Assembly: GCF_900102195.1 (NCBI RefSeq)
Contig: NZ_FNBE01000013.1
Location: 62,001-126,000, forward strand
Origin: Pseudonocardia oroxyli
GTDB lineage: Bacteria > Actinomycetota > Actinomycetes > Mycobacteriales > Pseudonocardiaceae
DNA: 64,000 nt
Direction: 5' to 3'
This document shows, in pieces, positions 1-64,000 of the stretch. The notes beneath the pieces are model-generated. The model had not been told where the DNA came from and made no database searches. It saw only the letters and a program-made list of their open reading frames with translations. Both the position numbers and the translations under genes were made by a program. Numbering within the stretch: the first letter of the stretch is position 1; each line of letters begins with the position of its first letter.

Positions 1-38
1 CGGAGGACGAGCCCGCGGAGCCGGCGACCCCGCAGTGA
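1..38 (+). CDS. C-terminal end of an unidentified acidic protein (partial)
   Basis: An open frame enters from the left edge and ends at the TGA at 36-38. The eleven readable codons (EDEPAEPATPQ) all end in G or C and are rich in Glu, Pro and Ala, which fits the tail of a real gene in this genome. Too little is present to name it. It converges on the leftward HNH/tRNA locus. Confidence 0.4.
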   Translation, partial: EDEPAEPATPQ

Positions 39-53
39 CCTGCGGGCCCCCCG

Positions 54-791
54 TCACGACGGGCCGAGTGCCGGCGGCGGGATTCGAACCCGCACTGTCG
101 GCGTTCTAAGCGCCGTCTCTCTGCCAGTTGGAGTACGCCGGCTAGGTCGTGTGCGATTCCGGCCCGCCCAGGTCTCGGTGATCGCGTGGCAGTTCGCACA
201 CAGGATACGGAGGTTCTCGATCCTGTTGTCAGTATGGTCGCCGTTGATGTGGTCGAGCTCCAACGGCGGCGGCTGCCCGCGCCATTCGGCCAGACCACAC
301 TCCTCGCACCGCGCCGACTTGAGACCGGCGCCGATGAGCCGCTGCCGGAGCCTGGACGAGGGATAGACGGACCCGCGCACCAAGATCTGGTCCAGCGGCA
401 CCGACTGTCGGCGACGGGGGCTTCCCCGTGCCCAGGACCGGCCGGTGAAGTGCGAGGTGTCGAGATCCAGCGCCCTGATGCGGGCCTGCACCGCCCGGAA
501 CATCCCGCCGTTCGGTGTGTAGCCGAGTCGCCGGAGGACGCCGTGCACGGTCTGCTCGGCGGCGACGGCCGCGACGAGCTGCTCGTCCGTGTAGCGGCGA
601 GAGCTCCGCGGCGAGCCCGCGGTGGCCCGCGGCAGGTGCGACGCGTCGATCCCCAACCGGGCGATGTGGCCGCGGAGCACATCGTACTTCCCCGGTCTGA
701 GGCCCAGGTGCCGCGAGACCTCCGCCAGCGTGCGGCTCGCGGCCACCGCGTCGATCAGCTGCTGGTCGGTCCATCTCCGAGATCTGGGCAT
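54..791 (-). CDS. HNH endonuclease with two N-terminal DNA-binding-like repeats
   Basis: The chosen start (MPRSRRWTDQQ) gives 245 aa; an in-frame GTG at 848 is an alternative. Two similar units of about 50 residues (RRWTDQQLIDAV and RRYTDEQLVAAV) resemble the HTH-like repeats common in actinobacterial HNH proteins. They are followed by a C-terminal HNH domain with CEECG, then LELDHINGDHTDNRIENLR and CANCH, so the zinc cysteines and the catalytic His-Asn-His core are intact. It should be a nicking or cutting endonuclease; target unknown. The last 25 or so codons are simply a reading of the overlapping tRNA, so the folded domain probably ends just before it. No integrase or phage gene accompanies it. 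Confidence 0.85.
   Translation of the reverse strand: MPRSRRWTDQQLIDAVAASRTLAEVSRHLGLRPGKYDVLRGHIARLGIDASHLPRATAGSPRSSRRYTDEQLVAAVAAEQTVHGVLRRLGYTPNGGMFRAVQARIRALDLDTSHFTGRSWARGSPRRRQSVPLDQILVRGSVYPSSRLRQRLIGAGLKSARCEECGLAEWRGQPPPLELDHINGDHTDNRIENLRILCANCHAITETWAGRNRTRPSRRTPTGRETALRTPTVRVRIPPPALGPS
69..142 (-). tRNA. tRNA with UAG anticodon, Leu-like D-arm but short variable loop
   Basis: Read on the minus strand the 74 nt fold into a full cloverleaf: a perfect 7-bp acceptor stem (GCCGGCG with CGCCGGC), a 3-bp D stem with an 11-nt loop containing GG, a 5-bp anticodon stem (CGGCG/CGCCG) with loop CTTAGAA, a 5-nt variable region, a 5-bp T stem and T loop TTCGAAT, and discriminator A. CCA is not encoded. 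Anticodon UAG would read the Leu codon CUA, and the D-arm resembles tRNA-Leu, but bacterial tRNA-Leu normally has a long variable arm, which is absent. The gene lies wholly inside the 3' end of the HNH frame on the same strand. That it is a tRNA is fairly sure; its charging identity is not. Confidence 0.75.
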
Positions 792-864
792 GACCGCACC
801 GTGCCCGCCACCACCGACGGTGAGCGGCGGCCGGGCGCGGTTGTCCACAGGCTCAGAGCGTGAC

Positions 865-1332
865 TCAGAGCTTGAGGTCCTTGCGGAGCTTGGCGACGTG
901 GCCGGTGGCGCGGACGTTGTACATCGCCGCGGCGATCTTCCCGTCCTCGTCGACGAGGAAGGTGGAGCGCAGGACGCCGGTGACGGTCTTGCCGTACATC
1001 GTCTTCTCGCCGAAGGCGCCCCAGGCCTGCAGGGTCGTCTTCTCCGGGTCGGAGAGCAGGGGGAAGGTGAGGCCCTCGGCGTCCCGGAACTTCGCGAGCT
1101 TGGCGGGCTTGTCGGGGGAGACGCCCAGGACCTCGACGCCCTCCCCGTTGAGGTCCGCGAGGTTGTCCCGGAAGTCGCAGGCCTGCTTGGTGCAGCCCGG
1201 GGTGGAGGCGGCCGGGTAGAAGTAGACGATCACCTTGCGGCCGCGGTAGTCGGCGAGCGAGACCGGCTTGCCGTCCGCGTCGGGCAGGGTGAGGTCCGGG
1301 GCCGGGTCGCCCACGGCGAGGCGTGTGCTCAT
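865..1332 (-). CDS. bcp: Thioredoxin-dependent thiol peroxidase (BCP-type peroxiredoxin)
   Basis: A 155-aa cytoplasmic peroxidase reducing H2O2 and organic or lipid hydroperoxides with thioredoxin. The peroxidatic motif PAASTPGCTKQACDFRD holds Cys47 and the resolving Cys52 of atypical 2-Cys BCP enzymes, and the length is normal for the family. The ATG at 1332 is preferred over the GTG just before it because AGGA lies 7 nt upstream. It is divergent from the DUF3618 gene, and the roughly 100-bp gap should hold both promoters. Confidence 0.95.
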   Translation of the reverse strand: MSTRLAVGDPAPDLTLPDADGKPVSLADYRGRKVIVYFYPAASTPGCTKQACDFRDNLADLNGEGVEVLGVSPDKPAKLAKFRDAEGLTFPLLSDPEKTTLQAWGAFGEKTMYGKTVTGVLRSTFLVDEDGKIAAAMYNVRATGHVAKLRKDLKL

Positions 1333-1435
1333 CACCCGATCCTGTCAGACCCGGCCGCCGCACCCGCCGCGCCCGGGAGACAAGCCTCGTCTACGGTGTG
1401 GCCCAAGCAGTTCGCCGAGGGAACAGGAGCGAGTC

Positions 1436-1657
1436 GTGGCCCGCGACCCCGAGAACATCCAGCAGGAGATCGAGAAGACCCGGGACGCGCTCGCCGCCAG
1501 CCTGGACGCGCTCACCGACCGGGCGAACCCGAAGCGGTTCGTGGACTCCGGGAAGCAGCAGGTCCAGGCCAAGCTCGACGACCCGAAGATCCGCTACGCC
1601 CTGATCGGCGTCGGCGTCATCCTGGCCGCCGCCGTGCTGAAGAAGCTCTTCTCCTAG
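1436..1657 (+). CDS. DUF3618 small membrane protein
   Basis: A 73-aa protein starting at GTG with AGGAG 6 nt upstream. The N-terminal half (RDPENIQQEIEKTRDALAAS) is the typical DUF3618 helix that aligns with the start of many actinobacterial membrane proteins, and residues about 53-70 (YALIGVGVILAAAVLKKLF) form one membrane segment. Molecular role unknown. Divergent from bcp, an arrangement seen elsewhere in actinomycetes. Its stop codon overlaps the end of the convergent reductase gene by 4 nt. Confidence 0.9.
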   Translation: MARDPENIQQEIEKTRDALAASLDALTDRANPKRFVDSGKQQVQAKLDDPKIRYALIGVGVILAAAVLKKLFS

Positions 1658-2859
1658 GCCTTCCTGGTGAACGAGGCGGCCAGCTCCCGGGCCGCCCCGC
1701 GGGAGGCCTTCTCCTGCAGCAGCGCCCGGTAGCGCACCACGTACCGGGCCGCGCCGAACCCCGCCACCGCCACGAGCCGGTCGTCGGCGAAGTAGCCCAC
1801 GACGGTGCCCTTGATCGGGCCGCCGTCCAGGCCCTCGCCGAGCAGCTGCTCCACCGCGTCGGCGGCCGCGGGTTCCCCGATGACCTGGATCTTGAGCCCG
1901 AACTGGTCCGACCAGACGTAGGGCACGGTCTCGGGCGGCGCCTCGGTCCCCGTGATGGCCCGCGCGACGACCGTCGCCTGGTCCGACGTGGACGTCCAGT
2001 GCTCGTGGCGGTGCCGGACGCCGTCGGGGCCCTCCCAGGCGGCGGCGTCGCCGAGTGCCCACACGCCGTCGAGCCCGACGACCCGGCCCCCGGCGTCGCA
2101 CGGCACGCCGTCGGACAGGTCGAGCCCGGTGTCGGCCAGCCACTCCAGGTCCGGCACCCCGCCGATCCCGACGACCACGACGTCCGCGGCCACCCGGGTC
2201 CCGTCCGCGAGCTCCACGCCGCCGTCGGTGAAGCCGGTGATCCGCGCCCCGAGCCGCAGCTCGACCCCACCCTCGGTGAGCAACCGGCCGGCGAGCCCGC
2301 CGACCTCCTCGCCGAGGCCGCGCGCCAGCGGGACCGGGGCCGCCTCGAGCACCGTGACGGCGACGCCCTTGGCCGCCGCGGTGCTGGCCACCTCGGCGCC
2401 GATGAACCCGGCCCCGACCACGACGAGCGACTCCGCCGTCTCGAGCTCGGCGCGCAGCGCCAGCGCGTCGTCCAGGGTGCGCAGGGTGTGCACGGAGTCG
2501 GGCTGACCCGGCAATCGGCGCGCCACCACCCCCGTGGCCAGCACGATCGCGTCGGCGGCGAGCACCGACCCGTCGGCGAGCTCGACCTCGCCGGGCCGCA
2601 GCGCCACGGCGGGCAGGCCCAGGTAGAGCCGGACGCCGAGGTCCTCGAGCGCGGCGTCGTCCTTGAGGGAGACCCGCTCGGGCTCCCACTCACCCGCCAG
2701 CAGCTGCTTGGACAGCGGCGGGCGGTCGTACGGCGGGTGCGGCTCGGCGCCGACCAGGCTGATCCGACCCTCGTAGCCGGCTTGGCGGAGCTGCTCGACG
2801 GTGCGGATCCCGCCGAGCCCCGCTCCCACGACCAGCACGTGCTGAGGTCCACCGCTCAA
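1654..2859 (-). CDS. FAD-dependent ferredoxin/rubredoxin reductase family protein
   Basis: 401 aa with the two-dinucleotide fold of putidaredoxin/rhodocoxin reductases: an N-terminal FAD motif VVGAGLGGIRTVEQL (about residues 10-24), an NAD(P)H motif VVVGAGFIGAEVAS near residue 148, and GVWALGDAAAW near residue 270 that closes on FAD. The C-terminal 80 residues form the reductase_C domain. It transfers electrons from NAD(P)H to a small iron-sulfur protein, classically for a P450 or Rieske oxygenase; no partner is adjacent. It is downstream of and co-directional with the sigma gene, and converges on DUF3618. Confidence 0.88.
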   Translation of the reverse strand: MSGGPQHVLVVGAGLGGIRTVEQLRQAGYEGRISLVGAEPHPPYDRPPLSKQLLAGEWEPERVSLKDDAALEDLGVRLYLGLPAVALRPGEVELADGSVLAADAIVLATGVVARRLPGQPDSVHTLRTLDDALALRAELETAESLVVVGAGFIGAEVASTAAAKGVAVTVLEAAPVPLARGLGEEVGGLAGRLLTEGGVELRLGARITGFTDGGVELADGTRVAADVVVVGIGGVPDLEWLADTGLDLSDGVPCDAGGRVVGLDGVWALGDAAAWEGPDGVRHRHEHWTSTSDQATVVARAITGTEAPPETVPYVWSDQFGLKIQVIGEPAAADAVEQLLGEGLDGGPIKGTVVGYFADDRLVAVAGFGAARYVVRYRALLQEKASRGAARELAASFTRKA

Positions 2860-2909
2860 CGTCCACGCTCCTCTTCGTCGGCGGGTGCATTCTCACCGAC
2901 GCCACAGGA

Positions 2910-3689
2910 CTACCCGGTGCGGGTGTCCGGATCAAGCCTGGACCGCAGCCTGCCCAGCGTCTGCGTGAGCAGCCGGGACACGTGCATCTGCGAGATGCCG
3001 ACCTGCTCCGCGATCTGCGTCTGGGTCATGTTGCCGAAGAACCGCAGCATGACGATCGTGCGCTCGCGTTCGGCGAGCTCCGCCAGCACCGGCCGCAGCG
3101 CCTGCCGGTAGTCCACCCGGTCGAGCTCGGCGTCCGCCTCGCCGACGAGCTCACCCACCGTGGCGCTGCCCTGTTCGGACGACAGCATCTCGTCCAGCGA
3201 CGAGCTGCGGTAGGCCTCCGAGGCCTCCAGTCCCTCCAGGACGTCCGCAACCGGCACGTCGAGCCGCTCGGCGATCTCGGTGGGCTTGGGGGCGCGGCCC
3301 AGCTGCTGGGACAGCTCCGACACGGCCGAGTTGATCGACACGTGCATGTCCTTGAGCCGCCGCGGGACCCGCATCGACCAGCCCTGGTCGCGGAAGTGCC
3401 TGCGCACCTCGCCGGAGATCGTCGGCACGGCGAAGGAGAAGAAGTCCGAGCCCTTGTCCGGGGAGAACCGGTCGACGGCGTTGATCAGCCCGACCGTGGC
3501 CACCTGGACGAGATCGTCGAGCGGCTCGCCGCGGTGGGCGAAGCGCCGCGCGATGTGCTGCGCGATGGGCAGGAACCCGGTGACGAGCTGGTCCCGCAGC
3601 CGTTCGCGGCGCGGGTCCTCCGCCGCGATCCCCGAGTACTCCGACAGGAGCGGAGTGAGGTGCCCGTACTCGGAGTCGGCCGCACTCAC
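2910..3689 (-). CDS. SigB/SigF-subfamily RNA polymerase sigma factor
   Basis: 259 aa. Region 2 (DDLVQVATVGLINAVDRF), region 3 and the region 4 HTH (MTQTQIAEQVGISQMHVSRL) are in order, with no region 1.1, as in stress and sporulation sigma factors of the SigB/F/G group. The GTG start overlaps the TGA of the anti-sigma gene (GTGA), so the two are translationally coupled. Together with the upstream ATPase-like anti-sigma and the STAS antagonist this is a complete partner-switching module, so activity is probably held off by the anti-sigma factor until dephosphorylated STAS protein binds it. Confidence 0.93.
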   Translation of the reverse strand: MSAADSEYGHLTPLLSEYSGIAAEDPRRERLRDQLVTGFLPIAQHIARRFAHRGEPLDDLVQVATVGLINAVDRFSPDKGSDFFSFAVPTISGEVRRHFRDQGWSMRVPRRLKDMHVSINSAVSELSQQLGRAPKPTEIAERLDVPVADVLEGLEASEAYRSSSLDEMLSSEQGSATVGELVGEADAELDRVDYRQALRPVLAELAERERTIVMLRFFGNMTQTQIAEQVGISQMHVSRLLTQTLGRLRSRLDPDTRTG

Positions 3690-4105
3690 CGGGGCGTCGG
3701 GTCGGCGCGCTTGTTGAGGAGGATGCCGACCGAGCGCCCGCCGTCCGTGCGCAGCTCGACCTCGTCCGCCAACGTCTGGAGCACGCGCCAGCCGAACGTG
3801 TCCGTGGAGACCGTGGACTCCGGTCCGGCGGTGTCGACACGGGCCTCGACCTCGATCACGTTGCCGTGCACGGTGAACGAACACTGCAGCGCGGAGCCGG
3901 GCGACGCGACGTCCACCAGGGTGGCGCAGGCCTCGTCCACGGCCATGCGGAGGTCCGAGATGGCGTCGAGGTCGAAGTCCGCGCGCGCGGCCAGGTCGGA
4001 CGCGACGGCGCGGATGGTCGGGATCAGGGCGGCCGTGGCGCTCGTGCGGACCTCGACCACCGACCCACCACCGCCCGGGGTGCCAGTGGGCTCCACTGCG
4101 GACAC
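3686..4105 (-). CDS. RsbW-like anti-sigma factor (HATPase_c family)
   Basis: Contains the GHKL ATPase N-box (DLRMAVDEACATLV) and a late FGWRVLQTLADEVEL segment typical of RsbW/SpoIIAB-like anti-sigma serine kinases. The G2-type glycine box is weak, as often in actinobacterial members. It should bind the downstream sigma factor and phosphorylate a STAS antagonist. A GTG at 4105 with GGGAG upstream is taken as start; an in-frame ATG at 4144 would add 13 residues. It overlaps the sigma gene by 4 nt. Confidence 0.88.
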   Translation of the reverse strand: MSAVEPTGTPGGGGSVVEVRTSATAALIPTIRAVASDLAARADFDLDAISDLRMAVDEACATLVDVASPGSALQCSFTVHGNVIEVEARVDTAGPESTVSTDTFGWRVLQTLADEVELRTDGGRSVGILLNKRADPTPR

Positions 4106-4168
4106 TCGCTCTCTCTCCCTGCTGTCGGGGGCCCTCGTCGTCATCGTGCTACCCGAGCGTCGTCGAAA

Positions 4169-4561
4169 TCAATCCACCTGTGACGACGCGCCGCCCGGCA
4201 GCGTCGACAGGTCGTCGTGCAGGGTGAAGAGCCGGTCCGACCCGGTCACCTGCAGCGGGCGGGCGACGGCGCGTCCCCCGGCCACGAGGTGCAGGTCGCG
4301 TCCCTGGGCCCGGGCCTGGTGCGCGGCGCGGATGAGCACGGCCAACCCGCTGGAGGCGAGGAACCCGACGCCGCTCAGCTCCACCCCGACGACCCCGTCG
4401 GAGGGGTCCGCGGCCAGCAGGGCGGTGAGGGCCTCGTCCAGCGCGGGCGCGGTGAGCGTGTCGATCTCACCGCTCACCCACACCACGGCGGCGCCGGAGG
4501 ACTGGTGCTCCAGCCGGGTGACGAGCGTGCCGGGGCGGGTCGAATCCTGCGGAGCGGACAC
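4169..4561 (-). CDS. STAS-domain anti-sigma factor antagonist (RsbV-like)
   Basis: About 130 aa forming one STAS domain: a strand with GEIDTLTAPALDEAL, then GVGFLASSGLAVLIRAA, where the Ser pair is the usual phosphorylation site. The start at GTG 4561 has a GGTGAGG ribosome site about 6 nt upstream; an in-frame GTG lies 12 nt earlier. It heads the sigma cluster and is separated from the anti-sigma gene by about 60 nt. By family it releases the sigma factor by binding the anti-sigma protein when unphosphorylated. Two more STAS genes lie at 6332 and 14028. Confidence 0.9.
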   Translation of the reverse strand: MSAPQDSTRPGTLVTRLEHQSSGAAVVWVSGEIDTLTAPALDEALTALLAADPSDGVVGVELSGVGFLASSGLAVLIRAAHQARAQGRDLHLVAGGRAVARPLQVTGSDRLFTLHDDLSTLPGGASSQVD

Positions 4562-5108
4562 GGCGGACCTCACCTCCAGCTCGTCGAATGCGCTGCCGCG
4601 GCCGGACGGACCGGAGGTCGAGTGGTTCTCGAGACGCGCGAGTAGCCGGTCGGCTGAGGTCTCAACCGATCGCGGGGCACGCTACCGGGGTGCCCGGGGC
4701 GTTCGCCTCCCGGGGCCACGCGTCCGGACGGCGGGTACCGACTGGGCCGTCCGCCGTCGGACGGCAGTCCGGATGCGCCGGCCGGTCGTGGAGCGGGGTC
4801 GCGGGCCCGTGCCGGCCCGACATGTCTGCGACGCCGATCACTCGTCCGGGGCACCGGGCGTCCGGGAGGGTTCGACGGCGACGTCCGGGACGTCCGGTTC
4901 GCCGTTCGTCCTCCCCGGACTACCTCTGCGCCCGAACGGGGGAACCGGCCGGCCGTCGGCGCGGCCCGTTCACGGACGGTCGAGGGCCATTCGTCGTGGA
5001 ATCGCGCATACGTGGACGCGGACAGGAAACGATGACGTTGTCACCGATCAGGAAGTGGTCGGGTTGTGAGACGGGGCGGCAACGAGGCCGTGCCGGAGTG
5101 GGGGCGGG
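4562..5108. other. Intergenic region between divergent genes, no convincing gene
   Basis: About 550 bp separating the leftward STAS operon from the rightward acidic-protein gene. Short frames present have poor composition and no ribosome sites, so I call no gene. On the minus strand around 4640-4670 there is a GGTTGA element followed 14 nt later by GGCTAC, loosely like a SigB/SigF-type promoter (GTTT/GGGTA), which would make the sigma cluster autoregulated. This is a weak match. Confidence 0.3.
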
Positions 5109-5699
5109 ATGGTCGCGGTGCCGGAGGTCGAAGGACTCGGCCGGCTCGTGCAACGGCGGGCCGAGCCCGTGCCCGCGCCCCGGCGCAGGCTGGTGGCCGT
5201 GGCCGTGAGCCCGATGGAGCTGCTGCGCCCCGAGTCCGACCTGGCCCGGATCATCGGCGAGAGCGGGCGGGTCGACCTGCTGATCGCCCGGGACGACGCG
5301 CCCCCGCCCGCGGAGGTGCCCGGTCCGCTCGTGTCCCCGGAGGTCGTCTGGGTGGATCCGGACGATCTCGACGAGGACGAGGACTACCCCGGCTTCGACG
5401 AGGACGACGAGGACGACGGGGTGGCCGCGGCCGTCGCGGCGCTCGACCTGCCGGACCTGCGCGTGCACCGACTGGGGCTGCCCGGCCGGCTCGGCCCCGA
5501 CGCGGCGGACATGTTGGTGGCGGCCCTGTCCGAGCTGGTCGGCTTCGATCCCGAGCCGGGCGTCTACTGCGTCTCCCCGGCGCCCGCGCCCGGCGACCCC
5601 GAGCGGTCCGCCGTGGTGGCGGCGGCGCAGCGGATCGGCCGGGCGTACGGGGTGCCCATGTTGCGCTACAAGAGCCTGGAGCTCAGCGTCGTCGACTGA
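5109..5699 (+). CDS. Hypothetical protein with an acidic central segment
   Basis: 196 aa with strong coding bias, not recognised. The N-terminal third is basic and hydrophobic, a central stretch near residues 85-103 is almost all Asp/Glu (DEDEDYPGFDEDDEDD), and the C-terminal half looks like a compact alpha/beta domain (GVYCVSPAPAPGD, then AAAQRIGRAYGVPMLRYKS). No signal peptide or membrane segment. It is followed by a strong hairpin shared with whiB. Confidence 0.7.
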   Translation: MVAVPEVEGLGRLVQRRAEPVPAPRRRLVAVAVSPMELLRPESDLARIIGESGRVDLLIARDDAPPPAEVPGPLVSPEVVWVDPDDLDEDEDYPGFDEDDEDDGVAAAVAALDLPDLRVHRLGLPGRLGPDAADMLVAALSELVGFDPEPGVYCVSPAPAPGDPERSAVVAAAQRIGRAYGVPMLRYKSLELSVVD

Positions 5700-5711
5700 C
5701 CGTGTACGGAC

Positions 5712-5746
5712 GAAGGGGCGACGCCGCGATGCGGCGTCGCCCCTTC
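5712..5746. terminator. Bidirectional hairpin terminator
   Basis: A perfect 16-bp inverted repeat (arms 5712-5727 and 5731-5746, arm GAAGGGGCGACGCCGC) around a 3-nt loop, ending in a short T-rich stretch. It lies between the convergent acidic-protein and whiB genes and can serve both. Confidence 0.85.
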
Positions 5747-5784
5747 TTCTCGTCTCCCCTGGCCCCCGACGCCACGGGAGCAGG

Positions 5785-6090
5785 TCAGATGGCGACCGCT
5801 GCCTGCCGGTGGTGGTCGCGGCGCTCCAGCAGGGCGCGGCGCTCGGACTCGCCCAGGCCGCCCCACACGCCGAACGGCTCGCGGGTCTCCAGGGCGAACT
5901 CGCGGCACATGTCCATCACCGGACAGCGCCCGCACACGGCCTTCGCCTGGGCGGTGCGGCGGGCTCGGGAGGGGTTGCGCTCACCGTCCGGGTGGAAGAA
6001 CACGGCGCTGTCCATCCCCCGGCAGGCCCCGAGCCGCTGCCACTGCCAGGCGTGATCCATGGGGCCAGGGAGGCGGGACACATCGCTCAC
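5785..6090 (-). CDS. WhiB-family iron-sulfur transcription factor (WhiB3/WhiD-like)
   Basis: 101 aa. Four cysteines (C23, C53, C56, C62 in the pattern C-x29-C-x2-C-x5-C) ligate a 4Fe-4S cluster, and GVWGG (residues 74-78) with the following basic ERRALLERR is the DNA/sigma contact region. The opening LPGP...WQWQ...CRGMDS..FFHPDGE closely resembles mycobacterial WhiB3 and Streptomyces WhiD, so it is likely a redox- or development-linked regulator. The GTG start at 6090 has GAAGG 8 nt upstream. A 240-bp upstream gap should contain its promoter. Confidence 0.93.
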   Translation of the reverse strand: MSDVSRLPGPMDHAWQWQRLGACRGMDSAVFFHPDGERNPSRARRTAQAKAVCGRCPVMDMCREFALETREPFGVWGGLGESERRALLERRDHHRQAAVAI

Positions 6091-6331
6091 TCGACTCACC
6101 TTCGCTTCCACTCGGCAGGCCCGACGGGGAGTCGGGCGATCTGCCGCGGCTTTCCCCGAGGCTTTCGCGATCAAACGCAGCGATGCGGGGGTGCGGTGGG
6201 GTCGACGGAAGCGGACGGACCGTGCAGACGGGTGACGATTCACCATCGTCGCAGGTCAGCGACCAGAACTAGAGTCTCGCGAACCCGCTGGGATCGCATG
6301 TCGAAACGACGGGATAGTGAGCTACATCACA

Positions 6332-6715
6332 TCAAGCGAGGGCGTCCTCGACGGTGTCCCGAACGTCGAACATCGGGATCAGGCCCGCGATCGACAAGGG
6401 CCGCAGCACCCGCCGCCCCGTGCACGCCAGCCGCAGGTCGACACCGGCCTGCTGGGCCGCCTCGCGCACCTCGATGAGGACCGCGAGCCCGCTCGTGCCG
6501 AGGAAGGACACCGAGTCGAGCGCGAGCACCACGACCCGGGGGTCGTCCGCCAACGCCGCCAACGCGGCCGTGCGCAGCTGCGGCGAGGTGAGCATGTCGA
6601 CCTCGCCGCCGATCTCGAGCACCACCCGTCCCGCACCCGCGTCCCGGGTCACGACGGTGATCTGGTCGTCGGACTCGGAGGGCTGCACCGGGGTGGTGTC
6701 GTGCGTGTGCTGCAT
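6332..6715 (-). CDS. STAS-domain anti-sigma factor antagonist (orphan)
   Basis: 127 aa, a single STAS domain with GGEVDMLTSPQLRTAAL and VSFLGTSGLAVLIEV, the latter carrying the Thr-Ser phosphosite. No kinase or sigma gene is beside it, so it probably feeds into a partner-switching circuit encoded elsewhere, perhaps the cluster at 2.9-4.6 kb. It lies 70 bp downstream of urtE on the same strand. Confidence 0.88.
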   Translation of the reverse strand: MQHTHDTTPVQPSESDDQITVVTRDAGAGRVVLEIGGEVDMLTSPQLRTAALAALADDPRVVVLALDSVSFLGTSGLAVLIEVREAAQQAGVDLRLACTGRRVLRPLSIAGLIPMFDVRDTVEDALA

Positions 6716-6785
6716 TGCCGGAACGGTAAGGGCAGCAGGCGGACCCTGCCACTCCTGGCGCGGAGGGCCCGCTCGGCTCGCCCCG

Positions 6786-7478
6786 TCAGATGGCCATGGC
6801 CGATCGCACGTCCACCGCCGCCGTCGCCCCGCCGGATCCCTCGGCGCTGACCCGGCCCGAGGCCAGCACGTAGTAGCGGCCCGCCGCGTCCAGGGCGAAG
6901 CCCACGTGCTGCTCCACGAGCAGCACCGACAGCCCGCCGCGCCGGGTCAGCTCCAGGATCGTCCGTTCGATCTCGGCGACGACGGAGGGCTGGATCCCCT
7001 CGGTGGGCTCGTCGAGGATCAGCAGCCGCGGCTCGGTGATCAGTGCCCTGGCGATGGCGAGCTGCTGGCGCTGCCCTCCGGACAGCAGGCCCGCCCGGCG
7101 ACCCGACAGCTCCTTCAACGCCGGGAACAGGTCGAGCGCCTCGTCGATCAGTGCCGCGCCGCGACGGCGGCCGTCCGCGACCACCTGGAGGTTCTCGGCG
7201 GTCGTCATCTGGCCGAAGGACTGCTGGCCCTGGGGCACGTAGGCCAGGCCCCGCTTCACCCGCTGGTTGGGGGGCAGCCCGGTCACGTCCTCGCCGTCGA
7301 GCAGGATCCGGCCGCGCTTGACCGGCAACAGCCCGACCGCGGCGCGCAACAGCGTGGTCTTGCCCGCCCCGTTGTGCCCCATGACCGCGGCGACGCCGTC
7401 GGCCGGGACCTCCAGGGACACCCCGTGACAGACGACGGTCCGCCCGTAGGCGACGTCGACCTCCTCCATGACGAGCAC
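6786..7478 (-). CDS. urtE: Urea ABC transporter ATP-binding subunit UrtE
   Basis: 230 aa with Walker A (GHNGAGKTTLLR), signature LSGGQRQQLAIARAL, Walker B (LLILDEP) and a C-terminal VEQHVGFALD segment characteristic of LivF/UrtE proteins. It energises urea uptake with UrtD. The GTG start at 7478 has AAGGGG upstream; ATG 7469 is an alternative. It is the last gene of the urtABCDE operon, starting 1 nt after the urtD stop. Confidence 0.93.
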   Translation of the reverse strand: MLVMEEVDVAYGRTVVCHGVSLEVPADGVAAVMGHNGAGKTTLLRAAVGLLPVKRGRILLDGEDVTGLPPNQRVKRGLAYVPQGQQSFGQMTTAENLQVVADGRRRGAALIDEALDLFPALKELSGRRAGLLSGGQRQQLAIARALITEPRLLILDEPTEGIQPSVVAEIERTILELTRRGGLSVLLVEQHVGFALDAAGRYYVLASGRVSAEGSGGATAAVDVRSAMAI

Positions 7479-7479
7479 G

Positions 7480-8256
7480 TCAGACCCCTTCCCCGAGCAC
7501 GATCGCGGCCTCCTCGGCCGAGTGCTGGCCGGGGCCGAGGTACACCTCCTGCACCTTCGGATCGGCCTGCACCTCGGCGACCGTGCCCTCGGAGAGCACC
7601 TTCCCGGCGTGCAGCACCGTCACCGACTTGGCGAAGGACCGCATGAAGTCCATGTCGTGCTCGACGACGACCACCGTGCGGTCCACGCAGATCCGCCGCA
7701 GCAGCCTGCCGGTCTCGTCCTTCTCCTCGGCGCTCATCCCGGCGACCGGCTCGTCGAGCATGAGCAGCCGCGCGTCCTGCACCAGCAGCATGCCGATCTC
7801 CAGCCACTGCTTCTGGCCGTGCGCGAGGATGCCCGCCTTGGTGTCCCGCAGGTCCGCCAGCCCCACGGTCTCCATCGCCTCGGTCACGGCCTCCGGGACC
7901 CCCGACCGCTTGCGCAGCAACGTCCACGGCGAGCGGCCCGCCCCCGCCGCGATGTCGAGGTTCTGCAGCACGCTGAGCTCCTCGAACACCGTCGCGGTCT
8001 GGAACGTGCGGCCCACGCCCCTGCGGGCGATCTGGTGCACCTTGCGACCGAGCAGGTCCTCGCCCGCGAACTCGGCGCGCCCGGTGGCCGAGACCAGCCC
8101 GGACACGGCGTCGATCAGGGTGGTCTTGCCCGCGCCGTTGGGGCCGATCAGGAAGCGGAGGTCGCCCTGCAGCACGGTCAGGTCCACGCCGTCGACGGCC
8201 ACGAACCCGTCGAAGCTCACCGTCAGCCCGGACAGCTCCAGGTAGTCCTTGTTCAC
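7480..8256 (-). CDS. urtD: Urea ABC transporter ATP-binding subunit UrtD
   Basis: 258 aa with Walker A (GPNGAGKTTLIDAVSG), a UrtD-type signature LAHGQKQWLEIGM replacing LSGGQ, Walker B (LLMLDEPVAGM) and VVEHDMDFMRSFA. It pairs with UrtE on the cytoplasmic face. Its GTG start at 8256 overlaps the stop of the last of four tandem mini-ORFs (GTGA), so its translation is probably coupled to them rather than directly to urtC. Confidence 0.94.
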   Translation of the reverse strand: MNKDYLELSGLTVSFDGFVAVDGVDLTVLQGDLRFLIGPNGAGKTTLIDAVSGLVSATGRAEFAGEDLLGRKVHQIARRGVGRTFQTATVFEELSVLQNLDIAAGAGRSPWTLLRKRSGVPEAVTEAMETVGLADLRDTKAGILAHGQKQWLEIGMLLVQDARLLMLDEPVAGMSAEEKDETGRLLRRICVDRTVVVVEHDMDFMRSFAKSVTVLHAGKVLSEGTVAEVQADPKVQEVYLGPGQHSAEEAAIVLGEGV

Positions 8257-8294
8257 GCCGCCTCCGTGGGACTGAGTGCGTCGGCGGGGTTCAC
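8253..8294 (-). CDS. urt junction mini-ORF 4 (13 aa)
   Basis: GTG at 8294 reads MNPADALSPTEAA and stops at a TGA that overlaps the urtD GTG start (GTGA). It is the last link of the relay leading into urtD. Too short for an enzyme; the plausible role is translational coupling. Coding status is inferred from the conserved frame and overlaps only. Confidence 0.5.
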   Translation of the reverse strand: MNPADALSPTEAA

Positions 8295-8332
8295 GCCGCC
8301 TCCGAGGGACTGAATGCGTCGGCGGGGTTCAC
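8291..8332 (-). CDS. urt junction mini-ORF 3 (13 aa)
   Basis: GTG at 8332 reads MNPADAFSPSEAA and stops in the GTGA that starts mini-ORF 4. It differs from its neighbours only at the Leu/Phe and Ala/Ser/Thr positions. Confidence 0.5.
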   Translation of the reverse strand: MNPADAFSPSEAA

Positions 8333-8370
8333 GCCGCCTCCGCGGGACTGAATGCGTCGGCGGGGTTCAC
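8329..8370 (-). CDS. urt junction mini-ORF 2 (13 aa)
   Basis: GTG at 8370 reads MNPADAFSPAEAA and stops in the GTGA that starts mini-ORF 3. Same 38-bp unit architecture as its neighbours. Confidence 0.5.
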   Translation of the reverse strand: MNPADAFSPAEAA

Positions 8371-8447
8371 GCCGCCTCCGCGGGACTGAGTGCGTCGGCG
8401 GGGTTCACGCCGCCTCCGCGGGAGTGAGTGGGTCGGCGGGGTTTCAC
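8367..8447 (-). CDS. urt junction mini-ORF 1 (26 aa, frameshifted first unit)
   Basis: GTG at 8447 overlaps the urtC stop (GTGA). One extra T in this first unit shifts the frame, so it reads MKPRRPTHSRGGG and runs straight into the second unit's VNPADALSPAEAA before stopping in the GTGA of mini-ORF 2. Without the extra base the first unit would read MNPADPLTPAEAA, the same peptide as the others. Confidence 0.45.
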   Translation of the reverse strand: MKPRRPTHSRGGGVNPADALSPAEAA

Positions 8448-9562
8448 GTCGTCCGCCCTTCCGCGGGAGCGAGGACCTCGGCGGGCGCAGGCTCCGGATC
8501 CGCCCCGGCAGTCGGGTCGGCGGTGTCCGAACGGCGGCGCCGCCACGAGACCAGCGACGCCAGACCCCCCGGCAGGAAAGCGACGACCAGCATGAACAGC
8601 AGCCCCTGGGCGTAGGTCCAGCCGGAGGGGAACTGCTCGGAGAGGGTGGTCTCGGCCCAGGCCACGGCGATGGCGCCGAGCACCGGCCCGGCGAGCGTGG
8701 TCCGCCCGCCGATGGCGACGCCGATCAGCAGGCCGATGGACGGGACGACGCCCACGTCGTTGGGCGAGATGATCCCGACGATGGGCACGAACAGCGCCCC
8801 GCCGATGCCCGCCATCATCCCCGCGACGGCGAACGCGACGGTCTTGATCGTCGCCGGGTCGTAGCCGAGGAACCGGACCCGCTCCTCGGCGTCCCGGCAG
8901 GCGACGAGCAGCTCCCCGAAGCGGCTGACCATGAGCCGCCACGCCACGAACACCATGAGAAGCAGCACGCCCGCGGCGATGAAGTAGAGCATCTGCCGGT
9001 TCGCCGGGTCCCGCAGCGAGAACCCGAAGAAGCCCTTGAAGTTGTTGAGACCGGTGGAGCCGCCGGTGGCGGTCGGGTTGCCGATGAGCAGGATCGCGAA
9101 GGCTGCCGCGAGGGCCTGGGAGAGGATCGCGAAGTAGGCCCCCCGGACCCGCCGCCGGAAGGTGGCGAGACCGAGCAGGGTGGCGAGCAGCGTCGGCAGC
9201 ACGAGGATCGCGACGATCGTGACCGCGCCCGAGCGGAAGGGCTCCCACCAGCCCGGCACGCCGTCCGACGAGATCAGCGCCATGAAGTCCGGGACGCCGC
9301 CGGGCCCCGCGTCGGCGAGCTTGAGGTGCATCGCCATGAGGTAGGCGCCGATGCCGAAGAACACGCCCTGGCCCAGGGTCAGCATGCCGCCGCGGCCCCA
9401 GGCGAGCCCGATCCCGACCGCGACCATCGCGTAGCAGAGGTACTTGCCGAGCAGACCCAACCGGAACGTGGTGAGCAGGGCGGGGGCGACGGCGAACAGC
9501 AGGACGGCCGCGACCAGGAACCCGATCCCGACGGCGTACCGGCTGCGCAGCAGCGCTGTCAT
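8444..9562 (-). CDS. urtC: Urea ABC transporter permease UrtC
   Basis: 372 aa, LivM-type permease with about ten hydrophobic segments and the loop FLGYDPATIKTVAFAVAGMM, which contacts the ATPases. It forms the membrane channel with UrtB. The ATG at 9562 overlaps the stop of a 13-aa mini-ORF (ATGA) and the gene ends in a GTGA that opens the next mini-ORF chain. Confidence 0.94.
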   Translation of the reverse strand: MTALLRSRYAVGIGFLVAAVLLFAVAPALLTTFRLGLLGKYLCYAMVAVGIGLAWGRGGMLTLGQGVFFGIGAYLMAMHLKLADAGPGGVPDFMALISSDGVPGWWEPFRSGAVTIVAILVLPTLLATLLGLATFRRRVRGAYFAILSQALAAAFAILLIGNPTATGGSTGLNNFKGFFGFSLRDPANRQMLYFIAAGVLLLMVFVAWRLMVSRFGELLVACRDAEERVRFLGYDPATIKTVAFAVAGMMAGIGGALFVPIVGIISPNDVGVVPSIGLLIGVAIGGRTTLAGPVLGAIAVAWAETTLSEQFPSGWTYAQGLLFMLVVAFLPGGLASLVSWRRRRSDTADPTAGADPEPAPAEVLAPAEGRTT

Positions 9563-9600
9563 GATGCCGCCTCCGCGGGAAGAAGTACGTCGGCGGTCAC
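9559..9600 (-). CDS. urtB-urtC junction mini-ORF (13 aa)
   Basis: GTG at 9600 overlaps the urtB stop (GTGA), reads MTADVLLPAEAAS, and stops in an ATGA that starts urtC. The peptide shares the AD..LPAEAA pattern with the four mini-ORFs between urtC and urtD, and the DNA matches their repeat unit, so the two junctions have a common origin. Confidence 0.5.
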   Translation of the reverse strand: MTADVLLPAEAAS

Positions 9601-10481
9601 ACGAGGCTCCTCGTCCGGACCTGGAAGATCCCCTGCGGGCGGAACTGGAGGAACGCCACGACCAGGGCGAACACGATGACCTTGGCGATGGACGCGGACG
9701 TGGAGTACTCGATCCAGGACTGCGCGACGCCGAGCACGAAGGCCGCGATCACGGCGCCCTTGATCTGCCCGATGCCGCCGATGATCACGACGAGGAAGGC
9801 GTCCACGATGTAGCTCGTCCCGAGGTTGGACGAGATGGAGCCCATCAGCGTGAGCGCCACCCCGGCGACGCCCGCCAGCCCGGAGCCGAGGAAGAAGGTC
9901 AGCATGTCCGTGCGGCGGGTGGAGATGCCGGCGGACTCGGCGAGCTGGCGGTTCTGCACGGTGGCGCGGATCCGGCGGCCCAGCGGGGTCAGCTTCAGCA
10001 GCAGGGTCACGGCCACGACCGCGACGATGGCCAGGACCAGGATGAACAGCCGCGAGCGCGGGAAGGAGAACCCGAGGATCTCCACCGGCCCGGACAGCCA
10101 CCCCGGCGCCGGGACGTCGACGCCCGCGGTGCCGAACAGGTCGCGGGCGAGCTGCTGCAGGATCAGCGAGACACCCCAGGTGACCAGCAGCGTGTCCAGC
10201 GGCCGGTGGTACATGCGGCGCAGCAGCGTGACCTCGAGGAGCACCCCGAGCAGGCCGCCGACGACGAAGCTGACGGGGAGCGAGACCAGCAGGGACAACC
10301 CGGCGTCGCCGAGCACCTGCTGGCACACGTAGGCGGTGTAGGCGCCGGCCATCATGAACTCGCCGTGCGCCATGTTGATCACGCCCATCTGCCCGAAGGT
10401 CAGGGCGAGGCCGAGCGCGGCGAGCAGCAGGATCGAACCGACGGAGAGCCCGTTGAAGACCTGGGTGACGAGGATGTCCAC
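9597..10481 (-). CDS. urtB: Urea ABC transporter permease UrtB
   Basis: 294 aa, LivH-type permease with multiple membrane spans, GQMGVINMAHGEFMMAGAYT near the N-terminus and TPLGRRIRATVQNRQLAES in the cytoplasmic coupling loop, both diagnostic of UrtB. The GTG at 10481 has AAGGA 8 nt upstream. It is separated from urtA by 105 bp containing a strong hairpin. Confidence 0.94.
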   Translation of the reverse strand: MDILVTQVFNGLSVGSILLLAALGLALTFGQMGVINMAHGEFMMAGAYTAYVCQQVLGDAGLSLLVSLPVSFVVGGLLGVLLEVTLLRRMYHRPLDTLLVTWGVSLILQQLARDLFGTAGVDVPAPGWLSGPVEILGFSFPRSRLFILVLAIVAVVAVTLLLKLTPLGRRIRATVQNRQLAESAGISTRRTDMLTFFLGSGLAGVAGVALTLMGSISSNLGTSYIVDAFLVVIIGGIGQIKGAVIAAFVLGVAQSWIEYSTSASIAKVIVFALVVAFLQFRPQGIFQVRTRSLV

Positions 10482-10508
10482 AGGGGAAGTCCTTCCGCCC
10501 GGGGACCC

Positions 10509-10580
10509 GCACTGTGGAGCCACAATGCACCCGGGAGAGGCCCCGAAAGCGCAGTGTGGAGCCACACTGCGCTTTCGGGG
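10509..10580. terminator. Hairpin pair between urtA and urtB
   Basis: A perfect 19-bp inverted repeat (arms 10541-10559 and 10562-10580) with a 2-nt AG centre begins 6 bp after the urtA stop. A shorter copy of its core (10509-10528, GCACTGTGGAGCCACAATGC) follows. Inside an operon this would act as a partial terminator or an mRNA 3' stabiliser, favouring the binding protein over the membrane subunits. Confidence 0.7.
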
Positions 10581-10586
10581 GTGCGA

Positions 10587-11840
10587 TCAGCCGGAGAGCG
10601 AGCCCGCCCAGGGGTACGTCTTGAGGTAGGGGTCCGGCTCGATCGGGGCGCCGCTGGACCACTCGGTGTAGATCAGGCCGTCGGGCCCGATCTTGCCGAT
10701 GAGCGCGGTCTTGGCGATGTGGTGGTTGTCGCCGTTCACCGTGACCTTGCCCTCGGGGGCGTCGAAGCTGACGCCGCCCGCCGCGGCCTGCACGTCCGGC
10801 ACCGCGAAGGAGTTGGCCTTCTCCACCATGCCCTTCCAGAGGAACAGCGAGGTGTACGCCGCCTCCATCGGGTCCGAGGTGACCTTCGTGGCGCCGTAGG
10901 TGGTCTTGAACTCCTCCACGAACTTCTTGTTCTCGGGGGAGTCGATGGTCTGGTAGTAGTTCCACGCGACGGGCTGGCCGACGATGTTGTCGACGCCGAT
11001 CCCGCCGACCTCCTCCTCGGCGATCGACACCGACAGGACCGGCATGGTCTGCGGGGTCAGGCCGAGGTTGCGGTACTCCTTGAAGAACGCGACGTTCGAG
11101 TCGCCGTTGAGCGTGTTGAAGACCGCGCCGGCGCCGGCGTCCCGGACCTTCGCGACGATCGTCGAGAAGTCCGTGTGGCCGAGCGGGGCGTACTCCTCAC
11201 CCTTGATCTCGATGCCGTTGGCCGCCGCGTACGCCTTGATGATCTTGTTGGCGGTCTGCGGGAAGACGTAGTCCGAGCCCACCAGGAACAGGCTGGTCAC
11301 GCCCTGCTCCTTGAGGTAGTCCAGGGCCGGGACGATCTGCTGGTTGGTCGTGGCGCCGGTGTAGAAGATGTTCTTCGACGACTCCAGGCCCTCGTACTGG
11401 ACCGGGTAGAACAGCAGCGCGTCGTTCGACTCGAAGACCGGCAGCATCGCCTTGCGGCTGGACGAGGTCCACCCGCCGAAGACCGCCGCCACGCAGTCGC
11501 TCTGGATCAGCTTCGTGGCCTTCTCGGCGAAGATCGTGGGTTCCGAGGCACCGTCCTCGGCGACCACGCTCAGCTGCTTGCCCAGGACGCCGCCGCTCGC
11601 GTTGATCTGGTCGGCGGCCATCTTCAGGCTGTCGTAGACCGTGTTCTCGCTGATCGCCATCGTCCCCGAACGGGAGTTCAGGAAGCCGATCTTCACGCTG
11701 TCGCCGCTGGTGTCCACGCAGGACTCGGCGGCGGCCCCGCCCCCCGCGTCGTCGACCCGGGATCCGCAGGCTGTCAAGGCGAGGCCGAGGGAGAGGAACG
11801 CGGCGGTCAGCAGGGACCGCCGCGCGCGCTGTGAGCTCAT
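10587..11840 (-). CDS. urtA: Urea ABC transporter substrate-binding lipoprotein UrtA
   Basis: 417 aa. Signal peptide with lipobox LTAC at about residues 22-25, so it is anchored outside the membrane. The mature part is an Amt/Liv-type periplasmic-binding fold ([48 protein letters not shown]) matching urea-binding UrtA proteins. It delivers urea to UrtBC. First gene of the urt operon; no urease genes are in the window. Confidence 0.95.
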
Positions 11841-11860
11841 GGGGCGGGACGCTACGAATG

Positions 11861-11977
11861 GGGTGTTTCGGACGGCGTAGTGCCGCGGTTGCCTCGCCGT
11901 TGCCCAGCGCTGGGCCGCACGGGTGAAGATCGACTGAAGCGTGTCACGCGAATGACGACGAAGTGAACGAAACACCC
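11861..11977. promoter_or_regulatory. urtA upstream region with inverted GAAAC elements
   Basis: GGGTGTTTCG at 11861-11870 is repeated inverted as CGAAACACCC at 11968-11977, flanking the urtA leader. GAAAC half-sites are part of the actinobacterial GlnR box (GTnAC-n6-GAAAC), and urea uptake genes are often nitrogen-controlled, but the GTnAC half is not well matched here. Treat GlnR control as a hypothesis. Confidence 0.25.
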
Positions 11978-12021
11978 ATACGGGCTAGCGCTCTACTCCG
12001 GGACGTCAACGCGTTATCGGA

Positions 12022-12864
12022 TCATCCGGACCGCAGGGAGTGGCGGTTGTCACTCGACTCGGTGCGGGGCTCCGGGACCCGCGGGGCGGGGCGGGGCGGG
12101 GTGTCGAAGAGGTCGGCGGTGCCGGGGGTGGCGGTCCAGACCGGGCGCGCGGTCTCGCCCTCCGCGCGGGGCGCGACGGGGAGGACGCCGGTCTCGGCCT
12201 GCTCGTCCGGCGCGTCGGCGGTCGCCTCGTCGCGCGGCGCGTCGGTCGGTGCTCCGGTCGGCTCGGTGAGGGGCTCCGCGAGCCCCTTCAGCTGCGCGCC
12301 GAGGAGGTCGTGCACGCGGGCGAGCTCGGTGCGGACGGCCGCCCGCAGGCCGCGCAGCTCGGCGCCGCTGCGCTCGACCCGGGCCCGGACCGCGGCGTGC
12401 TCGGCCCGGCCCGCGGCCGCGGCGGCGCGCTCGGCGTCCGCGTCCGCCCGGGCGGCGGCGGCGTCCGCGTGCGCGCGTTCCATCAGGTCGGCGGCCTCGC
12501 GGGTGGCGGCGGCCCGGAGCTCGGCGACCTCGCGCATGCCCGCCTCGAGGATCGCGTCGACGTCTCGCTGCGCGGCGGCCCGCAGCTCGGCGGCCTCCCG
12601 CTCGGCGAGCCGGACGACCTTCTCGGCGCGGAACCCGAAGCTCTGCGGGGCCACGGGCAGGCCCTCGGCGGCGGTGCCGGCGCGCAGGACCCGGAGGTCC
12701 TCGGCCATGGCGGCGGCGTGCTGCTCGGCCATCCGACGGCCGTTCTCCGCCACCTGGGCGCGCCGCTCCAGCTCACGGACCAGCGCGTCGACCTGGTCGC
12801 GGGCGTAGCCGCGCCGGACGACCTCGAAGGCGCCGGACTGCTCGGCGGGGGGATCGGTGGCCAC
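12022..12864 (-). CDS. DivIVA-like coiled-coil protein
   Basis: 280 aa. The N-terminal [20 protein letters not shown] is a DivIVA-domain-like start, followed by about 150 residues of Ala/Glu/Arg-rich coiled coil (for example [19 protein letters not shown]) and a Pro/Thr-rich disordered tail. Probably a cytoplasmic scaffold linked to polar growth or the envelope, but it is not the essential Wag31 itself: the membrane-insertion loop is not evident. Divergent from the PLP-enzyme gene. Confidence 0.75.
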
Positions 12865-12937
12865 GACTCCCGAGTGTGACGGGCCGGTTGCGCGAACACC
12901 ACCCGGGGTGCGTCAGCGCACCCCGTATCGTCGGCGA

Positions 12938-13996
12938 GTGGACCGCGAGTGGGTGGACGAGGCCGTACGGCGGGTCGAGGCGGACGCGAACCGCTCGGCG
13001 GACACTCATCTCCACGTGCTGCCGATGCCCGCCGACTGGGGGATCGACGTCTATCTCAAGGACGAGTCGGTACACCCGACCGGCAGCCTCAAGCACCGGC
13101 TGGCCCGGTCGCTGTTCCTGCACGCCCTCGTCAGCGGCCGGATCGGGCCGGACACCACCGTCGTCGAGGCGAGCTCGGGCTCGACTGCGGTGTCCGAGGC
13201 CTACTTCGCGCAGCTGATCGGCGTGCCGTTCGTCGCCGTGATGCCCCGCTCGACGAGCCCGAACAAGGTCGCGCTGATCGAGCGGTACGGCGGTCGGTGC
13301 CACTTCGTGGAGCACGGCGGTGAGGTCTACGCCCAGGCCGAGCGGCTCGCGGCGGAGACCGGCGGGCACTACCTGGACCAGTTCACCCACGCCGAGCGGG
13401 CCACGGACTGGCGGGGCAACAACAACATCGCCGAGTCGATCATCGCGCAGCTTGCGCAGGAGCGGCACCCGGTGCCCGAGTGGATCGTGGTCGGGGCGGG
13501 CACCGGCGGCACCTCGGCCACGATCGGGCGGTACCTGCGGTACCGGCGGCTGCCCACCCGGCTCGCCGTCGTCGACCCGGAGAACTCGGCGTTCCTGCCG
13601 GGGTGGGCGAGCCGCGACCCGGACCACGTCACGGGCCTGCCGAGCCGGATCGAGGGGATCGGACGGCCGCGGATCGAGCCCAGCTTCGTCCCCGGCGTCA
13701 TCGACCTGATGCTGCCCGTGCCGGACGCGGCGAGCATCGCCGCCGTCCGCCACCTGCACGCCCACACCGGCCGGTTCGCGGGCGGCTCGACGGGCACGAA
13801 CCTCTGGGGCGTCTACACCCTGGTCGCGCGCATGCGGGCCGAGGGGATCCGGGGGAGCGTCGTCACCCTGCTGTGCGACGGCGGCGAGCGGTACCGCCAC
13901 AGCTACTACGACGACGCCTGGGTCGCCGCCCAGGGCCTCGACCTCGCCCCGCACACGGAGGGGATCGAGCGCTTCTACGCCGACGGCGTGTTCTAG
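12938..13996 (+). CDS. PLP-dependent cysteine synthase-family enzyme (Cds1-like)
   Basis: 352 aa, fold type II PLP enzyme. PTGSLKHR holds the likely Schiff-base lysine, [13 protein letters not shown] binds the substrate carboxylate, and [15 protein letters not shown] the phosphate. It resembles the mycobacterial L-cysteine desulfhydrase Cds1 more than CysK, so the reaction may be cysteine to pyruvate, H2S and ammonia; cysteine synthase activity is the alternative. The GTG at 12938 is chosen because family members begin near DREWVDEAV. Its TAG stop lies within the arm of the palindrome at 13993-14031. Confidence 0.8.
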
Positions 13997-14031
13997 TGCC
14001 CCGTCCTGAACGTTTCTGGACGGGGCACTAG
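13993..14031. terminator. Palindromic terminator containing both convergent stop codons
   Basis: A perfect 14-bp inverted repeat (CTAGTGCCCCGTCC at 13993-14006 and its complement at 14018-14031) with an 11-nt loop. The TAG of the PLP-enzyme gene and the TAG of the convergent STAS gene are both supplied by the arms. Confidence 0.85.
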
Positions 14032-14402
14032 CTACTGAGGGCCTCGGTGACCCCGTCCGCCACATCGAACAGGCCGAGCAGGCCGGTGGCCTGCAGGGCG
14101 CGGGTGACGATCCGGGAGCCGCAGACCAGCTTCAGGCTGTGACCGCTGCGGTCCACCTGGTCCTTCGCGGCGACCAGCACGGCCAGCCCGGCGGACCCGA
14201 GGAACGTGACGCCGGAGAGGTCCAGGACGACCAGCGGGGCCGCGGGCAGCCGCGCGTCCAGCTCCGTGCGCAGCAGGGGAGCGGTCAGGGTGTCGATCTC
14301 GCCCCGCACGTGGGCGACCAGCGAGGAACCGTCCCCCGCCTGCTCGAACCGGACGACATCGCTGATCTCGACGCCACCCTCGTCGGCGGGTGTCTCACTC
14401 AT
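14028..14402 (-). CDS. STAS-domain anti-sigma factor antagonist (orphan)
   Basis: 124 aa STAS domain: HVRGEIDTLTAPLLRTEL followed by GVTFLGSAGLAVLVAA, with Ser as the likely phosphosite. Third STAS protein in the window and, like that at 6332, without an adjacent kinase. ATG at 14402. Its stop is embedded in the palindrome shared with the PLP gene. Confidence 0.88.
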   Translation of the reverse strand: MSETPADEGGVEISDVVRFEQAGDGSSLVAHVRGEIDTLTAPLLRTELDARLPAAPLVVLDLSGVTFLGSAGLAVLVAAKDQVDRSGHSLKLVCGSRIVTRALQATGLLGLFDVADGVTEALSS

Positions 14403-14581
14403 GCTGCACCGTGCTCCTCGACATCTTCCGCTCTTCGCCTGCCGTGCGGACTGTCGCCTCAACCGCACGGCAACCCTACGGGTGGCCGCTGCGACCACAC
14501 AACACGGCATGTTTGGGTGCGTGTGACCTGGGGCACCCCGTCGCGTTCCCGCCGACGGAGACGGGTCACCAGGAGGATCCC

Positions 14582-14815
14582 GTGTACCGACGGACTCAGC
14601 GCACCGACGTCGTTCGGCTCGGCCACGTGCTCGCGGGCCTGACCTATCCGGCCGCCAAGTGGCAGCTCGTCGCCCACGCCGACCACTACGGCGCGGACGC
14701 CGTCTCCCGGGCGCAGCTGTGGTCGCTGCCGCCGGGCACGTACGGCGACCTGGCCGCGGTGTGTCAGGCCCTCGGAGTGCTCCCGGCCCGCAGGCCGGTG
14801 CCGCAGGCGCGGTAA
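14582..14815 (+). CDS. DUF2795 small protein
   Basis: 77 aa beginning at GTG with an excellent AGGAGG 5 nt upstream. The sequence (VLAGLTYPAAKWQLVAHAD, then LWSLPPGTYGDLAAV) matches DUF2795, a small actinobacterial domain of unknown function that often occurs near stress genes. Divergent from the STAS gene at 14402. Confidence 0.85.
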   Translation: MYRRTQRTDVVRLGHVLAGLTYPAAKWQLVAHADHYGADAVSRAQLWSLPPGTYGDLAAVCQALGVLPARRPVPQAR

Positions 14816-14942
14816 CGCCGGGCGGCGCGCCCGCGAGGAGGGTGATGCCAGTACCACCTCGACCGGTGTACCAGCCGGTGTCTTCGCGCTGAACAGCACG
14901 CAAGCCTCCCGGCGCACCGGCCTGACTCCCTAGGGTGAGCCG

Positions 14943-15710
14943 GTGACAGAGCCGATGTCGGTGCGAGACCCCGCACTGGTCGTCCGGGGTCTGCGGAAGA
15001 CCTATGAGGCGGGCACCGCCCCGGTGCGTGCGCTGCGCGGTGTCGACCTGACCGTGCGCGCGGGTGAGTTCGTGGCGCTCATGGGGCCCTCGGGGTGCGG
15101 GAAGTCCACGCTGCTGCACCTGCTCGCGGGCCTCGACCGGCCGGATGAGGGCACGATCGCGCTGGACGGCACCCGGATCGAGGACCTCGCCCCGCAGCGG
15201 CTCGCCCGGCTGCGCCGCCGCAGCGTGGGGCTGGTGTTCCAGTTCTTCCACCTGATCGAGCACATGTCCGCGCTGGAGAACGTGGCGCTGGCCGCGCTCG
15301 TGGCCGGGGCCAGGCCGCAGGAGGCGACGGCCCGGGCGCGGGACCTGCTGGACCAGCTGGGTCTGCTGGACAAGGCCCGGGAGCTGCCCGCGGCCCTGTC
15401 CGGCGGACAGCGCCAGCGGGTCGCGATCGCCCGGGCGCTGGCCAACCGGCCCACGCTGCTGCTGGCGGACGAGCCCACCGGCGCGCTGGACTCCGACGGC
15501 GCCGCCGAGGTGCTGGACCTGTTCCGGCGCCTGCACGCCCTCGGCCAGACGATCCTCATGGTCACCCACAGCCGCGAGGTCGCGGACGGCGCGCAGCGGC
15601 TGGTCCGCATGCGGGACGGCCGGATCCTGCTCGACGGCGAGGTGACCTCGGGCTCCATCGAGGTCCCGGCGGAGCTGCGGGCCGCGAGCGGTCCGTGGGC
15701 GCGGCCGTGA
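14943..15710 (+). CDS. ABC transporter ATP-binding protein (LolD/MacB type)
   Basis: 255 aa with Walker A (GPSGCGKSTLLHLLAG), Q-loop (VFQFFHLIEHMSALENV), signature LSGGQRQRVAIARAL, Walker B (LLLADEPTGALD) and His-switch VTHS. This is the mechanotransmission-type ATPase that works with FtsX-like permeases, here the two encoded by the same operon. Its TGA overlaps the kinase start (GTGA). Confidence 0.94.
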   Translation: MTEPMSVRDPALVVRGLRKTYEAGTAPVRALRGVDLTVRAGEFVALMGPSGCGKSTLLHLLAGLDRPDEGTIALDGTRIEDLAPQRLARLRRRSVGLVFQFFHLIEHMSALENVALAALVAGARPQEATARARDLLDQLGLLDKARELPAALSGGQRQRVAIARALANRPTLLLADEPTGALDSDGAAEVLDLFRRLHALGQTILMVTHSREVADGAQRLVRMRDGRILLDGEVTSGSIEVPAELRAASGPWARP

Positions 15711-17356
15711 CCGAGCCGCCGCTCCCCGCGGGCGCGGGCTTTCGCACCCACCGCCGGGTCGGCCCCGGCACCGGCCGCCGCGCCCGGCTGTCCCTGCTGC
15801 TCTCGGGCCTGATCGGCGCGGCGGGCGTGATCGCGCCCGGCGTGGTCGTCGGGCTCCTCGGCGGCGGGCCCGCCTGGTGGGTCACGGCCGCGATCGCGGG
15901 CGTGGTGTTCGCGGTCGGCGTGGTGCTGACCTTCAGCGCCGCGGCGCGGCGGGCGAGCACGGCGGTGCTGGTCGGGGCCTCGGAGTTCGGTGGCCTGTCG
16001 GTCGCGGTCTGCACCGGTCTGCTGGTCCTGCTGCTGGTCTTCGGCAGGCTGCCGCTGGGCGCGGAACGGGCGCTGCTGGACCCCGCCCTCGTCGCGATGC
16101 TGGTGGTCGCGGTGCTGGCCGGCCCGCTGGGCAGGCGCGCCGCGCGGGCCACCCGGTCGGCGCTGCAGGGCGTGCGCCGGTCGCCGGACGAGCTGCTGGC
16201 GGACTTCGCCGAGCGCGCGGGCCGCGGCACCCCGGTCGACGACCTGCTCCGCCAGCTCGCCGAGACCATGCGCCGGGACTGGCGGCTCGCCCGCGTGCAG
16301 ATCTGGGCGGACCGCGCGGACGGCACGCTCGCCCGCACGCTGGTGGTGCCGGCGACGGCGGAGGAGGGCCCCGACCCTGCGCCGCTCGACGCAGGCGAGC
16401 TCGCCACGCTGCAACGCACCGGCGTCGCCGGGCCGGGCTGGCTGGAGCTGTGGCTGCCGCACCTGATCGAGGAGGACGGGCCCGCGCGCCGAGGTCAGCT
16501 GCGGCTCGCCCCCGCGGTGCACGGCGGCGAGGTCCTCGCGCTCGTCGTGATCGAGCGGGACGCGGACGCGGACCCCTTCGGCGAGGCGGACGAGCGGGCT
16601 CTGGCCGAGGTCGTGCGCAGGCTGGCGATCGTGCTGCGCAACCGCGCGCTCGACGAGGCGCTGCAGGCCACCCTGGCCGACCTGCGCCGCACCAACGCCG
16701 ACCTGCAGGCCTCCCGCACGCGTCTGGTCGCGGCGTCGGACGCCACCCGGCGGCGGATCGAGCGGGACCTGCACGACGGGGCCCAACAGCACCTCGTGGC
16801 CCTCGCGGTGGGGCTGCGGCTGGTCCGGGACGGGGTCGACGGACCGGACGGGGGCGGGGCGGGAGCCGGCACGACCGAGCTGCTCGACGAGCTGGACCGC
16901 GGCGTCCGGGACTCCATCCAGGCGCTGCGCGACCTCGCCCACGGCATCTACCCGCCGCTGCTGCGGGACGCCGGGCTCGGCGACGCCCTGCGCGCCGCGG
17001 CCAAGCGCAGCCCGCTGACCGTGCACGTCGACGCGGGTGACGTGGGCAGGCTGCCCGAGCAGGCCGAGGCGGCGGTCTACTTCTGCTGCCTCGAGGCCCT
17101 GCAGAACGCGGCGAAGCACGCCCCGGGCTCCACCGTCACGATCACCCTGCGCACGGAGGCCGACCGGATGGTCGTCCGGGTCGCCGACGACGGCCCCGGC
17201 TTCGACCCGGCCCGGGTCGCGGGCGGCGGCGGGCTGCAGAACATGGCGGACCGCCTCGGCGCGATCGGCGGCACCATCGACCTCACCTCGACGCCGGGCG
17301 AGGGCACCGTGTTGACCGGGCGCGTCCCGGCACCCGCCCCCGCCGCGGCGGGATGA
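15707..17356 (+). CDS. Membrane sensor histidine kinase (NarL-type partner, HisKA_3)
   Basis: 549 aa from the GTG at 15707, which overlaps the ATPase stop; a GTG at 15695 is possible. Four hydrophobic segments lie in the first 150 residues, then a GAF-like domain (about 170-315), a HisKA_3 motif RIERDLHDGAQQHL with phospho-His356, and a HATPase domain with NAAKHA (N box) and DDGPGFDP (G1). It is encoded between an ATPase and two permeases, so it may sense transport or the same ligand. No full-length response regulator is in the operon. Confidence 0.9.
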   Translation: MTEPPLPAGAGFRTHRRVGPGTGRRARLSLLLSGLIGAAGVIAPGVVVGLLGGGPAWWVTAAIAGVVFAVGVVLTFSAAARRASTAVLVGASEFGGLSVAVCTGLLVLLLVFGRLPLGAERALLDPALVAMLVVAVLAGPLGRRAARATRSALQGVRRSPDELLADFAERAGRGTPVDDLLRQLAETMRRDWRLARVQIWADRADGTLARTLVVPATAEEGPDPAPLDAGELATLQRTGVAGPGWLELWLPHLIEEDGPARRGQLRLAPAVHGGEVLALVVIERDADADPFGEADERALAEVVRRLAIVLRNRALDEALQATLADLRRTNADLQASRTRLVAASDATRRRIERDLHDGAQQHLVALAVGLRLVRDGVDGPDGGGAGAGTTELLDELDRGVRDSIQALRDLAHGIYPPLLRDAGLGDALRAAAKRSPLTVHVDAGDVGRLPEQAEAAVYFCCLEALQNAAKHAPGSTVTITLRTEADRMVVRVADDGPGFDPARVAGGGGLQNMADRLGAIGGTIDLTSTPGEGTVLTGRVPAPAPAAAG

Positions 17357-19707
17357 GGACCCGCGAGGGCCGGGGGCGCCTCTCCTCGGGCGGCCCGATC
17401 CTCGTCGCGCGGGCCGTGCTGCGCGAGCGCTGGTGGGCCCTGCTGGCCCTCGGCGTGGTGTTCGGCCTGGTCGGCGGTCTGGTCCCGGCGGCGGGTGCGG
17501 TCGCCGAGCGCACCGCGACGGCGTACACCCGGCTCGTCGAGGCCGTCCACCTCGACGACGCCCGGACGATCGTCCCCGCCGATGTGCCCGAGGTCGTGGC
17601 GGAGGTGCCGACGATGCCGGGCGCCGCCGCGGCGTGGACCCCCGAGGCGTGGATCGTGCAGCTTGACGGCTCGCCCGTCCGGTTCTCCTCGCTGATCGCC
17701 GGGACGCCCCCCGGGGACCTGGTCGCCCCGGTGCTCGTGGCCGGCCGGGCGCCGGACCCCGCGGCGCCGGACGAGGTCGTCGTGAGCGAGCGCTCGGCCG
17801 AGACGGGCGTCTCGCTCGGGGCGGTGCTGCCGGTGACGATGCTGACCCTGGACAACGTGGCGGACTTCGCCGTGGGGTTCACCGCGGCCGGGCCGCGGAC
17901 CACCCTGCGGGTGGTCGGGGTGGCGCGGATGCCGAGCTGGGGCAACGCGCTGCCGGACGTCGTCGGCGGGCCGGGCTTCGCCGCCGCGCACGCCGGGACC
18001 GGCATCGGGCACGCCGTCTACGTCCGCTTCGACGACACCCCCGACGCCGCCGCCCGGTTCACCGAGGCGTTCACCGCGGCCGTGGCCCGCCACCCCTCGG
18101 TCGTGTCCGACTACCTCGCCCCCGCGCTCGAGACCCCCCGGACCACCCCCGACCAGGCGGTCGTCGCCGCCGAGCGGGCCCTCCTCGTCGGGATCGGGCT
18201 GTTCGCGCTGGTCGTCGGCCTGGGCGCGGTCCAGGTGCTCGGGCTCGGCCTGCTGCGCACCGGCGCCGCGGCGCGCCCGGCCCGGTCGGTGGAGGCCGCC
18301 CTGGGCATGACGCTGGGGCAGAGCCTGGGGGCACGCGCCCTGGCGGCGTTCCCCGCCGCCGTCGTCGCCGGGGTGCTCGCCGCGGGCGTGGTGATCGCCG
18401 CGGGCACCCTCGAACCGCTGGGCAGCCAGGCCCGGTTCGAGCCCGCGCCCGGGTTCCGCCCGCAGTGGGCGCTCGCGGCGGTGGGCGGGCCCGCGCTGAC
18501 GGCGACGTTCGTGCTGGTCGCGGTGCTGACCGCGGCGCTCACGTGGCGGACGTCCGCCGCGGAGGAACCGGGCCCGGCGCCGCGGCGGTCGCTGGTGCGG
18601 CGCTGGCCCGCGCTGCTGCTGGGCAGCAGGCTGGCGGGCGCCGGCGGGCGGCGCGGGCTGCCCCCCGCGGTGACGGTCCTCGCCGCGACGGCCGCCGTCG
18701 CCGGGATCGTCGCGACGGTCACCGTCGGGGCGAGCCTGGACCGGCTCGTCGAGGAGCCGCGGCGGTGGGCGGGCGGCGCGGACGCCGTGCTGGTCGACGC
18801 GCGGGAACCGGATGTCGCCCGGCTCGTCGACGATCCGCGGGTGCAGTCCCTCGCGCTCTCGGAGACCAGCTACGCGAGGGAGCCGGACGGCGGGTTGCTC
18901 GGCATCGCCGCCCAGACGGTGCGCAAGGGGACACCGCCGGTCGAGCTGGTGTCCGGCAGGCTGCCCGCCGCGCCGGACGAGATCGCCGTCAACCCGCGGC
19001 TGGCCGCCCAACACCAGCTCGCCGTCGGCGACGTCCTGCCGCTCGTCGCGCCCGACGGCACGCCGCGGGCGATGACCGTCGTCGGGGCGGTGGTGGTCGC
19101 GCGCGAGGACTACGGCGAGCTGGGCCAGGACCTGCTCGCGACCCCCGACGGGCTCGCGGCCGTGGCCGTGCCGCGCGCGCTCCCGCTGCTCACCGCGCAC
19201 GTCTTCGCGGTGCCCGGCGCGGGTGCGGGGCTGGCCGCCGAGCTGGCCGCGGAGCTCGAGCTGAGCCCCACCGCGACGCCCGACGCCGTCCGCAACCTCG
19301 CCGACCTCACCCGGCTGCCCGGCATCCTCACCCTGGTCCTCGTCGTCGTGGCGGGCACCGGGATGGTGCACTCGCTGCTCGTCGGGGCGCGCAGGCTGGC
19401 CCGCGAGATGGCCGTGTTCACCGTCCTCGGGGCGACGCCCGGCCAGGTCCGCACCACGCTGGCCGTGCTCGCGGTGGCCACGGCCGTGCCCGCGGTGCTG
19501 CTCGGGGTTCCGCTGGGCGTCGGGGTCGCGCGGCTGTTCTGGTGGGAGGTCGCCACGGCGGTCGGGGTGGGCGGCGACATCGCGGTGCCGGTCGGGGCCC
19601 TCGCGCTGGTCGTGGCCGCCGTCCCGCTCGGGGCGGTGCTGGTGACCACGATCCCGGCCCTGCGGCTGCGCAGGCTGCCCGCCACCGCGTCGCTGGGGGC
19701 GTGGTGA
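17353..19707 (+). CDS. FtsX-like ABC permease 1
   Basis: 784 aa with an N-terminal membrane helix, a large extracytoplasmic domain and three- to four-helix FtsX modules in the middle and at the C-terminus (VFTVLGATPGQVRTTLAVLA is the FtsX signature). The ATG overlaps the kinase stop (ATGA). It is paralogous to the next gene along its whole length. With the ATPase it probably forms a lipoprotein/lipid or peptide exporter; the cargo is unknown. Confidence 0.88.
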   Translation: MRTREGRGRLSSGGPILVARAVLRERWWALLALGVVFGLVGGLVPAAGAVAERTATAYTRLVEAVHLDDARTIVPADVPEVVAEVPTMPGAAAAWTPEAWIVQLDGSPVRFSSLIAGTPPGDLVAPVLVAGRAPDPAAPDEVVVSERSAETGVSLGAVLPVTMLTLDNVADFAVGFTAAGPRTTLRVVGVARMPSWGNALPDVVGGPGFAAAHAGTGIGHAVYVRFDDTPDAAARFTEAFTAAVARHPSVVSDYLAPALETPRTTPDQAVVAAERALLVGIGLFALVVGLGAVQVLGLGLLRTGAAARPARSVEAALGMTLGQSLGARALAAFPAAVVAGVLAAGVVIAAGTLEPLGSQARFEPAPGFRPQWALAAVGGPALTATFVLVAVLTAALTWRTSAAEEPGPAPRRSLVRRWPALLLGSRLAGAGGRRGLPPAVTVLAATAAVAGIVATVTVGASLDRLVEEPRRWAGGADAVLVDAREPDVARLVDDPRVQSLALSETSYAREPDGGLLGIAAQTVRKGTPPVELVSGRLPAAPDEIAVNPRLAAQHQLAVGDVLPLVAPDGTPRAMTVVGAVVVAREDYGELGQDLLATPDGLAAVAVPRALPLLTAHVFAVPGAGAGLAAELAAELELSPTATPDAVRNLADLTRLPGILTLVLVVVAGTGMVHSLLVGARRLAREMAVFTVLGATPGQVRTTLAVLAVATAVPAVLLGVPLGVGVARLFWWEVATAVGVGGDIAVPVGALALVVAAVPLGAVLVTTIPALRLRRLPATASLGAW

Positions 19708-22076
19708 ACCCGGGGATCCTGGCCGTCGCGCGGGCCGAGCTGCGCGCGGGCGGGCGGGCGCTGGTGGTGCTGGGCCTGCTCGCCGGGGTCGTCGGCGGAC
19801 TGCTGCTCGGGGCCACCGTCGTCGGCGACCGGACCGCCAGCGCCTACTCGCGGCTCGTCCAGGACACCGGGCTCGACGACGCCCGCGCCTACCTCCCGGC
19901 GGACCTGCCCGAGGTCACGGCCGGGTTCGCCGGGCTGCCCGGCGTCGAGGAGAGCTGGACCGCGTACGCCTGGATCGCCCAGATCGAGGGCCCCACCCTG
20001 CAGTACACCGCCGTCGTCGCGGGCCCCGAACGGCCGGACGACCTGGTCGACCCGGTGATCGTCGCCGGGCGGGCGCCGCGCGTGGAGGCGGCCGACGAGC
20101 TGCTGGTCGGCGAGCCGCTGGCCGCGGCGGCGGGCCTGCGCGTCGGCGACCGGATCACCCTGCGCATGCTGACGCTGCGCCAGGTCGCCCGGTTCGACGT
20201 CGGCTTCGGCACGCCGGAGGGCGCCACCCGCCGGATGACGGTCGTCGGCATCGGCCGGATGCCGAGCTGGACGGGGCCGCTGGGGGACAGCATGTCCACG
20301 CCGGCCTTCGCCGCGCAGAACGCGGGCGCGGCGGGCGGTCGGTCCGGGTTCGCCCGGCTCGCCTACACCGGGGACCCCGTCGCGGACGCGCAGCTGCGTG
20401 ACGACTTCGTCGCGGCGCTCGCCGCGTCCTACGTGGGGCACCCGCGGCCGCTGCTCGTCGGCAACTACGTGCCCGAGGTGCCGGTGTTCCCGACCACCGA
20501 GACCGACCCGGCGGTCGCCGCCTCGGAACGGGTGCTGCGCCTGGGCCTGTGGGGGTTCGCCCTGGTCGTGGCGCTCGGCGGGACCGCGGTCCTCGGTCAG
20601 GGGCTGATGCGCCACCACCTGCGCGGCGGCGCCGACCAGCGGGTGGAGAACGCGCTGGGTCTCACCGCCGCGGAACGGGCCGGGGCGCGCGTCCTCGCGG
20701 CCCTGGCGGGCGCCCTGCCCGCGGCCGCCGTGGCGGGCGGGATCACGCTCGCCGCCGGCCTGCTGGAACCGATCGGCAGCCAGGCCCGGTTCGAGCCGGA
20801 GGGCGGGTTCCGGGCGGACTGGCCGGTCGTGCTGCTCGGCGTGCCCGCCGTCGTGCTGGTGTTCCTCGCCGCCGCGGCGGCCACCGCGGCGTGGGCGGGC
20901 CGCGGGGTCGCGACGCTCCCGGTGCTGACCCGACACCGGTCGGTCCGGTGGGCGGTGCGCTGGCCCGCGCTGTTCGTCGGGCTGCGGTTGGCGCTGCGCG
21001 GGCGGGCGCTGCCGGGCGGCGCCTCCGGCCTGCCGACCCTCGCGGCGGGCGCGGGCATCGCGGTGACCGTGGCGGGGATCGTGGCGTCGACGATGCTCGG
21101 CGCGAGCCTGCAGCGGCTGGTCGACACCCCCGCCCGCTACGGCTTCACCTCCGACCTCACCATCGCGGACGCCCGGGACTCCGAGATGCGCGCCCTCGCC
21201 GCGGACAGCCGGGTCGCGGCGCTGGCCGAGGTGGAGACCGGCCGGGTCACGCTCGACCCGTCCCGCTCGCGGCAGGTCGACGCCTACGCGCACGTCGCGA
21301 TCAAGGGTGACGTCCCGATCTCGCTGGTCAGCGGCACGTTGCCGACCGGCCCCGGCCAGGTCGCGCTCGGCGCGCGGGTGGCGGCGCGCGAGGAGAAGGG
21401 GATCGGCGACACCGTGGACGTCCTGTCCTCCGACGGCGTCCCCGCCCGGCTCGTCGTGACGGGGGTGGTGGTGCCCCAGCCCGAACGCGGGGCCCCGCTC
21501 GGCGAAGGCCTCCTGGTCACCCCGGACCAGCTGGGGCAGCTGTTCCGGCAGCCGCTCGCGTCCGCGCACCTGGTCGCCGAGCCGGGGCAGGCGGCGTCGG
21601 TCTACGCGGACATCGCCGACCGCCTGGAGGTGCACCTGCCCGGCATGCCCCCGGAGATCGACACCCTCGCGGGCCTGCTGCGGCTGCCGGAGATCCTGGC
21701 CCTGGTGCTGGCCGCGGTCGCGGTCGCGGGGCTGGTGCACACCCTGGTCGGCGCGGTGCGCAGGCACACCCGGGACGCGGCGGTGTTGGCCGTCCTCGGC
21801 GCGACCCCCGGGCAGGTCCGGGCCGCCCTCGGCGTCCTGGCGGGCACGACGGTGCTGCCCGGCGTGGTCGGCGGGGTGCTGCTCGGGCTCGGGGCGGGCC
21901 GGGTGCTGTGGTGGCAGGTGGCCAGCGAGACCGGCGTGGCCCCGGACGTCGCCGTGCCGATCTGGCCCATCATCCTGATCGTCCCGGCCGTCCTGGCGGG
22001 CGCGGCGATCCTCGGCGCCCTCCCCGCCCTCCGCCTCGCCCGCACCCCCGTCGCGAGATCCCTCCACACGGCCTGA
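19704..22076 (+). CDS. FtsX-like ABC permease 2
   Basis: 790 aa, starting at a GTG that overlaps the previous stop (GTGA). Same architecture as permease 1, with matched segments (LDDARAYLPADLPEV here against LDDARTIVPADVPEV) and the C-terminal VLAVLGATPGQVRAALGVLA signature. The two probably form a heterodimeric membrane complex. End of the four-gene coupled operon. Confidence 0.88.
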   Translation: MNPGILAVARAELRAGGRALVVLGLLAGVVGGLLLGATVVGDRTASAYSRLVQDTGLDDARAYLPADLPEVTAGFAGLPGVEESWTAYAWIAQIEGPTLQYTAVVAGPERPDDLVDPVIVAGRAPRVEAADELLVGEPLAAAAGLRVGDRITLRMLTLRQVARFDVGFGTPEGATRRMTVVGIGRMPSWTGPLGDSMSTPAFAAQNAGAAGGRSGFARLAYTGDPVADAQLRDDFVAALAASYVGHPRPLLVGNYVPEVPVFPTTETDPAVAASERVLRLGLWGFALVVALGGTAVLGQGLMRHHLRGGADQRVENALGLTAAERAGARVLAALAGALPAAAVAGGITLAAGLLEPIGSQARFEPEGGFRADWPVVLLGVPAVVLVFLAAAAATAAWAGRGVATLPVLTRHRSVRWAVRWPALFVGLRLALRGRALPGGASGLPTLAAGAGIAVTVAGIVASTMLGASLQRLVDTPARYGFTSDLTIADARDSEMRALAADSRVAALAEVETGRVTLDPSRSRQVDAYAHVAIKGDVPISLVSGTLPTGPGQVALGARVAAREEKGIGDTVDVLSSDGVPARLVVTGVVVPQPERGAPLGEGLLVTPDQLGQLFRQPLASAHLVAEPGQAASVYADIADRLEVHLPGMPPEIDTLAGLLRLPEILALVLAAVAVAGLVHTLVGAVRRHTRDAAVLAVLGATPGQVRAALGVLAGTTVLPGVVGGVLLGLGAGRVLWWQVASETGVAPDVAVPIWPIILIVPAVLAGAAILGALPALRLARTPVARSLHTA

Positions 22077-22085
22077 CCTCCGACC

Positions 22086-22118
22086 GCGAGTCGGACACCC
22101 CGATCACGCGAGTCGGAC
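22086..22118. repeat. Direct repeats of GCGAGTCGGAC at the operon end
   Basis: Two copies of GCGAGTCGGAC (22086-22096 and 22108-22118), 22 bp apart, lie in the gap between the convergent permease and receiver genes. The same 11-mer occurs inverted at 42265-42275. No palindromic stem is formed here. Confidence 0.6.
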
Positions 22119-22126
22119 GCCGGGGC

Positions 22127-22528
22127 TCAGGCGGCGGGGTGGATCCGCGCCCAGAGGGCGCGCAGGACCGGCGCCCCGAGCTCCTCCTTGTGCAGGTAGC
22201 CCGCGATCGTCGCGGGGTCGATCCGCAGGTCCTCGGCGCGGTAGGTGCTGCACAGGACCGTGGCGGCCTGCGGGGCGACCTCGCGGACCCTGGCCGCGGC
22301 CTGCGCGCCGTCGATGCCGGGGAGGTTGTAGTCCATCAGCACCAGGTCCGGGCGCAGGCCCTCGGCCACCGCGACGGCGTCCTCCCCGGTCTCCGCGACG
22401 CCCGCGACCTCCCAGCCCGGCATCCGCGCGATCACCGCCGCGGCGGCGGTGCGGAAGGGGCGCTGGTCGTCGACGACCAGCACGCGCACCGGCCCGGGGC
22501 CCGTCGCGGATGCTCCCTGTCGCTCCAT
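22127..22528 (-). CDS. Single-domain response regulator (receiver only)
   Basis: 133 aa consisting of one REC domain: the acidic pair in VLVVDDQRPF, phosphoacceptor Asp66 in LVLMDYNLPG, a Ser/Thr switch in VLCSTYR and Lys in YLHKEEL. There is no DNA-binding domain, although HisKA_3 kinases usually pair with LuxR-type regulators. It converges on the ATPase/kinase/permease operon and may be the kinase's phospho-partner, acting by protein contact. Confidence 0.85.
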   Translation of the reverse strand: MERQGASATGPGPVRVLVVDDQRPFRTAAAAVIARMPGWEVAGVAETGEDAVAVAEGLRPDLVLMDYNLPGIDGAQAAARVREVAPQAATVLCSTYRAEDLRIDPATIAGYLHKEELGAPVLRALWARIHPAA

Positions 22529-22736
22529 GCCGGACAGTCTGCCCGCTGCGCGCCCGCGCCGCCGAGGACACGACCCCGTGCGCCTCGATGGGCCCACCGC
22601 GTGCCCGGAGGTGGTGCTGGCCCCACCCACGATCGAGGAGGTGACGACCTCGTCCGGGCCTGCGCGGCGGAGCAGAGTTCTCCCTGTCAGCGACGGGCCG
22701 ATCCGGCCGGATCGCCCACCAGAGAGGACATCAGCC

Positions 22737-24383
22737 ATGACCGGCACCTTCGCCCGCGCCGCCGCCGCCCTCGCCGCCGCCGCGACCGTCACGCTCGCCG
22801 CCGCGGGCACCGCGTCGGCCCAGGAGTCGCCGCCCGCAGGCTCACCCCAGCAGGCCTCGGCCACCGAGAAGGCCGCCGCCGAGGTCCGCCCGGCGATCGT
22901 CTACCTGACCTCCACCTACACCGCCTACGTGGGCGACACCGACGGTCTCTACTTCAACCAGGGCCAGCCGATCACGCTCACCGGCACCTGCACGGGCTTC
23001 GGCGTGAACCCCAACGGCTACATCGCGACCGCCGGGCACTGCGTCGACACCACCACCCCCGAGGGCATCCGGCGGGACTTCGTCACCACCGTGGCCCAGG
23101 ACCTGGTGAGCCGCGACCCGAGCCTCCCGCTGGACGACGTGATCGAGTACGGCATGGCGAACTGGTCGGTCGAGGGACAGGCCAAGGGCTCCCCGGTGGA
23201 CGTCCAGTACGCCGCCGTGATCGGCTCCGGCACCGGCAGCTCCACGGACGGCACCTCGGTCCCGGCCCGCCTGGTCGACTTCCGGCCGAACTCCCAGGGA
23301 GACGTCGCCCTGCTGAAGATCGAGTCGACCGACCTGCCGTCGGTGGACGTCGACAAGGGCACCTCGGCGGCGATCGGCACCCCGGTCCTGTCGATCGGCT
23401 ACCCGGCCAGCGCCGACGCCGTCACCGACGTGACCCTGGAGCCGTCCAACAAGGACGGTCAGGTCAGCACGACCCGCACGATCGGCTCGGTGCCCTTCTA
23501 CGAGACCAGCGCGTCCCTGTCGCCCGGGATGAGCGGCGGCCCGACGGTCGACCTCGAGGGCGACGTGATCGGCATCAACAGCGCCTACGTGCAGGGCGAC
23601 CAGGCCTTCAACTTCATCGCCCCGGCGACCGGGCTCACCGAGCTCATGTCCCGCAACGGCGTGCAGAACCAGCTGGGCCCCAACGACACCCTCTACCGCG
23701 AGGCCCTGAACGACTACTACACCGGCCACTACTCCGACGCGATCGCGGCCTTCGACCGGCTGCTGCTGGTCGACCCGGACCACGCCCAGGCCAAGCAGTT
23801 CAAGACCGAGGCCGCGAAGGCCAAGGAGCGCTTCGGCGACGCGGTCACGGCGGCGCCCGCCGACCAGCCGCAGTCCGGTGACGAGATCCTCGGCATGACC
23901 CCGTGGGTGTTCTGGACGGTCGTCGGCGGCGGTGCCGCGGTGATCGTCGGCGGGATCGCCCTGCTGCTGGTCCTGCGTCGCCGCAAGGGTGGCGCCGCGC
24001 AGGTCGTGACCCCGGCCCTGCCCGCCCCGCGGCCCACCGACGGCTACGCCGCCTGGACCCCCGGCGCCCAGGGCCCGAACCTCCCGCAGCGCCCGGCCGC
24101 CCCGGTGTGGGGCCCGCAGCCGATGCCCGCCCGCCCCGCCGCGCCGAGCACGTCCGGTGTGGACTCCGAGGCGCAGACCCGGATCGTGACGCCCGCGGAC
24201 ATCGTCGCCGCGCAGCGTCCGGCCCCCACGGTGAACGGTTCCTCGGTCACCGGCACCGCCGCCGAGGAGGGCGCCACCACCGTGGTCTCGGTCCCGACCA
24301 CCTCGATCGAGTGCGGCACCTGCGGCACCACCGTCGCCCCCGGCGCGGTGTTCTGCTCCACCTGCGGCACCCGCCAGGCCTGA
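22737..24383 (+). CDS. Secreted, membrane-anchored trypsin-like protease with C-terminal zinc ribbon
   Basis: 548 aa; ATG with AGAGAGGA 8 nt upstream. Order: signal peptide (1-30, cleaving after ASA), chymotrypsin-fold protease with His101 (ATAGHC), Asp189 (GDVALL) and Ser266 (SPGMSGGP), then a TPR-like helical stretch around residues 320-370. Next come one membrane helix near 390-412 (VFWTVVGGGAAVIVGG), a Pro-rich linker, and a double-CxxC ribbon (CGTCGTTVAPGAVFCSTCG) at the very C-terminus. The protease lies outside and the ribbon inside, which suggests a transmembrane signalling or quality-control protease. Substrate unknown. Confidence 0.88.
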   Translation: MTGTFARAAAALAAAATVTLAAAGTASAQESPPAGSPQQASATEKAAAEVRPAIVYLTSTYTAYVGDTDGLYFNQGQPITLTGTCTGFGVNPNGYIATAGHCVDTTTPEGIRRDFVTTVAQDLVSRDPSLPLDDVIEYGMANWSVEGQAKGSPVDVQYAAVIGSGTGSSTDGTSVPARLVDFRPNSQGDVALLKIESTDLPSVDVDKGTSAAIGTPVLSIGYPASADAVTDVTLEPSNKDGQVSTTRTIGSVPFYETSASLSPGMSGGPTVDLEGDVIGINSAYVQGDQAFNFIAPATGLTELMSRNGVQNQLGPNDTLYREALNDYYTGHYSDAIAAFDRLLLVDPDHAQAKQFKTEAAKAKERFGDAVTAAPADQPQSGDEILGMTPWVFWTVVGGGAAVIVGGIALLLVLRRRKGGAAQVVTPALPAPRPTDGYAAWTPGAQGPNLPQRPAAPVWGPQPMPARPAAPSTSGVDSEAQTRIVTPADIVAAQRPAPTVNGSSVTGTAAEEGATTVVSVPTTSIECGTCGTTVAPGAVFCSTCGTRQA

Positions 24384-24399
24384 CCGCCGCGGCCCGCCC

Positions 24400-24460
24400 G
24401 CCGAAATGAACCTCAGCCACGCCCGGACCCCGGTCCGGCGTGGCTGAGGTTCATTTCGGC
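24400..24460. terminator. Long palindrome between convergent genes
   Basis: Arms of about 29 bp (outer sequence GCCGAAATGAACCTCAG) pair with only one bulged C around a tiny loop near 24430. It separates the protease gene from the leftward P450 remnant, whose TGA lies in the right arm. The same outer arm sequence recurs in the palindrome at 35970-36030. Confidence 0.85.
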
Positions 24461-24972
24461 AGGCGGAGGGGGAGGCGGGTCAGGCGGCCACCCCTGATCC
24501 CCTCGAGCCGCGCGAGGGCCGCGCCGAGGCAGTAGTGCGGGCCCGCACCGAAGGGCAGGCCCGTGGCCCGCAGGTCGACGAGCACCGGAGCGTGCGCGGG
24601 CAGCCGCCCGGCGAGCGCGACCGGGCCGGTGGTGAAGCGCCACAACGTGAACGGCGCCGCGGGATACCGGCGCAGGGTGTCCTCGACGAGGTCCGCGGGC
24701 GGGTCGGGCTCGCCAAGTAGTAGTCGAGCGACGAGCACGCCGACCGTCGGGTCGGTGGTGAGCTGCCCGGCGAAGAGCAGCGTGAACACCTGGTAGTGCA
24801 GGCCTGCCGTGCCTACCCGCCCCGCCGCCCCCGCCGCCTCCACAGGCTCCGTCGGCTGCCGTCCCCCGGTGTCGGGCAGGCGGGCTGCGAGCCGGGTGGC
24901 GATCCCGTCCCGGTGCGGTGGGTTCGGGCGCCGGGTCGGTCGGGCGGCGGACGGACGGTCCGAGCACCGCAA
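24451..24972 (-). pseudogene. Decayed cytochrome P450 (C-terminal remnant)
   Basis: The frame encodes recognisable P450 pieces: I-helix TLLFAGQLTTDPTVG, K-helix VEDTLRRYP and the heme-binding loop FGAGPHYCLGAALARLE. The N-terminal 220 or so residues are missing, and about 25 residues normally between the K-helix region and the heme loop are also gone. At 173 aa against the usual 400 it cannot be a working oxygenase. The N-terminal part of the frame is low-complexity and probably non-coding. Divergent from marR, which may once have controlled it. Confidence 0.75.
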
Positions 24973-24978
24973 CTCTCT

Positions 24979-25003
24979 GCGTTGTGCAGTAACTGTGCCA
25001 CGC
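24979..25003. promoter_or_regulatory. Candidate MarR operator
   Basis: An imperfect 25-bp palindrome centred on 24991 with outer GCGT/ACGC and inner CAGT-A-ACTG arms lies 22 bp upstream of the marR ATG and just upstream of the P450 remnant. Position and symmetry fit MarR autorepression; not otherwise supported. Confidence 0.4.
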
Positions 25004-25025
25004 AGCTAAGCGGTAGGATGGCGTC

Positions 25026-25475
25026 ATGTCAACGCGGGACGGACTCGTCGACCAGGTGCTCCGAGCCGTCGCGGCGTGGCAGATCCCGGTCATCCAGCTC
25101 AACGGCCTGATCGCCGAGCGGCTGGGGATGACCTGGACCGATCTGCAGGCCCTCTACGTGCTGGCCAACCACGGGCCGACCACTCCGGGCGAGCTCGCGA
25201 AGCGGGTCGCACTGACCAGCGGGTCGGGTTCGCGCATGATCGACCGGCTGGTCGCGGCGGGGTTCGTCCGCCGGGTGCCCGACGGGCGCGACCGCCGGAG
25301 GGTGCTCGTCGAGCCGGTGCCCGAGGCCGTCGCCCGGGTCGGCGGGCTCTACGACCGGCTCAACGACCGGCACCGGGCCGATCTCGCCGCTCTCTCCGCG
25401 TCCGAGCTGACGGCGTTGCTGGGGTTCCTGCGACGGGCGTCGGACAGCACGGAGGAGGAGATCCGCGATTTCTGA
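25026..25475 (+). CDS. MarR-family transcriptional regulator
   Basis: 149 aa winged-helix protein: recognition helix in TPGELAKRVALTSGSGSRMI, wing with RVPDGRDRRRVLVE, and C-terminal dimerisation helices. Likely a repressor of the following reductase genes and/or itself through the palindrome at 24979. Followed 70 bp later by the RibD-like gene on the same strand. Confidence 0.92.
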   Translation: MSTRDGLVDQVLRAVAAWQIPVIQLNGLIAERLGMTWTDLQALYVLANHGPTTPGELAKRVALTSGSGSRMIDRLVAAGFVRRVPDGRDRRRVLVEPVPEAVARVGGLYDRLNDRHRADLAALSASELTALLGFLRRASDSTEEEIRDF

Positions 25476-25545
25476 GCGCGGATGTCGAGAACGGGTCGGG
25501 GGCTCCGACCGGCAGGTGACACCGTCTTTCGTGAAGGAGCATCCG

Positions 25546-26085
25546 ATGCGCCACATCGTCCACTTCGTCAACGTCTCGCTCGACGGCCGCATCTGCGGAC
25601 CGGCGGGCGAGTTCGACTGGGCCCAGGTCGGGGAGGACTACTCGGAGCTGTCCTTCAGCCTGCAGACCGAGGACACGACGCTGCTCTACGGCCGCGCGGT
25701 CTGGGAGATGATGGCCGGCTTCTGGCCGACCGCCGACGAGCAGTCCGACCACCCGCACACCGTGCGCTACGCGCCGATCTGGCGCGCCGCCCGCAAGGTC
25801 GTGGCCTCGCGGACCCTGGAGAAGGCCGAGGGCGCGGAGCTCGTGCGCTCGATCGACGAGATCGCGGCGCTGGACGGCAGGCTGCTGCTGATGGGCGGCG
25901 GTCGGCTCGCGGGTGCGGTGGCGGCCGCCGGGCTGCTCGACGAGCTCCAGATCGCGGTCCACCCGGTCGTCCTCGGCGGCGACCACGCCGTGCTCTCCGG
26001 CGCGGCCAGGCTCGGGCTCACGCTGCGCGAGTCCCGCGTGCTCGACGGCCGGGTCGTGCTGTCCACCTACGCTGGGAGCCGATGA
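25546..26085 (+). CDS. Dihydrofolate reductase-family (RibD C-terminal) protein
   Basis: 179 aa; ATG with AAGGAG 6 nt upstream. RibD_C fold: HFVNVSLDGRICGPAGEFDW at the start, LLYGRAVWEMM, LLLMGGGRLAGAV (NADPH loop) and IAVHPVVLGGDH near the end. Stand-alone members are NADPH-dependent reductases of uncertain substrate, not dedicated riboflavin enzymes. Its stop overlaps the next start (ATGA). Confidence 0.88.
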   Translation: MRHIVHFVNVSLDGRICGPAGEFDWAQVGEDYSELSFSLQTEDTTLLYGRAVWEMMAGFWPTADEQSDHPHTVRYAPIWRAARKVVASRTLEKAEGAELVRSIDEIAALDGRLLLMGGGRLAGAVAAAGLLDELQIAVHPVVLGGDHAVLSGAARLGLTLRESRVLDGRVVLSTYAGSR

Positions 26086-26402
26086 ACCTCCTGCAGCGTG
26101 CCGCCCGCCTCGTCAACACGGTCGTCTCCCCGCTCGCCCGGTCGGGCAGGCTCGGGCCGATGACCGAGATCGGCTACGTCGGGCGTCGCTCGGGGCGCGA
26201 GGTCCGCCTGCCCGTCGCGTTCCTCCCCGAGGGCGACGGCGGGGTGATCCGGGTGGAGCTGCCGGACCGCAAGACGTGGTGGCGCAACTTCACCGGCGAG
26301 GGGGCGCCGCTGTGGGTCCGCGTGGCCGGAGCGGACCGCCCGGGGCACGGTGTGGCGGTGCGGGACGGGCGGCAGGTGCGCGTCGACGTCCGGTTCGGGT
26401 AG
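26082..26402 (+). CDS. DUF385-type deazaflavin (F420)-dependent oxidoreductase family protein
   Basis: 106 aa with the split-barrel motif YVGRRSGREVRLPVAFLP and KTWWRNFTGEGAPLWVRV, which resembles Ddn/DUF385 proteins. It is shorter than typical F420 nitroreductases (about 140 aa) and may lack part of the cofactor pocket, so activity is uncertain. Coupled to the RibD-like gene by ATGA overlap, and probably in the MarR operon. Confidence 0.75.
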   Translation: MNLLQRAARLVNTVVSPLARSGRLGPMTEIGYVGRRSGREVRLPVAFLPEGDGGVIRVELPDRKTWWRNFTGEGAPLWVRVAGADRPGHGVAVRDGRQVRVDVRFG

Positions 26403-26424
26403 GCGCGCCCCCCGCGGCCCGACC

Positions 26425-27084
26425 TCACGCGTTCTGCAGGTAGACCAGCACCGCGGAGACGCGGCGGTTGAGGTCCTTCTCCTCGGAGAGCCCGAGCTTG
26501 GAGAAGATCGAGTTGGTGTGCTTCTCGATCGCCCGCTCGCTCAGCACCAACGCGCCCGCGATGCTCGCGTTCGACTTGCCCTGGGCCATCTCGCCCAGGA
26601 CCTCCAGCTCGCGGGGGGTGAGGGCGTCGAGCTCGCTCGGCTTGGCGCGCTGGGCGGCGACCAGGCCCTCGATGACCGTCGGGTCGATGACCGAGCCGCC
26701 CTCGGCGACGCGGCGGACCGCCTCGGCGAGCTCGTCGCCGTCCGCCACCCGCTCCTTGAGCAGGTAGCCGCGCCGGGCGGTGCCGTCGGCCAGCAGGGTC
26801 AGCGCGTACTGCGCCTCCGCGTACTGGGACAGCAGGATCACGCCGGTCTGCGGCTTCCGCTTGCGCAGGTCCGCGGCCACCGAGATGCCCTCGTCGGTGT
26901 TCGTCGGGGGCATCCGGATGTCGGTGACGACGACGTCCGGGTCGTGTTCGGCGATCAGCGCGTGCAGGGCGGGGAGGTCGGCGGCGGAACCGACGAGCGA
27001 CAGCCCGTCGGTGCCGTCGATCAGCCGTACGAGCCCGTGCCGGAGCAGGGCGTTGTCCTCGGCGAGGACCACTCGGATCGTCAC
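26425..27084 (-). CDS. NarL/LuxR-family response regulator
   Basis: 219 aa: REC domain with phosphoacceptor Asp55 (VVTDIRMPP), conserved K in RGYLLKERV, and a C-terminal LuxR HTH (LTPRELEVLGEMAQGKSNASIA). GTG start at 27084. It lies 22 bp after the glycosyltransferase gene with no adjacent kinase. The HisKA_3 kinase at 15.7 kb or a distant kinase could be its partner. Confidence 0.93.
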   Translation of the reverse strand: MTIRVVLAEDNALLRHGLVRLIDGTDGLSLVGSAADLPALHALIAEHDPDVVVTDIRMPPTNTDEGISVAADLRKRKPQTGVILLSQYAEAQYALTLLADGTARRGYLLKERVADGDELAEAVRRVAEGGSVIDPTVIEGLVAAQRAKPSELDALTPRELEVLGEMAQGKSNASIAGALVLSERAIEKHTNSIFSKLGLSEEKDLNRRVSAVLVYLQNA

Positions 27085-27106
27085 GCGGCCGATCGTAGGT
27101 GGACGA

Positions 27107-28291
27107 TCACGCGCCGGGGAGGTGTGCTGGCCACACCGTTGCGGGTTCGGGATGCCGCCCCCCGACCGGCACCGCCAGCGGCGGCACCCGCCCGCCGGAG
27201 CGGCGGGCGCGCCCGCGGGCCCACAGATAGCGCAGCGGCCCGCTCACCAGCGCGGTGCGCGGCATCTCCAGCGGGAGGGTGCTGCGCAGCGCTCCGGGCA
27301 CCCGGCGCAGCAGCGCGGCCCGCCCGGGGGCGCTGAGCAGCACCTTCGTGACCACCCCGGCGAGGCCGGCCGCGCGGGCCTCGGCCAGGGCGCGGACCTG
27401 TTCGCCGTCGGTGGCGTGGTGGTGGCGGACCCAGGCGGCGGGTTCGTGCGCCACGACGTGGCCGCCGAGGACCAGCCGGACGAGGAACTCGGCGTCGTCC
27501 CCGCCGGGGCCCAAGGCCTCGTCGAACCCGCCGAGTGCCCGCGCGACGTCCGCCCGCACCGCCATGTTCGAGCCCGCCCCCAGCAGCGAGCGGGAGAGCG
27601 GGAGCAGGGCCGTGCCCTCGAGCGCGATGCGGCGGGGCCGGAACTGGGCGCGCGGGCGCGCGAGGTCGGCGACGCGCTCCTGGTCCAGGTCGAGGCGCGC
27701 CGCCAGCACCGGCCCGGTCATGCCCGCCACCTGCGGGTCCAGGAACGCGCCCGCCACGCGGCGGGCCCAGCCGGGGTCGACCTCGGTGTCGTCGTCGGTG
27801 AAGGCGACGATCCCCGTCGTCGCCGCCACGAGGCCGCGGTTGCGGGCCGCCGCCGCGCCCCGACAGGTGTCCCGCAGGTAGTAGACGCGCGGGTCGGCGA
27901 GCGCGTCGACGGCGAGCCGGGTGCGGTCGTCCGCCGGGTCGTGGTCGACGACCAGCACGGTCACCGCGGGGTGGTCGCCCGCCAGCACCGAGCGGACCGT
28001 GCGCAGCAGGCCCTCCGGCCGCCGTCGCGTCGGCACGACGACGGTGAGCGGCTCGTCGGAGGACTGCACCGCGCGGCGGGCGTGGACGGGTCCGATCTGC
28101 AACCGGACGGCCTCGGCCCGGCCCACGGCGTCCGCGACCCCGCGGCGCAGCCCGACGGTGATCTCGCCGAGCGCGTCGCCACCCGCGGTGACCAGCAGCC
28201 GGGCGTGCCGGTACCCGGGCTCGACCTGCAGACCCGCCAGGTCGTCCACCTCGGTGCGCCCGACCCAGGTCGGTCCGTGTTCCGGAACCAT
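27107..28291 (-). CDS. Family 2 glycosyltransferase
   Basis: 394 aa. A GT-A core starts near residue 80 (LTVVVPTRRRPEGLLRTVRS) with the divalent-metal DDD in FTDDDTEVDPGW and a later GGDDAEFLVRLVLGG acceptor segment. The first 80 residues (WVGRTEVDDLAG) form an extra domain of unknown role found in some actinobacterial GT2 enzymes. It probably adds a sugar to a cell-surface or secondary-metabolite acceptor. Divergent from cinA. Confidence 0.85.
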   Translation of the reverse strand: MVPEHGPTWVGRTEVDDLAGLQVEPGYRHARLLVTAGGDALGEITVGLRRGVADAVGRAEAVRLQIGPVHARRAVQSSDEPLTVVVPTRRRPEGLLRTVRSVLAGDHPAVTVLVVDHDPADDRTRLAVDALADPRVYYLRDTCRGAAAARNRGLVAATTGIVAFTDDDTEVDPGWARRVAGAFLDPQVAGMTGPVLAARLDLDQERVADLARPRAQFRPRRIALEGTALLPLSRSLLGAGSNMAVRADVARALGGFDEALGPGGDDAEFLVRLVLGGHVVAHEPAAWVRHHHATDGEQVRALAEARAAGLAGVVTKVLLSAPGRAALLRRVPGALRSTLPLEMPRTALVSGPLRYLWARGRARRSGGRVPPLAVPVGGRHPEPATVWPAHLPGA

Positions 28292-28351
28292 GACGCCGAG
28301 TGTGCGGGATTGCCGCTGTGACGACACTGAGTACGCAGGTACCGTCCGGAT

Positions 28352-29632
28352 GTGAGTGATCAGAGGCCGCGGGCGGGCGTCGTCGTGACGGGCAGCGAAC
28401 TGCTGACGGGGGCGGTGCGGGACGCGAACGGACCCTGGGTGGCCCGCGAGCTCGGCGAGCTCGGGTTCGAGGTCGCCCGGATCGAGATCGTGGGGGACCG
28501 GCCCGCGGACCTCGTCGCGGCGCTGGAGCACGTCGCGGAGTTCGACCTGGTGGTGACCTCCGGCGGGTTGGGGCCCACGGCGGACGACCTGACCACCGAG
28601 ATCGTCGCCGGGTACGTCGGGGCGCCGCTGGAGCTCGACGAGACGATGCAGGCGCTCATCCACCGCCGCGTCGCGCGGTGGGCCGAGCGGACCGGGTTCG
28701 CGGGCCCGGCGCTCGACGAGGCGACCCGCAAGCAGGCGATGGTGCCGCGCGGCGCCGTCGCGCTGGAGCCGGTCGGCACCGCGCCCGGGCTGGTGGTGCG
28801 CAAACCCGCGGGCCCGCTCGTCGTGGTCCTGCCGGGCCCCCCGCGCGAGCTGCAGGGCATGTGGCCCGCGGTGCTCGCGGCGCCCCCGGTGGTGGAGTTG
28901 CTGGCCACGGTCCCGCGGGCCGAGCCGCGGTCGCTGCGCTTCTTCGGGCTGCCGGAGTCCGAGATCGCCCAGACCCTGCGGGAGATGGAGCGCGCCCGCG
29001 ACCTGTCCGCGGTGGAGGTCACGACCTGCCTGCGGCGCTCCGAGCTCGAGGTGGACCTGCACCCGCTGCCCGGCGCGGAGGAGCTGGCCGCCGAGATCGC
29101 GGACGAGATCGTGTCGCGCCACCGCAAGAACCTGATCAGCGCGTTCGGCACCACCACCGACGAGCTGCTGGCCGCCGCGCTGGTCGAGCACGGGCTCACC
29201 GTCGCGACGGGGGAGTCCTGCACCGGCGGCATGGTCGCGGCCCGGCTGGTCGACCGCGCGGGCTCGTCGGCGTACGTGAACGGCGGGGTGGTCGCGTACT
29301 CGAACGAGGCCAAGACCGCGCTGCTCGGCGTGCCCGCGGAGATGATCGCCGAGCACGGCGCGGTGTCCCCGGAGGTCGCCCGCGCCCTGGCGGACGGGGC
29401 GCGCGAGCGGTTCGGCGCGTCGATCGGCGTCGGGGTCACCGGGGTGGCGGGCCCCGGCGGGGGCACCGAGGCCAAGCCGGTCGGCTACGTCTGCTTCTGC
29501 GTGACGACGGCCGACGGCCTGGTGATCACCCGCGACCCGGTCCTGCCGGGCTCGCGCGGTGACATCCGCGAGCGCTCCACCGATCTCGCGATGCACCTGC
29601 TGCTGCGCGCGGCGGGCGGGCTGCCGCGGTAG
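28352..29632 (+). CDS. cinA: CinA family protein (nicotinamide-nucleotide amidohydrolase / damage-inducible)
   Basis: 426 aa from a GTG. The N-terminal MoCF-like domain (TGSELLTGAVRDANGPW, TSGGLGPTADDLTTE) is joined to a C-terminal CinA amidase domain (ATGESCTGGMVAARL, GVTGVAGPGGGTEAKPVGYV). The C-terminal domain deamidates NMN in NAD salvage in other bacteria; the N-terminal domain can act as an ADP-ribose pyrophosphatase. Full-length and intact. The stop is followed 11 bp later by a 28-bp perfect palindrome. Confidence 0.93.
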   Translation: MSDQRPRAGVVVTGSELLTGAVRDANGPWVARELGELGFEVARIEIVGDRPADLVAALEHVAEFDLVVTSGGLGPTADDLTTEIVAGYVGAPLELDETMQALIHRRVARWAERTGFAGPALDEATRKQAMVPRGAVALEPVGTAPGLVVRKPAGPLVVVLPGPPRELQGMWPAVLAAPPVVELLATVPRAEPRSLRFFGLPESEIAQTLREMERARDLSAVEVTTCLRRSELEVDLHPLPGAEELAAEIADEIVSRHRKNLISAFGTTTDELLAAALVEHGLTVATGESCTGGMVAARLVDRAGSSAYVNGGVVAYSNEAKTALLGVPAEMIAEHGAVSPEVARALADGARERFGASIGVGVTGVAGPGGGTEAKPVGYVCFCVTTADGLVITRDPVLPGSRGDIRERSTDLAMHLLLRAAGGLPR

Positions 29633-29642
29633 GGGCGGCACG

Positions 29643-29670
29643 GGCACGTTTCGTGCGCACGAAACGTGCC
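29643..29670. terminator. Perfect 28-bp palindrome after cinA
   Basis: Arms GGCACGTTTCGTGC (29643-29656) and the exact complement (29657-29670) meet with no loop base. The position right after the cinA stop fits a terminator of the same class as the other gene-end palindromes. Confidence 0.75.
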
Positions 29671-29689
29671 ACCGCGCGACCCCGCCCAC

Positions 29690-29731
29690 GCACCGGGCCC
29701 GGGCCGCCTGCGCGACCCGGGCCCGTCCGTG
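29690..29731. terminator. GC-rich hairpin between cinA and the repeat-protein gene
   Basis: CCGGGCCCGGG near 29693-29703 pairs with CCCGGGCCCG near 29716-29725, with outer GCAC/GTGC. It could terminate either convergent transcript. The rest of the gap up to 29903 shows no gene. Confidence 0.5.
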
Positions 29732-29903
29732 CACCTTCCTCCGGTCCGCCTGCGGCGGCCGTTCCTCCCAGCTCCTCACGGCTCCTCGCAGCGAGGGTCG
29801 GGCGCGGAGCGGGGCCACCGCTCCACGCCCGCAGCCGCGCATCCGCTCCCCAGCGACGCGACTGCCCCGCGATCCGGCGCTCCCCAGCACCGGGCGCGGA
29901 CGA

Positions 29904-30728
29904 TCAGGACTGCTGCACGCCCGAGTTGCTCGAACCGGTCGACGCGGCGGACTGGTGCACGTCGCCCGAGCTGAGGATGCCGCCGATGTTGACGGTCGGG
30001 TTGATCTGCAGGTTCAGCCCGAGCAGGCTGCCGCCCTGCGCGGCCTTCTGCGACCCGCCGCCGTGCCCGCCGCCGTGCCCGCCGCCGTGCCCGCCGGAAC
30101 CGGACTGCTGCACGCCCGAGTTGGCGGACGAGTTCGAGTAGGCGGTCTGCGTGACGTCGCCGGAGTTCAGGATGCCGCCCGCGTTCACCGCCGGGTCGAC
30201 CTGCACCAGCCCGGAGACCAGGTCACCGGCCTGGAAGGACTCCTGGCCGCCGCTGGAGTCGTGCCCGCCGTGACCGTGGCCGTGCCCCGAGCCGCCGGAC
30301 TGCTGCACGCCCGAGTTCGCCGAGCTCGCCGAGTAGGCGTTCTGGTGCACCCAGCCGGAGTTGCCGATGCCGCCGACGTTCGCCGCCGGGTTCACCTGCA
30401 GGAGCCCGCCGACGAGGTCCCCGCCCTGGACCGCGGTCTGGCGGCCCGAGCCGTGCCCGCCGGACTGCTGCACGCCCGAGTTCGCCGAGGACGCCGAGTA
30501 CGCCTTCTGGTTCACCGACCCCTTCGACAGGATGCCGCCGACGTTGAGCGCGGGGTTCACCTGGCCGAGCAGGCCCACCAGGCTCCCGCCCTGGACGGCG
30601 GTCTGGCGGCCCGGGCCGGAGTCGTGGTGGTACTCGCCGGCCTGGGCGACGCCGGTCCCGGCCAGGGTGAGCGGCACCCCGAGGGCGCTGACGGCGACGA
30701 TGCGGGCGGTACGGGTGAAGCGAGACAT
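29904..30728 (-). CDS. Secreted four-repeat Gly/Ser/Asn/Gln-rich protein
   Basis: 274 aa. Signal peptide at 1-30 (cleavage after AQA), then four copies of a unit of about 46 residues reading QTAVQGG-LVG-L-QVNPA-NVGGI--SG-V-Q-AYSASSANSGVQQS, joined by Gly/His linkers (GHGHGHGGH, GGHGGGHGGGHGG). No Cys, no catalytic motif and no membrane anchor. The regular beta-prone Asn/Gln/Ser/Gly repeats suggest a self-assembling surface or amyloid-like protein, and the His linkers could bind metal. It does not look like a chaplin or a rodlin. Function inferred only from composition. Confidence 0.8.
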   Translation of the reverse strand: MSRFTRTARIVAVSALGVPLTLAGTGVAQAGEYHHDSGPGRQTAVQGGSLVGLLGQVNPALNVGGILSKGSVNQKAYSASSANSGVQQSGGHGSGRQTAVQGGDLVGGLLQVNPAANVGGIGNSGWVHQNAYSASSANSGVQQSGGSGHGHGHGGHDSSGGQESFQAGDLVSGLVQVDPAVNAGGILNSGDVTQTAYSNSSANSGVQQSGSGGHGGGHGGGHGGGSQKAAQGGSLLGLNLQINPTVNIGGILSSGDVHQSAASTGSSNSGVQQS

Positions 30729-31003
30729 CACGGCTCCTGGAGTGGGCGCGCCGCATCGACCGACCACAGTGGACTTTCACGAGCCACCGCACCGGCTGCG
30801 ACCTGAACGTTTCCGGGGATGTCCACCGGCGTCACCACCCGCAGACGTTCACTTCAACGACGGTCACTCGATAGGGGTACGGCGGTGACGGAGAAGTGAT
30901 GTCGATCTCTCAGCGGCAACGCATCTCACTCGTTCAGGTACCGCAGAGTGCTGCTCCGTTCAGCGGAGTGTCACCGCGGCGTCCCTGCAGTGTCAGCGGA
31001 TCG

Positions 31004-32137
31004 TCAGCGCAGCGGCCGGAAGAAGGCACGCAGCTCGTCCACGAGCGTCTCCGGCTGCTCCAGCGCGGCGAAGTGCCCGCCCGCGACCGGTGTGGAGTAG
31101 TGCCGCAGGTCGGTGAACCGCCGCTCCAGCCAGTGCCGCGGCAGCCGGGTCATCTCGTGCGGAAAGATCGTGACCCCGGTGGGGACCTCGACCGTGTCGA
31201 GCCGCCGGCGCCGGAAGCTCTCCCAGTACAGCCGCGCGCTCGAGGCCGCGGTGCCGGGCAGCCAGTAGAGCATCACGTTGTCCAGCAGCCGGTCGCGGGA
31301 GATCACGTTCTCCGGGTGTCCCGCGCAGTCCGTCCAGTCCCAGAACTTCTCGATGATCCAGCAGGCCTGCCCGACGGGGGAGTCGGTCAGCCCGTAGCCG
31401 AGGGTCTGCGGGCGGGTCGACTGCTCCGCGGAGTAGCCGGTGCCGGAGACCGCGAAGCGCTTCGCGAACATCTTCGCGGCCCGTTCGTCCTTGGACAGCG
31501 GCTTGCGCTCGTCCTCCGGCGGGGCGTCGGCCAGCGGCATCGTGAGGTGGATGCCTGCCAGCGCCTCGGGCAGCCCGGACGCCAGCGCGCTGGTGACCAT
31601 GGAGCCCCAGTCGCCGCCGTGCGCGCCGTAGCGGTCGTAGCCCAGTCGGTCCATCAGCTGCGCCCACGCCGTGGCGATCCGCTCGACGCCCCACCCGGAC
31701 ACCGCGGGCTTCTCGCTGAACCCGTACCCCGGCATCGACGGCAGGACGACGTGGAAGGCGTCCGCCGGGTCCTTCGGGTCCGTCAGCTCGGCGAGCACCC
31801 CGAGGTACTCGACGACCGACCCCGGCCAACCGTGCGTGATCAGCAGCGGCAGCGCGTTCTCGTGCCGCGACCGGACGTGCAGGAAGTGGATCTCCAGGCA
31901 GTCGTCCGCGCCGCCGTCGAGCCCGGTGGTGAACTGCGGCCAGCCGTTGAGCTCGGCCTCGCAGCGTCTCCAGTCGTAGGTGTCCGCCCAGTACGCGGTC
32001 AGCTCGCGGGCGTAGTCCAGCGGCACGCCCTGGGTCCAGCCGCCGACCGTGGCGGCCTCCGGCCAGCGGGTGCGCCGCAGCCGGTCGCGCAGGTCGTCGA
32101 GCTCGGCGTCCGGGATGTCGAGTCGGAAGTCGCGCAC
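31004..32137 (-). CDS. Epoxide hydrolase (EHN-type alpha/beta hydrolase)
   Basis: 377 aa: N-terminal EHN lid domain (FRLDIPDAELDDLRDRL) and alpha/beta-hydrolase core with oxyanion HGWPGS, nucleophile elbow GAHGGDWGS (Asp) and C-terminal GGHFAALEQPE (His). It opens epoxides by a covalent ester intermediate. The GTG start shares one base with the TAG of the SDR gene, so both belong to the leftward catabolic operon. A paralogue lies at 40152. Confidence 0.92.
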   Translation of the reverse strand: MRDFRLDIPDAELDDLRDRLRRTRWPEAATVGGWTQGVPLDYARELTAYWADTYDWRRCEAELNGWPQFTTGLDGGADDCLEIHFLHVRSRHENALPLLITHGWPGSVVEYLGVLAELTDPKDPADAFHVVLPSMPGYGFSEKPAVSGWGVERIATAWAQLMDRLGYDRYGAHGGDWGSMVTSALASGLPEALAGIHLTMPLADAPPEDERKPLSKDERAAKMFAKRFAVSGTGYSAEQSTRPQTLGYGLTDSPVGQACWIIEKFWDWTDCAGHPENVISRDRLLDNVMLYWLPGTAASSARLYWESFRRRRLDTVEVPTGVTIFPHEMTRLPRHWLERRFTDLRHYSTPVAGGHFAALEQPETLVDELRAFFRPLR

Positions 32138-32892
32138 TAGAGCTGCACGCCCCGCGTGAGCGCGCCGTCGACGACCAGGTTGGTCCCGGTGATCCGCGAC
32201 GCCAGCGGGCTCGCCAGCATCACCACGGCGTAGGCCACCTCCTCGGGGGTGCCCATCCGGCCCGTCGGGTTGAGGCCCATGGCCGTGTCGAACAGCTCCG
32301 GGTTCCCCTGCTCGATCCCGGCCCACACGCCGCCCTCGAAGTAGGTGTTGCCCGGGGACACGACGTTCGCCCGGATCCCCTTCGCGGCCAGGTCGACGGA
32401 CAGGCCCGAGACGTAGTGCACGATCGCGGCCTTCATCACGCCGTACGAGCCGTCCGCGAAGTCGATCTCCCGTCCGGACACGCTGGACACCGCGATCACC
32501 GACGCCGACGGCGAGGCCTCCAGCGACGGCATGGCCGCCTCGACCATCCGCACGGTGTGCATGAGGTCGACCTCGAAGGAGCTCCGCCAGTTCTCCTCGC
32601 CCGGCCCGATCGCGAGCGCGCTGACGTTCGCGACCACGATGTCGATGCCGTACTCGGCCTCGTCGGACACCCACTCGGTCAGGGCCGCCGCGTCCCCGAC
32701 GTCGAGGGCCCGGCCCGCGACGTCGTACCCCTTCGACCCGAGCAGGTCGACTCGGGTGCGGACCTCGTCCTCGTTGCGCGCGCAGAACGCGACCCGCACG
32801 CCCTCGGCCGCCAGCATCTCGACGACGGCGGCGCCGATCCCCTTGGTTCCCCCGGTGACCAGGGCCTTCTTGCCGCTGAGCTGCAGATCCAT
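32137..32892 (-). CDS. Short-chain dehydrogenase/reductase
   Basis: 251 aa classical SDR: cofactor motif TGGTKGIG (residues about 14-21), NVSA in place of NNAG, catalytic Ser in VSSVSG, and Tyr/Lys in SYGVMKAA. YGVMK replaces the usual YxxxK spacing normally, so the enzyme should be active. It oxidises or reduces an alcohol/ketone in the same pathway as the flanking hydrolase and acetamidase. ATG at 32892 overlaps the acetamidase stop (TGATG). Confidence 0.9.
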   Translation of the reverse strand: MDLQLSGKKALVTGGTKGIGAAVVEMLAAEGVRVAFCARNEDEVRTRVDLLGSKGYDVAGRALDVGDAAALTEWVSDEAEYGIDIVVANVSALAIGPGEENWRSSFEVDLMHTVRMVEAAMPSLEASPSASVIAVSSVSGREIDFADGSYGVMKAAIVHYVSGLSVDLAAKGIRANVVSPGNTYFEGGVWAGIEQGNPELFDTAMGLNPTGRMGTPEEVAYAVVMLASPLASRITGTNLVVDGALTRGVQL

Positions 32893-33890
32893 CAGACGGA
32901 TCCTCCGATTTCGCGCAGGTGGGCGTGCATGCCGCCGTAGGCGGAGCCCGTGGGGAGCAGGGACTTGGCGACCTTGGTGACCGCCGAGTAGTTGGTGTCG
33001 ACCACGTTCGCCAGCGGCGACTCGGCGACCTGGGTGAGCAGCTGGTAGGCGTCGAGCCGGTCGAACCCGTAGAGCTGCCCGAGCCAGTCGATCATCCCGA
33101 CCTGGCTGATCCGCCAGGCGTCCTCCAGCGGCCGGGACGACCCGACGACCGTGTAGTGGGTGTCCGACTCGATCCGCGGCCAGGGGGTGGCCGTGTTCTT
33201 GATCAGCTCGACGAGCAGGGTCACGTCCATCGCCCCCTCGACCGCGGTGCCGCAGCTCTCGCCCTCGCCCTGTCGGTAGTGCCCGTCGCCGACGGAGAAC
33301 AGCGCCCCCTCGACGTTCACCCCCAGGTAGCAGGTCACGCCCGGCTTCATCTCGGGGGTGTCCATGTTGCCGCCGAACGCGTCGGGCACCAGGCTCGACC
33401 GCACCTCCCGGCCGGCGGGGGCCACGCCGACGGTGCCCAGCATCGGGTTGCACGGCAGCTCGAGCCGCAGGTCCACGCTCTGCGCCTGGAAGGCGACGGT
33501 GTTGCGGGCCCGGTCCAGCTCGTAGATCCAGGTGCGCTCGGGCAGCGGCTCGTGCAGCAGCGCGGTCCGGTCGGTGCCCGACAGCGCGCCGAAGAACGGG
33601 ATCGTGGTCGACGCGCCCCAGTCCCGGGCCGGTCGCAGGTCCACGATGTGCAGGGCGAGGGTGTCGCCGGGCTCGGCGCCCTCGACGAAGAACGGTCCGG
33701 TCTGGGGGTTGACCTCGGTCATGTCCAGCACCGCGCTCGGCCGGTCCGTGGTCGAGGTCAGGCGTCCGGAGAAGGCGTCCTCGGTCCAGAGCTTGAGCAG
33801 CGTCCCGGGCCGGATCGTGTGCGACGGCGGCGCCCCGCCGAACGTCCAGACGTACTGGTCCCGGGTCGGTCGGTACTCGACGACGTCCAC
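32892..33890 (-). CDS. Acetamidase/formamidase family protein
   Basis: 332 aa of the FmdA/AmdA fold: TEVNPQTGPFFVEGAEPGD near residue 60, AFGGNMDTPEMKPGVTCYL and GVNVEGALFSVGDGHYRQGEGE are the metal and amide-binding segments. Hydrolyses short amides to acid and ammonia. The GTG at 33890 is the best start but its ribosome site is weak. It lies 65 bp downstream of iclR on the same strand. Confidence 0.9.
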   Translation of the reverse strand: MDVVEYRPTRDQYVWTFGGAPPSHTIRPGTLLKLWTEDAFSGRLTSTTDRPSAVLDMTEVNPQTGPFFVEGAEPGDTLALHIVDLRPARDWGASTTIPFFGALSGTDRTALLHEPLPERTWIYELDRARNTVAFQAQSVDLRLELPCNPMLGTVGVAPAGREVRSSLVPDAFGGNMDTPEMKPGVTCYLGVNVEGALFSVGDGHYRQGEGESCGTAVEGAMDVTLLVELIKNTATPWPRIESDTHYTVVGSSRPLEDAWRISQVGMIDWLGQLYGFDRLDAYQLLTQVAESPLANVVDTNYSAVTKVAKSLLPTGSAYGGMHAHLREIGGSV

Positions 33891-33934
33891 GGCAAGATCG
33901 TGGCCTGCGCGGGGTCGACCCACAAGTCTCGCGC

Positions 33935-33974
33935 GAACGTCGCGTTCGCTCACACCTACCGAGCGAGCGCGCCG
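33935..33974. terminator. Palindrome at the 3' end of iclR
   Basis: GAACGTCGCGTTCGCTC on the left pairs with GAGCGAGCGCGCCGTTC on the right with three mismatches. The last codons and the TAG of iclR lie within it. A nearly identical arm sequence forms the perfect palindrome at 63669-63709. Confidence 0.7.
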
Positions 33975-34699
33975 TTCACTCCGGTGAGGGCGCGGGAGAT
34001 CCCGCGCGCCGCGGCCAGCACGGCCGGGGCGTAGGCGTGGGGGTTGGACTCGGCCGGGACGACGATCGACAGGGCGGCGACGACACCCGTCGCGTCCCGG
34101 ACCGGCGCCCCGACCGACTGCGAGACGAGCTCGATCTGCTGCACGCTGATCGCCACTCCCGTGCGCCGGACCTCGCCGAGCAGCCTGCGGATCTCCGCGG
34201 GGTCGACGACCGTCGCGGGCGTGAACCGCCGGACCGGCGCGGCGAGCACCCGGTCCACCAGCTCGGGGTCCGCGTGGGCGAGCAGGGCCAGCCCGACCCC
34301 GGTCGCGGTGGCGGGCATCCGGGAGCCCGCGCGGCTGCGGATGCTGACGGCGTCGTGCGCGGACAGCCGCTCGACGTAGACGACCTCGGCGCCGTCGAGC
34401 ACGGCGAGCACGACGTTGTGCCGGGTGACCTCGTGCAGGTCCTCCAGGTACGGCATCGCCCGCTCCCGCAGCCCGACGCCCCGCGGGGCCAGCGAGCCGA
34501 CCTCCCAGAGCCGCAGCCCCACGCGGTACGCGCCGGACTCCGCGCGCTCCAGGGCGCCCCACGCCGCGAGCTCGCCGACGAGCCGGTGGGTGGTGGTCAG
34601 CGGCAGGCGGGTGCGCCTGCTGATCTCGGTGAGGGTGAGGACGGGGGTGGCGTCGGTGAAGGCGCCGAGCACGTCCAGCACCCGGGCGGCGACGCTCAC
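33956..34699 (-). CDS. IclR-family transcriptional regulator
   Basis: 247 aa from GTG 34699. N-terminal winged helix (LTEISRRTRLPLTTTHRLVGEL) and C-terminal effector domain (VVYVERLSAHDAVSIRSRAG, PATATGVGLALLA). It sits between the acetamidase/SDR/epoxide hydrolase genes and the divergent pcaHG genes and probably controls both through the palindrome at 34710. Confidence 0.93.
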   Translation of the reverse strand: MSVAARVLDVLGAFTDATPVLTLTEISRRTRLPLTTTHRLVGELAAWGALERAESGAYRVGLRLWEVGSLAPRGVGLRERAMPYLEDLHEVTRHNVVLAVLDGAEVVYVERLSAHDAVSIRSRAGSRMPATATGVGLALLAHADPELVDRVLAAPVRRFTPATVVDPAEIRRLLGEVRRTGVAISVQQIELVSQSVGAPVRDATGVVAALSIVVPAESNPHAYAPAVLAAARGISRALTGVNGALAR

Positions 34700-34709
34700 G
34701 CCTGCGATT

Positions 34710-34726
34710 CTTCCGCAGAGCGGAAG
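34710..34726. promoter_or_regulatory. IclR operator candidate
   Basis: A perfect palindrome CTTCCGC-AGA-GCGGAAG in the 67-bp gap between iclR and pcaH. Symmetric TTCCGC/GCGGAA sites of this kind are typical of IclR-family binding sites, and the position would repress or activate both divergent promoters. Confidence 0.65.
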
Positions 34727-34766
34727 CGATGTCGAACCGGGGCGCGGGACGGGGCAGGCTGCCGGC

Positions 34767-35462
34767 ATGCACCAGTACGTGCGGGCCGACGACGTCCATC
34801 CACCGCTGGACTCACCCGAGTACAAGAGCACCGGCCTCCGCCATCCCACCCAGGCACCGATCGTCGTGCCGCAGCGGTTGACCGAGGTCACCGGCCCGCT
34901 GCTGCACGGCACCATCGGGCCGAACGACCACGACCTCACCCGCCAGCACGCGGGCGAGCCGCAGGGCCAGCGGATCGTGGTGACCGGTCGGGTCCTGGAC
35001 TCCGACGGGCGTCCGGTCCCGGACACCCTCGTCGAGGTCTGGCAGGCCAACGCCGCGGGCCGCTACGCCCACGTGAACGACACGTGGGCCGCCCCGCTCG
35101 ACCCGAACTTCACCGGTGGCGGCCGGGTGCTGACCAACTCCCTGGGCGAGTACTCGTTCACCACGATCAAGCCGGGCGCCTACCCGTGGGGCAACCACCA
35201 CAACGCGTGGCGCCCCGCCCACATCCACTTCTCACTGTTCGGCCAGGCCTTCACCCAGCGGCTCGTCACGCAGATGTACTTCCCGGACGACCCGCTGTTC
35301 GCGTTCGACCCGATCTACCGCTCCGCGCCGGAGAAGGCCCGGGAACGGATGGTCTCGGCCTTCGACATGGACGCGACGCAGCCCGCCTGGGCGCTGGCCT
35401 TCCGCTGGGACATCGTGCTGCGCGGCCGCGACCAGACCCCGTTCGAGGAGCCCCATGCCTGA
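34767..35462 (+). CDS. pcaH: Protocatechuate 3,4-dioxygenase beta subunit
   Basis: 231 aa. Intradiol dioxygenase fold: GQRIVVTGRVLDSDGRPVPD, VEVWQANAAGRY, and the iron-binding segment with Tyr in PGAYPWGN and two His in RPAHIHFS. The beta subunit carries the ferric centre that cleaves protocatechuate to 3-carboxymuconate. It overlaps pcaG by 8 nt. No other pca genes are in the window, so the product must be processed elsewhere. Confidence 0.93.
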   Translation: MHQYVRADDVHPPLDSPEYKSTGLRHPTQAPIVVPQRLTEVTGPLLHGTIGPNDHDLTRQHAGEPQGQRIVVTGRVLDSDGRPVPDTLVEVWQANAAGRYAHVNDTWAAPLDPNFTGGGRVLTNSLGEYSFTTIKPGAYPWGNHHNAWRPAHIHFSLFGQAFTQRLVTQMYFPDDPLFAFDPIYRSAPEKARERMVSAFDMDATQPAWALAFRWDIVLRGRDQTPFEEPHA

Positions 35463-35964
35463 GCTCACGCCGTCCCAGACCGTCGGCCCGTACCTGCGGA
35501 TCGGCCTCGACTGGGCGGACGGCCCGGACGTCGTCCCGTCCGGTGGAGTGACGATCGGCGGGACCGTCTACGACGGCGCGGGCGCGCCGATCACCGACGC
35601 GATGGTCGAGACCTGGCAGGCGGACCCGCAGGGCCGGTTCCCGCACCCGCTGTCCGGCGGCACGGACTTCCGCGGCTTCGGCCGCAGCTGCACCGACGGG
35701 ACCGGCCGCTGGGAGGTCCACACCCTGCTGCCCGGGGCGCTGCCCGGCGAGGCCCCGCACCTGGACGTCTCGGTGTTCGCCCGCGGGCTGCTCGACCGCG
35801 TGGTCACCCGCATCTACCTGCCGGAGCCCGGGGACGACCCCGTCCTCGCGGCGGTCCCGCAGGAGCGGCGGCACACGCTGATCGCGGAGCGGGTGAGCGA
35901 GACGGAGTACCGCTTCGACATCCACCTGCAGGGTGCGCAGGAGACGGTGTTCTTCGACTTCTGA
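35455..35964 (+). CDS. pcaG: Protocatechuate 3,4-dioxygenase alpha subunit
   Basis: 169 aa; TPSQTVGPYLRIGL is the alpha-subunit signature, followed by ETWQADPQGRF and APHLDVSVFARG where the beta subunit's iron His pair is replaced, as usual in PcaG. Slightly shorter than typical (about 200 aa). Structural partner of PcaH in the alpha-beta-Fe complex. Confidence 0.92.
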   Translation: MPELTPSQTVGPYLRIGLDWADGPDVVPSGGVTIGGTVYDGAGAPITDAMVETWQADPQGRFPHPLSGGTDFRGFGRSCTDGTGRWEVHTLLPGALPGEAPHLDVSVFARGLLDRVVTRIYLPEPGDDPVLAAVPQERRHTLIAERVSETEYRFDIHLQGAQETVFFDF

Positions 35965-35969
35965 CACCC

Positions 35970-36030
35970 GCCGAGATGAACCTCAGGGCGATGCCGACCC
36001 CCGTCGGATCGCTCTGAGGTTCCTCTCGGC
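35970..36030. terminator. Long palindrome between convergent pcaG and the secreted-protein gene
   Basis: Left arm 35970-35998 and right arm 36003-36030 pair with few mismatches; outer arm GCCGAGATGAACCTCAG is the same element as in the palindrome at 24400-24460. The right arm abuts the TAG of the leftward gene. Confidence 0.8.
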
Positions 36031-36443
36031 TAGGGGATGTTGCTGAACCGGACCGAGCGGAACGTGAACCCGCTCGAGTTCTCGTGCGGCCGCGTCCAGC
36101 GCGGGGCGTGGTGCTGCGCGTCCGGCTCACCCTCGGTGAGCTCCGCGCAGGACTTGCCGCTCAACAGCGCGACGGCGTCCGTGCGGTTGACCGACTCCGT
36201 CCACTCCGCCGGACCGGTGGCGAAGGACGTCAGGTCGTAGCAGGTGCCGAGCTCGGGATCGACGATCGCGTCCGACTGCGGGGACCACGCACCCTCGTCC
36301 GACGTGCCGTTCATCGCCACGTAGGTGCCGTAGGCGTGGCCGGGCGGGGTGCCCGGGGTCTCGGCCATCGCGACCGCACCCATGCCGGCCCCCGCCAGCG
36401 CGAGCAGCGCCGTCGAGACCACTGTCACCACCGTGCGGCGCAT
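36030..36443 (-). CDS. Small secreted protein of unknown function
   Basis: 137 aa with signal peptide MRRTVVTVVSTALLALAGAG and likely cleavage after AMA. The mature part (about 110 residues) has two Cys that may form a disulphide (GTCYDLTSF, GKSCAELTEGE). No family recognised. An in-frame GTG upstream could add a few residues. Confidence 0.7.
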   Translation of the reverse strand: MRRTVVTVVSTALLALAGAGMGAVAMAETPGTPPGHAYGTYVAMNGTSDEGAWSPQSDAIVDPELGTCYDLTSFATGPAEWTESVNRTDAVALLSGKSCAELTEGEPDAQHHAPRWTRPHENSSGFTFRSVRFSNIP

Positions 36444-36664
36444 TCCGGACCCCCCGATCGAGTGCACGCGGATCACCCTACCGGGGGCGATCCACCTCAC
36501 AGGGTCAACGCGCGTGCCACGGAACGGTGACGGGTAGTCGTGGTCACATCGCGGACTGGAGATCGTCTTTCACAGCGTTCCCACAGGTGGGAGCGAGCAG
36601 GTGCCCACTCCGCGGTGCGATAAAGGGACTCGTACCGGGACGAGGCGGAGGAAGGTGATCGGCG

Positions 36665-37315
36665 GTGACGAGCAGAGCGATCGGCGCCGCGGGCTTCCAC
36701 TCCCCGTTCGGGGACCTCTCGCACCTGCGACTCCGGCTGCCGGTCGTCGCGCAGCTGACGCGGTACGCCCTGGTCGGCGGCGTCGGCACCGCCGTGAACG
36801 CAGGCCTGTACCTGCTCTTCCGGGTGGCGCTCGAGGCGATCCCGGCGAACCTCGTCGCGCTGCTGCTGAGCACGGCCGTCAGCACCGAGCTCAACCGCCG
36901 GTTCACCTTCGACGGTGCGAGTGCCCACCGCTGGCGGGTCTGGGTCCAGGACCTGGGCACGGTCGTGTTCTACGCCTTCTACAGCTCGGCCGTGTTGCTG
37001 GTGGTGGACGAGCTGATCGACGGCGCGACCACCCTCCAGGAGACGGCCGCGGTCACGGCGGCGAGCGTGCTGGGCGGGCTGCTGCGCTTCCTCGTGCTCA
37101 AGGTCTGGGTGTTCGATACCCACCATGATCAGGCAGACGGTGACGACATCGGGGTCCGGGCCGACGATCCACGCGGAGCGCGCGGGCCAGGGGCCGCCGG
37201 TGCTCCTGCTCCACGGGTACCCGCAGAGCCACGTGATGTGGTGGCCGGTGATGGACGCGTTGGCCGAGAACCACACGGTGGTGGCGCCGGACCTGCGGGG
37301 CTACGGCCGGTCTGA
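36665..37315 (+). CDS. GtrA-like membrane protein, frame running into the next gene
   Basis: Residues 30-150 are a four-helix GtrA domain (LTRYALVGGVGTAVNAGLYL, TELNRRFTFDG, FLVLKVWVFDT), a family that moves or aids transfer of polyprenyl-linked sugars. GtrA proteins normally end right after the VWVF motif (here about 37110), but no in-frame stop occurs until 37315, giving a 60-residue Pro/Gly/Arg tail that is a shadow of the dehalogenase gene. Start GTG 36665 has GGAGG upstream. The functional end is uncertain. Confidence 0.8.
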   Translation: MTSRAIGAAGFHSPFGDLSHLRLRLPVVAQLTRYALVGGVGTAVNAGLYLLFRVALEAIPANLVALLLSTAVSTELNRRFTFDGASAHRWRVWVQDLGTVVFYAFYSSAVLLVVDELIDGATTLQETAAVTAASVLGGLLRFLVLKVWVFDTHHDQADGDDIGVRADDPRGARGPGAAGAPAPRVPAEPRDVVAGDGRVGREPHGGGAGPAGLRPV

Positions 37316-37988
37316 GCCCGCGCCGGACGGGGACTACTCGTTCCGCGCGATGGCGGCGGACCCGGCCGCGCTGATGGCCGAGCTGGGCTTCTCGGAGTAC
37401 GCGGTGGTGGGCCACGACCGCGGCGCCCGGACCGCGCACCGGCTCGCCCAGGACCGCCCGGAGCGGGTCACCCGGCTGGCGCTGCTGGACATCATGCCGA
37501 CCGACTACGTCTACGCCACCGTGGACCGGCGCATCGCCACCGCCTACTACCACTGGTTCCTGTACCTGCAGCCCGCCCCGATCCCGGAGAACCTGCTCGC
37601 CGGGGACCCCATCGGCTACCTGCACGCCGTCCTGGACAGCTGGGGGAGCGGCCTGGACGCCCACCCCGCGGAGGCCCTCGCGGTCTACGAGGAGGCGTTC
37701 GCGGATCCCGCGCGCCGGCACGCGATGCTCGAGGACTATCGCGCGGGCGCCGGCATCGACGTGGAGCACGACGCCACGGCAGGCCCGCTGCGCTGCCCCA
37801 CCCTGGTGTTGTGGGGGGAGCGCGGCGCGGTCGGCGGGTACGCCGAGTCGCCGGTGGACGTCTGGCGGACCCGGGCCGCGGATCCCGCCCTGGTCACCGG
37901 CCGGGCGATCCCGGAGGCGGGCCACTTCCTGGTGGAGGAGAACCTCGACGCGACGCTGGCGGCCCTACGGGAGTTCCTGACCGCCTGA
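37125..37988 (+). CDS. Haloacetate (fluoroacetate) dehalogenase-like alpha/beta hydrolase
   Basis: 287 aa with LLLHGYPQSHVMW (oxyanion), nucleophile Asp98 in VGHDRGAR, the halide pocket pair His143-Trp144 (YYHWFLY) and catalytic His267 in PEAGHFLVEE. These match the DRG-R, HW and GHF positions of fluoroacetate dehalogenase (Asp110, His155/Trp156, His280) with a constant offset, so C-F or C-Cl hydrolysis of haloacetates is likely. The ATG lies within the 3' part of the gtrA frame. Confidence 0.87.
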   Translation: MIRQTVTTSGSGPTIHAERAGQGPPVLLLHGYPQSHVMWWPVMDALAENHTVVAPDLRGYGRSEPAPDGDYSFRAMAADPAALMAELGFSEYAVVGHDRGARTAHRLAQDRPERVTRLALLDIMPTDYVYATVDRRIATAYYHWFLYLQPAPIPENLLAGDPIGYLHAVLDSWGSGLDAHPAEALAVYEEAFADPARRHAMLEDYRAGAGIDVEHDATAGPLRCPTLVLWGERGAVGGYAESPVDVWRTRAADPALVTGRAIPEAGHFLVEENLDATLAALREFLTA

Positions 37989-38005
37989 CCACAATGCGGG
38001 CGCGG

Positions 38006-39133
38006 TCAGGACCAGAGGGCGGCGAGGGCGTGTCGGCGTTCCCGACGGTCCAGGCCCCTGAGGTCCGCGACGCCGCGCTCGGTCACCACCACCTCGACGT
38101 CGTGCGAGGCGGTGGTGACGGGCCGGGACAGGCGCTCGACGAGCGTCGGCTCGCCCTTCACGGTGCTCGGCAGGGCGATCACCGACACCCCCCGCCCGCG
38201 GGCGGCCGCCGCGGCGAAGTCCGGGTGGCCGCCGATCATCCCGGCGGCGACCTCGCCGATGCCCTCGACGTTGACCTGGCCGTCGAGGTCGATCTCCAGG
38301 GCGGCGTTGAGCGCGATCAGCGGGGTCCCGGTGGACAGTCGGCCGAGGTCGTGGGTGTGCTCGATGGGGTGCAGGACGCGGCGGCCGCGCGCCCAGTCGT
38401 AGAGCCGCTCGGTGCCGCACAGGTAGGCCGCGCTCGCCGACCGCAGCAGGCCCTTCTCGTCGAGATCGACGACGGGTTCGGGGAGCAGCCCGGAGTCCAC
38501 GTGCACCGGCACCTCCAGTGCACCGACCATCGCCTGCGCGAGCCTCCCGGGCCCGACCTGCACGCGGGCGCCCTCGGGGACGAGCGCGGCGATGTGGCGG
38601 GCGATGGTCTCGTCCGCCGCGGTGGGAGTGGCGTTCGGGATGACGGCGGGCGGCTCGTCGGTCTCGCCGACGATCGTGACCTGCTCCGGCGGGATCGGCG
38701 GCCCCGCCTCGGCGAGCGGGGCCGCGCTGCTGAGCACCGCGGCGACCGGCACGCCCGCGTCGATCACCCCGCGGACGTAGGACGACTCGGCGCCCAGGTG
38801 CAGCCCGTCCGGCCCGCGGACCAGCTGGGCGATCACCAGGTCCGGCCGCAGCGTCGACGCCAGGATGCTCGGGACGGCCGACAGCCTGCACGGCACGACG
38901 TGCGCGAGGCCCGCCTCGATCGGCCGCCGCAACCCGGGCCCACCCCCGAGCACCCGCACGTCCGCGAACGCGCCCAGGTCCAGCCCGTCCGTGCGGCCGG
39001 GGAGCCAGCCGAGGACGAGCCGCACCCCGTCGGCCACCTCGCTGAGCGGGCCGTACAGCGAGGAGGGGGCGCCGCAGCCGTCCCCGAGCAGGACGCGGGA
39101 CCCGGGGCGGACGACGGCGTCCAGACTCACCAT
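38006..39133 (-). CDS. Acetyl-CoA hydrolase/transferase (4-hydroxybutyrate CoA-transferase-like)
   Basis: 375 aa of CoA-transferase family I (Cat1/AbfT). C-terminal half shows ALEIDLDGQVNVEGIGEVAAGMIGG, with the catalytic Glu candidate following QVNV, and GGHPDFAAAAARG with VVTERGVADLRGL. The N-terminal half is somewhat shorter than usual (430 aa). It moves CoA between short acids, for instance to or from acetate. Convergent with the dehalogenase and co-directional with the WYL gene. Confidence 0.85.
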   Translation of the reverse strand: MVSLDAVVRPGSRVLLGDGCGAPSSLYGPLSEVADGVRLVLGWLPGRTDGLDLGAFADVRVLGGGPGLRRPIEAGLAHVVPCRLSAVPSILASTLRPDLVIAQLVRGPDGLHLGAESSYVRGVIDAGVPVAAVLSSAAPLAEAGPPIPPEQVTIVGETDEPPAVIPNATPTAADETIARHIAALVPEGARVQVGPGRLAQAMVGALEVPVHVDSGLLPEPVVDLDEKGLLRSASAAYLCGTERLYDWARGRRVLHPIEHTHDLGRLSTGTPLIALNAALEIDLDGQVNVEGIGEVAAGMIGGHPDFAAAAARGRGVSVIALPSTVKGEPTLVERLSRPVTTASHDVEVVVTERGVADLRGLDRRERRHALAALWS

Positions 39134-39157
39134 GGCCCCGATTCGACCACAGGCCGA

Positions 39158-40111
39158 TCACTGCCGGGGTGTGACGGCGCGTTCGTAGCGGGCGGCCAGC
39201 GCCCGGATCCGGTCGACCAGCTCCGGCGGCTCGGTGACCGTGAAGTCCAGCCCCAGCAGTCCCACGTACACCGCGATCGTCTCGACGCTGTCCGCCCCCG
39301 TGACCAGCACGGACGTCTCGTCGTCCCGCTGCTCGACGAGCCCCACCGCCGGGTTGATCCGGGCCAGGACGACGGCCGCGGGCGCGTGCACGGTGATGCG
39401 GGCGTGGACCGCCCAGCCGGTGGAGGCGACGTCCCGCAGCACGAACGCCGTGTAGTCGCCGCCCGGGAGCGCTGTCGGCGTGAAGCGGAGACCGGTGCGC
39501 ATCCGCAGCCCGAGCCAGTCGACGCGGAAGGTCCGCCAGGTGTCGGTGCGGCCGACCAGGTACCAGCGGCCCTGCCAAGCGACCAACCGGTACGGCTCGA
39601 CCTGCAGCGGCCAGTCCGCCCCCGGGTAGTCGAACCGGACGTGCTCGCGGTCCCGGATCGCCGTGGCCAGCGCGGTGAGCACGGCCGGGTCGACCTCCGG
39701 GTCGGGATCGGCCGTGTCGGTGTTGCGCGGCCCCTGGTCGGTGGCCTGGTGCACGGCCGCGACCTGCCGTTTCAGTCGGTCCGGCAGCACCTGTTCGAGC
39801 TTGGCCAGCGCGCGGGCGCTGCTCTCTTCGAGACCGCCGACCCCGGTGGCGGCCCGCAGGCCGATCGCGACGGCGACGGCCTCGGCGTCGTCGAGCAGCA
39901 GGGGCGGGAGCGTGGCGCCCGCCCCCAGCCGGTAGTGGCCCGCACCGCCGCGGACGCCGTGGACGGGGTAGCCGAGCTCGCGGAGCCGCGCGATGTCGGT
40001 GCGCACGGTCCGCCCGCTCACGCCGAGGCGCTCGGCGAGCTCGGTGCCCGTCCAGTCCGGACGGGTCTGCAGCAGGCCGAGGAGGGTCAGGAGACGGTTC
40101 GTGGGCGGAAT
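39158..40111 (-). CDS. WYL-domain transcriptional regulator, start codon unusual
   Basis: The body is a YafY/DeoR-like regulator: HTH, then a WYL domain (VEPYRLVAWQGRWYLVGR) and a C-terminal WCX region. The first canonical start (GTG 40021) would cut the HTH in half. The frame stays open upstream, encoding NRLLTLLGLLQTRPDWTGT as expected for this family, up to a TAG at about 40127. It contains no ATG, GTG or TTG, only an ATT at 40111 and internal CTG codons. I annotate from the ATT; the true start needs testing. Divergent by 40 bp from the epoxide hydrolase it may regulate. Confidence 0.8.
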   Translation of the reverse strand: MPPTNRLLTLLGLLQTRPDWTGTELAERLGVSGRTVRTDIARLRELGYPVHGVRGGAGHYRLGAGATLPPLLLDDAEAVAVAIGLRAATGVGGLEESSARALAKLEQVLPDRLKRQVAAVHQATDQGPRNTDTADPDPEVDPAVLTALATAIRDREHVRFDYPGADWPLQVEPYRLVAWQGRWYLVGRTDTWRTFRVDWLGLRMRTGLRFTPTALPGGDYTAFVLRDVASTGWAVHARITVHAPAAVVLARINPAVGLVEQRDDETSVLVTGADSVETIAVYVGLLGLDFTVTEPPELVDRIRALAARYERAVTPRQ

Positions 40112-40151
40112 AGGAACGAAACTAGCCTAATCGCCTCCTACCGTCCTCCCC

Positions 40152-41267
40152 ATGACGACGAACTTCACCGTCCGGATCCCGCAGGCCGACCTCGACGACC
40201 TGGCCGACCGCCTCGCCCGCACCCGGCTGCCGCAGCCCGCGCCCGGAGACGACTGGACCTACGGCACCCCGAACCACTACCTCGCCGAGATGGTCGGGTA
40301 CTGGCGGGACGGGTTCGACTGGCGGGCGCAGGAGGAGCGGATGAACGCCTTCCCGCAGTACCTCACCGAGATCGACGGTCAGACCGTCCACTACCTGCAC
40401 ATCCCGTCGGCCGAGCCGGAGGCCGTCCCGGTGCTGCTCGTGCACACCTGGCCGGGGTCCTTCGTGGACTTCCTCGACGTGATCGGGCCGCTGGTGGACC
40501 CGGTCGCGCACGGCGGGCGGGCCGAGGACGCCTGCTCGGTGGTGATCCCGTCGATCCCCGGCTTCGGGTTCAGCACGCCGCTGGTCGGGACCGGCTGGAC
40601 CCTGGCCAAGGTGGCGCGCACCTTCGACACCCTGATGCGGGAGCTCGGCTACGCCTCCTACGGGGTCCACGGCAGCGACGCCGGCGCGATGGTCGCCCGC
40701 GAGCTGGGGCTGCTGGACCCGCCCGGGTTCCTGGGCCTGCACGTCCTGCAGCTGTTCTCGTTCCCCTCGGGGGACCCGGCGGAGTTCGCGGACCTCGGCC
40801 CCGCGGACTACGCGGCGCTGGAGTTCATGCAGTGGTTCCAGTCCGTCGGCGGCTACAACCAGATGAACGCCTCCCGCCCGCAGACGGTCGCGGCGGCGCT
40901 GTCGGACTCACCCGTCGGGCAGCTGGCGTACTCGGAGCTGTTCGAGAGCTTCGGCAACGGGACGTCCCTGGTCACCCGCGACCAGGTGCTGACCCAGGCG
41001 TCCCTGTACTGGTTCACCAACACCTCGGCCTCGGCCGCGCGGTTCTACTTCGAGGAGGCGCGGGCGGGCGCGGAACCGCAGGTCAACCGGGCCCGCACGG
41101 GGGTGGCGGTGTTCGCCGCGGACTTCCAGACGATCCGGGCCTTCGCCGAGCGGGACAACTCCGCGATCACCCACTGGAGCACCTTCGCCGAGGGCGGGCA
41201 CTTCGCGGCGCTGGAGCGGCCGGGAGACGTGGCCGCCGACGTGCGCGCCTTCTTCTCCCGTGGGTAG
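40152..41267 (+). CDS. Epoxide hydrolase family protein
   Basis: 371 aa with EHN N-terminal domain (FTVRIPQADLDDLADRL), HTWPGS oxyanion loop, nucleophile elbow GVHGSDAGA (Asp) and GGHFAALERPG (His). Paralogous to the protein at 31004 but its elbow reads GSDAGA rather than GGDWGS, so substrate range probably differs. Divergent from the WYL regulator. Confidence 0.9.
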   Translation: MTTNFTVRIPQADLDDLADRLARTRLPQPAPGDDWTYGTPNHYLAEMVGYWRDGFDWRAQEERMNAFPQYLTEIDGQTVHYLHIPSAEPEAVPVLLVHTWPGSFVDFLDVIGPLVDPVAHGGRAEDACSVVIPSIPGFGFSTPLVGTGWTLAKVARTFDTLMRELGYASYGVHGSDAGAMVARELGLLDPPGFLGLHVLQLFSFPSGDPAEFADLGPADYAALEFMQWFQSVGGYNQMNASRPQTVAAALSDSPVGQLAYSELFESFGNGTSLVTRDQVLTQASLYWFTNTSASAARFYFEEARAGAEPQVNRARTGVAVFAADFQTIRAFAERDNSAITHWSTFAEGGHFAALERPGDVAADVRAFFSRG

Positions 41268-41276
41268 GTTCCGACC

Positions 41277-42260
41277 ATGAGCGACGGCGATTTCGTGCGG
41301 GAACCGTTGGGTGTGCAGGAGCGGATCACCGCGGACGGGTCCTCGTCGTGGCCGGTCGAGCCCGGGCGCTACCGGTTGGTGGGCGCCCGGGCCTGCCCGT
41401 GGGCGAACCGGGTGATCATCTCCCGGCGGTTGCTGGGGCTCGAGCCCGTGCTGTCGCTCGGGATCGCCGGTCCGCTGCACGACGAGCGGTCCTGGCGCTT
41501 CCACAACGACCCCGGGAACGTCGACCCGGTCCTGGGGATCGAGTACCTGCGCGAGGCCTACGAGAAGGCCGTGCCGGGCTACTCCGCGGGCGTCACCGTG
41601 CCCGCGGTCGTGGACGTGGCGAGCGGGAAGGTCGCCACCAACGCGTACCTGGAGCTGGAGGAGGACCTCGCGACGCAGTGGCGTGAGTTCCACCGGCCCG
41701 GCGCGCCGGACCTGTTCCCGGCGGAGCACCGCGCCGAGCTGGACGCGCTGAGCGACGAGATCTTCCACGACGTCAACAACGGCGTGTACAAGTGCGGCTT
41801 CGCCCGCTCCCAGGAGTCCTACGACCGGGCGTACGACGCGTTGTTCGCCCGGCTCGACGCGCTCTCGTCCCGGCTGGCGGGGCGGCGCTACCTGCTCGGG
41901 GACACGATCACCCAGGTCGACGTCCGGCTGTGGGTCACCCTCGTCCGGTTCGACGCGGCCTACCACGGCCACTTCAAGTGCAACCGGACCAAGCTCACCG
42001 AGCTGCCGGTCCTGTGGGCCTACGCCCGCGACCTCTTCCAGACCCCCGGCTTCGGGGACACGATCGACTTCCTGCAGATCAAGCAGCACTACTACGGGGT
42101 GCACCGGAACCTGAACCCGAGCGGGATCGTGCCGAAGGGCCCCGACACGTCCGGCTGGCTGGAGCCGCACGGGCGCGAGGCGCTGGGTGGCCGCCCCTTC
42201 GGCGACGGCACCCCGCCCGGCCCCCCGGTCGAAGGCGAGCAGGTCCCGCCGCCCGCCTGA
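41277..42260 (+). CDS. Xi-class glutathione S-transferase-like (hydroquinone reductase family)
   Basis: 327 aa with the ARACPWANRVIISRRLLGL active-site motif (Cys-Pro-Trp-Ala) of glutathionyl-hydroquinone reductases, DLFPAEHRAELDALSDEIF, and the C-terminal helix HYYGVHRNLNPSGIVPKGP. It removes thiol from conjugated quinones. Actinomycetes of this type use mycothiol, so the in vivo thiol may not be glutathione. Starts 9 bp after the epoxide hydrolase, forming a detoxification pair. Confidence 0.9.
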   Translation: MSDGDFVREPLGVQERITADGSSSWPVEPGRYRLVGARACPWANRVIISRRLLGLEPVLSLGIAGPLHDERSWRFHNDPGNVDPVLGIEYLREAYEKAVPGYSAGVTVPAVVDVASGKVATNAYLELEEDLATQWREFHRPGAPDLFPAEHRAELDALSDEIFHDVNNGVYKCGFARSQESYDRAYDALFARLDALSSRLAGRRYLLGDTITQVDVRLWVTLVRFDAAYHGHFKCNRTKLTELPVLWAYARDLFQTPGFGDTIDFLQIKQHYYGVHRNLNPSGIVPKGPDTSGWLEPHGREALGGRPFGDGTPPGPPVEGEQVPPPA

Positions 42261-42264
42261 GGAT

Positions 42265-42325
42265 GTCCGACTCGCGCACCCGCGAGTCCCCCGGTTCGGA
42301 CCCGCGAGTCCCGCGTCGGGGACAC
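42265..42325. repeat. Copies of GCGAGTC repeats between GST and GH3 genes
   Basis: GTCCGACTCGC at 42265-42275 is the exact complement of the 11-mer repeated at 22086 and 22108. Two further GCGAGTCCC copies follow at about 42282 and 42304. The stretch could form a weak hairpin and lies directly before the GH3 start. Confidence 0.5.
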
Positions 42326-42334
42326 TGGGGCGCG

Positions 42335-43552
42335 ATGCGGATCGAGAGCTTCCCTCCCGGCGAGACCGCGCGGACCGACCCCGATCGGCCCGCGCCCCGA
42401 CGACGGCGGCGGATGGTCTCCGTCCTCACCACCGGACTCGTGGTGGGAGCGCTGGTCGCCGGGGTGAGCGGGGGGATCGGGCTGTCGTCGCACAGCGACC
42501 CGGCCCCGGCGGACGCCGCCGCCGCCCCGGCCTCGGCCCCCGCCGCCCCCTCACCCGACCCGAACACCTGCACCCCGCTGGTCGCCGCGATGAGCCCGCG
42601 GGACCGGGTGGCCCAGCGCCTGATGATCGGCGTGGACCCCGCCGACCCGGCCGCGGCCGTCGCGACGGTCCGGGACTCCCACGTCGGCGGGATCTTCATC
42701 GGCGGCAACCCCACGGCGCTGCTGCAGAACGACGCGCTCGCCGCCGTCCAGCAGGCCTCGCGGACGAAGGTCGCGGTCGCGGTCGACGACGAGGGCGGCC
42801 GCGTCCAGCGCATCGACGCCCTCGACGGCGACCTGCCCAGCGCCCGGCAGATGGCGCAGCGGACCCCGGAGCAGGTGCGGGCGCTGGGGGAGGAGCGCGG
42901 CAGGCAGCTGCTCGCGCGCGGGGTGACCTGGAACCTCGCCCCGACCGTCGACGTGTCCGACCAGCCGCGCACCGACGTCATCGGCGACCGGTCGTTCTCG
43001 AACGACCCCGCCGTCGTCACGCGGTACGCGCGGGCCTGGGAGGAGGGGCAGCGCGCGGCGGGGGTCTACGGCGTGCTCAAGCACTTCCCGGGGCACGGGC
43101 ACTCCTCCGGCGACTCGCACCAGGGCCGCGTCTCGGTGCCGCCGCTGGACCAGCTCCGCCAGGACGACCTGAAGCCCTACGCCGACCTGCTCGGATCGCT
43201 CGACCAGGAGCACGTCGGGGTGATGGTCGGCCACCTGGACGTCCCCGGCCTGACCGGGTCGCTGCCGTCGAGCCTCACCCCGGCCGTCTACCAGCTGCTG
43301 CGCGGCGAGTTCGGCTTCGACGGCATGGTCATGACCGACGACCTCGGCGCCATGAAGGCGATCAGCGGCAGCTTCACCCCCGCCCAGGCGAGCCTCGCCG
43401 CCCTGCAGGCGGGCGCCGACATGGCGCTGGTGAGCAACGTCGAACGCCCGGGCCCGATCCTCGACGCGGTCGAGCAGGCCGGTCTCCCCGACACCGACCA
43501 GGCGGTGGAGCGCATCCTGGCCGCGAAGGGCCTCTGCACCCGCGGCTCATGA
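42335..43552 (+). CDS. Glycoside hydrolase family 3, NagZ-like beta-N-acetylhexosaminidase
   Basis: 405 aa. A basic N-terminus and one membrane segment (about 27-50) put it outside the cell; an Ala/Pro linker follows. The catalytic core has VDDEGGRVQRI, the NagZ signature LKHFPGHGHSSGDSH (Asp-His general acid pair) and nucleophile Asp in MVMTDDLGAM. It should release GlcNAc from peptidoglycan fragments or glycans. Its TGA is formed inside the palindrome at 43548. Confidence 0.9.
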   Translation: MRIESFPPGETARTDPDRPAPRRRRRMVSVLTTGLVVGALVAGVSGGIGLSSHSDPAPADAAAAPASAPAAPSPDPNTCTPLVAAMSPRDRVAQRLMIGVDPADPAAAVATVRDSHVGGIFIGGNPTALLQNDALAAVQQASRTKVAVAVDDEGGRVQRIDALDGDLPSARQMAQRTPEQVRALGEERGRQLLARGVTWNLAPTVDVSDQPRTDVIGDRSFSNDPAVVTRYARAWEEGQRAAGVYGVLKHFPGHGHSSGDSHQGRVSVPPLDQLRQDDLKPYADLLGSLDQEHVGVMVGHLDVPGLTGSLPSSLTPAVYQLLRGEFGFDGMVMTDDLGAMKAISGSFTPAQASLAALQAGADMALVSNVERPGPILDAVEQAGLPDTDQAVERILAAKGLCTRGS

Positions 43553-43614
43553 TCACCGCGACTGGAGCGGGATCCGCGCTCAGCGCGGGTCTCGCTCCAG
43601 TCCCGGCGATCATG
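43548..43614. repeat. 67-bp palindrome, copy A
   Basis: Two 33-nt arms (43548-43580 and 43582-43614) around a single C, with four mismatches. It starts at CATGATCACC, which provides the GH3 stop codon. Copy B at 44534-44600 is nearly identical and is better paired. Confidence 0.9.
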
Positions 43615-43671
43615 TGAACGTCTTCTCCCGATCCGCCTCCGGGATCGTCGCCGTCGGGCATCCTCCCCGCC

Positions 43672-44538
43672 GTGGATCTCGCGGTGGTACTCGCGCGACA
43701 GGGCGGCACGGTGGGCCTCGGGCAGGCCCTCACCTGCGGCCTGTCGGACGATGCCGTGCGCAGGCGGGTGCGTTCGCGGCGCTGGCGGCAGGTCTACCCG
43801 CGGGTGTTCCACGCGTCGGACCATCCGTGGACCGACACGTCCCGCACCTGGGCGGTGGTGCTGTGGCTCGGCCCGCGCGGCGTGCTGTCCGGGCCGGCTG
43901 CGGCGTTCGTGCACGGCCTCGCCGACCGCGCCCCGCCGGTCGTCGGGGTGACCGTGCCGCAGCGGAGTCGTCTACGGGGGCGGCCGGGGATCGTGGTCCG
44001 CCGTCGCGACCTCGCGCCGGAGGATCTGGGTGTCCGGCGGGGCATCCGACTCACCGGGGTCGAGCTGACCGTCCTCGAGACCGCCCTGGCGCTGCCCGAC
44101 GGCGCGGCCTTCCTCGACCGCGCGCTCCAGCGCCACGTCCCCCTGCCGCCGCTCGTCGCCGCGTACCACCGCAACCTGGGCGCGCGGGGATGGTCTCGGC
44201 TGCGCCCGCTGCTGGTGGCGGCGCAGGACCGGACGGCGTCGAGGCTGGAACGGCTGTTCCTCCAGATCCTGCGGGACGCGCACCTCACCGGCTGGGTGGC
44301 GAACCTGCGGATCGGTTCCTGGGAGGCGGACGTCGCCTTCCCGGAGCAGCGGGTCGCGATCGAGCTGGACGGCTGGGCCTGGCACGTCGAGCCGGGCCGG
44401 TTCCAGGGCGACCGCACCAAGCAGAACTCCCTCGCCCTCACCGGGTGGACCGTCCTGCGGTTCACCTGGGCGGACGTCACGCAGCGGCCGGACCACGTGC
44501 GGGCGGTGGTCCGACGCGCCCTCGCCCTGGCGGCATGA
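43672..44538 (+). CDS. DUF559-type endonuclease-fold protein with AbiEi-like N-terminal HTH
   Basis: 288 aa. The N-terminal 90 residues (LTCGLSDDAVRRRVRSRRW, QVYPRVFH) look like the AbiEi-type antitoxin winged helix. The C-terminal 100 residues are a Vsr/DUF559 PD-(D/E)xK fold: WEADVAFPEQRVAIELDGW, then RTKQNSLALTGWTVLRFTW. Such proteins are frequent and scattered in actinomycetes; function unproven. No toxin partner is adjacent. The gene is bracketed by the two copies of the 67-bp palindrome. Confidence 0.82.
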   Translation: MDLAVVLARQGGTVGLGQALTCGLSDDAVRRRVRSRRWRQVYPRVFHASDHPWTDTSRTWAVVLWLGPRGVLSGPAAAFVHGLADRAPPVVGVTVPQRSRLRGRPGIVVRRRDLAPEDLGVRRGIRLTGVELTVLETALALPDGAAFLDRALQRHVPLPPLVAAYHRNLGARGWSRLRPLLVAAQDRTASRLERLFLQILRDAHLTGWVANLRIGSWEADVAFPEQRVAIELDGWAWHVEPGRFQGDRTKQNSLALTGWTVLRFTWADVTQRPDHVRAVVRRALALAA

Positions 44539-44600
44539 TCACCGCGACTGGAGCGGGACCCGCGCTCAGCGCGGGTCCCGCTCCAGTCCCGACGATCATG
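44534..44600. repeat. 67-bp palindrome, copy B
   Basis: Arms 44534-44566 and 44568-44600 around one C, with two mismatches. As in copy A, CATGATCACC supplies the upstream gene's TGA. The palindrome separates the convergent DUF559 and reductase genes and should block transcription both ways. Confidence 0.9.
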
Positions 44601-44606
44601 GCGCGG

Positions 44607-45386
44607 TCAGTCCATGTCCAGCCCGCCGTTGACGCTGATCACGGAGCCGGTGATGTAGCCCGCCCGCTCGTCGACCAGGAACTGGACGGCCCGCGCGATC
44701 TCGTCCGCCTGGCCCAGGCGGCCGACCGGGACGCCCTTGAGGAGCTTCTGCAGGACCTCCTCGGGCACCGCCGCGACCATCTCGGTCTCGATGTAGCCGG
44801 GCGCCACGCAGTTCACCGTGACGCCCTTGCGCGCCACCTCCTGGGCGAGGGACTTGGAGAACCCGAACAGGCCGGACTTCGACGCCGCGTAGTTCGCCTG
44901 CCCCACCGCGCCGGACTCGCCGACCACGGAGGAGATGTTCACGATCCGGCCGAAGCCGTTGCCGGTCATGTGGTCCAGCACGGCCTTGGTCATGTAGAAG
45001 GCGCCGGACAGGTTGACCCGCAGCACGGCGTGCCAGTCGTCCACCGTCATCTTGCGCACGGTCTTGTCGACGGTGATCCCGGCGTTGTTGACCAGGTAGT
45101 CGAGGCGGCCGTAGCGCTCCAGCACGTCGGCGACGACGCGCTCGCAGTCCTCGGGCGCGCCGACGTTGCCCTGGTGCACGGAGACCGACGCCCCCTCCGC
45201 TCCCAGCTTCTCCGCCAGGTCCTCGGCGGCCTTGGCGTTCGACGAGTACCCGGCGGCGACGTGCACGCCGTCGCGGGCGAGAGCGGTGGTGATCGCCGCC
45301 CCGATCCCCCGGGCCCCGCCGGTGACGACGGCGACGCGAGGTTCGGGCTGGGCGTCCGTGCGGGGAGCAGGGGCGGCGTTCGTCAT
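44607..45386 (-). CDS. SDR-family 3-oxoacyl reductase (PhaB/FabG-like)
   Basis: 259 aa. Cofactor motif VTGGARGIGAAI, NNAG in LVNNAGITVDKTV, catalytic Ser in NISSVVGESG, Tyr/Lys in NYAASKSGLFGF. KTVRKMTVDDWHAVLRVNL is close to acetoacetyl-CoA reductase PhaB, so NADPH reduction of a 3-oxoacyl-CoA (or ACP) is expected. It starts 3 nt after the carboxylase stop and is the last gene of the KAS III/ACC operon. Confidence 0.92.
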   Translation of the reverse strand: MTNAAPAPRTDAQPEPRVAVVTGGARGIGAAITTALARDGVHVAAGYSSNAKAAEDLAEKLGAEGASVSVHQGNVGAPEDCERVVADVLERYGRLDYLVNNAGITVDKTVRKMTVDDWHAVLRVNLSGAFYMTKAVLDHMTGNGFGRIVNISSVVGESGAVGQANYAASKSGLFGFSKSLAQEVARKGVTVNCVAPGYIETEMVAAVPEEVLQKLLKGVPVGRLGQADEIARAVQFLVDERAGYITGSVISVNGGLDMD

Positions 45387-45389
45387 CTT

Positions 45390-48300
45390 CTACGTCTCCT
45401 GACGCTCGAGTACTCGGGACATGCCCCGGCGGACCGCGTCGACGAGGTACGGCCGGAGCTGGTGGGGATCGACGATCTGGTGAACGGACCCGACGCGCTG
45501 GGCCCGCTGGATGGAGTGGGTGGAGTCGAACTCCTCGGCGACGTCGCCGAGCTTCTCCGACCGGACGTCCGACCGGACGGCGGCGAGCTCGGCCCGCAGG
45601 CCCGCGGCCTCGGCACCGGACGACGCGGCGATGCGCTCCTCGAGCGAGGTCACCCGCGGATCCGCGGCCACCCGCTTGCGCACCTCGCCCGCGAACACGA
45701 CGGCCGCGGCGGGCGCCCCGCCGAGCACCGACGCGTACGAGCCCTCGACGGCGGCGACCTCCATCGAGTCGTTCAGCGTCGCGGAGAAGACCACGAACGC
45801 GCCGCCGTGGTAGCGGGAGACGACGCAGAAGGCGATGGGGCCGTCGAAGTTGACGATGGCCCGCCCGATCTCGGCGCCGTACTCCAGCTGCAGCCCGCGC
45901 AGCGACTCCGGCGAGCCGTCGAACCCGGACAGGTTCGCCAGCACGACCAGGGGCCGGTTGCCCGACGCCGCGTTGATCGCCCGCGCCGTCTTCTTCGACG
46001 ACTTGGGGAACAGCGTGCCCGCGGTGAACTGCTCGGGGCCGTCGACCGGCACGATGCCGCGCCGGGGGACCGGCTTGGACTCGATGCCGAGCAGGGCCAC
46101 GGGCTGGCCGCCGAGGTGGGCGTCGTACACGACGACCGAGTCGGCGTCGTGCATGTCCGCCCAGCGCTCGAGCGGCTCGTGGTCGGCGTCGGCCACCGCC
46201 CGCATCACCGAGCGGATGTCGAAGGGCTTCTTGCGGCCCGGGTTCGTCTCGGCGGAGAAGATCTCCCCGACGGTCGCGAACTCCGGCCCGGCGTGCGGCG
46301 CGGTGGTGACGTCCCGCTGCACCGGGTCCGTGGTCGGCGCGGGCCGCGGGAACCGCTCGCCCGGCACCACGTAGCAGTGCTCGTAGTGCCGGAACAACGT
46401 GTCGACGGCGGCGCCGAGGTCCGGCGCCCAGTACTGCGCCTGGCCGTTCGGGCCCATGATCCGGTCGTAGCCGCCGATGCCGAAGTTGTCCTCGGCCGAG
46501 ACGCCGCCGGAGTAGTCCAGGGACTGCTTGCCGGTCAGCACCATCGCGCTGTCCGGCGTCATGACCAGGATGCCCTTGGTGTGCATGAGCATCGTGGCCT
46601 CGGCGTTCCAGTAGGGCTGGGCGCCGACGTTGATCCCGGTGACGACGACGTTGATCTCGCCGCCCTCCTGGGTGAACTCCACGACCGCGCGCAGCGCCCG
46701 GGAGATCCAGTCCATGTTCTCCGTGCCGGAGTCCATGGCGATCCGCGCGCCCGAGGACACGGCGAACCACTCGATCGGCACCCGCAGCTCCCGCGCGAGC
46801 GTGATGGCCGCGCACACGCGGGCGCACTCGGCCTCGGCCAGCGAGCCGAGCCCGCGGGTCGGGTCGCCGATCAGCACCACGCGGGTCATGCCCTCGGGCT
46901 GCTTGGCGGTCGTCGCGGTGACGGTGCCGAGCACCAGGTTGGCCGTGTTCAGCCCGGGGGCCCGGTCGACCGGCGTGGCCGGCGCGAACGAGCCGTCGAG
47001 CAGGTCGTACTCCTGGAACTCGCCCAGCATCCCGACGATCTCGTACGGGTAGACTGCGCCGCGGCGCTGCGCCTTGATGACGTTCTGGGCGTAGGCGTCG
47101 AGCTCGCGCATCGGGCCGGCGGGCGGCTCGTCGAGCTTGACGGTCAGGCCCGCGCCCGGGGGGCGGGTCAGCCGCAGCAGGTGCGCGCCCTCGGCGGTGC
47201 GGAAGTCGACCTGGACCTGCTCGAGGCCCAGCGCGCCGGTCCGCGCCGCGAGCGGCCGCACGACCGCGTCGAGCTCGGAGAACGGGATGTCGACGACCGG
47301 CCAGACGTGCAGCACGATCCGGTTCCACCCGAGCTTGGCCAGGGCGGGGTCGGCGCTGCGCGCGCTGCGCAGGGAGTCCAGGCAGGCGTCGATGGCCCGC
47401 TCCAGCTCCGGCACCGACCGGATGACGCCGCCGCCCGCAGGCTCGCCGGAGGGCGCGTCGGCGCTGCCGTCCCGCAGGACCGTCAGCCGCCGGACGTCCG
47501 CCAGCGCGATCAGCCGCTGGTCCTCGCGCACGTTCTTGCCGGTGGCGTGGAACAGATGAACGTCCGTCTCAGACGGAAGTCTGCGCAGATCGAAACTCGA
47601 GAGCCGCCACAGCCCGAGCCGCTCGGCCACGAGCGGGTGCAGGCCGCGTAGCGTGCGGTCCTCGACGAGCGTGCCGTCCGCCTCGGGTCGCAGGGTGAAC
47701 CAGACGGGGCCGGGGTCGGCGAGCGCGTCGGTCTCCCGGTTGGGCAGCACCGCCACCGCGATCCGGGCCACCTTGTCCACCGGGACGGCGCCCACCGCGG
47801 CGCGGACGCGCTCGGCGCGGGCGTCGGGGTCGCCCCCGTCGTCGGTGTGCGTCGAGGTGACGTAGAGGTCGACGAGGGCCTTGTCGCCCTCGGGCAGCTC
47901 CTCCACCCGGCGCCGCATCTGGTTCGCGGCGGCCAGCGCGCGGCGCGGGTCGTTGTTGTCGATCACCGTGGCGAGCACGGTGCGCGGCCTGCCCGCGTGG
48001 GTGTAGCGCGCGGTGAGCAGCGGCAACCCGACGGCGTCGATGACCTGCAGGTCCTCGAGCTCGCGGATGCGGTAGTACCGCCGGGTCATGACCTCGAGCA
48101 GGGCCGCGTTGTGCTGCGCCGCGAAGACGCCGAGGATCGTCTCCGACGAGCCGACCAGCCGCTGGATCGCCGCGTCCCGATCGCCCGCCGAGGGCAGCGC
48201 GTCGAGCTCCTGGCGCACCTCGCGGCGCACCCGCTCCCGCTCGGCCTCCACGGCCGGGGCGTCGAAGCAGTGGTAGCGGACCCGGCGGGCCAGGTCGCCG

Positions 48301-50915
48301 ACCACGGGGTGCCGCAGCTGGGTGGCGACGACGAGGTCGTCCAGCGTGCGGAGGTAGTCCTCGGGCAGGTGCGCCAGGGACTCCGGGTGCGCGAGCCGCC
48401 ACTGCAGGAGCCCGCGAATCACGGCCTCGTGCGCGGTGGCCCGCTTGTGCGCCAGGAACATCCAGTACAGCGCGGGCTCGAGGTCCGGACCGTCCGGGCC
48501 GGTCCCGTAGTGCGCCAGTGCCCGGCGCAGCTTCGCGACGAAGGACTGCGGCAGGCCCTCGGTGTCCCGGGACTGGAGGAAGGAGTGCAGGTACTCCTGC
48601 GGGTTGCGGCCGTCGTCCGGCTCGACCGTGTCCTCGCCCGCGCGCTCGCGCCGGTTGCGCGACAGCGCGGACAGGTCGGTGAAGATGCGCAGCACCGCGG
48701 TCTCGCCCGCGAGCACGGCGGGGTCGGCGCCGGGCAGCGCGGCCCGCGCCTTGTCCAGCGTGGAGACGAGCGGGGCGGCCTCGCGGGCGTCGACGTCGTA
48801 GCCGAGGACCTGCCAGCGCAGCGCGGTCAGCACGTCCGCGGCGACGTCCGCCGGGTCGTCGGTGACCGACGTGCCCGCCAGCGCGGTGAGATCGGCGCGG
48901 TCGCCGCTCGCCTCGACGGCGCCGCCCTCCGCGGCGGGCTCCAGCCGGACGAGCTTCGTCCCGCCCTCGACCTGGGTGTTCGCCGGCACGAGGACCTCGG
49001 CCACGGTGCCCGCGAAGGGCGCACGCAGCGCGGTCTCGAGCTTCATCGACTCGACGACGGCGACGACGTCCCCCTCGGCGACCTGCTGCCCGGCCGTGGC
49101 CGGGACGGCGACGACCATGGCGGGGGCGGGCGCGCGGACCATGCCCGCCTCGCCGCCGGAGATGCGGTGCACGGCCCCGTCGACCTCGACGAGGTAGTCG
49201 CTGCCCTGCGGCGCGGCGAGCACCGAGTAGGTGGTGCCCGCGACGGTGAGCCTGCGCTCGAACCGGCCGACGTGCTCGACGTCCACCTCGACGCGCGTGC
49301 CGTCGAGCTCCACGCGGTAGCGCTTGGCCCGGACGCGGGCGACGCGCAGCCGGTAGCTCTCGCCGACGGCCCGGACGTCCGTCTGGTGCCAGGTCTCGGC
49401 GCCGACCTCGGGACGGCCGCGCTCGGCGGCGGCGAACAGCCGGTCCTGCTGGCGGGCCACGTGCCCGTCGTGCGCCTCGACGGCGGTGGCGAGCAGTGCG
49501 ACGTCGAGCCTGCGCGGCGGGGTGTAGCCCTGCGCCATCAGCCCGTCGAGCCAGGTGGTGTCGGTGTCGCCCTCGACGAGCTCGGGGCGCTGCAGCAGGT
49601 CGAGCAGGAAGGCCTTGTTCGTGGTGCCGCCGTCGATCACCGCGGCGGTCTGGCGCAGGGCGCGCAGCAGCCGCGCCCGCGCCTCGTCCCGGTCCCGGCC
49701 CCACGCGATGATCTTCGCGATCATGGAGTCGAACTGGGCCGGGATGAGGTCCCCGGTCGCCACGCCGGTGTCCACCCGGATCCCCGGGCCCGAGGGCAGC
49801 GCGAGGTGCTGGATCAGACCGGGGGCGGGGGCGAACTCGCGCTCCGGGTCCTCGGCGGTGAGCCGGGCCTCGATGGCGTGGCCGGTCCCGCGGGGGGTCT
49901 CGGCGGCGATGTCGGCGAGCTTCCCGCCGCCCGCGATGTGCAGCTGCAGCTTGACGATGTCCACGCCGGTGCACGCCTCGGTGACCGGGTGCTCCACCTG
50001 CAGCCGCGTGTTGACCTCGAGGAACGACAGCAGCCGCTCCTTGGGCTCGTAGAGGAACTCCACGGTGCCCGCGTTGACGTACCCGGCGGCGCGGGCGAGC
50101 TCGGCGGCCGAGCTGCGCAGCAGGGCCTCCTGCTCGGCGTCGAGCGCGGTGGAGGCGGACTCCTCGATGACCTTCTGGTTGCGGCGCTGGACGGAGCAGT
50201 CCCGGATGCCCAGCGTCCACACGTCACCCGTCGCGTCGGCGACGACCTGAACCTCGACGTGCCTGCCGCCGGAGATGGCGCGCTCCAGGAAGACGGTCGC
50301 GTCCCCCGCGGTCTTGGCCGCCTCGGAGGAGGCCCGCTCGAAGGCCTCGGCGAGGTCGTCGGGGTGGTTCACCTTCCGGATGCCGCGCCCGCCGCCGCCC
50401 GCGGTGGCCTTGACCATCAGCGGGTAGCCGATGGCCTCCGCCTTCTCCCGGGCCTCGGCGAGGTCCGCGACGGGCCCGCCGGACCACGCCGCCAGCGGCA
50501 CACCGACGCGCTCGGCGAGCTTCTTGGCCGCGATCTTGTCGCCCAGGTCCCGCATGACCTCCGGCGAGGGCCCCACGAAGGTGATGCCGAGCGTGCGGCA
50601 GAGCTCGGCGAACTCCGCCTTCTCCGACACGAAGCCCCAGCCCGGCCACACGGCGTCGGCACGGGCGACCCGCAGCGCGCGCTCGAGCTCCGCGTAGTCC
50701 AGGTAGGGCGACGGTCCGAGGTGGTCGGGGTCGTCCGGGCCGATGAGCACCGCCTCGTCCGCCTCGCGCACGAACATCGCGCGCCGGTCCACGGCGGTGT
50801 AGAGCGCGATGGTGCGCAGCGGGTGGTGTCCCGCCGCGTTCCACTCGCGCACGGCGTGGATGAGCCGCATCGCGGGCTCACCGCGGTTGACGATCGCAAT
50901 CCGGGAGAAACTCAC
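45390..50915 (-). CDS. Single-chain multidomain acetyl/acyl-CoA carboxylase
   Basis: 1841 aa carrying all three functions. Biotin carboxylase about 1-465 (KATAGGGGRGIRKVN, EVNTRLQVEHPVTE), BCCP with biotinyl Lys625 (VVESMKLETAL), a central region about 690-1250, and carboxyltransferase about 1260-1830 (LIGDPTRGLGSLAEAE, GGYDRIMGPNGQAQYW, RYHGGAFVVFSATLND). The central part (FDLRRLPSETDVHLFHATGK, GKNVREDQRLIALADVR, WNRIVLHVWPVVDIP) resembles the equivalent region of eukaryotic ACC rather than bacterial subunits. It makes malonyl-CoA or an alpha-carboxylated acyl-CoA. GTG 50915 is chosen; ATG 50924 is possible. Confidence 0.9.
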   Translation of the reverse strand: MSFSRIAIVNRGEPAMRLIHAVREWNAAGHHPLRTIALYTAVDRRAMFVREADEAVLIGPDDPDHLGPSPYLDYAELERALRVARADAVWPGWGFVSEKAEFAELCRTLGITFVGPSPEVMRDLGDKIAAKKLAERVGVPLAAWSGGPVADLAEAREKAEAIGYPLMVKATAGGGGRGIRKVNHPDDLAEAFERASSEAAKTAGDATVFLERAISGGRHVEVQVVADATGDVWTLGIRDCSVQRRNQKVIEESASTALDAEQEALLRSSAAELARAAGYVNAGTVEFLYEPKERLLSFLEVNTRLQVEHPVTEACTGVDIVKLQLHIAGGGKLADIAAETPRGTGHAIEARLTAEDPEREFAPAPGLIQHLALPSGPGIRVDTGVATGDLIPAQFDSMIAKIIAWGRDRDEARARLLRALRQTAAVIDGGTTNKAFLLDLLQRPELVEGDTDTTWLDGLMAQGYTPPRRLDVALLATAVEAHDGHVARQQDRLFAAAERGRPEVGAETWHQTDVRAVGESYRLRVARVRAKRYRVELDGTRVEVDVEHVGRFERRLTVAGTTYSVLAAPQGSDYLVEVDGAVHRISGGEAGMVRAPAPAMVVAVPATAGQQVAEGDVVAVVESMKLETALRAPFAGTVAEVLVPANTQVEGGTKLVRLEPAAEGGAVEASGDRADLTALAGTSVTDDPADVAADVLTALRWQVLGYDVDAREAAPLVSTLDKARAALPGADPAVLAGETAVLRIFTDLSALSRNRRERAGEDTVEPDDGRNPQEYLHSFLQSRDTEGLPQSFVAKLRRALAHYGTGPDGPDLEPALYWMFLAHKRATAHEAVIRGLLQWRLAHPESLAHLPEDYLRTLDDLVVATQLRHPVVGDLARRVRYHCFDAPAVEAERERVRREVRQELDALPSAGDRDAAIQRLVGSSETILGVFAAQHNAALLEVMTRRYYRIRELEDLQVIDAVGLPLLTARYTHAGRPRTVLATVIDNNDPRRALAAANQMRRRVEELPEGDKALVDLYVTSTHTDDGGDPDARAERVRAAVGAVPVDKVARIAVAVLPNRETDALADPGPVWFTLRPEADGTLVEDRTLRGLHPLVAERLGLWRLSSFDLRRLPSETDVHLFHATGKNVREDQRLIALADVRRLTVLRDGSADAPSGEPAGGGVIRSVPELERAIDACLDSLRSARSADPALAKLGWNRIVLHVWPVVDIPFSELDAVVRPLAARTGALGLEQVQVDFRTAEGAHLLRLTRPPGAGLTVKLDEPPAGPMRELDAYAQNVIKAQRRGAVYPYEIVGMLGEFQEYDLLDGSFAPATPVDRAPGLNTANLVLGTVTATTAKQPEGMTRVVLIGDPTRGLGSLAEAECARVCAAITLARELRVPIEWFAVSSGARIAMDSGTENMDWISRALRAVVEFTQEGGEINVVVTGINVGAQPYWNAEATMLMHTKGILVMTPDSAMVLTGKQSLDYSGGVSAEDNFGIGGYDRIMGPNGQAQYWAPDLGAAVDTLFRHYEHCYVVPGERFPRPAPTTDPVQRDVTTAPHAGPEFATVGEIFSAETNPGRKKPFDIRSVMRAVADADHEPLERWADMHDADSVVVYDAHLGGQPVALLGIESKPVPRRGIVPVDGPEQFTAGTLFPKSSKKTARAINAASGNRPLVVLANLSGFDGSPESLRGLQLEYGAEIGRAIVNFDGPIAFCVVSRYHGGAFVVFSATLNDSMEVAAVEGSYASVLGGAPAAAVVFAGEVRKRVAADPRVTSLEERIAASSGAEAAGLRAELAAVRSDVRSEKLGDVAEEFDSTHSIQRAQRVGSVHQIVDPHQLRPYLVDAVRRGMSRVLERQET

Positions 50916-50937
50916 GGAGCCCATCCTGCTATACCGC

Positions 50938-52884
50938 TCAGGCACCGAAGGCCACCCGAACGTCGTCGCTCGTGGTGGGGGCGACCGCCGCGGGCGCCGC
51001 GGGCGCCGCGGGCGTGCGGGGTGCGGGCACCGCGCCGGTCACGCGGGGGAGCACGACCTCCGGGGCCATGATCGACGGGTCGACCGTCAGCACGGCGTAG
51101 CCGCCGACGGCACCCGCGCCGAAGCCCGGGGCGAAGACCCTGGTCGGCTCGTCGATCACGCCGTCGCGGACCGCGTCGAACAGGGCGATCGGGATGGACG
51201 CGGCCGAGACGTTCCCCATGTCGCCGATGTCGAAGTAGAGCTGGTCGGCGCGCAGACCGGCCTTCTCGGCGAGCTGGACGATCATGGTCCGGTTGGCCTG
51301 GTGCGGCACGATCAGCTCGATCTCGTCGAGCACGCCGAGACCGTCGAGCTCGGTGATCATCTGCTCGAGGTAGCGGGCGACGAGCGCCTTCACCTCGGGT
51401 CCGTAGACCGTGATGTCGCCTGCGAACTCGGGGTTCGGCCAGATGATCGAGTTCACCTGGGCCGTCGGTCCGGAGGCGTAGGTCTGCACGTACTCGACGT
51501 CTCCCGCCGACCCCTCCGCGGCGGGTGCGACGACGAGCGCCGCGGCGCCGTCCCCGAAGATCATCCGGGAGGTCCGGACCGCGCCGATCTTGTCGCTGAA
51601 CTTCTCGACGCAGACCAGCAGCACCGGGCGGTTCACCTCCTGCAGCTGGCGGATCGCCTCGGCGAGCCCGTACGGCAGGCCCGCGCACGCCGCGACGATG
51701 TCCGCCGAGCAGTGCGTCTGCAGGATCCCCAGCTCACCGGACAGCCAGGTCGACATCGACGGGATCAACCGGTCGCTGGTGCAGGTCGCGACGAGCACGG
51801 CGCCGATCTCCTCGGGCCGGCGGCCCGCGTGGGCCAGTGCGGCGTCCGCGGCGGCCAGCGCCAGGTCCCCGATGTCGTACTCGGAGTAGCGGCGCCGCTC
51901 GATGCCGGTCTTGGTGCTGATCTCCGCGGCGCTCATCGGCGACCAGGAGAAGCTCGAGTTCCGCACGACGTCCTCGTTCTCGCAGACGTGCTCACCGCGC
52001 ACGATCGCGAGCGCCTCGATCGTCGGCTTGACCGCCTGGTCGGCGATCTTGACCGGCGGGTACGGCGTGGCGGGCGCCGCGGGCGTCGGGGTGTTCCGGG
52101 AGGGGCGGGTCCTCAGGGGCGCGCCGTGGCGGACCCGGTCGAGGAACGCCGCCACCTCCCGGGTGCGCGGATGGAAGGCGATGACGACGTCGTCGTCGCC
52201 GATCGCGTCCGCCTCGCGCAGCTCGGTCCGCGACCGCGTCCACGGGTACTGGTTGTGCAGCACCATCGCCCACCGGCTCAGCGCCTCCAGCTCCGGGGCG
52301 GGCTCGGCGACGTCGTGGATCTCGGTCGTGGAGAAGACGGGGTAGTCCGGCTCCAGCTCGGGCAGGACGAAGGTCAGGGCGCCGGGGGTGTCGAGGAACT
52401 CCGACACGGTCGGCTTGACGGCCGCGAGGCCCGTGGCGTGGTGGCGACGGTGCGCCCAGACGTCGAACAGCAGGGCGAAGAGCCGCTCCTCGACCTCGCC
52501 GTGCCGCCCGGCGGGCAGACCCGCCCAGGCCGCGCGCACGGCCTCGACCTTCGCGGCGCCGTCGACCCACGGGGTGACGGTGGGGAGGAAGACGTCCTCC
52601 CGGGTGCGCGGCAGGTCCCGCCAGCGCGTGGGGCGCTTGTCGTAGAGGGTCAGCGCCCACCGGTTGACCCAGAACAGGTTCTGGCCCAGGTCTCGCAGCA
52701 GATCGAAGCGGCGCGTGTAGGTACGTCCGGCGATGTCCGTTCCGGTAGGGGCTTTGGACTCGAAATCGCGCGTGATGACCGCTTCGGCGGCGGCGACCGA
52801 GTCCAGTACCGAGAAATCGAGATCCGGTGAGAAGTTGGCCGGGAAGACGAGGCGACCGTGGCGGTTGACCACGAACGGCTTCAT
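50938..52884 (-). CDS. KAS III (FabH-like) condensing enzyme with an N-terminal extra domain
   Basis: 648 aa; ATG with GGAGG 6 nt upstream. The C-terminal half (about 305-620) is a beta-ketoacyl synthase III with the full triad Cys400 (DIVAACAGLPYG), His528 (VPHQANRTM) and Asn558 (DMGNVSAAS); the His-Asn spacing of 30 equals that of FabH. Residues 1-300 (VFPANFSPDLDFSVLDSVAA, FDVWAHRRHHATGLAA) are not a family I recognise. The Pro/Ala tail may be disordered. First gene of an operon with ACC (22-nt gap) and reductase. It condenses an acyl thioester with a malonyl unit. Confidence 0.88.
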   Translation of the reverse strand: MKPFVVNRHGRLVFPANFSPDLDFSVLDSVAAAEAVITRDFESKAPTGTDIAGRTYTRRFDLLRDLGQNLFWVNRWALTLYDKRPTRWRDLPRTREDVFLPTVTPWVDGAAKVEAVRAAWAGLPAGRHGEVEERLFALLFDVWAHRRHHATGLAAVKPTVSEFLDTPGALTFVLPELEPDYPVFSTTEIHDVAEPAPELEALSRWAMVLHNQYPWTRSRTELREADAIGDDDVVIAFHPRTREVAAFLDRVRHGAPLRTRPSRNTPTPAAPATPYPPVKIADQAVKPTIEALAIVRGEHVCENEDVVRNSSFSWSPMSAAEISTKTGIERRRYSEYDIGDLALAAADAALAHAGRRPEEIGAVLVATCTSDRLIPSMSTWLSGELGILQTHCSADIVAACAGLPYGLAEAIRQLQEVNRPVLLVCVEKFSDKIGAVRTSRMIFGDGAAALVVAPAAEGSAGDVEYVQTYASGPTAQVNSIIWPNPEFAGDITVYGPEVKALVARYLEQMITELDGLGVLDEIELIVPHQANRTMIVQLAEKAGLRADQLYFDIGDMGNVSAASIPIALFDAVRDGVIDEPTRVFAPGFGAGAVGGYAVLTVDPSIMAPEVVLPRVTGAVPAPRTPAAPAAPAAVAPTTSDDVRVAFGA

Positions 52885-53218
52885 ACGGTGCCTCCAGTCG
52901 GAATTCCGTGTCACGGCGCGCCGAAGTTCCTGGTCTGACCGGCGGCGGACGGCGACGCGGAGACCAGGTGAGAACGTCGGGCGGTGCGAGAACCGTAGCG
53001 GGAATTGCACGGAGATCGGAAGGTGACCTGGGTCTACACTCGTCTGCCGATCGTCATTGCTGGGTATCCGATTAAATGTTACCGGTGAGTTGTACCGAAT
53101 GGTTCTACCGACGGGTCCGTCGGGTCCGCCCAGTTGAGCGGGGTGCACCGTCCGCAATGGACGGAGGGGTCGGCGGGCCGTGGCGGCGGTCGTCGCCGCT
53201 CCGTAGGGTCTGCAGGTC
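52885..53218. promoter_or_regulatory. Divergent promoter region of the KAS III operon and CMD gene
   Basis: 333 bp without a gene. Around 53055-53100 it contains an unusually AT-rich island for this genome (GGTATCCGATTAAATGTTACC and TTGTACC nearby), which probably holds the -10/-35 elements of both divergent units. I could not assign exact boxes. Confidence 0.4.
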
Positions 53219-53758
53219 ATGGCCCGCGTCACGTACCTCACCGCCGAGACCGCCCCGCCCGCCGTCGCCTCGACCGTCGCCAAGATGCCGGCGCTGCACG
53301 TCTTCCAGATGCTGGCGCACGCCGAGACGGCCTACCGGCCGTGGCTGCGGTACGGCGGTGCGATCCTGTCCGACCTCGCACTCGACCCGTTGGTGCGCGA
53401 GCTCGTCATCCTCCAGGTCGGGCGGCTGGCGGCGCGCTACGAGTGGGAGCAGCACGTGCCGATCGCGAAGGCCGCGGGCGGCACCGACGCTCAGGTCGCG
53501 GCCCTGGACCGCGGAGACCTGAGTGTGTTCGACGAGGCGCAGCGCGCCGCGCTCGTGTTCACCGAGTCCTTCGTGCGGGACGGCGAGGTGTCCGATGAGG
53601 ACTATGCGGCGCTCGCGGCGCGGTTCGCCGAGCGCGAGATCGTGGAGATCGCCCTGACCGCCGCGCACTACCTCGGGCTGGCCCGGATCATGACGGCACT
53701 GCGGATCGACCCCGACGCGGCCGTCGGGCCGGAGGGGCTGCCCGCGGCGCGGCTGTAG
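53219..53758 (+). CDS. Carboxymuconolactone decarboxylase family protein
   Basis: 179 aa all-helical CMD/AhpD fold: LVRELVILQVGRLAARYEWEQH and EIALTAAHYLGLARIM. It has the Glu/His pair (EWEQH) of CMD enzymes but no CxxC, so it is not an AhpD peroxidase. Substrate unknown. Followed 10 bp later by the VOC gene on the same strand. Confidence 0.88.
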   Translation: MARVTYLTAETAPPAVASTVAKMPALHVFQMLAHAETAYRPWLRYGGAILSDLALDPLVRELVILQVGRLAARYEWEQHVPIAKAAGGTDAQVAALDRGDLSVFDEAQRAALVFTESFVRDGEVSDEDYAALAARFAEREIVEIALTAAHYLGLARIMTALRIDPDAAVGPEGLPAARL

Positions 53759-53768
53759 AGTCGCCGCA

Positions 53769-54152
53769 ATGGAGATCCTCGCCGGCCGGGTGCTGCTGCG
53801 CCCGGCCGACCCGGACGTGACCACCGCCTTCTACCGGGACCGCCTCGGCCTCGCGGTCTACCGCGAGTTCCCCGGCGGCACGGTGTTCCACCTCGGCGGC
53901 GGTTTCCTGGAGGTCTCCGGACACGCCTCGGAACCGGCCGACCGCCCGCGCGCGGGGGTCGCGCTGTGGATGCAGGTGCGCGACCTCGCCGCCGCGCACA
54001 AGGAGATCGTGGACGCGGGGGTGACCGTCACCCGCGAGCCCCGCCGCGAGCCCTGGGGGCTCGACGAGATGTGGATCGCGGACCCGGACGGCGTCGTGAT
54101 CGGGATCGTCGAGATCCCCCCGGAGCACCCGCTGCGCCGGGACACCCGCTGA
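53769..54152 (+). CDS. VOC-superfamily (glyoxalase/dioxygenase fold) protein
   Basis: 127 aa with two beta-alpha-beta-beta-beta modules: ATAFYRDRLGLAVYREF-like start near residue 18, VFHLGGGFLEVSG, and PWGLDEMWIADPDGVVIGI, whose Glu is a likely metal ligand. Could be a glyoxalase-like isomerase or a drug-binding protein. Pairs with the CMD gene. Confidence 0.88.
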   Translation: MEILAGRVLLRPADPDVTTAFYRDRLGLAVYREFPGGTVFHLGGGFLEVSGHASEPADRPRAGVALWMQVRDLAAAHKEIVDAGVTVTREPRREPWGLDEMWIADPDGVVIGIVEIPPEHPLRRDTR

Positions 54153-54178
54153 CCCGAGCGGAACGCGCGGTCCGTCGG

Positions 54179-54664
54179 TCAGCCGGCGGCGCGCAGGCGG
54201 GCGCCCGGGCCCGGCTCGGAGCGCAGGCGATCACCCGGGCCGATCCAGTGGCCGTCGGCGCAGCGCAGCTCGGCGTGCACCTCGGCGCCGCAGCCCTCGT
54301 GGCGCGTGACGTTCGGCGGGCCCGCCTCGCCCGCCAGGTGTTCGTCGCCCCAGTCCTTCAGGGCGTTCAGCACGATCCGCAGGTCCCGACCCGCCGGGGT
54401 GAGCCGGTACTCGTGGCGTTCGCGGCGCCCGGGCTCGCGGTAGGGCGTCTTCACCACGAGACCGCCCTCGACGAGGCCGGCCAGCCTGCGGGTGAGCACG
54501 TTGCGGGCGATGCCGAGGTGCGCGGCCAGGTCGTCGAACCGGCGGACCCCGTTGGACAGGTCCCGCAGCACCAGCACCGTCCAGGCGTCACCGATCAGCG
54601 CGGCGGTGCGGGCGACCGAGCAGGTAGCGCTGTCCCACTCGGCGAAGTCGACGGGGTCCGGCAT
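54179..54664 (-). CDS. HxlR-family transcriptional regulator
   Basis: 161 aa. CSVARTAALIGDAWTVLVLRDL and RFDDLAAHLGIARNVLTRRL form the HxlR winged helix, followed by YREPGRRERHEYRLTPAGRDL. The C-terminal 40 residues contain Cys-His pairs (RHEGCGAEVHAELRCADGH) that could bind a metal. It lies 47 bp downstream of the MFS gene on the same strand, a likely regulator of that pump. Confidence 0.92.
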   Translation of the reverse strand: MPDPVDFAEWDSATCSVARTAALIGDAWTVLVLRDLSNGVRRFDDLAAHLGIARNVLTRRLAGLVEGGLVVKTPYREPGRRERHEYRLTPAGRDLRIVLNALKDWGDEHLAGEAGPPNVTRHEGCGAEVHAELRCADGHWIGPGDRLRSEPGPGARLRAAG

Positions 54665-54711
54665 GCGCGCCAGGGTAGTCGCGCACCTGGGTTGTCGCCA
54701 GCAACCCGTCC

Positions 54712-56175
54712 TCAGGCGGTCGCCTCGGCCCGGGCGACCACCGCGACCGGCGCCGGGGTCAGCATCGCGACCACCATGCCGACCAGGGCCGCGCCCGCGG
54801 CGGCGAGGAACACCACGCTGAAGGCGCCGCCCGTGGGGTGGACCTCGCCGTCCACGGTCATCACCATCGCCGTGCCCACGGCCGCCACGACCGCGGTGCA
54901 GGTCGAGGTGCCGAGCTGGCGCATGAGCGTGTTGAGACTGTTCGCGGCGGCGGTCTCGGTCCGGGGGACCGCCCGCATGATCAGCAGCGGCAGGGCGGAG
55001 TAGGCGAGCGTGGCGCCGACGGAGCCGACCGTCGCGATCCCGATGAGCGCCGGGATCGAGCTCGGCAGGAGCGCGAAGCCCGCGTTGCCGAGCACCATGA
55101 GCGCCAGCCCGACGACGAGCGTGGTGCGCGGCCCCCGCAGCCGGGAGATCAGCGCGGACGTCGACGAGAAGATCACCATCGCGCCGCCGAGCGGCAGCAG
55201 CACCAGGCCCGCCGCGATCAGCGACATGCCGAACCCGTAGCCCGTCTCGACCGGGGCCTGCAGGACCTGGGTGGCCAGCATGAACGTGGCGAACATCGAG
55301 AAGCCGATGCACAGCGTGGCGACGTTGGTCCAGAGCACGGCGGGCCGGGCGGACACCCGCAGGTCCACCAGCGGGCCGCGCTTGCGCAGCTCGTAGACGC
55401 CCCACAGCGGGAGCAAAACGACGGCCGCGGCGAGCAGCCCCAGGACCCGCGCGCCCGCCCAGCCCCATTCGCTGCCCTTCGACACGGCGAGCAGCAGGCA
55501 GACCAGCGCGACGCCCAGCCAGACCGCGCCGAGGACGTCGAACCGGCCGCCGGTGCGCACCCGCGACTCCGGGATCAGCCGCTGGACGAGCACGATCTGC
55601 AGCACACCGATCACCGCAGCTCCGGCGAACAGCCAGCGCCAGCTCGTGAACTGGGCGACGAGGCCGGTCAGCGGCAGGCCGATCGCCCCGCCGACACCGA
55701 GCGAGGCGCTCATCAGCCCCACGCCGTTGCCCACCCGTCCCGGCGGCAGGATGTCCCGCATCAGGCTCATGCCGAGCGCGATGACCCCGAACGCGGTGCC
55801 CTGCAACACGCGCGCGACCAGCAGCACCGCGATGTTCGGGGCCACTGCGCCGATCGCCGAGCCTGCGACGATCAGCGCGAGCGCGACGACGAGCATGCGG
55901 CGCTTGCCGTACATGTCGCCGAGCCTGCCGAGCACCGGCGCGGAGACCGCACCGGCGACCAGGGTGGCCGTGACGAGCCAGGCCGCGGTCGAGGGCGACA
56001 CCGACATCAGGCGGGGGAACTGCGGCAGCAGCGGCACCACCATCGTCTGGATCAGCGAGATCAAGAGGCCGCACGACGCGAGGACCAGGATCGCCACGGT
56101 CGGGCTCTCCGGTCGCCCGGTCGCGGTACTGCTGGGCGATTCGGCCACGCCGGCACTCACGGGAGTGATCTCCAT
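54712..56175 (-). CDS. MFS drug-efflux transporter (14-TM type)
   Basis: 487 aa with 14 hydrophobic segments, motif A GRLGDMYGKRRMLV after TM2, and motif C-like GVGGAIGLPLTGLVA in TM5, as in DHA2-type proton/drug antiporters. ATG 56175. Divergent from the rifampin phosphotransferase-like gene across 114 bp that contain two tandem palindromic elements. Confidence 0.92.
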   Translation of the reverse strand: MEITPVSAGVAESPSSTATGRPESPTVAILVLASCGLLISLIQTMVVPLLPQFPRLMSVSPSTAAWLVTATLVAGAVSAPVLGRLGDMYGKRRMLVVALALIVAGSAIGAVAPNIAVLLVARVLQGTAFGVIALGMSLMRDILPPGRVGNGVGLMSASLGVGGAIGLPLTGLVAQFTSWRWLFAGAAVIGVLQIVLVQRLIPESRVRTGGRFDVLGAVWLGVALVCLLLAVSKGSEWGWAGARVLGLLAAAVVLLPLWGVYELRKRGPLVDLRVSARPAVLWTNVATLCIGFSMFATFMLATQVLQAPVETGYGFGMSLIAAGLVLLPLGGAMVIFSSTSALISRLRGPRTTLVVGLALMVLGNAGFALLPSSIPALIGIATVGSVGATLAYSALPLLIMRAVPRTETAAANSLNTLMRQLGTSTCTAVVAAVGTAMVMTVDGEVHPTGGAFSVVFLAAAGAALVGMVVAMLTPAPVAVVARAEATA

Positions 56176-56219
56176 CCGTTCGGGGCCCGACCGGGCCACC
56201 TTCAGGTGACCACGAGTCG

Positions 56220-56254
56220 TTGCGAACGGCAAGCGATAACCTTGCGTTTGCCAA
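56220..56254. promoter_or_regulatory. Duplicated operator between MFS and phosphotransferase genes
   Basis: TTGCGAACGGCAA (56220-56232) and TTGCGTTTGCCAA (56242-56254) are two similar, roughly palindromic 13-mers 22 bp apart, about two helical turns. They occupy the middle of a divergent promoter and are good candidates for HxlR (or another repressor) binding. They do not match the rifamycin-associated element as I remember it. Confidence 0.5.
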
Positions 56255-56289
56255 GTATCTCTCATGTGCCGCGGCGGTACCGTCCCGCC

Positions 56290-58653
56290 ATGGACGCCTT
56301 CGTGCTCCCGCTCGCGAGCCCCGACGCCGTCGTGGAGACGGTGGGCGGCAAGGGGGCGTCGTTGGCTCGCGCGGCCCGCGCCGGGCTGCCCGTGCCCGCG
56401 GGCTTCCACGTGACGATCGCGGCCCACCAGGCCTTTCGCACGCGGCCCGACGGCGTGGCGGCGGCGATCCGGGCCGCCTACGCCGAGCTCGGCGCGCCGG
56501 CGGTGGCGGTGCGGTCCTCGGCCACCGCCGAGGACCTGCCGGGGCTGTCGTTCGCGGGGCAGCAGGACACCTACCTGAACGTGCGGGGCGCGGACGCCGT
56601 GCTCGAGGCCGTGCAGCGCTGCTGGGCCTCCCTGGGGAACGCGCGGGCGGTGGCCTACCGGGCCCGCGCGGGGGTGGCGGACGCGGAGATCGCGGTCGTC
56701 GTGCAGGTGCTGGTGGCGGCCGAGGCCGCAGGCTTGCTGTTCACCGCCGACCCCGTGACGGGGGCGACGGACCGCATGCTGATCGACGCCGCGTGGGGGC
56801 TGGGGGAGTCCGTGGTCGGCGGCGCGGTCACCCCCGACTCGGTGGTGGCCGACGCGGCGACCGGGGCGGTGCGCGAGCGGCGCACCGGGGACAAGGCGGT
56901 CAGGACCGTGCGGACGGAGACCGGGACCGAGGAACGCCCGGTGCCCGACGAGCTGCGGCGGGCCGCCGTGCTCGACGACGTGCGGATCGCCGAGCTCGTG
57001 GCGCTGGGCCGGCGGGTCGCCGAGCTGTACGGCGGCCCGACGGACCTGGAGTGGGCGCTCGCGGACGGCGCCTTCGCGGTGCTCCAGGCCCGCCCGATCA
57101 CCTCGGTCCTCGATCCGTGGAACGACTCCCGCGGTCGCGACCACCTGTGGACCAACACCAACCTCGGCGAGGCGCTCCCCGGCACCCCGACGCCGTTGAC
57201 CTGGTCCTTCATCCGGATCTTCAGCGCGCACGCGATGACGACGTCCGCGCTGCCCGGCTTCGAGGCGTACGGGCGGATCGGCGGTCGCCCGTACATGGAC
57301 CTGTCGCAGTCCGCGGCGATCGCGGGGGCGGTCGGGGTGCCGCGGGCGGTGTTCCGCAGGCTCGTCGGCTCCGCGTTCGGCCGGATCCCGCCCGGCGTCG
57401 ACCTGCCGCGGCCGAGGCTGGAGCGGCGTGCGTTGGTGCGGGCGCTGATCCCCGCGGCGCGGGGGGTGCTGCGCACCGTGCGGCGGGAGAAGCCGCAGGT
57501 CACGGCGTTCCTCGAGGGGAATCCCGAGCACTGCGCCGCGCTCGTCGCGCGGATCGCGGACCTCGACGCCCCCGGCCTCGCCGCGCTCTGGGACGCCGAG
57601 CTGCGGCCGCTGCTGGAACGGGCGAGCGACATGCTGCAGGTCGCGGGCCGCAGCGACCCGCAGGCACTGCTGGGTGCGCGGTGGATCGTGGAGAAGCTCG
57701 CCGGGCCCGCCGACGCCGCCGCCCTCACCACCGGCGCCGACCTGGCGAGCATGGGCCCGGTCGTCGGCGCGGTGCAGGTCGCGCGGGGTGAGCTCACCGC
57801 GGAGGAGTACCGCAGGCGGTGGGGCCACCGCGGCCCGGACGAGTTCGAGGTCGGGGCCCCTCCCGGGTCGGGCGCCGCGTCGACCGTCGACGGGGCCGCC
57901 GCGGCGGGCGCCCTCCTCGACGCCCGCCGGGCGGCGCGGGACGCGGCGTGGGCGCGGCTGCCCGCCCGGCGCGCCCCGATCGTGCGCCGCGCGGTGCGGT
58001 CCTGGAACGCGGCGGCCGAGGGTCGGGAGCGCTCCCGCTCCGAGGTGGTCCGGGTGTTCGCGGTGCTGCGGGCGTGGACGGCCCGCGCGGACGCGATCCT
58101 GGAGCCGCCGGTCGCCTTCCTGGAGCTCGTCGAGCTGCTCTCCGGCCTCCGCGGCGCCGCTGAGCTGGGTGAACGCGCCGCCGCTCGGAGGGTCGTGCAC
58201 GCCCGCTACGCCGCCCTCCCGCCGTACCCGTCGTTCGTCCGCGGCTCCTTCGACCCCTTCGCCTGGGCCGCGGACCCCGACCGCCGCGCCGACGTCTGGG
58301 TCGAGGGGGCGCAGCCGCCCGTCCGGAGCGGCGCGATCACGGGTTTCGCGGGGGCCGCCGGCGTCGTCGAGGGCGTGGCGCGGGTGCTGACCTCGGTCGA
58401 CGAGGGTGCCGCGCTGCACCCCGGTGAGATCCTCGTGACGACCGTGACCAACGTCGGCTGGACCCCGCTGTTCCCCCGGGTGGCGGCCGTGGTCACGGAC
58501 GTCGGGGCGCCGCTGTCGCACGCCGCGATCGTCGCCCGCGAGCTCGGGATCCCGGCCGTCGTCGGCTGCGGGGACGCGACCACGCGCCTCCACACCGGCG
58601 ACCGGGTCCGCGTCGACGGGGGCGCGGGCACCGTGACCCTCCTGCCCACGTGA
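56290..58653 (+). CDS. PEP-utilising / rifampin phosphotransferase-like enzyme
   Basis: 787 aa: N-terminal ATP-grasp half (GGKGASLARAARAGLPVPAG, AVRSSATAEDLPGLSFAGQ, FTADPVTGATDRMLI), a middle substrate domain (WTNTNLGEALPGTPTPLTWSF), and a C-terminal swivel domain with catalytic His744 (LSHAAIVARELGIPAV), 43 residues from the end as in known rifampin phosphotransferases. Order and length match Rph better than PEP synthase, which carries a C-terminal PEP-binding barrel absent here. It probably phosphorylates rifamycins or a related compound. Confidence 0.82.
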   Translation: MDAFVLPLASPDAVVETVGGKGASLARAARAGLPVPAGFHVTIAAHQAFRTRPDGVAAAIRAAYAELGAPAVAVRSSATAEDLPGLSFAGQQDTYLNVRGADAVLEAVQRCWASLGNARAVAYRARAGVADAEIAVVVQVLVAAEAAGLLFTADPVTGATDRMLIDAAWGLGESVVGGAVTPDSVVADAATGAVRERRTGDKAVRTVRTETGTEERPVPDELRRAAVLDDVRIAELVALGRRVAELYGGPTDLEWALADGAFAVLQARPITSVLDPWNDSRGRDHLWTNTNLGEALPGTPTPLTWSFIRIFSAHAMTTSALPGFEAYGRIGGRPYMDLSQSAAIAGAVGVPRAVFRRLVGSAFGRIPPGVDLPRPRLERRALVRALIPAARGVLRTVRREKPQVTAFLEGNPEHCAALVARIADLDAPGLAALWDAELRPLLERASDMLQVAGRSDPQALLGARWIVEKLAGPADAAALTTGADLASMGPVVGAVQVARGELTAEEYRRRWGHRGPDEFEVGAPPGSGAASTVDGAAAAGALLDARRAARDAAWARLPARRAPIVRRAVRSWNAAAEGRERSRSEVVRVFAVLRAWTARADAILEPPVAFLELVELLSGLRGAAELGERAAARRVVHARYAALPPYPSFVRGSFDPFAWAADPDRRADVWVEGAQPPVRSGAITGFAGAAGVVEGVARVLTSVDEGAALHPGEILVTTVTNVGWTPLFPRVAAVVTDVGAPLSHAAIVARELGIPAVVGCGDATTRLHTGDRVRVDGGAGTVTLLPT

Positions 58654-59532
58654 TCACCCCCGAGGGGTCTCGTCCGCCCCACTGACCCGCTGGACCAGGG
58701 CGAGGAGCTCGGGGACCGCGGGGTGGGTCGGCGGGTCGGGCCAGACGAGGTGGACCGGCAGCGGCGGCGCGTCGGCGATCGGGACGTAGGCCACGCCGGG
58801 GAAGCGGTGCAGCACCGCGGTCGCGGCCGCCGTGACCCCGACCGCCCGCCCGGACGCGATCGCCACCAGCCACTCCGCCGTCGAGCCCACCCACGAGACG
58901 GACGGGCGCGCGCCCGCGGGCCAGAGCCCGGGCGTCGTCGTGCCGGTCTCGTCGTTCAGCGCGACCGTGCGGGCGGCCAGGTCGGCGAGCAGCACCGACG
59001 GGCGGGCCGCCAGCTCGTCGCCCTCGGGGAGCGCGGCCACGCGCCGCTCGTCCGGCAGCCGGGCCGACCGGGTGCCCGGCACCCGCACCCGCCCCCGGAC
59101 GACGGCGGCGTGCGCGCGCCCGTCGGCCAGCCCGGCGTCCGCGGTGTCGATCTGGACGAGCTCGAGCGGGAGCCCGGGGCGGGCGGCCCGCCAGCGGCGC
59201 AGCAGCTCCGGGGTCTGCTCGCCGAGCGCCGACCAGGCGTAGCCGAGGCGCAGGGGAGCGGTGGTCCACTCGGTGAGCCGGGCAGGGTCGAGCACGGCGT
59301 CCACCTCGGCGACCACCCGGCGGGCCCGCTCGCGGAAGGCGGTGCCCGCCGCCGTCAGCGCGAGGTGGTGGGTGGAGCGGTCCACCAGGCGCACGCCGAG
59401 GTGGCCTTCCAGGCGGGCCAGCGTGCGGGACAGCGCCGGCTGCCCGATCCCGAGCGCGCGCGCCGCACCGGTGATCGTCCCGGCGTCGGCGATCGCGAGG
59501 AAGGCCCGGACGTGCCGCAGCTCCGCGCTCAT
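58654..59532 (-). CDS. LysR-family transcriptional regulator
   Basis: 292 aa. N-terminal HTH (LRHVRAFLAIADAGTITGAARALG, QPALSRTLARLE) and a periplasmic-binding-like effector domain (APLRLGYAWSALGEQTPELL). Its stop is directly adjacent to the stop of the convergent phosphotransferase gene. Divergent from the EamA exporter, which it probably controls. Confidence 0.93.
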   Translation of the reverse strand: MSAELRHVRAFLAIADAGTITGAARALGIGQPALSRTLARLEGHLGVRLVDRSTHHLALTAAGTAFRERARRVVAEVDAVLDPARLTEWTTAPLRLGYAWSALGEQTPELLRRWRAARPGLPLELVQIDTADAGLADGRAHAAVVRGRVRVPGTRSARLPDERRVAALPEGDELAARPSVLLADLAARTVALNDETGTTTPGLWPAGARPSVSWVGSTAEWLVAIASGRAVGVTAAATAVLHRFPGVAYVPIADAPPLPVHLVWPDPPTHPAVPELLALVQRVSGADETPRG

Positions 59533-59554
59533 GCCTGCAGAGCATAAACACCGG

Positions 59555-59570
59555 GAGAACGGCATTTCTC
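59555..59570. promoter_or_regulatory. Candidate LysR binding site
   Basis: GAGAA (59555-59559) and TTCTC (59566-59570) form a short inverted repeat with a 6-nt centre in the 69-bp lysR-eamA gap. LysR sites usually contain a T-n11-A dyad in this position, so this is suggestive only. Confidence 0.35.
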
Positions 59571-59601
59571 GGCGACGTCGGCGGTCCCTAGCGTCGATGG
59601 T

Positions 59602-60462
59602 GTGGGACGTGTGGGGTTGGTCGTGGGCGGGCAGTTCTCCGTGCAGTTCGGTGCCGCCGTGGCGGCGCTGCTGTTCGAGCGGGTCGGCGCGGGCGGGGCG
59701 GTCGCCCTGCGCCTCGGGCTCTCCGGGGCGGCGCTGCTGCTGGTCTGCCGGCCCACCCTGCGCGGGCGCACGCGGGCCGACGTGCTGACCGCGCTGGGCT
59801 ACGGCCTGGCCCTGGGCGGCATGAACCTGTGCTTCTACGAGGCGATCTCGCGCATCCCGCTCGGCGTCGCCGTGACCCTGGAGGTGCTCGGGCCGCTGAC
59901 CCTGTCCGTGCTCACCGCGCGGGGGACGCTGCGGTGGGTGTGGGCGGGCCTGGCGCTCGCGGGCGTCGCGCTGCTGGGGGCGGCGGACGCGGGCGCGCTG
60001 TCCCCGGTCGGGGTGGCGTTCGCGCTGGCGGCGGGCGCGCTGTGGGCCTGCTACATCCTGCTCGCGCAGCGGGCCGGGCGGACCTTCGCGCGGCTCGACG
60101 GCCTGGCCCTCGGGTTCGGCGTGGCGGCCCTCCTCGTGGCCCCGGTCGGGATCGCCGAGGCGGGGGCGGACCTGCTGGACCCGACGGTCCTGGCCCTCGG
60201 CGCCGCCGTCGCCGTGCTGTCCTCGCTGCTCCCGTACTCGCTGGAGATCCTCGCGCTGCGCACGGTCCCGGCGAGCACCTTCGCGGTGATCATGAGCCTG
60301 TCCCCGGCCGTCGCCGCGCTGGCGGGCGCCCTCGTCCTCGACCAACCCCTCACGGTCCTCTCGGCCGTGGCCATCGCCCTGGTCGTGGCCGCGAACATCG
60401 GCGCGATCGCCCGTCCCGCACCCGCCCCCACCCCGGCCCGCCCCGGCCACGGCGCAAGATGA
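59602..60462 (+). CDS. EamA-family (RhtA-like) exporter
   Basis: 286 aa with ten predicted membrane helices in two EamA repeats; [21 protein letters not shown] and [20 protein letters not shown] are typical of amino acid/metabolite exporters such as RhtA. GTG start. The Pro-rich C-terminus is cytoplasmic. Divergent from lysR. Confidence 0.9.
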
Positions 60463-60466
60463 CGCC

Positions 60467-60874
60467 ATGGACCGTCCCCTGCGCACCCGGCTGGCCCCCG
60501 ACGTCGTCTCCGAGGAGTTCCGGGAGTTCTGGACCGAGCGGCACCTCGTCACCCTCGTGACGCTGCGCACCGACGGCACGCCGCACGTCGTGCCGGTGGG
60601 CGCCACGATCGACGTCGAGGAGGGCACCGCCCGGGTGATCTGCCGGGGCGGTTCGCAGAAGGCGGTCAACGCGCGGGCCACGGGGCGGGTGGTCGTGTCC
60701 CAGGTCGACGGGCGGCGCTGGTCCTCGCTGGAGGGGACCGCCGTGGTGCTCGACGATCCGGAGGCGGTGCGGGACGCCGAAGTACGCTATGCGAAGCGCT
60801 ACCGCACGCCGCGCGCGAACCCGGAGCGCGTCGTCGTCCTGATCACCGTCGACCGGGTGCTCGGTATGGTCTGA
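60467..60874 (+). CDS. PPOX-class (F420-dependent, TIGR03618-like) protein
   Basis: 135 aa split-barrel: [33 protein letters not shown], and [21 protein letters not shown]. Family members bind F420 or FMN and reduce small compounds. It follows eamA by 4 nt and may share its promoter. Confidence 0.88.
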
Positions 60875-60915
60875 TTCGATTCCGAACGCTCGGGAACGCT
60901 ACGGAGGGAACCCCC

Positions 60916-62265
60916 TTGTCGGCCGACAACGTCGTGCACCTCTCCCGCTCGCAGGGCGTCACCCAGGCGGACCTCGCGATCGCGAAGCTCGGCACCAGCC
61001 GCATCGAGTCCCCGATGGCTCACCTGCTGGACGCGCGCGCGACCACCGAGCACTACGTCGACGAGGACGACCGGGTGCTGCTCGACGACACCGTCGCCGG
61101 CATCCGCGCCCGCGGCGTCTCCCTCGACGAGCTGCCCGGCCTCGAACCCTGCGGGCCGCGCCGCAAGATCTACTTCGACCCGTCCAAGACCCGCGCGGGC
61201 ATCGTGACCTGCGGCGGGCTGTGCCCGGGGCTCAACGACGTGATCGCGGGCCTGGTCCGCTCGCTGACCTACCACTACGGCGTCAAGCGCGTCGTCGGGT
61301 TCCGCAACGGCTTCCAGGGCTTCATCTCCTCCTACGGCTACGACGAGGTCGAGCTCACCCCGCAGTACGTCCGGGACATCGCGACGGACGGCGGCACCGT
61401 CCTGGGCACCTCCCGCGGCGCCCAGGACCCCGAGGAGATCGTCGACTGCCTCGAGCGGATGCACCTGAACATCCTGTTCGTGATCGGCGGCGACGGGACC
61501 ATGCGCGGCGCCATGGCCATCGAGCGGGTGGTGCGGGAGCGCAACCTGAAGATCGCCGTCGTCGGCATCCCGAAGACGATCGACAACGACATCCCCTACA
61601 TCGACCAGAGCTTCGGCTTCCAGACGGCCTTCTCCCGGGCGGCGGAGTCCATCCGCGCGGTGACCGTCGAGGCCAAGTCCACGGCCAACGGCGTCGGGCT
61701 GGTCAAGCTGATGGGCAGGCACTCCGGCTTCATCGCCTGCTACGCCTCGCTCGCCCGCTCGGACGCCGACGTCGTGCTGATCCCCGAGGTCCCGTTCTCG
61801 CTGGACTCGCTGCTCGACCACCTGCGGGACCGGGTGAGGCAGCGCGGGCACGCGGTGGTCGTCGTGGCGGAGGGGGCCGGGCAGGAGCTGATGGAGGAGG
61901 TCTCGTCCACGGACGCGTCGGGCAACCGGCGGCTGGGGGACATCGGCCGCTTCCTGCGCGCGCGGATCGAGGACGACTTCGCGGCGCGCGAGATCGAGAC
62001 CTCGGTGCGCTACATCGACCCCTCGTACGCGATCCGCTCCGTGCCGGCGAACCCGTACGACAGCGTGTACACGGTGCGGCTGTCGCAGGCCGCCGTGCAC
62101 GCGGCGATGTCGGGGCGCACGGCCATGGTCGTCGGGCGGGTGCGGCGCCGGTTCGTGCACATCCCGATGGAGCTGGCGGTCAGCAAGCGCAACCAGGTCG
62201 ACCCCAACGGCGACCTGTGGCAGGCGGTGCTGGAGTCGACGGGGCAGCCCGTGCGGTTCGCGTAG
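60916..62265 (+). CDS. 6-phosphofructokinase (PPi-PFK-clade, ATP-type)
   Basis: 449 aa starting at TTG with GGAGGG 6-7 nt upstream. GGLCPGLNDVIAG near residue 98, GGDGTMRGA near residue 191 (Gly in the position that selects ATP over PPi) and PKTIDND near 218 mark the long plant-like/group II enzymes. LMGRHSGFIA and NPYDS complete the substrate site. It commits fructose-6-phosphate to glycolysis. The N-terminal 90 residues are an extension typical of this clade. Confidence 0.9.
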   Translation: MSADNVVHLSRSQGVTQADLAIAKLGTSRIESPMAHLLDARATTEHYVDEDDRVLLDDTVAGIRARGVSLDELPGLEPCGPRRKIYFDPSKTRAGIVTCGGLCPGLNDVIAGLVRSLTYHYGVKRVVGFRNGFQGFISSYGYDEVELTPQYVRDIATDGGTVLGTSRGAQDPEEIVDCLERMHLNILFVIGGDGTMRGAMAIERVVRERNLKIAVVGIPKTIDNDIPYIDQSFGFQTAFSRAAESIRAVTVEAKSTANGVGLVKLMGRHSGFIACYASLARSDADVVLIPEVPFSLDSLLDHLRDRVRQRGHAVVVVAEGAGQELMEEVSSTDASGNRRLGDIGRFLRARIEDDFAAREIETSVRYIDPSYAIRSVPANPYDSVYTVRLSQAAVHAAMSGRTAMVVGRVRRRFVHIPMELAVSKRNQVDPNGDLWQAVLESTGQPVRFA

Positions 62266-62274
62266 CCTCTCGGC

Positions 62275-63066
62275 GTGCCCGCGCTGCGCTTCCTCGGCCA
62301 CTCCACCGTCCGGCTGGAGCTGGGTGGGAAGGTCGTGCTCACCGACCCGGTGCTGACCTCGCGGGTCTCGTTGCTGCGCCGGGTGGTCGCGCCGCTGCGG
62401 GCGCAGGACTGGGCGGACGCGGACGTCGTGCTGATCTCGCACCTGCACGGTGACCACCTGCACGTCCCCTCGCTGCGGCTGCTGCGCCCGGACACCCGGG
62501 TGATCGTCCCGCGGGGCTCGGCCGAGTGGGTGCGCAGGCGCGGGATCCGCCGGGTCGAGGAGATCGACGTCGGGCAGACGATCGTCGACGACGGCCTGCG
62601 GATCACCGCGACCTACGCCGACCACTCCGGGCACCGCTGGGGCCCGCGCTCCACCCGCGGACCCGACTCCCCGGCGCTCGGCCACATCCTCGAGGCGGAC
62701 GGGCTGCGGGTCTACGCCGCGGGCGACACCGACCTGTTCGACGGCATGGGCTCCTTCGGCGAGCTCGACGTCGCGCTGCTCCCGGTGTGGGGCTGGGGCC
62801 CGAACCTCGGGCCCGGGCACCTCGACCCGGAGCGCGCCGCCGCCGCGGTGGACGTGCTGCGCCCGCGGCTGGCGGTGCCGGTGCACTGGGGCACCCTCGC
62901 CGTCGCGGGCCTCACCCGCGCCCCGGCCGGACACGGGGAACGCATGCGGGCGCTGCTGCACGACCCGCCGCACCGGTTCGCCGCCGCGGCCGCGGAACTC
63001 GGCAACGCCCACCGCGTCCGCATCGCCCGGCCCGGCGAGGACGTGTCGCTGCAGGGGGCCGGGTGA
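62275..63066 (+). CDS. MBL-fold metallo-hydrolase
   Basis: 263 aa beta-lactamase fold with LTDPVLTSR, zinc motif SHLHGDHLH, GDTDLFD and a final VHWGTLA. It resembles UlaG/NAPE-PLD-like hydrolases that cleave phosphodiesters or lactones. GTG start at 62275, 9 nt after pfk. Overlaps dedA by 4 nt. Confidence 0.88.
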   Translation: MPALRFLGHSTVRLELGGKVVLTDPVLTSRVSLLRRVVAPLRAQDWADADVVLISHLHGDHLHVPSLRLLRPDTRVIVPRGSAEWVRRRGIRRVEEIDVGQTIVDDGLRITATYADHSGHRWGPRSTRGPDSPALGHILEADGLRVYAAGDTDLFDGMGSFGELDVALLPVWGWGPNLGPGHLDPERAAAAVDVLRPRLAVPVHWGTLAVAGLTRAPAGHGERMRALLHDPPHRFAAAAAELGNAHRVRIARPGEDVSLQGAG

Positions 63067-63662
63067 GCACGCTCGCCGTGGACTGGACCGACCCGCAGAC
63101 CATCGGCTACCCGGCACTCGCGTTCGCCGTGCTGCTCGGCTCGATCGTCCCGGTGGTGCCGACGGGCGCCCTGGTCGGCGCGGCCGCGGCCGTCGCGATG
63201 ACCACCCACCACCTGTCGCTGCCGCTCGTGCTGGTCGTGTCCGTGCTCGGCGCGTGGGTCGGGGACGTCGTGACCTACGCGGTCGCCAAGATCGGCGGCG
63301 AGCGGGCGGTCCGGCTCGTCTCCCGGGGCCGCACCCCCGAGCAGCTGGAGTCCGCGCGGGTGCGGTTCACGCGGTGGGGGTGGCAGCTGATCGTCGTCGG
63401 GCGGCTGGTGCCCGCGGGCCGCATCCCGACCCTCGTGGCCGCGGGCACGCTCGGCTACCCCTGGCGGCGGCTGCTGCCGACCGCCCTGGCCGCCTGCGTG
63501 GCGTGGGCGATCGCGTACGCCCTGCTCGGCGTGCTCTCGGGCGGGATCTTCGACAACCCGCTGGTGGCGTCGCTGGTCGCCGCCGCGCTCGTCGTGGTGG
63601 TCAGCGCGCTCTCCGCAGGTGTCGCGGCGCTGGTCCGCCGCAGGCGCAGCACCACCCCCTGA
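63063..63662 (+). CDS. DedA-family membrane protein
   Basis: 199 aa with four to five membrane helices and the DedA motif GRLVPAGRIPTLVAAGTLGYP. DedA proteins take part in polyprenyl-phosphate/lipid scrambling and proton-linked envelope functions. GTG overlaps the MBL stop (GTGA). Confidence 0.88.
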   Translation: MSTLAVDWTDPQTIGYPALAFAVLLGSIVPVVPTGALVGAAAAVAMTTHHLSLPLVLVVSVLGAWVGDVVTYAVAKIGGERAVRLVSRGRTPEQLESARVRFTRWGWQLIVVGRLVPAGRIPTLVAAGTLGYPWRRLLPTALAACVAWAIAYALLGVLSGGIFDNPLVASLVAAALVVVVSALSAGVAALVRRRRSTTP

Positions 63663-63668
63663 CCGGCG

Positions 63669-63709
63669 AACGGCGCGTTCGCTCACACCTGGTGAGCGAA
63701 CGCGCCGTT
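63669..63709. terminator. Perfect palindrome between dedA and the acyl-CoA ligase
   Basis: Two exact 18-bp arms (AACGGCGCGTTCGCTCAC at 63669-63686, complement at 63692-63709) with a 5-nt loop, between convergent stops. The same arm sequence occurs at 33935-33974. Confidence 0.9.
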
Positions 63710-63714
63710 GGCTG

Positions 63715-64000
63715 CTACTCGGTGGGGGGCTCGACGTTGCGGCGGAGGATCTTGCCGGTCGGGCCCTTGGGCAGGGCGTCGACGAGCCAGACGCTGCGCG
63801 GGTACTTGTACGCGGCGAGGCGCTCCTTGACGAACTGCTGCAGCTCCTCGGCGGTGGCCTCGGCGCCGGGCTTGAGGGCGACGGCGGCGCCGATCTCCTC
63901 CCCGAGGTCGGCGTGCTTGATGCCGATCACAGCGGCCTCGGCGACGGCGGGGTGCTCGTAGAGGGTCTCCTCGACCTCGCGCGGGTAGACGTTGTAGCCG
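63715..64000 (-). CDS. AMP-dependent acyl-CoA synthetase/ligase (C-terminal part)
   Basis: The visible 95 residues are the mobile C-terminal domain: GYNVYPREVEETLYEHPAV, GEEIGAAVALKPG, ERLAAYKYPRSVWL, and the catalytic Lys in LPKGPTGKILRR. The N-terminal part lies beyond the window. It activates a carboxylic acid to its CoA ester through an acyl-adenylate. Confidence 0.93.
   Translation of the reverse strand, partial: GYNVYPREVEETLYEHPAVAEAAVIGIKHADLGEEIGAAVALKPGAEATAEELQQFVKERLAAYKYPRSVWLVDALPKGPTGKILRRNVEPPTE

Follow-up and report, generated by a model that had tools for sequence, protein, structure and literature searches.

Rickettsia palindromic elements are palindromic repeats that are able to sit in frame within protein-coding sequence. 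REP elements are short, dispersed, imperfect palindromes that are typically extragenic and are served by a Y1 (RAYT) transposase. Closest to the case presented here are the mycobacterial interspersed repetitive units (MIRUs), which insert at start codons and carry an internal ORF that is coupled to its neighbors with a spacing of -4 nt (Supply et al. 1997, as summarised in a 2025 review, PMC12548453). MIRUs come in sizes of 77 and 53 bp (PMC2453075), and units are present at senX3-regX3, where they are said to be confined to M. leprae and the M. tuberculosis complex (PMC4213456).

We consider it probable (roughly 80%) that tandem units in the urt operon of Pseudonocardia oroxyli belong to a MIRU-like repeat of 38 bp that has inserted in DTGA overlaps, has been tandemly duplicated, and is crossed by ribosomes in a terminate-reinitiate relay through its mini-ORFs. 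In the open-access literature, outside which most subscription papers lie, we found this repeat described for neither Pseudonocardia nor Amycolatopsis.

Repeat units at two junctions of the urt operon

The window is the whole stretch of DNA that was analysed, 64,000 nt of P. oroxyli (GCF_900102195.1, contig NZ_FNBE01000013.1, positions 62,001-126,000 of the forward strand). It carries urtABCDE on its minus strand, and all five products exceed the curated NCBIfam cut-offs (UrtA TIGR03407, UrtB TIGR03409, UrtC TIGR03408, UrtD TIGR03411, and UrtE TIGR03410). The features of the two junctions are given below in the direction of transcription.

9597..10502, minus strand: urtB, the upstream gene; start taken at 10502, although longer frames exist
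9563..9600, minus strand: lone urtB-urtC unit (38 bp), GTG at 9600
9559..9600, minus strand: mini-ORF of this unit, MTADVLLPAEAAS, with GTGA in and ATGA out; TGA at 9561-9559
9567..9596, minus strand: hairpin of this unit, CCGCC-GA-CGT, a 10-nt loop, and GCG-GA-GGCGG; Shine-Dalgarno GGAGG (9574-9570) in the 3′ arm
8444..9562, minus strand: urtC, ending with TGA 8446-8444 inside GTGA 8447-8444
8409..8447, minus strand: unit 1 (39 bp), GTG 8447 overlapping the urtC stop as GTGA; one additional A on the coding strand
8371..8408, minus strand: unit 2 (38 bp), GTG 8408
8367..8447, minus strand: first mini-ORF of the chain, 26 codons, VKPRRPTHSRGGGVNPADALSPAEAA, covering units 1 and 2
8333..8370, minus strand: unit 3 (38 bp), GTG 8370
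8329..8370, minus strand: mini-ORF from GTG 8370, VNPADAFSPAEAA, TGA in the next GTGA
8295..8332, minus strand: unit 4 (38 bp), GTG 8332
8291..8332, minus strand: mini-ORF from GTG 8332, VNPADAFSPSEAA, TGA in the next GTGA
8257..8294, minus strand: unit 5 (38 bp), GTG 8294; the urtD GTG follows directly
8253..8294, minus strand: mini-ORF from GTG 8294, VNPADALSPTEAA, TGA 8255-8253 overlapping the urtD GTG
7480..8256, minus strand: urtD, GTG start at 8256

The urtC-urtD gap consists of five tandem units (39 + 4 × 38 bp), each with a GGAGG and a GTG, and TRF reports the array with a period of 38, 5.2 copies, and 95% matches. The 13-codon frame from GTG 8408 in unit 2 reads VNPADALSPAEAA and ends at a TGA in the next GTGA. 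Because the GTG at 8447 reads 26 codons to the TGA of unit 2 (8369-8367), the chain comprises four mini-ORFs over five units.

An earlier, sequence-only reading had held that five 38/39-bp units with GGAGG and GTG fill this gap, that 13-codon frames run from the last four GTGs to TGAs that overlap the next GTG as GTGA, that the urtC stop is overlapped by the first GTG and the urtD start by the last TGA, and that a single related unit of the same design lies at urtB-urtC. The coordinates, the TRF result, and the translations all agree with this description. The extra base that it pointed out in unit 1 does shift the frame. The base does not break the relay, however, as the 26-codon frame reaches the unit 2 TGA.

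Elsewhere in the window (29904-30767, minus strand), a 287-aa ORF carries repeated blocks of the type NSG.VHQ.AYS..SANSGVQQS and, by eye, resembles a multi-domain, chaplin-like surface protein.

Dispersed copies, stop-start overlaps, and empty sites

The 38-bp repeat (consensus ACCGCCGACGTRCTYYYTCCCGCGGAGGCGGCAT) is present in 12 copies at seven junctions of the P. oroxyli genome. Besides the six urt units, the genome has a tandem pair between the genes for an OpuC-type ATPase and permease (L009), one unit at MrpE/MrpF (L010), and one unit at each of three further junctions (L017, L018, and L019). Dispersal was followed with the core CCGACGN7TCCCGCGGAGGCGNC, allowing one mismatch, and reversed-pattern controls were near zero in the genus search. 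A core match is present in 45 of 60 genomes of the same genus, with up to 30 copies per genome, and in 47 of 201 genomes of Pseudonocardiaceae (20 of 47 genera). Consensus-like copies in the rest of the order are restricted to two further small families (genome G262 in f12 and one match in f14), where other matches are isolated and off consensus. The order family inferred to be Mycobacteriaceae has no consensus-like copies of the 38-bp repeat. In G262, which lies outside Pseudonocardiaceae, 10 unit copies are found, some of them in tandem. Among the matches listed in a scan of named genomes, most come from Pseudonocardia, Amycolatopsis, Prauserella, and Gandjariella. Furthermore, a weight matrix for the unit detects 238 sites of at least 14 bits on both strands of 2.15 Mb of fetched loci, compared with none in the same DNA reversed. 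Judged by sequence, the units are copies of a dispersed MIRU-like repeat of Pseudonocardiaceae rather than a urt device.

A total of 139 distinct arrays were classified heuristically by open frames and codon-position GC. Eighty of these have an RTGA at both entry and exit, and in 65 of the 80 the entry TGA ends a coding ORF while the exit RTG starts one, which is the case for 1.8% of random DTGA sites; the sampled sequences are related, and these counts are not independent. Within the 80 arrays, 37 of 44 steps from one unit to the next measure 38 bp. The unit occurs in two phase variants, with the same peptide frame (TADVLLPAEAA) in both. The other 59 arrays are not clean relays, and many are fused in frame with a neighboring gene or lie in leaders. 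At L162 and L010, units are read as C-terminal tails of the upstream protein (MrpE in L010), not as separate mini-ORFs.

The urt junctions were compared in 15 same-genus genomes with a bona fide UrtD, P. oroxyli included. At urtB-urtC, the sister genome G029 reads GAGCCTCGT-ATGACC, and P. oroxyli reads GAGCCTCGT, a GTGA-led 38-bp unit, and then ATGACA; this unit is found in P. oroxyli only (1 of 15 genomes). At urtC-urtD, two units are present in G029 (GCAGGCATGA...GGCATGAACACCGACTAC) and zero at the same place in G054 (GCAGGCGTGAACGCCGACTAC). Bare GTGA and ATGA are seen in G032 and G043, and TGATG in most others. No unit is recognisable at this junction in 13 of the 15 genomes, where the start of urtD lies instead in a bare ATGA, GTGA, or TGATG. 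Most relatives likewise have a bare ATGA at the OpuC junction. In G028 (L179), GTCCCGCGGAGGCAACCGATGA directly before urtD could be the remnant of a unit. The urtD tree places P. oroxyli and G029 as sisters (91/88) in a weakly supported clade whose remaining members lack units.

These comparisons bear on two points. That unit number could vary between strains is borne out at the level of species (5, 2, and 0 units at urtC-urtD), which is what the comparison covers. That urtD needs a relay in front of it is contradicted by the 13 genomes without a unit there, the very pattern that the sequence-only reading had named as evidence against its proposal.

The median difference between units is 1 of 32 positions within an array and 5 between arrays. 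Because the units within an array are near identical, local duplication is likely to be part of their history, and the simplest history would be insertion at DTGA followed by local tandem duplication. The genome comparisons document the dispersal of the repeat, its exact place in stop-start overlaps that are empty in relatives, its frame design, and its tandem growth. The repeat itself is probably mobile.

Hairpin, reading frame, and proposed translation across the units

The general fold of the unit is CCGCC-GA-CGY, a 10-nt loop, and GCG-GA-GGCGG, with GGAGG within the 3′ arm. Its folding energy is no better than that of dinucleotide shuffles, and thus no unusually stable RNA fold is evident. 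Nevertheless, the closing pair covaries (C-G with G-C and T-A). It is paired in 173 of 211 distinct sequences where 140 are expected, with 26 double changes, no shuffle among 2000 as good, and negative slid controls, although these figures do not amount to a formal probability because the sequences are related. For the two pairs that follow, there are 3 and 2 double changes. The hairpin could act in RNA, where the Shine-Dalgarno sequence would be hidden until a ribosome opens the fold, or in DNA during movement, and the data fit both.

In the mechanism that we propose, the 38-bp repeat would insert into the DTGA (ATGA or GTGA) overlap between a stop and the next start in an operon and would then multiply locally by tandem duplication. 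Each unit provides a start overlapping the upstream stop, a mini-ORF of 3 × 13 - 1 bases, a strong Shine-Dalgarno sequence, and a stop that overlaps the start after it. A ribosome that has finished the upstream gene would terminate and reinitiate at each unit in turn and so arrive at the downstream gene. Because the Shine-Dalgarno sequence lies in the 3′ arm of the hairpin, little initiation is expected within the array except where a ribosome that is translating the mini-ORF has opened the fold; in this manner the hairpin may mask the Shine-Dalgarno sequence. Perhaps the repeat persists because it leaves gene-to-gene coupling largely intact. Translation across the units most plausibly proceeds by such a relay, and we infer that the mini-ORFs are translated, that reinitiation occurs, and that the effect on expression is near neutral. 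The terminate-and-reinitiate chain first proposed for urt stands as anatomy, which recurs at scores of unrelated operon junctions, but not as a urt-specific device, given that the repeat is dispersed. A more elaborate proposal is tentative and, in our estimate, has perhaps one chance in a few of being correct. It would regard the unit as a 38-nt mobile mini-cistron whose own hairpin hides its Shine-Dalgarno sequence, such that its translation depends entirely on ribosomes passed on by the gene upstream. Arrays would then be tunable translational resistors, and a slip from 38 to 39 bp would create repeated N-terminal extensions, a recurrent route to new protein sequence.

Forms of the latter kind are present in Amycolatopsis and other genomes, where a 39-bp spacing or a missing terminal stop lets units run in frame into downstream proteins. 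N-terminal fusions to known protein types were found at eight loci (L071, L073, L155, L065, L112, L118, L127, and L164), two of them consisting of two 13-residue repeats. For example, the FAD oxidoreductase at L071 carries two units ahead of its Rossmann domain, which begins at residue 31. The pyrimidine nucleoside phosphorylase at L127 and the PaaD-like protein at L065 each have one unit in front. As these frames are read, a one-base change converts the relay into an N-terminal extension, and unit 1 of the window has made such a step towards unit 2.

Could the mini-ORF number instead have been selected to set the permease to ATPase ratio, with ribosomes lost at each termination-reinitiation step? 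In favor of this, nothing interrupts the chain between the stop of urtC and the start of urtD, and species differ in how many units they carry. However, junctions unrelated to urt carry the same unit, none is recognisable at urtC-urtD in 13 of the 15 genomes that have UrtD, and the urtB-urtC unit is confined to P. oroxyli. We regard this explanation as improbable, and a role of the units in setting such ratios is unsupported. Regulation specific to urt is rejected as the origin of the unit, given its dispersal and its absence from most relatives. The near identity of units within an array would also be expected if chance slippage had merely duplicated the urtD ribosome-binding region, with no mobile or dispersed element involved. 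This is the least probable account of all, since it is contradicted by a 26-bp core at scores of unrelated loci in many genera, with none in reversed controls.

Another possibility is that the peptide TADVLLPAEAA is itself the conserved product, as a functional micropeptide family. One reading frame is kept in nearly all copies, including the 39-bp copies fused to proteins, but the codons of the units are atypical for the host. GTA, CTT, and GCA are frequent in units but hardly ever used by the urt genes: GTA accounts for 0 of 161 Val codons and CTT for 1 of 191 Leu codons of urtA-E, and CTG, the commonest Leu codon of these genes, does not rank among the top nine codons at the CTY position of the units. 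Moreover, a different frame is used in unit 1 of the window and in L063, and the path to the next start is still open there. Peptide-level selection is disfavored by this codon choice and these alternate frames and seems highly improbable; by these comparisons, it is nucleotide sequence and connectivity that are conserved in the units, not the peptide. Only slightly less remote is the possibility that the unit is a palindromic DNA element of the REP kind, mobilized by a Y1 (RAYT/IS200-type) transposase, with a hairpin that serves transposition rather than translation. The unit is a dispersed, imperfect palindrome with covarying arms, as this explanation would have it, but the strict sense orientation and the reading frame are left unexplained. 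A search of 13 copy-rich genomes for Y1_Tnp (PF01797) found it in G262 only, and no transposase was linked to the repeat. With PF01797 missing in 12 of 13 genomes, a Y1 transposase was rejected as the mover.

Comparison with MIRUs and other small repeats

The 38-bp repeat resembles MIRUs in being a short repeat dispersed over many loci and in its stop-start (DTGA) insertion, with an internal ORF that overlaps both neighbors by 4 nt (65 of 80 relay arrays, in addition to the empty sites). Tandem copies of variable number (5, 2, and 0 at urtC-urtD, between species) and an internal Shine-Dalgarno sequence are also shared, as is a length of 3n - 1, which holds for 38 (3 × 13 - 1), 53, and 77. The two differ in size class (38 versus 53 or 77 bp) and in hosts (Pseudonocardiaceae versus mycobacteria), and the 38-bp repeat has a hairpin with the Shine-Dalgarno sequence in one arm as well as 39-bp in-frame forms. 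Local alignment to the 53-bp MIRU scores as shuffled sequence does, with nothing shared beyond ATGACC, and sequence homology to MIRU was rejected on this score. Therefore, the 38-bp repeat appears to work like a MIRU but outside the MIRU sequence family.

The in-frame 39-bp forms recall Rickettsia palindromic elements, although the main habitat here is the stop-start overlap and the fusions are seen at protein ends. With REP elements and their RAYT transposases the repeat shares its nature as a dispersed imperfect palindrome, but it lies in sense orientation in overlaps, and the Y1 transposase expected in the same genome is absent from 12 of the 13 genomes noted above.

That a second family, unrelated to MIRU in sequence, follows the same DTGA target and 3n - 1 logic suggests that small repeats in actinobacteria find a general safe harbor in stop-start overlaps. 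Because non-pathogenic genera offer clean pairs of empty and filled sites, direct tests of coupling, of copy-number effects, and of mobility are within reach. In addition, the 39-bp fusions to nucleoside phosphorylase, PaaD-like, and FAD-oxidoreductase genes illustrate how repeats can turn into protein N-termini.

A separate observation concerns senX3-regX3 itself, in genomes assigned to Mycobacterium by inference from RegX3 identities of 92-99%. MIRU-type inserts of 154 and 53 bp are present at this junction at L199 and L200, in genomes other than that of the M. tuberculosis query sequence, which contrasts with the restricted distribution described previously (PMC4213456). The insert at L200 is exactly 53 bp in an ATGA site, and the corresponding ATGA sites at L197 and L198 are empty.
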